Part shown: piece by piece, positions 1-32,951 of the stretch
Numbering within the stretch: the first letter of the stretch is position 1
How the letters are laid out: the number at the start of each line of letters is the position of its first letter
Assembly: GCA_903919455.1 (NCBI GenBank)
Contig: CAIXIJ010000119.1
Location: 1-32,951 of the forward strand
Direction of reading: 5' to 3'
Length of the DNA stretch: 32,951 nt
Source: an uncultured Acidimicrobiaceae bacterium
Lineage (GTDB): Bacteria; Actinomycetota; Acidimicrobiia; Acidimicrobiales; Ilumatobacteraceae
Program-made: the position numbers and the translations under genes
Notes under the pieces: generated by a model
The model's database searches: none
Told to the model about the DNA's origin: nothing
Seen by the model: only the letters and a program-made list of their open reading frames with translations

Positions 1-1
1 C

Positions 2-454
2 AGCGGCAAGGGGTGGGGAATCCTCGGTGACGTCTGGGACGCCACCGGCGGCAAAGTCGTCCACGAACTCTCACAGCACGCCTGCGGGATAGCCAAAATC
101 GCGGGCTACGCAGCGACGGCACTTAGCACTGCAGCGGTCGTGGCCGGAGTTGTGGCTCTGACCGTCGGTACTGGCGGCGTTGCTGCCGTCGCATTGTCGG
201 TGGCCGCGACTGGCGCGTCGGCCATTCAATGGGGCGCGGGAGCCGCTGCGCATGACTCCGCGGCCGCAACAAATGGTGCGATCGGCACGGCGCTCGGGGT
301 TCTTGCTTTGGGAACCTGGGGCGCTGTAACGCGGAGGCTGTATGGCGGGGCGCCGCTGGGTAACGGTCTCGTCGATGGTGCCGGCCTATACGCAAATGCA
401 TCTCGAACAAGCGCCTCAATCGTGGCTTCGGTCTCTGTTACTGGCGGATGCTGA
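2..454 (+). CDS. C-terminal part of an Ala/Gly-rich hydrophobic protein (possible polymorphic-toxin-type carrier), 5' end outside window
   Basis: The reading frame is open from the window edge to the TGA at 452-454, giving 150 residues of a longer protein. The start shows GKGWGILGDVWDATGGK, followed by an Ala/Gly/Val-rich hydrophobic stretch (about residues 36-80 of the visible part) and a polar Ala/Thr/Ser tail ending in Cys. Such glycine-rich hydrophobic stretches occur in actinobacterial T7SS/WXG-type toxin proteins ahead of, or in place of, a toxic C-terminus; this is a resemblance of composition, not a motif match. The next gene overlaps its stop codon, as immunity genes often do. It lies inside the integrated element that ends near 2341. 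No enzymatic motif is visible, so the function is unknown. Confidence 0.5.
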   Translation, partial: SGKGWGILGDVWDATGGKVVHELSQHACGIAKIAGYAATALSTAAVVAGVVALTVGTGGVAAVALSVAATGASAIQWGAGAAAHDSAAATNGAIGTALGVLALGTWGAVTRRLYGGAPLGNGLVDGAGLYANASRTSASIVASVSVTGGC

Positions 455-729
455 TGTCCCGTGTCGGCGCTTCGGAGCGGAAGTTTGCTGCGATGTTGGC
501 TTCGTTAGTGGTCTTCCTATTGCTAAATGCAGTGCTAGTGCTATTCTTTGGGGCGAGCTGGGTATCGGTCATCTTCTTCATGTGCGCAGTTGTCTTAGCT
601 TTCGAACTGGGATATATCGCAAATGATCTTTGTAGGTCCGAAGATCCACCGCGATGGTTGAGAAACAGCCGATATCTGATCCATCCAGATTTTCGACCGG
701 AGAAACCCTCCAGTTCTCGGCATGAATAG
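448..729 (+). CDS. Small two-helix membrane protein, candidate immunity protein
   Basis: It encodes 93 residues from ATG 448; a second in-frame ATG at 454 overlaps the upstream TGA (TGATG), so translation is probably coupled. Two hydrophobic segments are seen, about residues 13-34 and 37-56, followed by a polar, Arg/Pro-rich cytoplasmic-looking tail of about 35 residues. The DNA is clearly more AT-rich than the chromosomal genes to the right, which fits acquisition with the element. Position directly after a possible toxin carrier suggests an immunity role, but nothing in the sequence proves it. It could equally be an unrelated cargo protein. Confidence 0.5.
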   Translation: MLMSRVGASERKFAAMLASLVVFLLLNAVLVLFFGASWVSVIFFMCAVVLAFELGYIANDLCRSEDPPRWLRNSRYLIHPDFRPEKPSSSRHE

Positions 730-1068
730 ATGCATCGTCATTTTTGCTCACCCGTCCGACCATTTGACTAGATGGAGCCGAAACGAGGCTGTCGCTGACA
801 TAGGTATGTGGAAATCATCGTGCCGATCGTAGGTTCGATGCTGCAGGCGTTCGGGCTTCTGACGCTCCTTTTCGAAATGACCGACCCAGACCCGGTTACA
901 CCGAAATTCCGACAGCCCCGCTGCATAGACGTACAGCGCTCAGCAGAGTCGGTCAAGCAACTCCGGAGTCGGTCTGTCTACTCGCACGGTCACAGCACTA
1001 GCGCGACCGGACCAGGCATGCGGCGAGTGACGAAGGTGTTGAGCACCGCTGACCTCCGCGCCCACTGG
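730..1068. other. Element DNA without a convincing gene
   Basis: These 339 bases separate the small membrane gene from the integrase. One forward frame (GTG 808 to 1161) begins with a short hydrophobic stretch, then turns into Arg/Ser-rich sequence and runs antisense into the integrase 3' end, so I do not accept it as a gene. The first part (about 730-960) is AT-richer than the rest of the window. It may be a decayed cargo gene. Confidence 0.4.
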
Positions 1069-2154
1069 CTAGCGCCCTCGACGCTCGAGGCGCACGATCA
1101 GGTCGTCGTCATGGGCCGGGTAGAGGTGGCCGTATCGGTCGAGAACCACGGAGACAGATGAGTGGCCGGCAAGTGCGGCGACTTGCTTTGGGTTTGCCCC
1201 GTCGGCGATCCAGAGCGACACGGCGGTGTGGCGGAGATCGTGGATCCGCAGTGGTGCGACCTCGGCACCCCGAACGGCGGGCTCCCAGAACCTCCGGCGG
1301 AAGAGCGCGGGTCGGATCGGCTGCCCCATGGGCGATCGAAAGACGAGCTCGTCGGGATCGGCGTCCTCTCCCGCCAGTCTGGCCAACTCGTCACGGACGA
1401 ATGACGGGACAGGCACCGACCGAATGCTTGCCTTGGTCTTTGGTGGCCCGAAGTGGATGTGGGCCTCCACGTCGACCAACGTCTCGGCGACGCGAATGCG
1501 CCCAGTGTCGAGATCCACCCGCGACCACCGCAGTCCAAGGAGTTCGCCCAAGCGGAGGCCTCCGAACCCGGCAACGAGGATGAAGGATCGGTAGCGCTCG
1601 TCCATCGCATCCGCCAGCCTCCACAGCTCATCCGAGGTGAGGAATCGCATCTCCTGCCGCTCGATTTTCGGCAGCGGAAGCTTCGCAACCGGGTTGTGCG
1701 GGATCAGTCGGTCTTCGAACGCGGCATTGACGGTTTTGTTGAGGATCTGGACCACCTTGTGAATGGTCGCTGGCGCCAGGTCTCCGCCGCTCGGAGATCC
1801 GAGTGCGGCGAGCCACGAGCGCATCGAGGTGCGATCGAGCTTGTTGAGCGGTGTGTCGCCGAACGCCGGGCGGACGTGCGAGTTGTAGTACTGGGCGTCG
1901 CGAGCGCGCGTGCTGGCGCGCAGGTTGGTCACCGTCGGCCACCATTGGTGCCACCACTCGTCCACGGTGATCCGTCCGAGTCTCGGGTCGATGAGCGCCC
2001 CACTCATCCGGTCGACCTCGACCAAGCTCACGTACGCGTCGGCCTCGCGCTTGCGTTTGAACTGCTTCGACCGCTGGTGACCGTCAGCCGTGCGAAAGCG
2101 CACGAGGTAGGCCTTCGAGCCATCCCCCAATCGCTTCTCCACGATCGACGCCAT
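1069..2154 (-). CDS. Phage-type tyrosine recombinase (site-specific integrase)
   Basis: This 361-residue protein would integrate and excise the element at its tRNA target. An N-terminal arm-binding-like part (about 1-60) is followed by a SAM-like core-binding domain (about 62-155) and a catalytic domain (about 168-350). The catalytic residues are Arg201 in GGLRLGE, a Lys at 239 or 241, His305 and Arg308 in HDLRHT, His331 in GHSS, and Tyr341 in DRYGH, so it looks active. I chose ATG 2154 over a start at 2181 because a TATTCT hexamer lies exactly 6 nt before it, giving a leaderless transcript. Two 11-bp direct repeats lie just upstream. The gene reads away from the tRNA fragment at 2291-2341, the usual arrangement of integrase next to its attachment site. 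Confidence 0.93.
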   Translation of the reverse strand: MASIVEKRLGDGSKAYLVRFRTADGHQRSKQFKRKREADAYVSLVEVDRMSGALIDPRLGRITVDEWWHQWWPTVTNLRASTRARDAQYYNSHVRPAFGDTPLNKLDRTSMRSWLAALGSPSGGDLAPATIHKVVQILNKTVNAAFEDRLIPHNPVAKLPLPKIERQEMRFLTSDELWRLADAMDERYRSFILVAGFGGLRLGELLGLRWSRVDLDTGRIRVAETLVDVEAHIHFGPPKTKASIRSVPVPSFVRDELARLAGEDADPDELVFRSPMGQPIRPALFRRRFWEPAVRGAEVAPLRIHDLRHTAVSLWIADGANPKQVAALAGHSSVSVVLDRYGHLYPAHDDDLIVRLERRGR

Positions 2155-2166
2155 GCGGCCAGAATA
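2155..2166 (-). promoter_or_regulatory. Integrase -10 hexamer (TATTCT) and leaderless start
   Basis: On the minus strand TATTCT (2166-2161) is followed by GGCCGC and ATG 2154. The spacing places the transcription start at or within a base or two of the start codon. It is one of the closest matches to a consensus -10 in the window. Confidence 0.6.
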
Positions 2167-2171
2167 TCGAG

Positions 2172-2193
2172 CCAGGTGCACACCAGGTGCACA
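2172..2193. repeat. Tandem pair of 11-bp repeats (CCAGGTGCACA) upstream of the integrase
   Basis: Two perfect copies stand head to tail with no spacer, 18 bp upstream of the integrase start codon, overlapping where a -35 region would be. Each contains the palindrome GTGCAC. They may be arm-type integrase sites or a repressor/excisionase binding site; this is an inference from position. Confidence 0.55.
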
Positions 2194-2290
2194 GACTCTG
2201 CAACACGGTGTGGATGGCAGCGGACTGAACGAACAGAAAAGACCAGATCAGATGGCATGCGAGTGAAGATCGACGGGCCATCAAGGCGAC

Positions 2291-2341
2291 CGATTCACCT
2301 TTGCAAGGTGGATGTCAGGGGTTCGATTCCCCTCGTCTCCA
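2291..2341 (+). other. Attachment site: 3' part of tRNA-Ala(TGC) left at the element boundary
   Basis: The sequence folds as the 3' two-thirds of a tRNA. It has an anticodon stem 2295-2299/2307-2311 with loop TTTGCAA (anticodon TGC at 2302-2304, alanine), a 5-nt variable region, a T arm AGGGG-TTCGATT-CCCCT (2317-2333), the acceptor 3' strand CGTCTCC (2334-2340) and discriminator A2341. The upstream sequence lacks a D arm, and its would-be acceptor 5' strand pairs only over four bases, so this is not an intact tRNA. This is what integration into a tRNA 3' half leaves at the distal end. The intact tRNA-Ala should be at the other end of the element, left of the window. CCA is not encoded. Confidence 0.8.
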
Positions 2342-3595
2342 CTCCGAGAACATCGAGGCGTCTGGCGGTGAGCCAGGCGCCTCGTTCGCGTCTGGATCCT
2401 TGGCGTGCAGTGCCAGACCGACGATGGGGAACAGCACCACCGACAACAGGCCAGCACCCACCAGGGCCGCCGCGTTGTCGGAGCGCATCTGGCCGGTTTC
2501 CACGCCGATTCCGGTGATCACCACCACCAACGGCAGGGCCGCCGACTGCAGCAGAGCGAAGGCCCGCACGCTGGCGACTGGCAGTTCCTTCCGATACAGC
2601 AGCAGTGCTGGCGCACCGCGCACGACGAGGAACAGGGCAACGAACATCGGGATCTTCAGCAGCGTGCCCGGATTGCCGAGTGCGCCGAGGTTGAACTTCA
2701 CGCCGCTGATCACGAAGAACAACGGAATGAAGAAGCCGAAGCCCAGCGATTCCAATCTGGTCTGAATCTCGTGGCGATGATCCACATCGTGCTCAGTGAT
2801 GTCGTTCACCGTCGACTGCTGCGACACCAGGAAGATACGCGCCACCATGCCGGCCGCGAATGCGCCGAGCAGAACGTCGAGATCGAAGCGGTTGGCGATC
2901 CAGACCAGCAGCACGCAGAGCAGCACCGACAGGCGCACACCCAACTGTCCGCTGGAGTGCAGCGTCGACGAGATGAGGTGCAGTGCCTTAGGTGGTGCCG
3001 GCCGAGTGGCCAGGTAGGCGGCGAGCACCACCATCACTACGAACCCGGCAATGATGAGGCTGGTGCGCCCGGGGTTATCGGACGTGAGCGCCAGCGAGAT
3101 GGCCACGATCGGCCCCACCTCGCCCATCGCACCGCCAGCCAGGATGTAGGCCCCGAACCGGGTGGGCAGCACGCCTGCATCGCCGAGGATGGGCAGCAGC
3201 GTGCCGATAGCGGTGGTGGTGAGGGCGATGGCCACGAACCGGATGCCGATCGTGACGTGCAGTTCGAACAGCGCAAACGCGACGGCGGTGCCGAGTACCA
3301 ACGAGCACAGCCACCCGTAGGTGGCGAGTTTCACCGGCTTGCCCTTCACCTGCTGCAGGTCCACCTCGAAGCCGGCGAGGAAGATGAGAAACACCAACCC
3401 CATCTCTGCGAGCACGTTGATCACTTCGCCGAGCGACGCCCAGCCGAGTACATGCGGGCCGATGATGATGCCGAGGATGATCTCCACCACGACGCCAGGG
3501 ATCTTCGTCCAGCGCTTTGACAGGTCGGAGATGAATGGGCTGAGCGCCGCGATAGCGACGACCAGTACGAGGGTCTGGAGAACGTGCTGGTCCAC
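2315..3595 (-). CDS. CPA2-family cation/proton antiporter (Kef/NapA-like), membrane part only
   Basis: This 426-residue protein has about 12 hydrophobic segments and typical CPA2 sequence near the start: SKRWTKIPGVVVEIILG and IGPHVLG, then FLAGFEVDLQQVK. It probably exchanges K+ or Na+ for protons across the cytoplasmic membrane. There is no C-terminal TrkA-N/TrkA-C domain, so it is shorter than KefB/KefC. The GTG start at 3595 is supported by TACACT (3607-3602) ending 6 nt upstream. Its last residues (RRGESNP) are translated from the antisense of the tRNA fragment, and the stop lies in the tRNA variable loop/T stem. The frame therefore overlaps the tRNA by 27 bases; the natural C-terminus is effectively formed by tRNA sequence. 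It is tail to tail with the tRNA. Confidence 0.9.
   Translation of the reverse strand: MDQHVLQTLVLVVAIAALSPFISDLSKRWTKIPGVVVEIILGIIIGPHVLGWASLGEVINVLAEMGLVFLIFLAGFEVDLQQVKGKPVKLATYGWLCSLVLGTAVAFALFELHVTIGIRFVAIALTTTAIGTLLPILGDAGVLPTRFGAYILAGGAMGEVGPIVAISLALTSDNPGRTSLIIAGFVVMVVLAAYLATRPAPPKALHLISSTLHSSGQLGVRLSVLLCVLLVWIANRFDLDVLLGAFAAGMVARIFLVSQQSTVNDITEHDVDHRHEIQTRLESLGFGFFIPLFFVISGVKFNLGALGNPGTLLKIPMFVALFLVVRGAPALLLYRKELPVASVRAFALLQSAALPLVVVITGIGVETGQMRSDNAAALVGAGLLSVVLFPIVGLALHAKDPDANEAPGSPPDASMFSEWRRGESNP
2355..2383. terminator. Hairpin between tRNA fragment and antiporter body, probable bidirectional terminator
   Basis: GAGGCGTCTGGC and GCCAGGCGCCTC pair over 12 bases, with one G-T wobble, around a 5-nt loop. 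No T-run follows on either strand. It would stop the tRNA from the left and lies within the last codons of the antiporter frame from the right. Confidence 0.45.
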
Positions 3596-3622
3596 GTCGG
3601 GAGTGTAGAGAACGCCGAAGGG

Positions 3623-4501
3623 TCAGGCGTCGGTGGAGGATGGCGCGGCGATGTCGGGTGCCGGTGCCGCAGCGGATGCCGTTTCCGGTTCGACTGTCGG
3701 CTCCAGCGACGGCGACACGGCGGCCATCGCGATGGCGAGTGCGTGACCGAGGTTCAGAGAGTCGACGCCGCCGTGCATAGGGATGCGCACGTCGTAGTGG
3801 GTGCGAGCACGGGTGGAGGGCAAGAGGCCCGGCCCCTCGGCGCCAGCCACGAGGGCCACCTTCTCGGGCATGCCCATGCTGAACAGGCTCTCGGCGTCGG
3901 CGTCGGGTGTGAGCGCCCAGAGTTCGAACCCCTGCTTCACCAACCACTCCAGCGAATCATGCCAGTTGGTGGCGCGGGTGAGCGGTAGGTGCAGGATCTC
4001 GCCCATCGACACCCGAATGCTGCGGCGGTAGTAGGGGTCGGCGCACGTGGGGTCGATGATCATGCCGTCGAAGCCGAGGCCGCGAGCCGAGCGGGCGATG
4101 ACGCCGATGTTCTCGTGGTCGTTCGAACCCTCCAGCAACACGAGGCGCTTGGCGTTGCCGGCCACTTCCATGAGGGTCGGCCAACCGCGCCGTCCGGCAG
4201 CGGCGAGCACGCCGCGGTGCACGTTGAATCCGGTGACGCCCTGCATCACTTCGTCGTCGACCATGTACACGGGGATCTGGCGCGGGTGGGCTTCCACCGC
4301 TTCCTTCACCTTCTCGAAACCCTTCGGCGTGACCAGCAGTGACCGCACGATGAAGCGCGAGGTGAGCATGCGCTCCACCACCGTGGCGCTCTCGCCGATC
4401 ATGAACTGGTCGCTCTCGGTGCGGTCGCGCAGACCTGCATAGGCGACGAGGCGGTCGTCGTCCGCCGATTCAATGACGATGGGTTCCACCGGGCTGGTCA
4501 C
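3623..4501 (-). CDS. TrmH/SpoU-family RNA 2'-O-ribose methyltransferase
   Basis: The 292-residue protein has an N-terminal substrate-binding part (about 1-110) and a SPOUT methyltransferase domain (about 117-262). The three family motifs are visible: motif 1 around Asn131-Arg140 (ENIGVIARSARGLG), motif 2 AGAEGPG (219-225) and motif 3 IPMHGGVDSLNLGHA (240-254). Ala/Pro-rich residues 263-292 form a low-complexity tail. It methylates tRNA or rRNA with SAM; the target base cannot be read from sequence. The frame extends upstream to 4705, but that part is translated from a repeat region. GTG 4501 is chosen because TAGAGT (4514-4509) ends 7 nt before it. The antiporter follows after 27 bp but has its own promoter signal. 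Confidence 0.88.
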   Translation of the reverse strand: MTSPVEPIVIESADDDRLVAYAGLRDRTESDQFMIGESATVVERMLTSRFIVRSLLVTPKGFEKVKEAVEAHPRQIPVYMVDDEVMQGVTGFNVHRGVLAAAGRRGWPTLMEVAGNAKRLVLLEGSNDHENIGVIARSARGLGFDGMIIDPTCADPYYRRSIRVSMGEILHLPLTRATNWHDSLEWLVKQGFELWALTPDADAESLFSMGMPEKVALVAGAEGPGLLPSTRARTHYDVRIPMHGGVDSLNLGHALAIAMAAVSPSLEPTVEPETASAAAPAPDIAAPSSTDA

Positions 4502-4514
4502 GCCGGGCACTCTA
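4502..4514 (-). promoter_or_regulatory. -10 hexamer TAGAGT for the methyltransferase, leaderless
   Basis: TAGAGT (4514-4509) is followed by GCCCGGC and GTG 4501 on the minus strand. It decides the start against a 68-residue N-terminal extension read from repeats. Confidence 0.5.
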
Positions 4515-4534
4515 GGGCCGAGCGTCGTCGCTCG

Positions 4535-4581
4535 CATCCGAGTGGGGACTCGCACCCCGGGTGCGAGTCCCCACTCGGATG
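4535..4581. repeat. Perfect 23-bp inverted repeat with 1-nt centre
   Basis: The left arm 4535-4557 (CATCCGAGTGGGGACTCGCA plus CCC) is exactly complementary to 4559-4581. It lies between divergent genes, 20 bp beyond the methyltransferase -10. Transcribed from either side it forms a very stable hairpin. Its arms share the word GGGACTCG/ACTCGGAT with the tandem repeats that follow directly. Confidence 0.75.
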
Positions 4582-4656
4582 GTGCCGTGGGACTCGGATG
4601 GTGCCCTGGGACTCGGTTGGTGCCCTGGGACTCGGATGGTGGGCACCGACTCGGAT
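4581..4656. repeat. 19-bp tandem repeat, three good copies and one diverged
   Basis: The unit is GGTGCC(C/G)TGGGACTCGGAT, at 4581-4599, 4600-4618 and 4619-4637, with a diverged copy at 4638-4656. The array ends 35 bp before the aminotransferase start codon and continues the ACTCGGAT word of the adjacent palindrome. Its function is unknown; it could be regulator binding sites or an intergenic repeat family. Confidence 0.7.
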
Positions 4657-4691
4657 CGGGGTGGGGTGGGGTTCGGCGCGATACTCGTGGC

Positions 4692-5915
4692 ATGGCCACC
4701 AACACCGACCGCTACGCGTTCCTGCCGGGCGCGCCCGACTATCCCACCATCGTGGGCGGCGACGGTGTGTTCCTCATCGCCGACGATGGCCGACGAATTC
4801 TCGACGCCGCGGCCGGGGCCATCGTGGGCAACATCGGTTGGGGTCGTACCGAGGTGGCCGCGGCGGCCGCGGCGGTGATGCCGATGGGCTACGTGGTGCC
4901 GCTGTGGCCCACCCCCAGCCGCTTGGCGTTGAAGGACGAACTGGTGCAGCACTGGCTGCCCGAGGGCATGGGCAACGTGTTCTTCACCAGTGGAGGCAGC
5001 GAGAGCACCGACTCCGCCTTACGCCTGGCCCGCGCGTATCAGGTGGCCAAGGGCCGCCCGGATCGGTGGAAGATCATCGGCCGCCACCCCAGCTACCACG
5101 GCATGACGCTAGGCACCATCGCCGCCGCCAGCCACCTCGGTCGCCAGAAGGGCTACGAGCCGATGCTGCTGCCGTTCCCCAAGGTGCCGTGGGACGACCC
5201 CGAGCAGGTGCTGAAGGTGATCGAGCAGGAAGACCCGGCCACCATCGCCGGCTTCATCGCCGAACCGATGACCGGTGCCGCAGGCGCGTGTCTCACCGCC
5301 AGCGACGAGTACTGGCGAACGGTCACCGATGTGTGCAAGGCCAACGACATCCTGCTCATCGCCGACGAAGTGATGACCGGCTACGGGCGCACCGGCATCA
5401 CCTGGGGGCATCAGCACTTCCCGTTCGACCCCGACGTGATCGTGGGCGGCAAGGGCCTCGGCGGCGGCTATGTACCGCTGGGCGCTGTGGCCGCCACCGA
5501 CGAGGTGGTGGAGGCGCTCACCGGTTCGGGCTTCATGTACTTCACCTTCACGGGCAACGAAGCCGCCTGCGCCGCCGGCACTGAAGTACTGCAGATCCTG
5601 CGCCGCGAGAACCTGGTGGCCCGTGCGGCCGAGATGGGCGTGGTGCTGGAACGACGTCTGCGCGAGGAACTCGAGTCGCACCCGGCCGTGGTGGAGATCC
5701 GCGGCAAGGGATTGTTCTGGGGTCTGGAGTTGCGATGCAACCGCGACGATGTGGTGAACGCGGCACTGGAGCGCGACATGTGGGTGTACCCGGCGGGTTC
5801 GGGCCCGGTGGCAGATGCGGTGATGGTGGCGCCAGCATTCGTGGTCACCGCCGACGAGATCGACCAGATCGTGCAACGTCTGCGCGGCGCGCTCGATGCG
5901 GTACACCCCGGCTGA
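4692..5915 (+). CDS. PLP-dependent class III aminotransferase
   Basis: This 407-residue enzyme belongs to the omega-amino-acid/ornithine-type aminotransferases. It shows the phosphate-binding region FFTSGGSEST (97-106), the pyridine-nitrogen Asp225 in IADEVMTGYGRTG (223-235) and the PLP lysine Lys254 in VGGKGLGGGYVPLG. It would move an amino group from a primary amine or omega-amino acid to a keto acid such as pyruvate; the substrate cannot be told. The longer frame starting at 4473 is read through repeats, so ATG 4692 is chosen; GATACT lies 6 nt before it. Conserved NIGWG (47-51) and the N-terminal PGAPDYPTI fit families that act on acyclic amines. It is divergent from the methyltransferase. 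Confidence 0.88.
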   Translation: MATNTDRYAFLPGAPDYPTIVGGDGVFLIADDGRRILDAAAGAIVGNIGWGRTEVAAAAAAVMPMGYVVPLWPTPSRLALKDELVQHWLPEGMGNVFFTSGGSESTDSALRLARAYQVAKGRPDRWKIIGRHPSYHGMTLGTIAAASHLGRQKGYEPMLLPFPKVPWDDPEQVLKVIEQEDPATIAGFIAEPMTGAAGACLTASDEYWRTVTDVCKANDILLIADEVMTGYGRTGITWGHQHFPFDPDVIVGGKGLGGGYVPLGAVAATDEVVEALTGSGFMYFTFTGNEAACAAGTEVLQILRRENLVARAAEMGVVLERRLREELESHPAVVEIRGKGLFWGLELRCNRDDVVNAALERDMWVYPAGSGPVADAVMVAPAFVVTADEIDQIVQRLRGALDAVHPG

Positions 5916-5978
5916 CACTTCACCCCTGTGACACCTGACGGCAACCCAATCAGCACCCGGAATGGGTACCGTGGCCGA

Positions 5979-6758
5979 GTGATGGCCCCGCACCTGCTCC
6001 CCGACGTTGGCAACGATCCTCGACGCCTCGTTCGCCTGGATGCGGTGCACAACTTCCGCGATATGGGTGGGTATCCCACTGTTGACGGTCGCACCACGAA
6101 GTGGGGTCGCCTGTTCCGTGCCGATGGCCTGTATCGCCTCACCGGCGACGACCTCGAAGCGGTTCGGTTGCTGGGTCTGCAGACGGTCATCGACTTGCGT
6201 ACGCATGCAGAACTCGAAGAGCGCGGCACCTTTCCGGTGGATCGTCACCCGGTGCAGTTCCACCACGTGTCGGTGATCACCGAGACCTGGACCGCCGAGG
6301 ATGCAGAGGGCGAAGACGATCCGGCCGACTTCCTCGAGCGTGCCTACCTGTCCATGCTGGAGGAGGGTGAACAGCAACTCGCTGCGGCGTTCATGACGCT
6401 GTGCGAACCCGGTGCGCTACCAGCGGTGTTCCACTGCGCCGCAGGCAAGGACCGCACGGGGATGTTGGCGATGATGCTGCTGGGCAGCCTGGGCGTGCTC
6501 GACGAATACATCGTGGCCGACTACGCGCTCACCGCCGAGGGCATGGAGCGCATGCGGGCGTGGGCCGAGCGCGAGTTTCCCGAGATCTACGAGCGCATCA
6601 AGAACGGCCCGGCCATCTTCTCGGCCGCCGTGCCCGAGGCCATGTTGCGGATGATCGGCCACGTGCGTCAACGCCACGGCAGCATCCTCGAGTTCGTGCT
6701 GAAGCTCGGCGTGCCCGCCGATGCCATCGAACGACTGCGTTCGGAACTGCTCGACTGA
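5979..6758 (+). CDS. Tyrosine/serine protein phosphatase family protein (HCxxGKDRTG type)
   Basis: The 259-residue protein carries HCAAGKDRTG with nucleophile Cys153 and phosphate-binding Arg159. N-terminal motifs are NFRDMGGYPT (25-34) and GRLFRADGLYRL (43-54), and VIDLRTHAELE (70-80) follows. These are hallmarks of the bacterial LipA/Y_phosphatase3-type cysteine phosphatases, which act on phosphotyrosine, phosphoserine or phosphoinositides. No signal peptide is seen, so it is cytoplasmic. GTG 5979 is chosen because TACCGT (5967-5972) ends 6 nt before it; the adjacent ATG 5982 is the alternative, and an upstream GTG at 5928 is unlikely. The S51-like gene follows after 18 bp with its own -10 signal. 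Confidence 0.87.
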   Translation: MMAPHLLPDVGNDPRRLVRLDAVHNFRDMGGYPTVDGRTTKWGRLFRADGLYRLTGDDLEAVRLLGLQTVIDLRTHAELEERGTFPVDRHPVQFHHVSVITETWTAEDAEGEDDPADFLERAYLSMLEEGEQQLAAAFMTLCEPGALPAVFHCAAGKDRTGMLAMMLLGSLGVLDEYIVADYALTAEGMERMRAWAEREFPEIYERIKNGPAIFSAAVPEAMLRMIGHVRQRHGSILEFVLKLGVPADAIERLRSELLD

Positions 6759-6776
6759 GCAACGTACGCTGGCAAA

Positions 6777-7400
6777 ATGACTGGAACGATCGCACTGATG
6801 GGTGGCGGCCCGTTCGTCGCCAACGACGAACTCGACGCACGCCTTCTGGCAGCAGCGTCGGCGACACGAGTCGTGGTGCTGCCCACGGCGGACGCCTTCG
6901 AGCGGCCCGAGCGCCAAGTTGCTGCAGCGATGGCGTGGGGCGAACGCCTGTCGGTGGAGGTGGAGGCACTGATGGTGCTGCGTCGCTCCGAGGCGATGGA
7001 CGAAGCCGCTGTGGAAGTGGTGCGCAATGCCCGCGCCGTGTACCTCGTGGGTGATCAACCGCTGCACCTCAAGTCGGTGTTGAAAGACACACCGCTGTTC
7101 GCCGCCTTGAGCGAGGTGCTGCGCAACGGTGGCGTGGTGGCCGCATCGGGTGGCTCGGCCGATGCGTTGTGCGACCCGATGGTGGATCCGCGCGGTGGCG
7201 CCTTCACCTTGGGCCTCGGCCTGGTGGCCGAGTTGGCGCTGGTAACCGAAGCCGAGCAAGGGTCGCCCGAGCGTCTGCATCGAACCCGCGAACTGGCAAA
7301 CACCACGTTGGCGGTGCTGCACACCGGTGGCGCGCTGGTGAAGTCGGCTACGGGTTGGGAAGTCGTCGGCAAGGTGGAGGTCTTCGGCGACCTTCCCTGA
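6777..7400 (+). CDS. Peptidase S51/class I glutamine amidotransferase-like protein
   Basis: This 207-residue protein has the fold pattern of the S51 (dipeptidase E/cyanophycinase) group: IALMGGGPF at the N-terminus, a central VVVLPTADA strand, AVYLVGDQP, and GGVVAASGGSADALCDPM around a candidate nucleophile Ser127, near the family's GxSAG(A) elbow. The second Gly/Ala of the elbow is replaced by Asp129, so activity is uncertain. TACGCT (6765-6770) lies 6 nt before ATG 6777, making it leaderless. It is convergent with the FKBP gene. A cytoplasmic hydrolase of small peptides is the most likely role; a catalytically dead member is possible. Confidence 0.7.
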   Translation: MTGTIALMGGGPFVANDELDARLLAAASATRVVVLPTADAFERPERQVAAAMAWGERLSVEVEALMVLRRSEAMDEAAVEVVRNARAVYLVGDQPLHLKSVLKDTPLFAALSEVLRNGGVVAASGGSADALCDPMVDPRGGAFTLGLGLVAELALVTEAEQGSPERLHRTRELANTTLAVLHTGGALVKSATGWEVVGKVEVFGDLP

Positions 7401-7456
7401 CCGGCCGGCCTGCCGCCTGGCTGAGTTCACTTGGCCGAGGCGGCCAGGTGGTGGGC

Positions 7457-8218
7457 TCAGGTGGTGGGGGTAGCCGCAGCGGTGGTGTCGGTACCCGCTG
7501 GCGCTGTGGTGGGCGACACGGTGGTCGTAGTGGTGGCCGCCGCGGGGTTCGCGGTGCCCTGCTGGATGTCCATCACGTCGATCACGAAGGTGATGCTGGC
7601 CCCACCGGGAATGGAACCCTGGCCGGTATCGCCGTAGGCCAACGCCGCCGGGATATCGAGCTGGATCTGGCTGCCCTTCTTGGCGCCCAGCAGGCCTTGC
7701 TCCCAGCCGGGGATGACGCTGCCCGCACCCAGGGTGATGGTGAACGGCTCGCCACGGTCGTAGCTGTTGTCGAACGCCGTGCCGTCCTTCGACAGCACAC
7801 CGATGTAGTGGACACTGATGACGTCGCAGTTCTTCGCGCCTTCGCCGGTGCCTTCCTTCAGCACGGTGGTCTTCAGTTCGGTGACATCGGCGCCAGGCTG
7901 CTTCACCGTGGGCTTGGCTGGCACGGTAGACGTGGTGGCGGTGGCGTTCGTGGTGGTGGTGGCCGGAGCAAGACACTTGGGCGCCACAGTGGTGGTGGTG
8001 GCACCAAGAAGGCCGCTGGTGCTGCTGGCCGAGCTGGTGGTGTTCTTGTCGTTTCCGCTGAACAGATACACGCCGCCGACGAGCGCCACGACGGCGATCA
8101 CGGCGATGACGACGCGCATCACGACCTTCTTCGACTTCTCCTTGCGCTGCTCCTTGGCGAGCTCTTGGAGACGGATTTGGCGGTTGGCCTTCTGACGTTC
8201 GCGTTTGGGGGTGCCCAC
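7457..8218 (-). CDS. Membrane-anchored FKBP-type peptidyl-prolyl cis-trans isomerase
   Basis: The 253-residue protein starts with a Lys/Arg-rich cytoplasmic segment (1-31), then one transmembrane helix (about 32-54). A Thr/Ser/Ala-rich linker (55-115) leads to an FKBP domain (about 115-220) and a second Thr/Ala/Pro-rich tail. FKBP signatures are VHYIGVLSKDGTAFDNSYDR (136-155), VIPGWEQGL (168-176), AYG (194-196) and FVIDVMDI (211-218). It should catalyse proline isomerisation on the outer face of the membrane, helping exported proteins fold. GTG 8218 is supported by TAGCCT (8233-8228) 9 nt upstream. The Thr-rich linkers may be glycosylated. It is divergent from the PilZ protein. Confidence 0.92.
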   Translation of the reverse strand: MGTPKRERQKANRQIRLQELAKEQRKEKSKKVVMRVVIAVIAVVALVGGVYLFSGNDKNTTSSASSTSGLLGATTTTVAPKCLAPATTTTNATATTSTVPAKPTVKQPGADVTELKTTVLKEGTGEGAKNCDVISVHYIGVLSKDGTAFDNSYDRGEPFTITLGAGSVIPGWEQGLLGAKKGSQIQLDIPAALAYGDTGQGSIPGGASITFVIDVMDIQQGTANPAAATTTTTVSPTTAPAGTDTTAAATPTT

Positions 8219-8377
8219 GAGAAAGGGAGGCTATCCGACGCACGCCCTGTCCGTACCTTCGCTCGCCACGACCTCAAGTTCACGCTGCGTGGCGCCGATG
8301 AAGCATTACAGACGTTGGAGCGAAGGACGCTCGGCGGCGTCGCCCCAATCGGGGTGCGGGTTCATCTGAGGAACGGG

Positions 8378-10474
8378 ATGGGTATGAGGAGGAACGAGCA
8401 TGTCGGCGCAAGGGCGCTGGCGGTGACGGGTCTGCTGGGTGGCGTCGCCTACCTGGTGTGGCGTCTCGCGTCATCCATGCATGGTTCGCCGTTTTGGTTG
8501 GCCACACCGTTCTATGTAGTGGAGACCATCGGGTTCCTGGCCACGGCCCTATTGGTGTGGGCGTTGTGGCCTGCGCCGGTCATGGGTCGCGAAAATTCGG
8601 TAGATCACTACGCCGCTAGGGCGGATGCCGTGGTGCGGGTGCACGGCCACTCCTTGCAGGACCTCCGCGCCACGATGTTGGCGCTGCAGCACGTGGCCGG
8701 CGTGGACGACGTTGTGATCGTGGACATCGACGGTCGACCTGAGGTGGCCAGAATGGCCGTCGAGTTCCAGGCCATCTACGCAGCCACCGACCCGAGCGAC
8801 CGCAATGGCATGAGCGTGATGGCATCGGCCGTGCGCGCACGGCAGTTCCTGCTGCTCGATGCGGGTGACGTACCCACCTCCGACATCGTCACTCGCCTGG
8901 CCCCAGACCTGGCCGACCCGACCGTGGCAGTGGTGCAGGGCCTCGGTGTGTCGGTGGCCGACGACTCCCCCGAGCACGGACCTGACCGTCGGCACGAGTT
9001 GATCTTCGAACGCAGTTCACTGAACCCGGCCCTCGGTCGGCGTGGTGCGGCCATCTGGCTCGGCTCCGGTGCGCTGATTCGCGTGGATGCCCTTCGTGGG
9101 TTGCCGATCGATCTGCGCAGCAACGTGGAAGCCTGCTGGTCGGCCACTTCGGCGCTGCATACCGCAGGTTGGAAGGTGACTGCGCCGGCGGGTGCACCCG
9201 TGCTTGCCTTCCGCGACCTTCGCGACGCTCGTACCGTGTACGACGACCGCGTGTATCGCGTTCGTGCCGCTCGCGAGATGGTGTTCGGCCCGCATGGAGT
9301 GATGCGCCCCGGGGTGAGCGGCCTCACCCATCGTCTTGCCGCGCTGGCGTGGTGTGTACGTCCGCTGTCGAGCATTCGTCGCGTGGCGTTCATCGCGCTG
9401 CTCTGCGCCGCCCTCCTCGCCGGCGAGGCACCGTTCAGTGGCAGCGTGACCGCTATGGCCGTGCTGTGGCTGCCCTACTTCGCGTACACCTCGTTGGGGG
9501 TGTGCCTGCTGAGCGGATGGACGTTGCGCCCAGGCGACCGTGCTCGCTGGTCGCTGCACAACATCGGTGCCACGCTGCGCAGTTCGCTGGACCCGGCGAC
9601 CGCTCCGGAGCGGCCGCCGATCGTGAACCTGCCCGCCAGTCAGTACGGCGCCAGCCTGGTCGCTGCGGTCGTCGTTCTCAGCGTGGTGCTCTTGCTACGT
9701 GGCCTCAGCGATCGCTTCACCCACTCCATGGGCGTGCTGCCGCAATCGGCGCTGCTGGCCATGGTGGCCGTCAGCCTGTGGCTGCTCGGCCTGTCGTTGG
9801 ACCTGCTCCGCGTATTGGGTCGCAAGGCGCATGCTCGCCGAGCTACCCGTGTGGGCGCTGCGCTGTCGGCTGGTTTTGGCGACCGTGCCGTGTCCATCCT
9901 CGACCTCACATCGCTCGGCGCTGGTGCCGTGTGCCTCGACCGCTTCGAGATCGGTGAGCGGGCACTCCTGCAGACATCCATCCCTACGCGAACGGGTGTG
10001 ACCAGCGTGCAACTGACGGCGGTGGTGCGCAATGCGACCCGACTGCCATACGGGGAATGGCGTCTCGGATTGGAGTTCGAATCCATCGACGATGCCAGTG
10101 CGAACGCGTTCGCTGAGTACTGCTTGATCGAGCCGGTGTGGGAGCAACTGGGCGTCATGCCCGACACGTCGATTACCGAATCGCGTCCACTGATGAGCCG
10201 CGGTGGCGTAGAGCCGACATCGAGAGTCGGCCGCATGGTGCTGCGGGCTGTTGCGCTGCTGGCCCTCGTGGGTGCTGTGGCCAGCTCTCTCCCGGCGCAG
10301 GCCGAAGCCGCTGCGGTGAGCCCACGCTGGACCGACACGCTGATCCGAGCGAGCGAGACGTCGGACCAGCGCGTCCGGGTCACGCTGTCGCTGGCGGTAC
10401 TGGGGATTTCCGGCATCATCGCCGTCAGCATGTTGGTGGGGTTGCACCGGCCGCGTCGCGCTGCGGACGTGTGA
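8378..10474 (+). CDS. Cellulose-synthase-like membrane protein with degenerate GT2 domain and C-terminal PilZ domain
   Basis: The protein has 698 residues. Two N-terminal helices (about 12-31, 41-64) precede a GT2-like domain (about 80-300), then four helices (about 334-350, 356-380, 425-441, 457-480), a PilZ domain (about 484-585) and two more hydrophobic segments (about 619-640, 667-689). DAGD (161-164) stands at the DxD position, but the TED motif and QxxRW motif expected of cellulose synthases are not seen (SNVEACW and YRVRAAREM stand in their places). The PilZ motifs are kept: RxxxR at Arg487-Arg491 and DLTSLG (509-514), with Thr for Ser. It probably binds c-di-GMP but may not polymerise sugar. 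GAGGA at 8368-8372 sits 5 nt before ATG 8378; GTG 8354 is an alternative. The frame is open far upstream, antisense to the FKBP gene. Confidence 0.85.
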   Translation: MGMRRNEHVGARALAVTGLLGGVAYLVWRLASSMHGSPFWLATPFYVVETIGFLATALLVWALWPAPVMGRENSVDHYAARADAVVRVHGHSLQDLRATMLALQHVAGVDDVVIVDIDGRPEVARMAVEFQAIYAATDPSDRNGMSVMASAVRARQFLLLDAGDVPTSDIVTRLAPDLADPTVAVVQGLGVSVADDSPEHGPDRRHELIFERSSLNPALGRRGAAIWLGSGALIRVDALRGLPIDLRSNVEACWSATSALHTAGWKVTAPAGAPVLAFRDLRDARTVYDDRVYRVRAAREMVFGPHGVMRPGVSGLTHRLAALAWCVRPLSSIRRVAFIALLCAALLAGEAPFSGSVTAMAVLWLPYFAYTSLGVCLLSGWTLRPGDRARWSLHNIGATLRSSLDPATAPERPPIVNLPASQYGASLVAAVVVLSVVLLLRGLSDRFTHSMGVLPQSALLAMVAVSLWLLGLSLDLLRVLGRKAHARRATRVGAALSAGFGDRAVSILDLTSLGAGAVCLDRFEIGERALLQTSIPTRTGVTSVQLTAVVRNATRLPYGEWRLGLEFESIDDASANAFAEYCLIEPVWEQLGVMPDTSITESRPLMSRGGVEPTSRVGRMVLRAVALLALVGAVASSLPAQAEAAAVSPRWTDTLIRASETSDQRVRVTLSLAVLGISGIIAVSMLVGLHRPRRAADV

Positions 10475-10482
10475 TCGACGAC

Positions 10483-11094
10483 TCAGTCGTCGTTGGGGTC
10501 GTCGTCACCAGACTTGGCGATGAGATACCCGATCGCCCGCTCGGCCTTCGGGTAGCGATGCACCAACTTCCAGAAATCGGGTCCGTGCCCGCGCACCTCC
10601 AGGTGGCACAGTTCGTGCACGATCACGTAGTCGATCACCCAGTCGGGGAACGCCACGAGGCGGTTCGAGATGCGGATGGCGCCCGTGCTGATGGTGCACG
10701 AACCCCACCGGGTGGTCATGTCGTCGGCCCATCGAATCTCGCGCGGACGCGGCAGTTCATGACGCCGTGCCAACGTGTTGGCGCGCTCGGTGAGATCGAT
10801 GCGGTCGCTGGAGTGTTTGCGCAGGAAGCTGGCCGTCATCTTGGCCACCCAGTGCTCTTCCTCTGCGGCGCTCATCCACGAGGGCACGGCGATGCGCAAG
10901 ACGCCGCCGCGCAGTTCCGCACCCACGGTGCGTTTGCGTTTCGCAGAGCGCCGAACCTCGACGGTGAACGGCTGGTCGTTGTCGGTGACCAGCTCCGGCT
11001 CGTCGTCGAACTCAATGGTTGCTGGTGGCCGCGACGGTGCCGCAGCCGGCTCCGGATCCATGTCGAACAGGGTCGGGCGCAGCTCGTCGTGCAT
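10483..11094 (-). CDS. YgjP/WLM-type zinc metallopeptidase (DUF45)
   Basis: This 203-residue protein has an acidic, Pro-rich N-terminal 45 residues, then a YgjP domain. The zinc motif HELCHLEVRGHGPDFW puts His160, Glu161 and His164 in HExxH, with His170 as the likely third ligand. TRWGSC (128-133), diagnostic for the family, precedes it, and the C-terminal region keeps the KAERAIGYL helix. It is predicted to be cytoplasmic; physiological substrates of the family are unknown. It follows the histidine phosphatase after 12 bp with a GAGGG 9 nt before ATG 11094, so the two form an operon. It converges on the PilZ gene with 8 bp between stops. Confidence 0.9.
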   Translation of the reverse strand: MHDELRPTLFDMDPEPAAAPSRPPATIEFDDEPELVTDNDQPFTVEVRRSAKRKRTVGAELRGGVLRIAVPSWMSAAEEEHWVAKMTASFLRKHSSDRIDLTERANTLARRHELPRPREIRWADDMTTRWGSCTISTGAIRISNRLVAFPDWVIDYVIVHELCHLEVRGHGPDFWKLVHRYPKAERAIGYLIAKSGDDDPNDD

Positions 11095-11106
11095 CGTGTC
11101 GTGCCC

Positions 11107-11715
11107 TCAGAGCGTGTTGCGGAAGGCGGATGGTTCGACCAGTTGCACTTGCTCGCCGATGGCCACCCGGCCATCCGAGTGCACGATCAGCCACGTGCCG
11201 CTGAGGTTCGGAAAGCGCACCTCGAGATGGCCGAGTACGTGGCACAGCGTTCGGATGAGTCCGGCGTGGGTGACCACCAACACCTCACCACCCGGCGACG
11301 CCATGGCGATGTCGTTGCATGCCTGCACGGCTCGGGCCACCACGGCCTCGGGTTCCTCGGCGCCTTCGGGCCGGCGTTGCTCGGTCAGGTACCCGGGCCA
11401 ACCCGCCTCGATCTCGGCCACGGTGAGCCCCTGCCACGGGCCGAACGCTGCTTCCATCAGACCGGGGTGCAGTTGCACCGGACCCACCCCAATGTGTTCC
11501 GCGATCACGGCCGCCGTGTGCGCGGCGCGCTGCAGGGTGCTGGCCCACACGGCATCGAAGGTGCCCAACTGCTCGGCCGCGGCAACAGCCTGCAGCAGGC
11601 CGGTCTCGGTGAGCGGCGGATCCTCCTGGCCCTGCCAGCGGCCGGACGCGTTCCACTCGCTCTCCCCATGGCGCAGCGCGAGGATGCGCGTGACGGGCTG
11701 GTGGCTGGTGGTCAT
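11107..11715 (-). CDS. Histidine phosphatase (phosphoglycerate-mutase-like)
   Basis: The 202-residue protein carries the phosphohistidine motif LRHGESEWN at residues 14-22, the second arginine region WASTLQRAAHTA, an acidic region EAAFGPWQGLT, and VVTHAGLIR with the second catalytic histidine. It dephosphorylates small phosphate esters; the substrate is not readable. The first reading of the frame goes up to 11946, over the MoaD-like gene. ATG 11715 is chosen because TACCCT (11728-11723) lies 7 nt upstream; ATG 11739 is possible. In mycobacteria a phosphoglycerate-mutase-like gene is also found near mshA, but here the order differs. It is divergent from the MoaD-like gene, 51 bp apart. Confidence 0.88.
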   Translation of the reverse strand: MTTSHQPVTRILALRHGESEWNASGRWQGQEDPPLTETGLLQAVAAAEQLGTFDAVWASTLQRAAHTAAVIAEHIGVGPVQLHPGLMEAAFGPWQGLTVAEIEAGWPGYLTEQRRPEGAEEPEAVVARAVQACNDIAMASPGGEVLVVTHAGLIRTLCHVLGHLEVRFPNLSGTWLIVHSDGRVAIGEQVQLVEPSAFRNTL

Positions 11716-11766
11716 CGCCCGGAGGGTAGCCGTCGACATTGCGAGGTGCCCACTACGCTGCTCCGC
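11716..11766. promoter_or_regulatory. Divergent leaderless promoters for histidine phosphatase and MoaD-like gene
   Basis: Minus strand: TACCCT (11728-11723), 7 nt, ATG 11715. Plus strand: TACGCT (11754-11759), 7 nt, ATG 11767. Both -10 elements fit in 51 bp, so the two units compete for or share polymerase and any regulator. Confidence 0.5.
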
Positions 11767-12009
11767 ATGGCAACGCTCCGTCTGTTTGCTGCTGCCCGCG
11801 AGGCAGCGGGTACCGGCAGTACGGAGACCCATGCGGGCACCGTGGGCGAGGTGTTGGCCGAAGCGGAGTCCCGGTTCGGGCCCGACTTTCGCGCCGTGCT
11901 GCAAAGCTGTCGGGTGTGGTTGAACGGCGAACCCGCCGAGATGCATATGGCCGTGACGGGAAATGACGAGGTGGCGGTCCTGCCACCCGTGAGTGGAGGT
12001 TTCGAATGA
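11767..12009 (+). CDS. MoaD/ThiS-like ubiquitin-fold sulfur carrier with a GG-Phe-Glu tail
   Basis: It encodes 80 residues from ATG 11767; the longer upstream frame is antisense to the histidine phosphatase. The N-terminus ATLRLFAAAREAAGT is typical of MoaD, as are VWLNGEPAE and the final LPPVSGG. Sulfur carriers of this fold normally end exactly at Gly-Gly, which is adenylated and turned into a thiocarboxylate. Here two residues (Phe-Glu) follow. Activation would need them to be removed, as is known for QbsE-type carriers trimmed by a JAMM protease. The extra codons create an ATGA overlap with the next gene. It probably serves molybdopterin or cysteine/thiamine sulfur transfer; no partner enzyme is in the window. 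Confidence 0.75.
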   Translation: MATLRLFAAAREAAGTGSTETHAGTVGEVLAEAESRFGPDFRAVLQSCRVWLNGEPAEMHMAVTGNDEVAVLPPVSGGFE

Positions 12010-12515
12010 GCACGAACGAGTTCGACCCGCGTCAGTTGCCGCTCGACGAGCTGCGCTCCTTGCGTGCTGGCCTGCAGCACGACGACGACGCCGTCAGCTA
12101 TGTGCGTCGCCTCGCCCAAGCCCGGCTCGACCTCGCACGCGCCGAACTGCGCAACCGCGCGGCCACCGAGGATGTGAGCAGCATCACGGGTGAGTTGCCG
12201 TCGATTCTCAGTTCGCAACTCACCGGCGGCCCGGCTCGTCCGCCGCGCCCAGCCGACGATTTCAGCGAGCATCCACTTGCGTTGCAGTTGGAAGACCTGT
12301 GCTCCGATGCCGGAAGCGCCGACCTCGGTTCGATGTCGCTCGATCAACTCGCTAGCTACATCGCCGCATTGCACGAGTTCGAGCAGGCGCGCTCCGTCGA
12401 GCGCAAGGAACTGTTCTCGCGCATCGATGCGCTCAGCGCCGAGCTCGTGCGCCGTTACCGCGATGGCGAAGCCAACGTCGACGGCCTGCTCGGCGACGAC
12501 GACACCGCCGACTGA
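12006..12515 (+). CDS. RsiG-like c-di-GMP-responsive anti-sigma factor candidate
   Basis: This 169-residue acidic, mostly helical protein begins in the stop codon of the MoaD-like gene (ATGA). Streptomyces RsiG binds c-di-GMP through two helices carrying E(X)3S(X)2R(X)3Q(X)3D and then holds the sigma factor WhiG. Helix 1 here reads Ser31, Arg34, Gln38, Asp42 with Asp27 in the Glu place (SYVRRLAQARLD). Helix 2 reads Glu126, Ser130, Arg133, Asp141, with Phe137 in the Gln place. The following LDLARAEL also fits the family. A disordered Pro/Ala-rich linker (72-88) separates them. This is motif recognition by eye; no WhiG/FliA gene is in the window to confirm a partner. If right, it would tie c-di-GMP to transcription. 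Confidence 0.65.
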   Translation: MSTNEFDPRQLPLDELRSLRAGLQHDDDAVSYVRRLAQARLDLARAELRNRAATEDVSSITGELPSILSSQLTGGPARPPRPADDFSEHPLALQLEDLCSDAGSADLGSMSLDQLASYIAALHEFEQARSVERKELFSRIDALSAELVRRYRDGEANVDGLLGDDDTAD

Positions 12516-12517
12516 AC

Positions 12518-13732
12518 CTAGGAGTGGTGTGTCGCGTCGGGGTGTGACCGTCTGCGCAGTACCGCGAACGCCAACACGCCGCTGAGCACCGATGCCAGCA
12601 GGATGGCGATCTTGGCGTCGGCGAGGTGTTCTTCGTTCACCACACCATCGTCCACGAACGCCAACTCGGCGATGAACAGCGCCACGGTGAACCCGATACC
12701 GGCGGCGTTGCCAGCGCCCAGCAATTGGCGCCCGGTGGTGCCCTCGGGGAGATCAGCGGAGCCAGATCTGGTGGCGAGCCGGGAAGCCAGCAGCACACCG
12801 ATCGGTTTGCCGAGCACAAGGCCGGCTGCGATGCCCCAGAAGATGACCGAGCCAAAGGCCACTCGCATGCTGTGGCCGCTGACCTCGATACCGGCGTTAG
12901 CGAGCGCGAAGAGCGGCACGATCACGTAACTGCTCCACGGGTGCAAGCGGTGTTCGAGTTGCGGAATGCGCTCCACGGGAGCGAGCAACCCCATCACCAC
13001 GCCGGCGAGCGTGGGGTGGATGCCCGCTTCGTGCATGGCGAACCACATGATCACGCCGATGATGGCGTAGACCAGTACATAGGGCACGCCAGCCGTGCGC
13101 AAGAGCACGGTGACGCCGATGGCGGCGACGGCTCCGGCCAGCCAACCGAACGAGACGCCCGCTGAGTAGAACACCGCGATCACCACGATGGCGCCGATGT
13201 CGTCGACCACGGCGAGGCCGAGCAGGAACGCGCGCAACGATGCCGGGGCGCCAGTTCCGACCAGGGCCATCACACCCACGGCCAGGGCGATGTCGGTGGC
13301 CATCGGGACACCCCACCCCTTGGCGGCGCTGCCACCAGCGATGGCCAGGTAGAGCAACGCCGGCACGATCATGCCGCCGATCGCAGCTGCCACCGGCAGG
13401 GCGGCCGCCCGCCGTCCGGCGAGGTGCCCGCTGGTGAGTTCCCGCTTGATCTCAAGGCCAACGACCAGAAAGAAGATGGTCATGAAGCCGTCGCTCACCC
13501 AGTGCTGGAGGTCGAGGTGCAGCGCATGGCTGCCCGACCCAACGTTGACGACGTGATGCCAGAAGTTGCGGTACGACGACCGCCACGGAGAGTTCGCCCA
13601 GACCAGCGCCACCACCGAAGCACCGATGAGGAGCGCCCCACCGGCAACTTCGGTGTGGAGGAACTCGACGAGAGGCGACAGCAGGCGCCGCACCGTGGAC
13701 TGGCGCTGTGCTCGGTCGGTCTCCTGGGCCAT
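12518..13732 (-). CDS. nhaA: NhaA-type Na+/H+ antiporter
   Basis: The 404-residue protein has about 12 transmembrane segments and clear NhaA signatures: FFLVVGLEIKRELTSG, PMATDIALAVG, the paired aspartates in LAVVDDIGAIVVIAVFY, and GNAAGIGFTVALFIAELAF near the end. It exports Na+ in exchange for protons, serving pH and sodium homeostasis. The frame extends to 13858, but that part is antisense to mshA; ATG 13732 (MAQETDRAQR) is the family-like start. It converges on the RsiG-like gene with 2 bp between the stop codons and is divergent from mshA. Together with the antiporter at 2315-3595, the window has two unrelated cation/proton exchangers. Confidence 0.95.
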   Translation of the reverse strand: MAQETDRAQRQSTVRRLLSPLVEFLHTEVAGGALLIGASVVALVWANSPWRSSYRNFWHHVVNVGSGSHALHLDLQHWVSDGFMTIFFLVVGLEIKRELTSGHLAGRRAAALPVAAAIGGMIVPALLYLAIAGGSAAKGWGVPMATDIALAVGVMALVGTGAPASLRAFLLGLAVVDDIGAIVVIAVFYSAGVSFGWLAGAVAAIGVTVLLRTAGVPYVLVYAIIGVIMWFAMHEAGIHPTLAGVVMGLLAPVERIPQLEHRLHPWSSYVIVPLFALANAGIEVSGHSMRVAFGSVIFWGIAAGLVLGKPIGVLLASRLATRSGSADLPEGTTGRQLLGAGNAAGIGFTVALFIAELAFVDDGVVNEEHLADAKIAILLASVLSGVLAFAVLRRRSHPDATHHS

Positions 13733-13818
13733 GCGGGTCGATTGTGGCACGCGGGTCCGCGCGGACTCCGCTCCTCCTCTGGGGAATGTTGACTGCACAG
13801 GTAGTGTTCTCACCCGTC

Positions 13819-15033
13819 GTGCAACGGGTTGCTGTGCTTTCGTTCCACACCTCGCCACTGGCTCAACCGGGCTCGGGCGACAGTGGCGGCATGAACGTCT
13901 ATGTGCGCGAGTTGTCGTCGGCGCTGGCGCAGGCCGGTGTGGAATGCACCACGTACACGCGGCGCACGTCGGCCGATCAGCCCGAGGTGGTGCAGGTCGA
14001 GCCCGGCCACCGTGTGGTGCACCTCACTGCCGGCGACTTCGATCTACCCAAAGAGGCCCTTCCCAGCGTGCTCGATGAGTTCGGCGATGCCGTGATGGAG
14101 CACATGCGCCGGCAGGCCCCTGTCGACGTGCTGCACGCCAACTACTTCCTCAGTGGCCTGGTGGCGCATCGCCTCAAGCACGAACTCGATCTTCCGTTCG
14201 TCAGCACGTTTCACACCCTGGCCAAGGTGAAGGCGGAGGGTGGCGACACCGAGAGCCAGTGGCGCCACGACGCAGAGGCCGACATCATTCGCTGTGCCGA
14301 TGCCATCTGCGTGAGCTGCACCGAAGAGGAAAACCAGTTCCGTCGGCTCTACGGCAACCCCCAGGCTCGCATCGAGATCGTGGCCCCAGGGGTGGAGCAC
14401 GCCTTCTTCGCCCCCGGTGAACGATCTGGGGCGCGTCGTGCGCTCGGCCTGCCGCTCGATGCCCCGGTGCTGCTGTTCGTGGGTCGCATCCAACCGCTCA
14501 AGGCACCCGATGTTGCGGTGCGTGCCCTCGCCGAACTCGGCCGACCCGATGCCATCCTGCTGGTCGTCGGTGGCGCCAGTGGATCCGAGGGAAGCACTGA
14601 AGAGCAACTGCTGCGCGACCTCGTGCAGGAACTCGGTCTCGCTGCGCAGGTGCGGTTCGTTCCGCCGCAGCCCCATCACATCCTGTCCACCTATTACCGT
14701 GCCGCCGATGCGGTGGTGGTGCCGAGCCGCAGTGAGAGCTTCGGCCTGGTGGCGCTGGAGGCTTCAGCCTGTGGCGTGCCGGTGGTGGCCAGTGGCGTGG
14801 GCGGTCTGCTGACGCTGGTGGATCACGGCGAGACCGGCTATCTGGTGCCCGACCGCGACCCAGCGGTCTTCGCCCACTACCTCCGCGAAATCATCGAACA
14901 CCCAAGCCACGCGGCTGCATTGGGTCGTCGGGGCGCCGACCGCGCGCGCCGGTACACGTGGAGCTTCGCTGCTGCCCGACTGCGTCGTTTGTACACCGAC
15001 CTCGGTGTGCGCGAGCGGGTGGCCTGCGGATGA
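13819..15033 (+). CDS. mshA: GT4 glycosyltransferase, MshA-like (mycothiol step 1)
   Basis: The 404-residue protein begins with RVAVLSFHTSPLAQPGSGDS, followed by GGMNVYVRELS, the MshA hallmark. It continues with a GT-B fold: VSTFHTLAKVK, APGVEHAFFAPG, LLFVGRIQPLKAPDVAVRAL and the donor-site motif SRSESFGLVALEASACGVPV. MshA joins UDP-GlcNAc to 1L-myo-inositol 1-phosphate, the first step to mycothiol, the actinobacterial thiol buffer. GTG 13819 gives the usual family N-terminus; ATG 13786 is an alternative adding 11 residues, and TAGTGT at 13802-13807 would then be internal. The YbjN gene overlaps its stop (ATGA), the same order as in mycobacteria, which supports the assignment. Confidence 0.87.
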   Translation: MQRVAVLSFHTSPLAQPGSGDSGGMNVYVRELSSALAQAGVECTTYTRRTSADQPEVVQVEPGHRVVHLTAGDFDLPKEALPSVLDEFGDAVMEHMRRQAPVDVLHANYFLSGLVAHRLKHELDLPFVSTFHTLAKVKAEGGDTESQWRHDAEADIIRCADAICVSCTEEENQFRRLYGNPQARIEIVAPGVEHAFFAPGERSGARRALGLPLDAPVLLFVGRIQPLKAPDVAVRALAELGRPDAILLVVGGASGSEGSTEEQLLRDLVQELGLAAQVRFVPPQPHHILSTYYRAADAVVVPSRSESFGLVALEASACGVPVVASGVGGLLTLVDHGETGYLVPDRDPAVFAHYLREIIEHPSHAAALGRRGADRARRYTWSFAAARLRRLYTDLGVRERVACG

Positions 15034-15497
15034 CCGACTACCACTTGCCGCCGTCGCTGCAGGAGTTCGAGACATCCATCACCGCGTGGCTGCACGGGTT
15101 CGCCAAGGGCAGCAACCTCTTCGAGGCCATCGACCGCGGAGAACCTGGCGATAGCAACGAGCCGCGCTGGTATGTACGCCTGCGCGGTGAAGAGAAGGAA
15201 CACATCACGGTGTGGCTCACACTGGGCCAACGCACCCTTCGCTATGAGGCGTACGTGTTGCCAGCCCCGCAGGAGAACGCTGCGGCCGTATACGAGATGG
15301 CGTTGCGGCGCAACGATCGTCTGGTGGGCGCTCACTTCGCCATCGGAGTGGAGGATGCGCTCTTCCTGCGCGGCGAACTGCCACTGACGGCGCTGAACGA
15401 AGCCGAACTGGATCGCGTGCTCGGGTCGCTGTATCAGTACGTGGAGTCCACGTTCCCAGCGCTGATTCGCCTCGCCTTCGCCAGCAAGTTCACCTGA
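15030..15497 (+). CDS. YbjN-domain protein downstream of mshA
   Basis: The 155-residue protein overlaps the mshA stop codon by four bases (ATGA), so it is translationally coupled. An alpha/beta pattern typical of YbjN/type III secretion chaperone-like folds is visible. It includes WYVRLRGEEKEHITVWLTLG and TLRYEAYVLPAPQENAAAVYE, then LRRNDRLVGAHFAIG and the final helix with LDRVLGSLYQYVEST. Members have no known enzymatic activity and are thought to bind other proteins. Mycobacteria also keep a YbjN gene after mshA, so a link with mycothiol synthesis or its regulation is plausible, but unproven. A perfect 14-bp hairpin follows. Confidence 0.82.
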   Translation: MTDYHLPPSLQEFETSITAWLHGFAKGSNLFEAIDRGEPGDSNEPRWYVRLRGEEKEHITVWLTLGQRTLRYEAYVLPAPQENAAAVYEMALRRNDRLVGAHFAIGVEDALFLRGELPLTALNEAELDRVLGSLYQYVESTFPALIRLAFASKFT

Positions 15498-15559
15498 CCT
15501 GCCCACTGGCTGGCGGAGGGAATTCTGCCGAAGTCGGTGCCTCGCTGTACCCAGTGAGA

Positions 15560-15602
15560 GCGGGTGGCCGGCAACGTCGGGGAAGTCGTGCCGGCCACCC
15601 GC
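15560..15602. terminator. Perfect 14-bp inverted repeat, probable mshA-ybjN terminator
   Basis: GCGGGTGGCCGGCA (15560-15573) pairs fully with 15589-15602 around a 15-nt loop. No T-run follows, as is common for GC-rich actinobacterial terminators. It ends 12 bp before the proC -10 hexamer. Confidence 0.55.
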
Positions 15603-15614
15603 CGTGCGCCGACG

Positions 15615-15627
15615 TAGCCTCTGGCGC
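15615..15627 (+). promoter_or_regulatory. -10 hexamer TAGCCT for proC, leaderless
   Basis: TAGCCT (15615-15620), 7-nt spacer, ATG 15628. It decides against an earlier in-frame start at 15604. Confidence 0.5.
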
Positions 15628-16419
15628 ATGACTTCGTATCGGCTGGCAGTGGTGGGTGGCGGCAACATGGGCGCCGCCCTCGTGGGTGGTCTGTTGAAGG
15701 GCGACTGGAATGCCGCCGAACTGGTGATCGTGGAGGTCCTGCCGGCGCGCGCTGCGCAGTTGGCCGAGATGTTCCCCGGGGTGGCCGTGGTGGCCGAGAC
15801 ACCGTCGTGCGAAGCGGCCCTGATTGCCGTGAAGCCCTACGACGTGGCCACGGCCTGCTCGGCCGCGGCTCGGGCGGGCGCTCGCCGACTGCTGAGCATT
15901 GCTGCCGGCATCTCCGTGGCGGCCCTGCAGGATGCTGCCGGCCCCGACGTGGTGGTGGTGCGTTCGATGCCGAACACCCCCGCACTGGTGGGCGAAGGTG
16001 CCGCAGCCATGTGCGGCGGAACCACCGCCGAGGAAGACGACCTCGCCTGGGCAGAGGGCATCCTGGGTTCCGTGGGCATCGTGGTGCGCGTGCCCGAGAG
16101 TCAACTTGATGCGGTCACCGGGCTGGCCGGCAGCGGCCCTGCCTACCTGTTCCTGGTGGCGGAGGCGCTCACCGAAGCGGGTGTGCTGGCCGGTTTGAGC
16201 AGGCAGAACGCCGAGCAACTGGTGCAGCAACTGTTCGTCGGTTCAGCGAAGTTGCTGGCAGAGCAGGGCAACCCGGCTCAGCTGCGGGCCAACGTCACAT
16301 CACCTGGCGGCACCACTGCAGCGGGGCTTCGTGCCCTCGAAGAGCATGGTGTGCGGTCGGCATTCCTGGAAGCAGTGATGGCCGCCACGGCCCGCGGTAA
16401 CGAACTCGGCAAGCGCTGA
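15628..16419 (+). CDS. proC: Pyrroline-5-carboxylate reductase
   Basis: The 263-residue protein has the N-terminal dinucleotide site VVGGGNMGAALVGGLL, the loop VRSMPNTPALVGEGAAAM, and the dimerisation/active-site helices VTGLAGSGPAYLFLVAEALTEAG and VTSPGGTTAAGLRALEE. The length is normal for the family. It reduces 1-pyrroline-5-carboxylate to proline with NAD(P)H in the cytoplasm. It appears to be a single-gene unit, preceded by the hairpin at 15560-15602 and with its own leaderless promoter. The other proline genes are not in the window. Confidence 0.95.
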   Translation: MTSYRLAVVGGGNMGAALVGGLLKGDWNAAELVIVEVLPARAAQLAEMFPGVAVVAETPSCEAALIAVKPYDVATACSAAARAGARRLLSIAAGISVAALQDAAGPDVVVVRSMPNTPALVGEGAAAMCGGTTAEEDDLAWAEGILGSVGIVVRVPESQLDAVTGLAGSGPAYLFLVAEALTEAGVLAGLSRQNAEQLVQQLFVGSAKLLAEQGNPAQLRANVTSPGGTTAAGLRALEEHGVRSAFLEAVMAATARGNELGKR

Positions 16420-16491
16420 GCATCGATTCGTCGGTTTTCAGGGTTCAGTTTTTTCTTGCTGTGACTCTTTTCTCATGGCCGAATCTGTGTC

Positions 16492-16617
16492 TAACCTTCG
16501 CGCGGGTCGCAAGACCACCGGTAGAGCAATCGACCGGATGTCGCGCTCCCCTCGGGGGGCTGCGCCGAAGAGGGTTGGTGCCATCGGGGGGTTGGCATCG
16601 GCCCTTTTCGTTTTTTC
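16492..16617 (+). ncRNA. Candidate structured small RNA between proC and the SAM hydroxide adenosyltransferase gene
   Basis: A TAACCT hexamer (16492-16497) precedes about 115 bases that fold into several short hairpins: GGTC-GCAA-GACC, CCGGT-10 nt-ACCGG, and a CCCC/GGGG-type hairpin. They end in a stem followed by a T-rich run (16604-16616). The sequence upstream (16447-16475) is strikingly T-rich for this genome. No known riboswitch or small RNA consensus was recognised. The competing reading is a 66-residue ORF (16475-16675) of low complexity, which would have to be read through the terminator. The downstream gene has its own -10. Evidence is structural only. Confidence 0.3.
16577..16616 (+). 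terminator. Hairpin with T-tract, intrinsic terminator
   Basis: GGTGCCA (16577-16583) pairs with TGGCATC (16593-16599) over seven bases, one a G-T wobble, with a 9-nt loop. GGCCC and then TTTTCGTTTTTT follow. It is the only hairpin with a real T-tract that I see in the window, and it lies between proC and the next gene. Confidence 0.5.
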
Positions 16618-16681
16618 CGGCAATGCTGCGGGCGGTCCGGGCACGGTGGCAGTGGCGGCGGCACGGGTAGGTTGACCGTTC

Positions 16682-17560
16682 ATGGGCCGCAGGTTCGACA
16701 CCATCTCCTTCCTCAGCGACCTTGGCGTGGTCGACGAATCGGTCGGCCTCGTGCGAGTGATCGTGCGCGACCTTGCGCCACACGCTGTGGTGGTGGACCT
16801 CACCCATCAGGTGCCGGTCTACGACGTGCGTGCCGGCAGCTTGGCCCTGGCCCGAGCCATCGGTTACGTGCCCTCGGGCGTGGTGCTGGCGTCGGTGGAT
16901 GCCGGCCCGGAGTTCGACCGTGGTTTCGTGGCCATCGAGGTGGCATCCGGTGAAGGCATTCTGATCGGGCCCGACAACGGGCTGCTGGCTCCCGCCGTTG
17001 CCATGGCTGGCGGCGCTGAGCGAGCCATTGCGCTCACGAACGAGGACTACCACCTGGCCAGCGCAGGTGGGCCCTTCGCCACCCGCGACGTGCTGGCTCC
17101 AGTGGCCGCGCACCTCTGCAACGGCGTCGACCTCTCTGAGTTCGGCGACGAGGTGGACACCAGCCTGCTGCTGCCGGGCGTGGTGCCGCTGCCGCGTGAC
17201 GCAAATGGTGGTGGCGTGCATGCCGATGTCCTGTGGGTGAACCACGTGGGCAACTGCCAACTCAATGTTGGCGCCGACGATCTCGGGGCGTGGGGCGGCC
17301 AGGAGGGCACTCGGCTACTGGTTGCAGCCGGCGAGATCACCCGAGTTGCTGAGCGCGTGGCACATGCCGGCCGGTTGGGTACCGGGTCGGTGGGTTTGGT
17401 GCTGGACCCTTTTGGCATGTTGACCTTGGTGCTCGACCGGCGCTCCGCCGCCGAGGAGTTGCAGTTGGCTGCGGGCGACCAGGTACTGCTCACTCCGTTG
17501 GCCGACGGCGATCGCGGCTCAGGTGCCACCAGCCCGGTCACCCTGCGTCCGCACCGGTAA
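16682..17560 (+). CDS. SAM hydroxide adenosyltransferase (DUF62 family)
   Basis: The 292-residue protein shows the family pattern. An N-terminal ISFLSDLGVVDESVGLVR stands for the usual LTDFG..D..VG motif, with VVDLTHQVPVYDV, GVVLASVDAGPEF and LIGPDNGLLAPA following. The C-terminal beta-domain has VLWVNHVGNCQLNV. These enzymes split S-adenosylmethionine to adenosine and methionine using water; relatives are the fluorinase and chlorinase, which have a special loop I cannot see here. ATG 16682 is preceded by TAGGTT (16668-16673) 8 nt upstream. Its stop codon TAA is part of the -10 element of the next small gene. Confidence 0.88.
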   Translation: MGRRFDTISFLSDLGVVDESVGLVRVIVRDLAPHAVVVDLTHQVPVYDVRAGSLALARAIGYVPSGVVLASVDAGPEFDRGFVAIEVASGEGILIGPDNGLLAPAVAMAGGAERAIALTNEDYHLASAGGPFATRDVLAPVAAHLCNGVDLSEFGDEVDTSLLLPGVVPLPRDANGGGVHADVLWVNHVGNCQLNVGADDLGAWGGQEGTRLLVAAGEITRVAERVAHAGRLGTGSVGLVLDPFGMLTLVLDRRSAAEELQLAAGDQVLLTPLADGDRGSGATSPVTLRPHR

Positions 17561-17569
17561 TCTGACGTC
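17558..17569 (+). promoter_or_regulatory. -10 hexamer TAATCT for the 27-residue membrane protein
   Basis: TAATCT (17558-17563) is followed by GACGTC and ATG 17570. It overlaps the stop codon of the preceding gene. The match to the -10 consensus and the 6-nt spacing are among the best in the window. Confidence 0.6.
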
Positions 17570-17653
17570 ATGCGCCCCGCTACCACCTTGACCCTTGGCC
17601 TGCTTCTGGCGATCATCCTCGTGGCGGGGATCGTGTCGCTGCTGCGCATGTGA
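17570..17653 (+). CDS. 27-residue single-pass membrane miniprotein
   Basis: ATG 17570 to TGA 17651-17653 encodes MRPATTLTLGLLLAIILVAG, then IVSLLRM. After a short Arg/Thr N-terminus nearly all of it is one hydrophobic helix ending in a positive charge. It is too short for normal gene finding, but a near-consensus leaderless promoter (TAATCT, 6 nt) sits directly in front. The use of GC-rich third positions (CTG, GCC, ATC, GTG) is like that of the real genes. It may act on a membrane protein or be a small membrane effector; no function can be assigned. The next gene begins 70 bp downstream behind its own TAACAT hexamer. Confidence 0.6.
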   Translation: MRPATTLTLGLLLAIILVAGIVSLLRM

Positions 17654-17722
17654 CCGTGCACGCGCGATGGCCCGGTGACCGATGAGTAACATCGGTTCCA
17701 ACGGCATTGGGGGGCCGCACAG

Positions 17723-19216
17723 GTGAATCTCGCACGCATCATCGACTCGCATCCAGACGACCTAGTCGCCATCATCAGCCGCAGTCGTCCCACCACCTAC
17801 GGCACCCTGCGCGATCAGGTGGCTCACCTGCGCGGTGGTTTGGCCCGTCTCGGTGTGCAGTCGGGTGACCGTGTGGCCCTGCTGTGCAGCAACGGTCGGT
17901 ACTTCGTCGATTTCTACCTTGCGGCGCTCGGACTCGGTGCCGTCACTGTGCCGCTGAACCCGTCCAGTCCGGGTCCGGAGATCGAACGCGAAGTGGCCAC
18001 CGTTGGCGCCAAGGTCGTGGTGGTGGAACCTCTCGCTGCTCACGCCTGGAGCCAGGTGGATCGGGCTGCGGTGCCGACCGTCAGCCATGTGGTGGCCACC
18101 GAGGCCAACACCGTGGCCGCTGCCGACGTGGTGTTCGACCAACTGCTCACCGACGCACCCTTGGCGGCGGTGGATGTGGAACCGGATCACCTCGCCGCGC
18201 TCATCTTCACCAGTGGCACTGCCGGTTCGCCGCGCGCGGCGATGCTGTCGCACGGCAACCTGATGTCGAACATCGAGCAGGCGGCATCCGATGTGGACGG
18301 CGTTCGCCAGGGCGACGTGGTGTACGGCGTGCTGCCGATGTTCCACATCTTCGGGCTCAACGTGGTGCTCGGTCTGTCGCTGTACCGCGGTGCCACCACG
18401 GTGCTGGTGCAGCGTTTCGATCCCTCCACCGCACTCGACACCATTCGCGAGCGCAACGTGACTGTCATCCCCGGGGCGCCACCGCTCTGGTTGGCGTTCA
18501 GCCACTTCGACGGAGCTCCGGTCGACAGCTTCGCTGGCGTGCGCTTGGCGCTCACAGGTGCGGCCAAGATGCCCGAGGAAGCCATGCGGCGGTTGCAGAC
18601 CAAGTTCGGGCTCACGCTGATGGAGGGGTATGGCCTCACTGAGGCAGCGCCCGTCGTCACGTCGTCGGCCGGTATCCCCCAGCGCGTGGGGTCGGTGGGC
18701 AAGGTGCTCGACGGCATCGAAGTTCGCTTGGTCGACGACCACGGCGACGATGCGCTGCGCGGCGACGCCGGTGAGATCTGGGTGAAGGGCCCGAATGTCT
18801 TCCTCGGGTATCTCCACGAACCGGAGGCCACCCACAAGGTGCTCACGGCCGATGGGTGGCTGCGCACCGGCGACATTGCCGTGACCGACGACGACGGCTA
18901 CCTGTACCTGGTGGATCGGGTGAAGGACCTCATCATCGTCAGCGGGTTCAACGTGTACCCGGCCGAGGTGGAAGAGGTGCTGATGGAGCACCCCGCAGTG
19001 CGCGAGGTGGGCGTCGTGGGCGTGCCGCACCCGCACACCGGTGAGGCCGTGAAGGCGTTCGTGGTGCTCGAGGCGGGGGCTGCCGCGCACGAGGACACCC
19101 TGGTGAGTTGGTGTCTCGACCATCTGGCTCGTTACAAGTGCCCGAGCAAGATCTTGTTCGTCGATGAACTGCCGCGCAACGTGAGCGGCAAGCTCTTGCG
19201 TCGCAGCCTCATCTGA
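17723..19216 (+). CDS. AMP-forming acyl-CoA synthetase/ligase
   Basis: The 497-residue ANL-superfamily enzyme would activate a carboxylic acid with ATP and load it on CoA. It has the P-loop [13 protein letters not shown] (163-175), [45 protein letters not shown], and catalytic Lys490 in SGKLLRRSL. The P-loop has Arg-Ala where most members have Lys-Gly, a mild change. The substrate is probably a medium or long-chain fatty acid or related acid, by overall similarity to class I ligases. GTG 17723 has a G-rich stretch (GGGGGG, about 8 nt before) as ribosome site and TAACAT at 17686-17691 as a possible -10. It converges on the small minus-strand gene 10 bp beyond. Confidence 0.88.
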
Positions 19217-19226
19217 CCGGGCTCTG

Positions 19227-19604
19227 TCAGGGCGCTGTGACGCGGAAGTAGATCTCGCCCTGGTCGATGCCGAGCGGCATCCCGACCGGTAACTGCTCGG
19301 CGGCGCGAGCCAGGCCAACGGCTTCGGTGATGAGCCATTCGTCGTCGCGTTCGTTGGCCCACCAACCCTGGCGGGTGAACCCGTCGCGCAGCGCCGATAC
19401 GTACTCGGTGAACGACATGTCGAGTTCGGTGACGGTGAAGCCCGTGGTGGCCTGGGCGCTGACCAGGCCGGCCATTGAGCTACCGCAGCCGCAGGCCGGG
19501 TCGGCACAGACGTGCATGGGCATGGTGACGAGTTCGCCCTCCAGGGCAAAGCAGAAGTCGTCGGGGCCGGATGGTTCCGGGTGGCGGGCGGTGAAGACCT
19601 TCAT
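19227..19604 (-). CDS. Conserved actinobacterial protein with a Cys-rich N-terminal motif
   Basis: The 125-residue protein begins MKVFTARHPEPSGPDDFCFA and then EGELVTMPMHVC, with cysteines at 18, 33, 38 and 40 (CADPACGC) that could hold a metal. A hydrophobic/alanine stretch follows, then TVTELDMSFTEYVSALRDG and the WW-containing segment WWANERDDEWLITEA. This layout matches a family of small actinobacterial proteins of unknown function that I recognise by pattern only. GAGGAG lies 9 nt before ATG 19604, so this is one of the genes with a clear ribosome-binding site. It converges on the acyl-CoA synthetase gene. Confidence 0.75.
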   Translation of the reverse strand: MKVFTARHPEPSGPDDFCFALEGELVTMPMHVCADPACGCGSSMAGLVSAQATTGFTVTELDMSFTEYVSALRDGFTRQGWWANERDDEWLITEAVGLARAAEQLPVGMPLGIDQGEIYFRVTAP

Positions 19605-19723
19605 CGCAGCGGGCTCCTCGAGGTGTGTGGCAGTGCGGGCGAAACGCCGATGGTCGGACGCCGGCGGCGGCGCCCTCGCACAGGTCTACGCCAGGGGTGC
19701 GACAGGGTTTCGGGAGGTGCTGG

Positions 19724-20461
19724 TCAGGCGACCGAACGCAACTCGACCGCAGCGTTGCTGCGCCGCGGTGGCGCCGACGCCACCAGGAAGCCGATGAAGA
19801 GAATGACGATGCCCAGGAGCAGGGTGACCGCAAAGGCGCGATCCTTGCCGAGCCGGCCGGCCAGCGTGCCACTAGCGCTGAGCACGATCGTGCCCACGGC
19901 GATCAGTAGGTTGCCGAGCACCAAACGGCGCGGTGCCGCCACGACGCGCTGGCCACCGAGCGACGGGTTGCGACCACGCCACACCCGCCAGGCGCTCCAG
20001 ATGGCCCCCACGATGATCACCAGGGCTGCGACGCCGGAGCCAACGGCTGCGAGCACCCGCGGCGCCACGCCGAATACGTCCTGGCCGGTGGGGAACTCGG
20101 TGGAAATGATGGCGGCCTGTGTGGGCGCGAAGCCCACCACGCCCACGGTGAGCCCACTGAGGAACACCAGCCACCAGCGAACACGGTTCCCGACTTGGTC
20201 CCCGGCCAACAGATACACGGTGCCGAGCGCCAGCCACGGCACGTTCAACACGGCACCCGCCGTGTAGAAGACGCGAAAGGCGCCCAGGCTCCAGCCCGAG
20301 CTCTCAGCCCACCACAGGGCGAGGGAACCCACGGCGAACAAGGCGAGTGACACCGTCCAGGCGAGTTCGTGTGGCCGACGGCGTCGGAGCCAACGGTCGA
20401 GCGTGCTCAACGCGAACGCAAGCGCAACCAGCGTGGCTGCGGCGGCGAGAGCGGCATTCAT
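19724..20461 (-). CDS. Polytopic membrane protein of unknown function
   Basis: The 245-residue protein has about seven hydrophobic segments: residues 3-19, 34-50, 64-84, 93-112, 133-155, 181-197 and 210-228 (approximate). Basic residues cluster in cytoplasmic loops (RWLRRRRPHE near 23-32). No catalytic motif is recognised. ATG 20461 is chosen because TAACCT (20474-20469) lies exactly 7 nt upstream; the frame extends to 20731 but that part is antisense to rex. It is divergent from rex with about 110 bp between start codons, so Rex bound at 20533-20548 could also touch its promoter. Confidence 0.75.
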   Translation of the reverse strand: MNAALAAAATLVALAFALSTLDRWLRRRRPHELAWTVSLALFAVGSLALWWAESSGWSLGAFRVFYTAGAVLNVPWLALGTVYLLAGDQVGNRVRWWLVFLSGLTVGVVGFAPTQAAIISTEFPTGQDVFGVAPRVLAAVGSGVAALVIIVGAIWSAWRVWRGRNPSLGGQRVVAAPRRLVLGNLLIAVGTIVLSASGTLAGRLGKDRAFAVTLLLGIVILFIGFLVASAPPRRSNAAVELRSVA

Positions 20462-20532
20462 GTGCCGAAGGTTAGGTGGCGGGCGTGTCGGATGGCACGC
20501 CCCCTCACACCAAACTCCCACCCGCCTGGCTT

Positions 20533-20548
20533 TGTGAATGTGTGCACG
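20533..20548. promoter_or_regulatory. Probable Rex operator upstream of rex
   Basis: TGTGAATGTGTGCACG matches the known Rex pattern TGTGAA-N4-TTCACA: the first half is perfect, the second 4 of 6. It ends 6 bp before TAACGT (20555-20560), the likely -10 of rex, so bound Rex would block polymerase. Streptomyces Rex controls its own rex-hemACD operon in the same way. Confidence 0.6.
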
Positions 20549-20570
20549 AGTGCCTAACGTTTCCAACGGT

Positions 20571-21263
20571 ATGGCCCCCGACCGCAACCGTCGCCGCATC
20601 CCTGATGCCACCGTGTCGCGTCTGCCCGTGTACCTGCGCATCCTCAGCGAGCAGGCCGAAGCGGGCGTGGACAACATCTCGTCGGAGGGTTTGGCCGAGT
20701 TGGCCGGGGTGAACGCCGCCAAGGTGCGCAAGGACCTCAGCTACCTCGGCAGCTACGGCACTCGCGGCGTGGGCTATGAGGTGGCGTACCTCGTGTACCA
20801 GATCCGCCGCGAACTGGGTCTCACTCACGACTGGCCTGTGGTCATCGTGGGCGCCGGCAACCTCGGGCAGGCACTGGCGGGCTACGGCGGCTTCGGCGAG
20901 CGCGGTTTCCCGGTAGCGGGCATCGTGGATATCGACGACACCAAGGTCGGCACGGTGCTGGGTGGCACCCGTGTTCGCCACATCGACGAACTTCCCCAGA
21001 TCGTGCTCACCCGTCGGGTGAACATCGGCGTCATCGCCACGCCTGGTGGGGCAGCGCAAGATGCCGCCGACCGCTTGGTGAAGGCCGGGGTCACCAGCAT
21101 CTTGAACTTCGCCCCGGTGGTGCTGTCGGTGCCCCGCGCCATCGAGGTGCGCAAGGTCGACCTCGCCGTGGAACTGCAGATCCTCAGTTACCACGAGCAA
21201 CGCCGTGCTGGCGGTGCGATTCATGCCGTGCAAAGTGGCACCGGCCGATCGGCAACGGCGTAG
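20571..21263 (+). CDS. rex: Redox-sensing transcriptional repressor Rex
   Basis: The 230-residue protein has an N-terminal winged helix (about 17-70: VSRLPVYLRIL, then ELAGVNAAKVRKDLSYLGSY) and a Rossmann domain with VVIVGAGNLGQAL (90-102) and VDIDDTKVG. Rex binds NAD+ and DNA, and releases DNA when NADH rises, turning on respiratory genes. ATG 20571 is used because an upstream in-frame ATG at 20538 lies inside the operator and before the -10 (TAACGT, 20555-20560). It heads rex-hemA-hemC-hemD, with 12 bp to hemA. A TAGGGT at its stop codon could be a secondary hemA promoter. Confidence 0.95.
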   Translation: MAPDRNRRRIPDATVSRLPVYLRILSEQAEAGVDNISSEGLAELAGVNAAKVRKDLSYLGSYGTRGVGYEVAYLVYQIRRELGLTHDWPVVIVGAGNLGQALAGYGGFGERGFPVAGIVDIDDTKVGTVLGGTRVRHIDELPQIVLTRRVNIGVIATPGGAAQDAADRLVKAGVTSILNFAPVVLSVPRAIEVRKVDLAVELQILSYHEQRRAGGAIHAVQSGTGRSATA

Positions 21264-21275
21264 GGTGGTGGCTGC

Positions 21276-22532
21276 ATGAGCATCGTGGTCATCGGGGTGA
21301 ACCATCACACCGGCCCCATTTCCCTGCTCGAACGCGTGTCCATCTCGCACGACGGTCTCAGCAAGGTCATCAACGGGCTCGTTGGCCGCGCCAACATTCG
21401 TGAGGCGGCGGTGCTCAGCACCTGCAACCGCACCGAGGTCTATGCGGTGGCCGAGCGGTTCCATGGTGCCTACGCCGACATTCGCGACTTCTTCTGTGAA
21501 CTCGGTGGGCTCCAGCCCGACGAGTTGCACCCGCACCTCTACAGCCAGCACGACGATGCTGCGGTGGCGCACCTGTTCGAGGTGGCCTCTGGTCTGGACA
21601 GCGCCGTTCTTGGTGAGAGCGAGATCCTTGGTCAGGTCCGCGGCGCGTGGGAAACCGCGCAGGCCGAAGGCGGGGCTCGCGCCACCCTGAACCTGCTGTT
21701 CCGCCATGCGATCGAGACCGGCAAGCGGGCCCGCACCGAGACTGGCATCGGCAAGCACACCACGTCCGTCAGCCATGCTGCGGTCGATATGGCCCACGAA
21801 CACTTGGGCTCGCTCGCTGGTCGCAAGGTGCTCGTCGTCGGTGCCGGCGAGATGGGTGAAGGTATTGCGGTGGCGTTGGTTGGTGCCGGTGCCACCGACA
21901 TCACCGTCACGAACCGCACCGAGATGCGCGCCGAACATCTGGCACAGCGCGTCAGTGGCCGCATCGTGCCGTTCGCTCAACTCGGGCAGGCACTTGCCGA
22001 CTGCGATGTGTTGCTGACGTGCAGTGGTGCGGGCACCGTGGTGGACCACGAACTGGTGGTGGCCGCTCGCGGCGCCCACAGCGAGCCGCTGCTGGTGGTC
22101 GACATCGCGGTGCCGCGCAACGTGGCTGCCGATGTGGAGCACGCCCCGAACGTGACGCTGCTGAACCTCGATCACCTTCGCGACTGGGCTGCCCGAGGGC
22201 TGGAGAAGCGCCAGGCCGAGGCCGATCGCGTGCGTTCGATCGTGGGTGAGGAAGTGGAGCGGTTCGCGATGGAGGCCACTGCTCGTCAGGCGGCACCGCT
22301 GGTGGCTCAGCTGCACGAGAAGGCCGACACTGTGCGTCAGGCCGAGCTCGAGCGATTCCACAATCGCCTTGCATCGCTCGACCCGGCGCAGCGTGATGCC
22401 GTCGAGGCGCTTACCAAGGGCATCGTCGCCAAGCTGCTGCACCATGCATCGGTGCGCTTGAAGGACGACGCCGGCACTCCGCAGGGCGAGCGAAACTCGG
22501 CTGCAGTGCGCGAGCTGTTCGACCTCGGCTGA
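21276..22532 (+). CDS. hemA: Glutamyl-tRNA reductase
   Basis: The 418-residue enzyme reduces glutamyl-tRNA to glutamate-1-semialdehyde with NADPH, the first committed step of C5-pathway tetrapyrrole synthesis. VIGVNHHTGP (5-14) and the nucleophile Cys50 in LSTCNRTEVYAV are conserved. GESEILGQVRGAWE, the GKRARTETGIGKHTTSVSHAA region, the NADPH site VLVVGAGEMGEG and a C-terminal dimerisation helix domain are also present. TAGGGT lies 9 nt before ATG 21276, overlapping the rex stop, so it may be transcribed alone as well as from the rex promoter. Its product goes to HemL, encoded at the far right of the window. Confidence 0.97.
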   Translation: MSIVVIGVNHHTGPISLLERVSISHDGLSKVINGLVGRANIREAAVLSTCNRTEVYAVAERFHGAYADIRDFFCELGGLQPDELHPHLYSQHDDAAVAHLFEVASGLDSAVLGESEILGQVRGAWETAQAEGGARATLNLLFRHAIETGKRARTETGIGKHTTSVSHAAVDMAHEHLGSLAGRKVLVVGAGEMGEGIAVALVGAGATDITVTNRTEMRAEHLAQRVSGRIVPFAQLGQALADCDVLLTCSGAGTVVDHELVVAARGAHSEPLLVVDIAVPRNVAADVEHAPNVTLLNLDHLRDWAARGLEKRQAEADRVRSIVGEEVERFAMEATARQAAPLVAQLHEKADTVRQAELERFHNRLASLDPAQRDAVEALTKGIVAKLLHHASVRLKDDAGTPQGERNSAAVRELFDLG

Positions 22533-22540
22533 CGCCAGCG

Positions 22541-23434
22541 ATGAACGCCCCCACCGTGAGTTCGTTGCGTCTGGCGACGCGCTCCAGCGCGCAAGCCACT
22601 GCGCAGGCACAGGCTGTGGCCGACGCGTTGATGGTGGCCCACGACGGTCTGCAGGTGCAGCTGGTGTTCGTGGAGACATTGGGCGATCAGCGCCTCGATG
22701 TGCCGCTGCACACCATTGGTGGCCAGGGGGTGTTCGTGAAGGAGGTGCAGCGGGCGGTGCTGCATGGGCACGCCGACATTGCGGTGCACAGCGCGAAGGA
22801 CTTGCCGTCGGTGACCGGTGAAGGATTGCAGTTGGCTGCCTTCACCGAGCGTCGTGATGCTCGTGATGCGTTGGTGGGCCGTTCGCTGGCCGAACTGCCC
22901 GATGGCGCCACCGTGGCCACGGGTTCGGTGCGCCGCCGGGCGCAACTGCAGGCGGTGCGGCCCGACCTTCAGTTCGTGGAACTACGGGGCAACATCGCCA
23001 CCCGGTTGTCGAAGCTGCCCGATGGTGGGTCGCTGGTCATGGCCGTGGCTGCCATGCAGATTCTCGGGCTCACGGACCGCATCGCTGAAACGCTGCCGCT
23101 GGAGGGCTTCGTGCCGGCTCCCGGCCAGGGGTGTGTGGCTGTGGAGTGCCGAGTCAACGATGCCGCAACTGCAGCATTGCTGGGTGCGGTCGACCATGGG
23201 GTAACCCGCGCCGACGTGGAGGCCGAGCGGGCATTCTTGGCCGAACTCGGCACGGGTTGTTCGCTGCCGGTCGCGGCTCATGCCCACGGCGGTCGTCTCG
23301 ATGGGTTTCTGGCCGACCCCACCTCCGGGCGTCATGTGTCGCGGTCTGTGGACCTGCCTGAGGTCGGCGACGCTCGTCGTGCGATGGCTGCATCGTTGGC
23401 GGCTGCGCTTCGTTCCGAACTCGAGGCGGGCTGA
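22541..23434 (+). CDS. hemC: Hydroxymethylbilane synthase (porphobilinogen deaminase)
   Basis: The 297-residue protein joins four porphobilinogens into hydroxymethylbilane. The dipyrromethane cofactor cysteine is Cys240 in ELGTGCSLPVAA. Other conserved parts are LRLATRSSAQATAQAQ (9-24), HTIGGQGVFVKEVQ (57-70), AVHSAKDLPS (81-90), TGSVRRRAQL and APGQGCVAVE (193-201). The start is 8 bp after the hemA stop; ATG 22541 is without a clear ribosome site, so coupling to hemA translation is likely. An operon with rex, hemA and hemD. Confidence 0.96.
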   Translation: MNAPTVSSLRLATRSSAQATAQAQAVADALMVAHDGLQVQLVFVETLGDQRLDVPLHTIGGQGVFVKEVQRAVLHGHADIAVHSAKDLPSVTGEGLQLAAFTERRDARDALVGRSLAELPDGATVATGSVRRRAQLQAVRPDLQFVELRGNIATRLSKLPDGGSLVMAVAAMQILGLTDRIAETLPLEGFVPAPGQGCVAVECRVNDAATAALLGAVDHGVTRADVEAERAFLAELGTGCSLPVAAHAHGGRLDGFLADPTSGRHVSRSVDLPEVGDARRAMAASLAAALRSELEAG

Positions 23435-23439
23435 CCATC

Positions 23440-24177
23440 GTGGGCGACCAACTCGGCGCGCTGCATGGCCGTCGCGTGGTGGTGACCCGCTCTTCCGCCC
23501 AGGCCGGTTCGCTGGTAGGGCTGTTGGAGGCCGAGGGCGCCGTAACGGTGGTGGTGCCGCTCATCGAGCAGGTGGCGGTGCCCGAGGAAGGGGCGGCGCT
23601 CGCAGCGCTGGCGCCCTCAGCGTTCGACTGGCTGGTGGTGTCGTCGCCAAACGGTGCCAGCCACTATGTGGCTGCGCACGGTGATGCGCCGCCGCAGGTT
23701 GCGGCCATCGGCGCCACCACGGCTGCTGCGCTCGCCGAGGGTGGCGTGGTGGCGTCGCTCATACCCGGCGAGCAGAGTGCCGTCGGTCTGCTGGCCGAGT
23801 TTCCGGAGTGTGTTGGCGCGGGCCGAGTGCTGCTGGTGCAGGCCGCCGGTGCCGAACCGGTGCTGGCCGATGGGTTGCGGGCCAAGAACTGGCAGGTCAC
23901 GGTGGTTGCGCCGTATCGAACGGTGCCGGCACGGCTCTCCGCGGGCCTGCAACTGGCAGCCCTCGCTGCCGATGCGGTGTTGTTCGCCAGTGGCTCGGCG
24001 GTGCGGGCCTGGGTGGATGTGTTCGGCACTTCCACCCCGCCGATCACCGTCGCGATCGGTCCGCAAACATTGGCTGCCGCCGACAGTTTGAACCTCAAGA
24101 TTTCCCTTGTAGCTACCGATCATTCACTGAAAGGATTGATCGCCGTTCTGTCGGCGTATCTATCCTCCCCTTCCTAG
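23440..24177 (+). CDS. hemD: Uroporphyrinogen-III synthase
   Basis: The 245-residue protein starts GTG 23440, 5 bp after hemC. The weakly conserved HemD fold is seen as repeated Rossmann-like halves: RRVVVTRSSAQAGSLVGLLEAEGA, then FDWLVVSSPNGASHYV, GAGRVLLVQAAGAEPVLADGL, WQVTVVAPYRT and AVLFASGSAVRAWVDVFG. It closes hydroxymethylbilane to uroporphyrinogen III, the branch point to haem, sirohaem and cobalamin. It is a stand-alone HemD, not fused to the methyltransferase CobA as in some Actinomycetota. The 6-bp inverted repeat GCCGGA/TCCGGC at 24182-24204 follows the stop codon and may be a weak terminator. Confidence 0.93.
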   Translation: MGDQLGALHGRRVVVTRSSAQAGSLVGLLEAEGAVTVVVPLIEQVAVPEEGAALAALAPSAFDWLVVSSPNGASHYVAAHGDAPPQVAAIGATTAAALAEGGVVASLIPGEQSAVGLLAEFPECVGAGRVLLVQAAGAEPVLADGLRAKNWQVTVVAPYRTVPARLSAGLQLAALAADAVLFASGSAVRAWVDVFGTSTPPITVAIGPQTLAAADSLNLKISLVATDHSLKGLIAVLSAYLSSPS

Positions 24178-24222
24178 ACTTGCCGGACGTTTGATCGATC
24201 CGGCGGGAGCACGAACACAAAC

Positions 24223-26628
24223 ATGATGGGCATGCGGCGCTCGCAGCGCTGGCTCCTTGTAGGAGCAACAGCATCGGTGATGGCTGTGGTGGGCGTAGCC
24301 CAGGCCACGGCGGCTCATCGCGCGCCGGCTGCCGACCCCGTGGCGCCCGTCGCAGCCGTGCCCACGACCATGGTGTCGCAGTCACCTTCGGTGTCTGCTG
24401 ATGGCCGGTTTGTGGTGTACGTGGGTCGGCCCACCGAAGCAGGCGACACGCGTGCTGCCACCGTGTTTCTGCAGGATCGGGTCGATGGTTCGGTCACCGA
24501 ACTCACCGCTGCGGTGGATGGCCTGCAGCCCGGCGAATCTGTGTGGCCGGTGATCAGCGCCGATGGCTGCGTGGTGGCGGTCACCACCGAACTCGGTCTC
24601 GACCTGTTCCGCGACGACGACACCGGCGCCCGCTGGGACGTGTATGCGCTTCGCCTTCCTGCGTGCGGTGGTGCGCTCGGCGATTGGGAACTGGTCAGCA
24701 CCGGCACCGGGCAGGGTTTCGAGGCCAGCGCATCCGACGACGTGAGCCCTCTGTACCCGGCTGCAATCTCAGGCGAGGGTGCGCTGGTGGCCTACACGCA
24801 CCGCTTCAACGCCACCTCCAACGACATCACAGCGATCACGCTGGTGGATCTCACGGTGCCGCTCGGCGAGCTTGGCCGCATCCAGCCGGTGGCTGGGCAG
24901 CCGGCCGAGGGACCCATCACCAACTTCCGCTATCACGGCCTGCGCGAGCCGGTCCTCAGCGACGACGGCAACCTGCTGGCCTTCACCTCCGATGCCGTGG
25001 CCACCTCACCGCTTGGTGAGTGGGCGACGGGCCCGCAGGAAGGCGAGTTCGCCACCTCGCAGATCTATGTCTGGGATCGCGCCGACATCGATCCGAACAC
25101 CAACGTGCGGCTCATCTCCATGGCTCCGGGCGGCGAGCCGTCCGGCCAGGCCAGTAGCGCCGCGCTCTCCGGCGATGGTCGCTATGTGGCGTTCGTGTCC
25201 ACGGCCTCGAACCTTGTGCCCGGCGCCACCTTGCCCACCTGCAACCCCGACTGCCTGCCGCAGGTGTATCTCTTCGACCGCACCGATGGCGCGTTGGTGC
25301 TGGGCAGCCGCGAGCCTGGCGACCCCACGGCAGCGCCGGTGGCCGCCAATCTCGGTGCCACGCAGCCATCGATGAACCGCAGCGGCTCCGAACTGTTCTA
25401 CGTGACCCGATCCACCAACCTGTTCGCCACGCGCAGCGGTGAACTCGGTGGTGCGCTCGACGGCGACATCGTGGTGTCGGTGCCGGCCATTGGCACCGTG
25501 CAGCGTCTGAACACGCTGGCCGACGGTGTCACTCCGGGTCCGGCTGTCAATGCACACCCGAAGGCCTCGGCCAACGGGCGCGTGGTGGTGTTCGACACCC
25601 TCGCCGGCGCGGCCTTCGGTGGAAAGGCGGTCGAGGGTCGTCAGATCGCCATCATCGACAGCAAGCCGGTGGTGAACCTCGCCAACCTCGATCTCGGCAC
25701 GGTGGCCGTTGGCTACCCCGGCCCGGAGTGGTTCCTGGTGCTCTCCAATCAGGGCCCGTCGTCGTTCATCCCGGCGCTCGTCGACGTGGACAACCCCGAC
25801 TTCATCGTCAGTGGCGGCACGTGCGTGGATCAGAACACCACCCCGGTGCCCCCGGGTGGTGCGTGCACCATCAACCTCATGCTGTCACCGTCGAAAGAGG
25901 GCACCATCGAGGGTCTCCTCACGGTGCATGAGTTCGGGTTCGGAGCCACCGAACTGACGGCGCAACTCACTGGCGCTGGTGGCAACCCGGCATTGGCACC
26001 GGTGCCAGCGGGCGCAGAGGCCCATCCGATGGTGGTGGGCACTCGCGACGAACCGATGTCGTTCAACATCAGCAACGTGGCCTTCAATCCGGTCGGCATT
26101 CGCTCGGTGAAGGTGCAGGGCTCGAACCCCGACGACTTCGTGATCGCCACCGACAACTGCACGGGTCACAGCGTGAATGCAGCCGACATCTGCACGATCG
26201 ATGTCGTGTTCGCCCCCACGGGCGCCGGCCGCCGCACTGCCAGCGTGGTGGTGACCACCACCGAAGGTGCCTACACCACGATGATCGTCAGCGGCGACGC
26301 CCGCTGGGACCCCAAGCTCGCCCTCGGCACCACGAACATCATCGCTCCATCACGAGTGCAGGTGGTGGGCGCCGGTTTCGCCCCCAACGTGCCGGTCACC
26401 ATTGCGTGGGCCGACGGACTGGGTCGTCCGGTCACAGTGACCAGCGACGGCTATGGCGGTGTGCTCGCCGAACTGGTGGTGCGCCCCAACGATCGCCCGG
26501 GTGCTCGCACCATCGTGGCGCAGACCTCCGATGGAGAGATGGCATCTGCTGATGCCACCGTCGTGGTGCCCACGCAGCGCACCGGGCCAGGCTCCGCCAA
26601 CTGGCCGCGCCCCCGCCCGCGCCCCTGA
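24223..26628 (+). CDS. Secreted seven-repeat beta-propeller protein with Ig-like C-terminal domains
   Basis: This 801-residue protein has a signal peptide (Arg-rich start, hydrophobic about 11-28, cleavage near ATAA). Seven TolB/PD40-like repeats follow, each with a ...S.DG..VA(Y/F) core: SPSVSADGRFVVYV, WPVISADG, YPAISGEG, EPVLSDDG, SAALSGDG, QPSMNRSG and HPKASANG. They make a likely seven-bladed propeller (about 48-480). Two choice-of-anchor D/HYDIN-type Ig domains follow (about 485-690; DLGTVAVGYPG, VPPGGACTINL, then EPMSFNISNVAF), then an IPT-like domain and a Pro/Arg tail. It probably acts at the cell surface as a binding protein. ATG 24223 is followed by other Met codons at 24226 and 24232, so the exact start is uncertain. 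Confidence 0.85.
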   Translation: MMGMRRSQRWLLVGATASVMAVVGVAQATAAHRAPAADPVAPVAAVPTTMVSQSPSVSADGRFVVYVGRPTEAGDTRAATVFLQDRVDGSVTELTAAVDGLQPGESVWPVISADGCVVAVTTELGLDLFRDDDTGARWDVYALRLPACGGALGDWELVSTGTGQGFEASASDDVSPLYPAAISGEGALVAYTHRFNATSNDITAITLVDLTVPLGELGRIQPVAGQPAEGPITNFRYHGLREPVLSDDGNLLAFTSDAVATSPLGEWATGPQEGEFATSQIYVWDRADIDPNTNVRLISMAPGGEPSGQASSAALSGDGRYVAFVSTASNLVPGATLPTCNPDCLPQVYLFDRTDGALVLGSREPGDPTAAPVAANLGATQPSMNRSGSELFYVTRSTNLFATRSGELGGALDGDIVVSVPAIGTVQRLNTLADGVTPGPAVNAHPKASANGRVVVFDTLAGAAFGGKAVEGRQIAIIDSKPVVNLANLDLGTVAVGYPGPEWFLVLSNQGPSSFIPALVDVDNPDFIVSGGTCVDQNTTPVPPGGACTINLMLSPSKEGTIEGLLTVHEFGFGATELTAQLTGAGGNPALAPVPAGAEAHPMVVGTRDEPMSFNISNVAFNPVGIRSVKVQGSNPDDFVIATDNCTGHSVNAADICTIDVVFAPTGAGRRTASVVVTTTEGAYTTMIVSGDARWDPKLALGTTNIIAPSRVQVVGAGFAPNVPVTIAWADGLGRPVTVTSDGYGGVLAELVVRPNDRPGARTIVAQTSDGEMASADATVVVPTQRTGPGSANWPRPRPRP

Positions 26629-27034
26629 CCTACTTCCCGGCACGTGCTTCGTTGGGCGCGATTCGTCCCCTTCTTGGGACCATTCGCGCCCACGGGCGCG
26701 GAATGACCCGGATTTGGGAGGTTTCGCGCCCGTGGGCGCGAAACCTCCTGCGCCTCACGAGGCGAGCCGAGTGCCCGATATGGGCGCTCTTTGCAAGTGG
26801 TTCGGTCGCACGTTATGCGCTCAGCGGGCAACGAGGAACAGGCGTTTGCCATCCGCGTCAGGTTGTCGTCGGTGCTGAAGGCTTGAGTCGATCAGCTCGT
26901 CAGAACCATCTCGTGTCATGGCCGGGCGGTCACCGGTCAGGTGCAGGAATGCCAGCGGCCCCGGGTCTCCCCGGAGCCACCACCACAAGATGTGGGGTTG
27001 ATGTTCCTACCAATCACCCATGCTCGCAGCGAAG
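26629..27034. other. Gene-free region with repeats between convergent genes
   Basis: These 406 bases lie between two convergent genes and hold the palindromic repeats at 26654-26748. From about 26760 to 27034 I see no gene; a 128-residue forward frame there (26652-27038) is low in coding character and overlaps the repeats. A 13-bp palindrome CCACAAGATGTGG sits at 26983-26995, but no forward gene follows it. Confidence 0.5.
26654..26748. repeat. 40-bp tandem palindromic repeat with variable interiors
   Basis: GGGCGCG occurs at 26654, 26694 and 26734, and CGCGCCC at 26685 and 26725, all exactly 40 bp apart in their own series. Units 26654-26693 and 26694-26733 thus have conserved 7-bp ends and different 24-bp middles. 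Arms 26717-26731 and 26734-26748 are perfect 15-bp complements; 26654-26669 and 26676-26691 pair with two mismatches, and 26681-26705 is a third near-perfect palindrome. Only about 2.3 units exist and the middles are palindromic too, so this is not a CRISPR array. The function is unknown; a dual terminator or a REP-like element is possible. Confidence 0.65.
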
Positions 27035-28246
27035 TTAGGCGTCGATGAGGACGCCGCTGATCAACACGTTGGGGTTGCAGGCATCGCCCGTGAGGTCGCC
27101 CACACCGGTGCACGACACGGTGACCACCAGCTGTTCACCCGACTGGAACTCCAGCGGCGTCACCAGCGGCAGGCCGGTGTCGCTGAAGGTGGTGGTGAGG
27201 TTGTAGGTGACGAGTGCGTTCGCGTTCTTGGAGATCACCAACGTGCCCTGATCGCCCTGCGGGTTCTGCACGAGGATGTCGGTGACCTGCAGGGTCTTGC
27301 CAGCCGGCACCTGGTACTGGTTGGCGTTGGTCTGGCCGGCCTTCGCTGACACCGGGAGGGCCACGTTGGTGATGGTGCCCTGTGGCGGATTGTTGCCGTC
27401 GGACACGGTGGTGACGGTGGTGCTGTCGGAGCCGGGCAATGTGGATGCCACCACGGTGCTGGGCGTGGCGCCCAACTCGTTCACTGCATCTCGTGCAGCG
27501 TCGCGGATGGCGGGCTTCACCAACCCCACCCAGGCGACGCCGAGCAGCGCTGCTACGCCGGCGACCGCAGCCAAACGACCGAACAGATTCTCGGGCACCA
27601 CGGGCGCCTGCACGAACGTGGCGCCCGCCTCGGCGGTGGGACTGCCTGCCTGGTCGGCCTCGATGCGGAAGGGGATGGTTCGCGACGACCGCTGCCACTG
27701 CACGCGGGTGGCGCGCACCTTCATTCGCACCAAGGCGCTCGAGCCAGGTTCCACCCCGGCCGAGGGCGGCTCGAAGTCGGCCTCGAGCCGACCGGTGGGG
27801 TCGAGCAGGCGCATGCGGCAGGACGCCAGGGTGTTGCCCCGGTTCTCGAGCATCAGGTCGTAGGTGACCGAGCGGCGACCGCGGAGGGCGGGGGTGAGCA
27901 CGTTCAGACGACGGTCGAAGCTCTCACCGATGATGAGCGTGGTTTCGGCCGACGTGTCGGCATCAGGGTCTCGATTCGAGACCACTCGCACCGACAGCGA
28001 CGTGGGACCAGCGATGGTGGTGGGCAGCATTGGCGGCGCCACCTGCACTTCCACCACCTGCTGCGTGCCACCGAACAAGGTGACATTGGCCGGTTGCAAC
28101 GTGGTCCAGCCCGACGGCATGCCGATGGGGGTGAGGGTGAACGAGTCGGTCGAATCGGCCAGATTCACGATGGTGAGTTGCAGCACCGCAGTGGTGCCGG
28201 GCGCGACATCCACGTCGCCGGAGGAGAACCAAGCTTGCGCTGCCAT
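27035..28246 (-). CDS. Ig-like-domain membrane protein (COG1470-like), no signal peptide
   Basis: The 403-residue protein has two N-terminal Ig-like/alpha-galactosidase-NEW3-type beta domains (about 8-105 and 110-212). The first has VDVAPGTTAVLQLTIVNLADSTDSFTL, the second LLDPTGRLEADFEPPSAGVEPGSS. A single transmembrane helix follows (about 224-243), then a Thr/Ser-rich linker (256-290) and a C-terminal beta domain (about 295-403). No signal peptide precedes the first Ig domain, so by the helix position the N-terminal domains would be inside and the C-terminal part outside, which is unusual for Ig domains. TAGGGT (28261-28256) lies 9 nt before ATG 28246. It converges on the propeller gene and follows the GGDEF gene by 24 bp. 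Confidence 0.78.
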   Translation of the reverse strand: MAAQAWFSSGDVDVAPGTTAVLQLTIVNLADSTDSFTLTPIGMPSGWTTLQPANVTLFGGTQQVVEVQVAPPMLPTTIAGPTSLSVRVVSNRDPDADTSAETTLIIGESFDRRLNVLTPALRGRRSVTYDLMLENRGNTLASCRMRLLDPTGRLEADFEPPSAGVEPGSSALVRMKVRATRVQWQRSSRTIPFRIEADQAGSPTAEAGATFVQAPVVPENLFGRLAAVAGVAALLGVAWVGLVKPAIRDAARDAVNELGATPSTVVASTLPGSDSTTVTTVSDGNNPPQGTITNVALPVSAKAGQTNANQYQVPAGKTLQVTDILVQNPQGDQGTLVISKNANALVTYNLTTTFSDTGLPLVTPLEFQSGEQLVVTVSCTGVGDLTGDACNPNVLISGVLIDA

Positions 28247-28270
28247 TGAGTCGAGACCCTACCGAAGTTC

Positions 28271-29794
28271 CTAGCGAAGCACTGTTCGGTCGCTGCCGTT
28301 CGTCTTGGCCTCCAGCAATGCGGAACGAGCCGAGGCCAGCAATTCTTCGGTGGTGGCGGCATCGGATACGACGGTGAGGCCGACGCTCGCAGTGAGTCGG
28401 ATGTCGGCGGGGATCCCGTGCCAGGTGCGTGCTGCGATGAGGTGACGAACGCGATCGAAGACGATTCGTGCATCATGCGGCGACGTGTCGCGCAGCAGCA
28501 TTCCGAACTCGTCACCACCAAGCCGCACGACGGTGTCGCCTCGTCGCAGCACTCGCTCGAGCATGGCGGCCACTTCCTGCAGCACGCCGTCGCCGAGCAG
28601 ATAACCGTGGTCGTCGTTGATGCGCTTGAAACCGTCGAGGTCGATGACGCCGATGCACACCGGTGAATGGTGCAGGACCGCCTCGGCTAGGACGTGGGTG
28701 AGGTGTTGCCGATTCGGCAACCCGGTCAGTGCGTCGCTCTCGCTGGTGACTGCTACCTCCAGGCTGTCGGCGCCGAGGCGAACGTGTTCCCATCGGATGA
28801 GGCAGCTGTCGTTGAGACGTTTCTGCGCAGCCCGCAGCTGTTGCTCCAGCGCTGCTCGCGCCTCGACATGCAGCCCGAGCGTCCAGAGCACCTCTACCTC
28901 GAGTTCGTGCACGGGGCCCATGTACTGCTGCAACTCAAGACCCTCCGCCGCGTCGAGGGCGGCGTCGATGAGTGCGCGCACTGAGGGGTCGCGGCTCAGT
29001 CCCCACGTGGCGATCGCTTCGGCTGCGATTGCCAACGCCAATTCGCCGCGCATGCCGTGCTCGGTGGCGATCTCCTTGGCGGTTCGAGCGTCGTCGATGG
29101 CGTCGTGGAAGCGACCGATCTCGGCGAACATCATCGCCCGGTGGGCCAACGCTTCGCCGACGGCCATGGTCTCGTTGGCACCCTGGGGGTCGAGCGCGGC
29201 GGTGGCGGCGTACAGGCCGTCGTGCAGCAGGCGATGCTGCTCCAGCGGGTCGAGTTCGCGAAGGGCAGCGTCGTGATAGGTGGCCGACATGCTGGCGTAG
29301 GCGAACTGCCGATCCGCGTCGTTGTTCGCCAGTCGCAATGCCCGGTCGAACAGCTCGAGCGCTGGCTCGATGAAGCCACAGCGCGCGTAGGTGACCGCCA
29401 TGTTGTGCAGCACCTGATAGTGAGCGGGTTCGAGGGTGAGACGCTGAAGGATGCACACCGCTTCTGAGAGCGCCTCGGTGGCCTCCGGCCAGCGCTCGGC
29501 TCGGGTGTGGTCGTCCGCCAGGAGGCCGAGGGCATCAACGAGTTCCGCCAGATGGCCGGCATTCCGTGCCTCTTCTGCCACCACCCGTGCGAGCGCGGTG
29601 GCGTCGTCGAACTGTTCCGCCGCCACCATGCAGCACGCTTGGCGAACTTGCAGGTTCAGACGATGCTGCAGATCGGTTGGCTCGGCGGATGCCAGGGCGA
29701 ACAGGGCGGCCGCCTGGCGGTAGTCGCCGGCCTGTCGAGCAGCGATCGCCCTCTGCTCCGCGCGAACCGACGGGTCGGGCCTTGCCGCGCTCAC
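28271..29794 (-). CDS. TPR-like sensor diguanylate cyclase (GGDEF)
   Basis: The 507-residue soluble protein has N-terminal helical repeats of the TPR kind (about 10-325; AGDYRQAAALFALASAEP, GFIEPALELFDRALRLAN, GRFHDAIDDARTAKEIA), a short coiled linker (about 316-345) and a GGDEF domain (about 345-505). DALTGLPNR (354-362), IDLDGFKRINDDHGY (384-398) and the active site GGDEF (426-430) are intact. RRGD (417-420), five residues upstream, is the RxxD inhibitory site, so the enzyme should be active and feedback-limited. It makes c-di-GMP from two GTP in response to an unknown partner bound by the repeats. GTG 29794 is chosen because AAGGA lies 8 nt upstream; the frame extends to 30760 antisense to hemB. 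It is divergent from hemB. Confidence 0.9.
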   Translation of the reverse strand: MSAARPDPSVRAEQRAIAARQAGDYRQAAALFALASAEPTDLQHRLNLQVRQACCMVAAEQFDDATALARVVAEEARNAGHLAELVDALGLLADDHTRAERWPEATEALSEAVCILQRLTLEPAHYQVLHNMAVTYARCGFIEPALELFDRALRLANNDADRQFAYASMSATYHDAALRELDPLEQHRLLHDGLYAATAALDPQGANETMAVGEALAHRAMMFAEIGRFHDAIDDARTAKEIATEHGMRGELALAIAAEAIATWGLSRDPSVRALIDAALDAAEGLELQQYMGPVHELEVEVLWTLGLHVEARAALEQQLRAAQKRLNDSCLIRWEHVRLGADSLEVAVTSESDALTGLPNRQHLTHVLAEAVLHHSPVCIGVIDLDGFKRINDDHGYLLGDGVLQEVAAMLERVLRRGDTVVRLGGDEFGMLLRDTSPHDARIVFDRVRHLIAARTWHGIPADIRLTASVGLTVVSDAATTEELLASARSALLEAKTNGSDRTVLR

Positions 29795-29833
29795 GGGGCG
29801 ATTCCTTGGCCGATGCGAATACGATGCGTCACC

Positions 29834-30838
29834 GTGACCGGCAACTTTCCCGTCTCGCGGCCACGGCGGCTGCGCAGCTCCGCTTCGCTGCGCGACCTCG
29901 TTGCAGAGACGCACCTCGACGTCCGCCATCTGGTGGCACCACTGTTCGTCCGTGAAGGCATCGACACTCCACAGCCCATTGCGTCGCTGCCGGGGGTGAT
30001 GCAGCACACGCCGCAGAGCCTTCGCGACGAGGTGCGGCACCTGGCCGACCTCGGCGTGCGCGCAGTGATGTTGTTCGGTGTGCCACTCATCAAGGATTCC
30101 ATCGGCTCGCAAGCCTTCGACCCTGAGGGAATCGTGCAGGCGTCGTTGCGCGATCTCGCGAGCGACGTGGGTGACCGGATGGTGGTGATGGCCGATCTGT
30201 GTGTGGATGAGTACACCGACCACGGCCACTGCGGCGTCCTCGACGGCCCTGCCGGCGACCCGCACACCTCCGTCGACAACGATGCCACGCTGGAGATCTA
30301 CGGCCGCATCGCGGTGGCGCAGGCCGACGCTGGCGCCCAGGTGGTAGCGCCGAGCGGAATGATGGACGGCCAAGTGGGTGTCATTCGCGCAGCGCTCGAT
30401 GCTGCCGGCCACACGAACGTCAGCATCCTGGCCTACTCGGCGAAGTACGCGAGCGGTCTGTACGGCCCGTTCCGCGACGCCGTCGATTGCGCCATCGTGG
30501 GTGGCGGCGACCGCAAGGCCTATCAGCAGGACTGGCGCAACGGGGCACGAGAGGCACTCCTCGAGGTGCACGCCGACCTGGCCCAGGGTGCCGACATGGT
30601 GATGGTGAAGCCGGCCCTCGCCTACCTCGACATCATCGCTGCCGTGCGAGCCCAGGTGAACGTGCCCGTTGCGGCGTATCACGTCAGTGGCGAGTACGCC
30701 ATGCTGAAGGCCGCCGCCGCGAACGGTTGGATCGACCACGACGTGGTGGCCACCGAACACCTCACTGCCATCAAGCGCGCCGGCGCTGATGTGATCCTCA
30801 CCTATCTCACCCGCTGGTTTGCGGAGGCCAACTCATGA
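29834..30838 (+). CDS. hemB: Delta-aminolevulinic acid dehydratase (porphobilinogen synthase)
   Basis: The 334-residue enzyme condenses two 5-aminolevulinates to porphobilinogen. The two Schiff-base lysines are Lys204 (YSAKYASGLYGPFR) and Lys259 (MVMVKPALAYLD). The metal loop reads DLCVDEYTDHGHCG: Cys123 and Cys133 are present but the middle cysteine of the Zn type is Asp125, so the metal could differ from that of the three-Cys enzymes. GTG 29834 is preceded by TACGAT (29820-29825) 8 nt upstream; ATG 29813 is an alternative lying before this hexamer. Start codons of hemB and the GGDEF gene are 39 bp apart and divergent. hemL overlaps the 3' end by four bases. Confidence 0.95.
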   Translation: MTGNFPVSRPRRLRSSASLRDLVAETHLDVRHLVAPLFVREGIDTPQPIASLPGVMQHTPQSLRDEVRHLADLGVRAVMLFGVPLIKDSIGSQAFDPEGIVQASLRDLASDVGDRMVVMADLCVDEYTDHGHCGVLDGPAGDPHTSVDNDATLEIYGRIAVAQADAGAQVVAPSGMMDGQVGVIRAALDAAGHTNVSILAYSAKYASGLYGPFRDAVDCAIVGGGDRKAYQQDWRNGAREALLEVHADLAQGADMVMVKPALAYLDIIAAVRAQVNVPVAAYHVSGEYAMLKAAAANGWIDHDVVATEHLTAIKRAGADVILTYLTRWFAEANS

Positions 30839-32145
30839 CCACCGATCTGCCGCCGCTGCCCCAGGGCTTGCCGCGCTCCAACGCCGAACTGTTCGCTCGT
30901 TCGTGCGCCGTCATTCCCGGAGGCGTGAACAGCAGCATCCGCGCGTTCAAGGCCGTGGGGGGCACGCCATATCTGGTGGAACGCGCCCAGGGCCCCTACG
31001 TGTGGGACGTGGAGGGCACGCGCTACCTCGACCTGGTGCAGAGCTACGGCGCCGTGATTCTCGGCCACGCCCACCCGGCGGTCACCGCCGCGCTCGCCGC
31101 TGCAGCGGCGAACGGCACGTCGTACGGCGCACCCACTCCGGGCGAACTGTTGCTGGCAGAAGCCATCTCTGCTCGAGTGCCCAGCTGCGAACGAGTGCGT
31201 CTCATGAACTCGGGCACCGAGGCCACCAGCACAGCGGTGCGGTTGGCGCGCGGTTTCACGGGTCGCGATCGCATCGTGATCTTCCACGGCAACTTCCACG
31301 GCGCCACCGATGCGCTGCTGGCCGCTGGTGGCAGCGGTGTGGCAACGCTGGGCCTTCCCGGCACTGCCGGTGTTCCCGCCAGCGCAGTGGCCTCCACGAT
31401 GGTGGTGCCCTACAACGTGGTGCCCCAGCTCGACGAGCAGGTGGCGGCGGTGTTCGTGGAACCTGTCGCAGCGAACATGGGCGTCGTCGCTCCGGCGCCG
31501 GGTTTCCTCGAGGGTTTGCGAGCCGAGTGCGACCGCGTAGGCGCACTGCTGGTGTTCGACGAAGTGATCACGGGGTTCCGTCTGGGCACGGGTGGCGCGC
31601 AGGGCGAGTTCGGGGTGCGTCCCGATCTCACCACGTTCGGCAAGGTCATCGGTGGCGGTCTGCCCATCGGTGCTGTTGGCGGCCGCCGCGACATCATGGA
31701 GACGCTGTCGCCCCTGGGCAAGGTGTTCCACGCAGGCACGCTGGCGGGCAACCCGTTGGCCACCGCTGCCGGTCGGGCGGCGCTCGCCGAACTCACCCCC
31801 GAGGTGTACGACATGCTGCGTGGCCGAGCCGAGCGGTTGTCCGATGTGCTCACTGCGGCATGTACTGCGGCCGGTCTTCCCGCATCGTTCCCCGTGGTGG
31901 GCACGCTCGTGGGCATGTACTTCGGTGAGGGTCCGGTACCCACGAACTTCGACGAGGCCAAGACCACCGACGAGCGGATGTACGCAGCCTTCTTCCACGC
32001 GATGCTCGCTGAGGGCGTGGCACTGGCACCTGGCGCATACGAAGCGCTGTTCGTGGGCATCGGCCACACCGACGACGTGATCGACGCCATTGGAGCCGCA
32101 GCGTCTCGCGCCGCAGTGGCTGCAGTCCACGCCACGCTCGGCTGA
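30835..32145 (+). CDS. hemL: Glutamate-1-semialdehyde 2,1-aminomutase
   Basis: The 436-residue PLP enzyme converts glutamate-1-semialdehyde (made by HemA) to 5-aminolevulinate. PLP-lysine Lys270 lies in TTFGKVIGGGLPIGAVGG. Conserved regions are VIPGGVNSSIRAFKAVGGTP (27-46), MNSGTEATSTAVRLARGFTG (124-143), HGNFHGATDA and LLVFDEVITGFRLG (238-251). ATG 30835 overlaps the hemB stop (ATGA), so the two are translated together. With hemA, hemC, hemD and hemB all steps from glutamyl-tRNA to uroporphyrinogen III are encoded in the window; hemE and later genes are not. Confidence 0.97.
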   Translation: MTTDLPPLPQGLPRSNAELFARSCAVIPGGVNSSIRAFKAVGGTPYLVERAQGPYVWDVEGTRYLDLVQSYGAVILGHAHPAVTAALAAAAANGTSYGAPTPGELLLAEAISARVPSCERVRLMNSGTEATSTAVRLARGFTGRDRIVIFHGNFHGATDALLAAGGSGVATLGLPGTAGVPASAVASTMVVPYNVVPQLDEQVAAVFVEPVAANMGVVAPAPGFLEGLRAECDRVGALLVFDEVITGFRLGTGGAQGEFGVRPDLTTFGKVIGGGLPIGAVGGRRDIMETLSPLGKVFHAGTLAGNPLATAAGRAALAELTPEVYDMLRGRAERLSDVLTAACTAAGLPASFPVVGTLVGMYFGEGPVPTNFDEAKTTDERMYAAFFHAMLAEGVALAPGAYEALFVGIGHTDDVIDAIGAAASRAAVAAVHATLG

Positions 32146-32147
32146 CC

Positions 32148-32159
32148 TAACCTCGGCGC
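32148..32159 (+). promoter_or_regulatory. -10 hexamer TAACCT and leaderless GTG start of the last gene
   Basis: TAACCT (32148-32153), CGGCGC, GTG 32160. The hexamer starts 3 bp after the hemL stop codon, so the last gene can be transcribed on its own. Confidence 0.5.
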
Positions 32160-32882
32160 GTGCGCCAGTTTCTCTCGCCCCGCTTCTGGCTCACGATGGG
32201 TGTGCTCGCAGGCTTGGCGTTGCTGCTGTTGGCGTTCTCCCATCGCGGCTCGGTGACGGACGCTGCTGAGGTCGCCATCGGCGACTCCACGAACGAGCGG
32301 CAGATCGATCTCGTGTCCTGGATTTTTCTTGCCTACCCGCAGCCCGGCTTTTCGATCGACCGTGGAGTGACGACGGCCGATCTGTCGCTGCAGCTTGACG
32401 GCACTCGCACCATGGTGATCAAAGCTGGCACGCCGGGCGAGATCGATTGCCCGGGGCTGACCAAGCCGGCGCAATGCACCGTTGCTGCCGACCTGTTGGG
32501 CGATGCCGTGCTCTGGTTCGGCATCGTGCCGGGCAAGCCCGGATCCACCTTGGTGCTGCCGGCGGTGACGGAGATGATGGATGGCCCGTGGGTGCGACTG
32601 GCCAACGATTGGGTGGTGCGCCGCGCCGATCGTGTGGAGCGTTCGTGCCCGGCTGATACATCGTCGTTGCCCGACTTCATTCGCACCTACGGCAACACCG
32701 CCACGGCCACCTTCAACTTCGAGTCGCAGCGGGTCGTGCGCGTCACCTGTCCGGGTGATGGCGTGGTGGACACCGTGCCCATCGTCTCGGGACCCGCGAC
32801 GTCGGTGATCATCGGCACCGAGACCGACGACACGGGTGCCGTCACGACGTCGGCCCCGGCCCCGTCGACGATCGCTCCCTGA
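32160..32882 (+). CDS. Membrane-anchored exported protein of unknown function
   Basis: The 240-residue protein starts with a short basic segment (MRQFLSPRFW) and one hydrophobic helix (about 8-26), followed by an exported region of beta-rich character. Cysteines at 98, 105, 162 and 198 (approximate) could form two disulfides outside the cell. The C-terminus is Thr/Ser/Pro-rich (TTSAPAPSTIAP) and disordered. No family was recognised. GTG 32160 is chosen by the TAACCT 6 nt upstream. It may be an uncleaved signal anchor. Its position after hemL suggests no shared function by itself. Confidence 0.75.
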   Translation: MRQFLSPRFWLTMGVLAGLALLLLAFSHRGSVTDAAEVAIGDSTNERQIDLVSWIFLAYPQPGFSIDRGVTTADLSLQLDGTRTMVIKAGTPGEIDCPGLTKPAQCTVAADLLGDAVLWFGIVPGKPGSTLVLPAVTEMMDGPWVRLANDWVVRRADRVERSCPADTSSLPDFIRTYGNTATATFNFESQRVVRVTCPGDGVVDTVPIVSGPATSVIIGTETDDTGAVTTSAPAPSTIAP

Positions 32883-32924
32883 GGGTCAGCCGCTCGTTCG
32901 GGGTGCAAGGTGGAGCGCGGTCAC

Positions 32925-32951
32925 CGTTGTGGGCCGTGGCGGCCCACAACG
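32925..32951. terminator. Perfect 11-bp hairpin at the window end
   Basis: CGTTGTGGGCC pairs fully with GGCCCACAACG around GTGGC. It lies 42 bp after the last stop codon. The window ends at the hairpin, so a T-tract cannot be judged. Confidence 0.55.

Follow-up and report, generated by a model that had tools for sequence, protein, structure and literature searches.

The c-di-GMP-armed anti-sigma factor RsiG of Streptomyces venezuelae, which acts on the sigma factor WhiG, is represented by the structures 6pfj and 6pfv (in 6pfj, the RsiG molecule carries the PDB name "AmfC protein") and by the Pfam family PF22802. In this organism, RmdB, a protein with both GGDEF and EAL domains, displaces RsiG from WhiG (PMC13232838). 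A second described system is that of Rubrobacter radiotolerans (7lq2, 7lq3, and 7lq4), in which RsiG is a single-motif homodimer linked to type IV pili; in its complex, the motif Gln stacks on guanine, the guanines are read by Asp and Arg, and Ser and Glu bond the ribose (PMC8325347). According to the same report, twin-motif RsiG derived from single-motif RsiG via internal duplication, and motif 1 is named as the sole exception to motif conservation, its Gln often being replaced by His, which the authors judge fit for stacking (PMC8325347). Twin-motif RsiG has furthermore already been reported in three of four Acidimicrobiales species (PMC8325347).

The window examined here, that is, the whole stretch of 32,951 nucleotides that was analysed, contains an open reading frame of 169 amino acids (12006-12515, plus strand, ATG start) that, judging from its sequence, is a genuine and ordinary twin-motif RsiG. 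The gene, its motifs, and its neighbours are the following:

11107..11946, minus strand: histidine phosphatase (PF00300)
11767..12009, plus strand: MoaD/ThiS-type sulfur carrier, ending in PPVSGGFE (Pfam ThiS, 45.6 bits)
12006..12515, plus strand: rsiG
12084..12131, plus strand: c-di-GMP motif 1 in helix 1 (residues 27-42: D27, S31, R34, Q38, D42)
12381..12428, plus strand: c-di-GMP motif 2 in the last helix (residues 126-141: E126, S130, R133, F137, D141)
12518..13858, minus strand: NhaA antiporter between rsiG and mshA (TIGR00773, over cut-off)
13708..15033, plus strand: mshA-like D-inositol-3-phosphate glycosyltransferase (TIGR03449, 405 bits, under the cut-off of 462.5); an open frame whose true start may lie further in
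15030..15497, plus strand: YbjN-domain protein (PF10722, 36.4 bits, cut-off 22)
15604..16419, plus strand: what we take, from its sequence, to be a ProC-like reductase, a neighbour in relatives as well

The RsiG identity proposed in a preliminary description of this DNA was borne out by the profile search, in which PF22802 matched in two stretches with 91.3 bits (cut-off 27). The best sequence match in the PDB (phmmer) was S. venezuelae RsiG 6pfj (E 1.6e-13, residues 11-162), and the remaining matches up to E 10 were the single-motif RsiG entries 7lq2, 7lq3, and 7lq4 (E 6e-4 to 9e-4, residues 7-52). No NCBIfam model reached its threshold with this frame, which says no more than that. An AlphaFold model of RsiG alone, built from seven sequences, reached a mean pLDDT of 78.5 and placed long helices at residues 13-52 and 112-152, predicting an antiparallel coiled coil like that of 6pfj and 6pfv. 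When this model was used as a Foldseek query, all four matches at E <= 0.001 were RsiG chains of 6pfv and 6pfj. VIA-align gave Z scores of 13.2 and 12.9 for RsiG as compared to 8.7 for the next entry, a Z of about 13 being close to the tool's warning level for helical models, with the RsiG rows clearly separate and unrelated helical proteins ranked below them; in this structural alignment, the window's RsiG is 36% identical to 6pfj.

The protein thus resembles S. venezuelae RsiG over nearly its full length, in its twin motifs, its predicted antiparallel coiled coil, and its linker and C-terminal region, but departs from it by an Asp for Glu in motif 1, a Phe for Gln in motif 2, and a different linker sequence. 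With R. radiotolerans RsiG it shares the c-di-GMP motif, the kind of partner, and an alignable first helix. Membership in the single-motif (homodimeric) class was ruled out by the presence of two motif-bearing helices. The twin-motif RsiGs reported from Acidimicrobiales have the same architecture, a comparison made by their description in PMC8325347, and they belong to the same lineage judging by the named relatives of the window's protein, the closest of which is 98% identical and comes from a metagenome assembly labelled "Acidimicrobiaceae" (two others are labelled "Ilumatobacteraceae").

The preliminary description had called the setting of the gene unexpected, citing its coupling to a sulfur-carrier-like gene. 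The overlap itself is real, as the stop codon TGA of the carrier gene (12007-12009) lies over the rsiG start codon at 12006 in an ATGA arrangement, and the neighbour indeed matches Pfam ThiS; among NCBIfam models it is closest to those of MoaD, with scores below their cut-offs. The setting, however, is the ordinary, recurrent chromosomal address of the gene, because moaD-, mshA-, ybjN-, and proC-like genes commonly recur near rsiG in the order. Among 20 order loci, which were chosen mostly from the best matches and not randomly, 19 carry the mshA-like gene downstream of rsiG and 16 the moaD-like gene upstream of it, in both cases on the strand of rsiG; a proC-like gene is found on the same strand in 16 (on the opposite strand in one more), a ybjN-like gene in 15, and the histidine phosphatase in 13. 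NhaA interrupts the rsiG-mshA interval in one of the 20, a genome of the same genus. In the closest relatives, the moaD-like gene and rsiG overlap or almost touch; elsewhere the gap ranges from 0.07 to more than 3 kb (0.9-2.1 kb in eight loci). Order and strand of rsiG and mshA-ybjN are kept even in two relatives from a large-genome genus (g52; 9.2 and 9.5 Mb), with a distance between them of about 31 kb in G128 and about 20 kb in G023.

The carrier of the window extends two residues (FE) past its terminal GG, and its relatives end either at GG or one to five residues beyond; those that extend would therefore need trimming before activation. Further along the window, 24223-26628 (plus strand) gives above-cut-off matches to PD40 repeats and to a Hydin-type (ASH) domain, and 27035-28246 (minus strand) gives weak Ig-like matches (FixG_C, Hydin-type), all under cut-off.

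The recurrent gene order also bears on the objection that the frame encodes a coiled coil whose motifs resemble those of RsiG by chance. The motifs do sit on long helices rich in charge, a setting in which spaced charged residues arise easily, but the match to a curated profile far above its cut-off, the matches to RsiG in the PDB, the presence of matches to the window's RsiG in 37 of 41 genomes of the family (the window genome included), and the repeated neighbourhood led us to reject a chance motif, the probability of which we regard as negligible.

Both motifs fit E/D-x3-S-x2-R-x3-[Q/F]-x3-D, which confirms the twin RsiG pattern noted earlier, including the Asp for Glu in the first and the Phe for Gln in the second motif. 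The S-x2-R-x7-D core is present in both helices (S31, R34, D42 and S130, R133, D141). At the remaining positions of the published E(X)3S(X)2R(X)3[Q/H](X)3D motif, two of four are letter-identical (Q38 and E126), and D27 and F137 differ but also occur in relatives that match this protein or the family. These deviations were followed through 90 relatives, comprising 29 of the 36 other RsiG-bearing genomes of the family and, from outside the family, 61 of the 72 order genomes with RsiG, namely those whose loci were fetched. A second RsiG copy in G462 was left out of the motif counts, as were six named loci, at least one of which had already been counted as a genome; an earlier mixed count, containing a repeated locus and loci from the phylum, served only for the motif positions and for the motif-2 residues outside the order.

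In motif 1, S31, R34, and D42 are present in 89 of the 90 order relatives (the one other row, from outside the family, being a gap), and the stacking position is Gln in 83, His in five, and Gly in one. Asp replaces Glu at position 27 in 18 of the 29 family members; the 61 other order members lack this change and have Glu in 57 and Ala in three cases. In motif 2, E126, S130, and R133 are invariant (90/90) and D141 is kept in 86, with Asn in three and Ala in one. The stacking position 137 is occupied by Phe in 45, His in 43, and Tyr in two relatives, and by Gln in none. Because of this distribution, D27 and F137 are lineage markers. Among the loci read outside the order, L016-L026 (eleven loci, all from the genus with large genomes) have Gln at this position, as do L029, L039, and L139, and L033 and L035 have Leu, so that a ring at motif 2 is not strictly needed elsewhere.

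These counts also speak against the earlier suggestion that one site is weakened, and against the reading of a twin-motif RsiG that is losing its second site and would bind one c-di-GMP, or bind it weakly. Such a loss could be read from the Phe for Gln in motif 2 and the Asp for Glu in motif 1, and from Asn or Ala in place of D141 in four and Ala in place of D27 in three of the 90 order members. Yet the changed residue is the one that stacks on the guanine base, for which the authors of PMC8325347 deem His suitable, and in all 90 relatives position 137 carries one of His, Phe, and Tyr next to an unchanged E126, S130, and R133, which is a constrained and not a decaying pattern. We accordingly judge a degenerate site unlikely. 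The idea that the protein might show how the switch evolved with one weakened site finds no support either, as the proposed ancestor is a single-motif homodimer and not a degenerate twin (PMC8325347). Under the favoured reading of an ordinary twin-motif RsiG, the clade-wide ring (His/Phe/Tyr) at motif 2 of the RsiG of this order is mildly new: it does not appear to be described in PMC8325347, and a literature search on RsiG in this lineage returned that paper and an unrelated one.

If the protein is an RsiG, a WhiG should be encoded in the same genome, and the absence of a sigma gene beside rsiG had been pointed out before. Indeed, none was found among the six neighbouring proteins scanned (10.5-15.5 kb), and all 25 Sigma70_r4 matches of the genome are on contigs other than that of the window. 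This separation is not odd, as the genes are unlinked: they lie on different contigs in the window genome, and in three relatives in which both matches share a contig, the distance is about 0.5 Mb (G404), 1.2 Mb (G471), and 2.1 Mb (G031). The search of the window genome (97% completeness, 3.55 Mb in 150 contigs) for a WhiG/FliA-type sigma factor was successful, with a single gene over the FliA/WhiG cut-off on contig C41 (TIGR02479, 253.9 bits, cut-off 189.6; next score 106.7). Its product has S. venezuelae WhiG (6pfv, E 1.2e-76) as the best PDB match and carries the K-x3-G-R pattern (Lys35, Gly39, and Arg40), the K, G, and R of WhiG being reported c-di-GMP contacts (PMC8325347). When this gene was aligned with the 30 best matches of an order search, K, G, and R were found in 25 of the 31 WhiG genes, with Ser for Gly in five and Thr for Gly in one. 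The frames around whiG on C41 appear from their sequences to be comM-, dprA-, and xerC-like on the 5' side and an M23-like frame and rpsB on the 3' side, presumably the same neighbourhood as in Streptomyces.

The window's RsiG has matches in 76 of 118 order genomes, and a WhiG-class sigma factor is present in 69 of these 76 as compared to three of the 42 RsiG-negative genomes (those without a match to the window's RsiG at E <= 0.001). The WhiG class comprises matches of at least 235 bits and two matches cut by contig ends (G415 and G456), without which the counts are 67/76 and 3/42; Fisher's test gives a p of about 2e-20, which has not been corrected for relatedness and serves as a guide only. 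Nineteen order genomes have only lower-scoring FliA/WhiG matches, and four of them carry RsiG. One of the three RsiG-negative genomes with WhiG (G080) has a weak PF22802 match (E 7e-5).

That the RsiG homologue has a partner other than WhiG (another sigma factor or protein), its motif being retained for c-di-GMP sensing alone, could explain why seven of the 76 RsiG-bearing genomes lack a WhiG-class match (four with lower-scoring FliA/WhiG matches only, three with none at threshold) and would fit the unlinked position of rsiG and whiG. These seven genomes, however, are drafts in many contigs, so that gaps may account for the missing genes. The strong co-occurrence of RsiG with WhiG, the presence in the window genome of a WhiG with the c-di-GMP contact residues, and the near full-length likeness to the RsiG of a solved complex also speak against another partner, which makes it very unlikely in our view.

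In the phylum sample, PF22802 matches 248 of 396 genomes, and the 2021 survey, with another method and sample, listed 135 RsiG homologues; the 134 genomes that carry them all belong to the 673 Actinobacteria it covered (PMC8325347). Given this and the Acidimicrobiales twin-motif RsiGs of that survey, the notion that the present gene extends the RsiG switch is not supported. Several PF22802 matches per genome were observed in G111 (six) and G062 (five), both of the same phylum, as compared to one to three in the others listed; possibly, these two genomes carry RsiG paralogues.

The genome also has 14 GGDEF matches, one of which lies in the window at 28289-28738. The protein encoded there (28271-30760, minus strand), on the same contig as rsiG, combines TPR matches with a GGDEF domain (116 bits) and is likely a diguanylate cyclase. 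A frame 1.5 kb upstream of rsiG (8360-10471, plus strand) gives a weak glycosyltransferase match (21.5 bits, cut-off 27) and a C-terminal PilZ match (18.3 bits, cut-off 22.5); this putative glycosyltransferase/PilZ protein might be a further target of c-di-GMP.

These observations are best, and very probably correctly, explained by an RsiG-type inhibition of WhiG that is gated by c-di-GMP. By analogy with the complexes solved for S. venezuelae and R. radiotolerans, from which we infer ligand binding, residue roles, complex formation, and the direction of the switch, RsiG armed with c-di-GMP would grip the genome's own WhiG, which would present Lys35, Gly39, and Arg40 to the ligand; the bound sigma factor would be kept away from RNA polymerase and released once c-di-GMP drops. 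Homology, motifs, the predicted RsiG fold, a WhiG with its contact residues, and GGDEF genes were established directly for this genome. Against the mechanism stand the two deviations from the published motif (D27 for Glu, F137 for Gln), the seven of 76 RsiG-bearing genomes without a WhiG-class gene (with draft gaps as a possible cause), the three of 42 RsiG-negative genomes with WhiG, and promoter scans that gave no clear WhiG targets. In the latter, the flagellar/WhiG consensus taken from PMC8325347 had no exact match in the genome at spacers of 14-16. With up to two mismatches and a spacer of 15, 36 matches were found in the window genome vs 21 for the backwards control, a mild excess, and some true targets may be among the 36; with up to one mismatch, the 41 family genomes gave 80 matches vs 141 for the control and thus no excess.

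What WhiG would govern may differ from the R. radiotolerans case. PilM was found in one of the 41 family genomes and is absent from the window genome; since it is lacking there and in 39 of the other 40, one cannot readily transfer the role in pili from Rubrobacter to these bacteria. The twin-motif RsiG of this order may have become asymmetric by rule, with a stacking residue that is mostly Gln in motif 1 and always a ring in motif 2. We consider it conceivable, albeit rather doubtful, that such an asymmetry alters the affinity for the two c-di-GMP molecules or the order in which they are loaded, and thereby retunes the switch over a regulon other than PilM-type pili.

Overall, a false alarm is removed and a modest detail is added to the RsiG family, which is common in the phylum: the clade-wide ring substitution at the second c-di-GMP motif is something that a binding experiment could explain.
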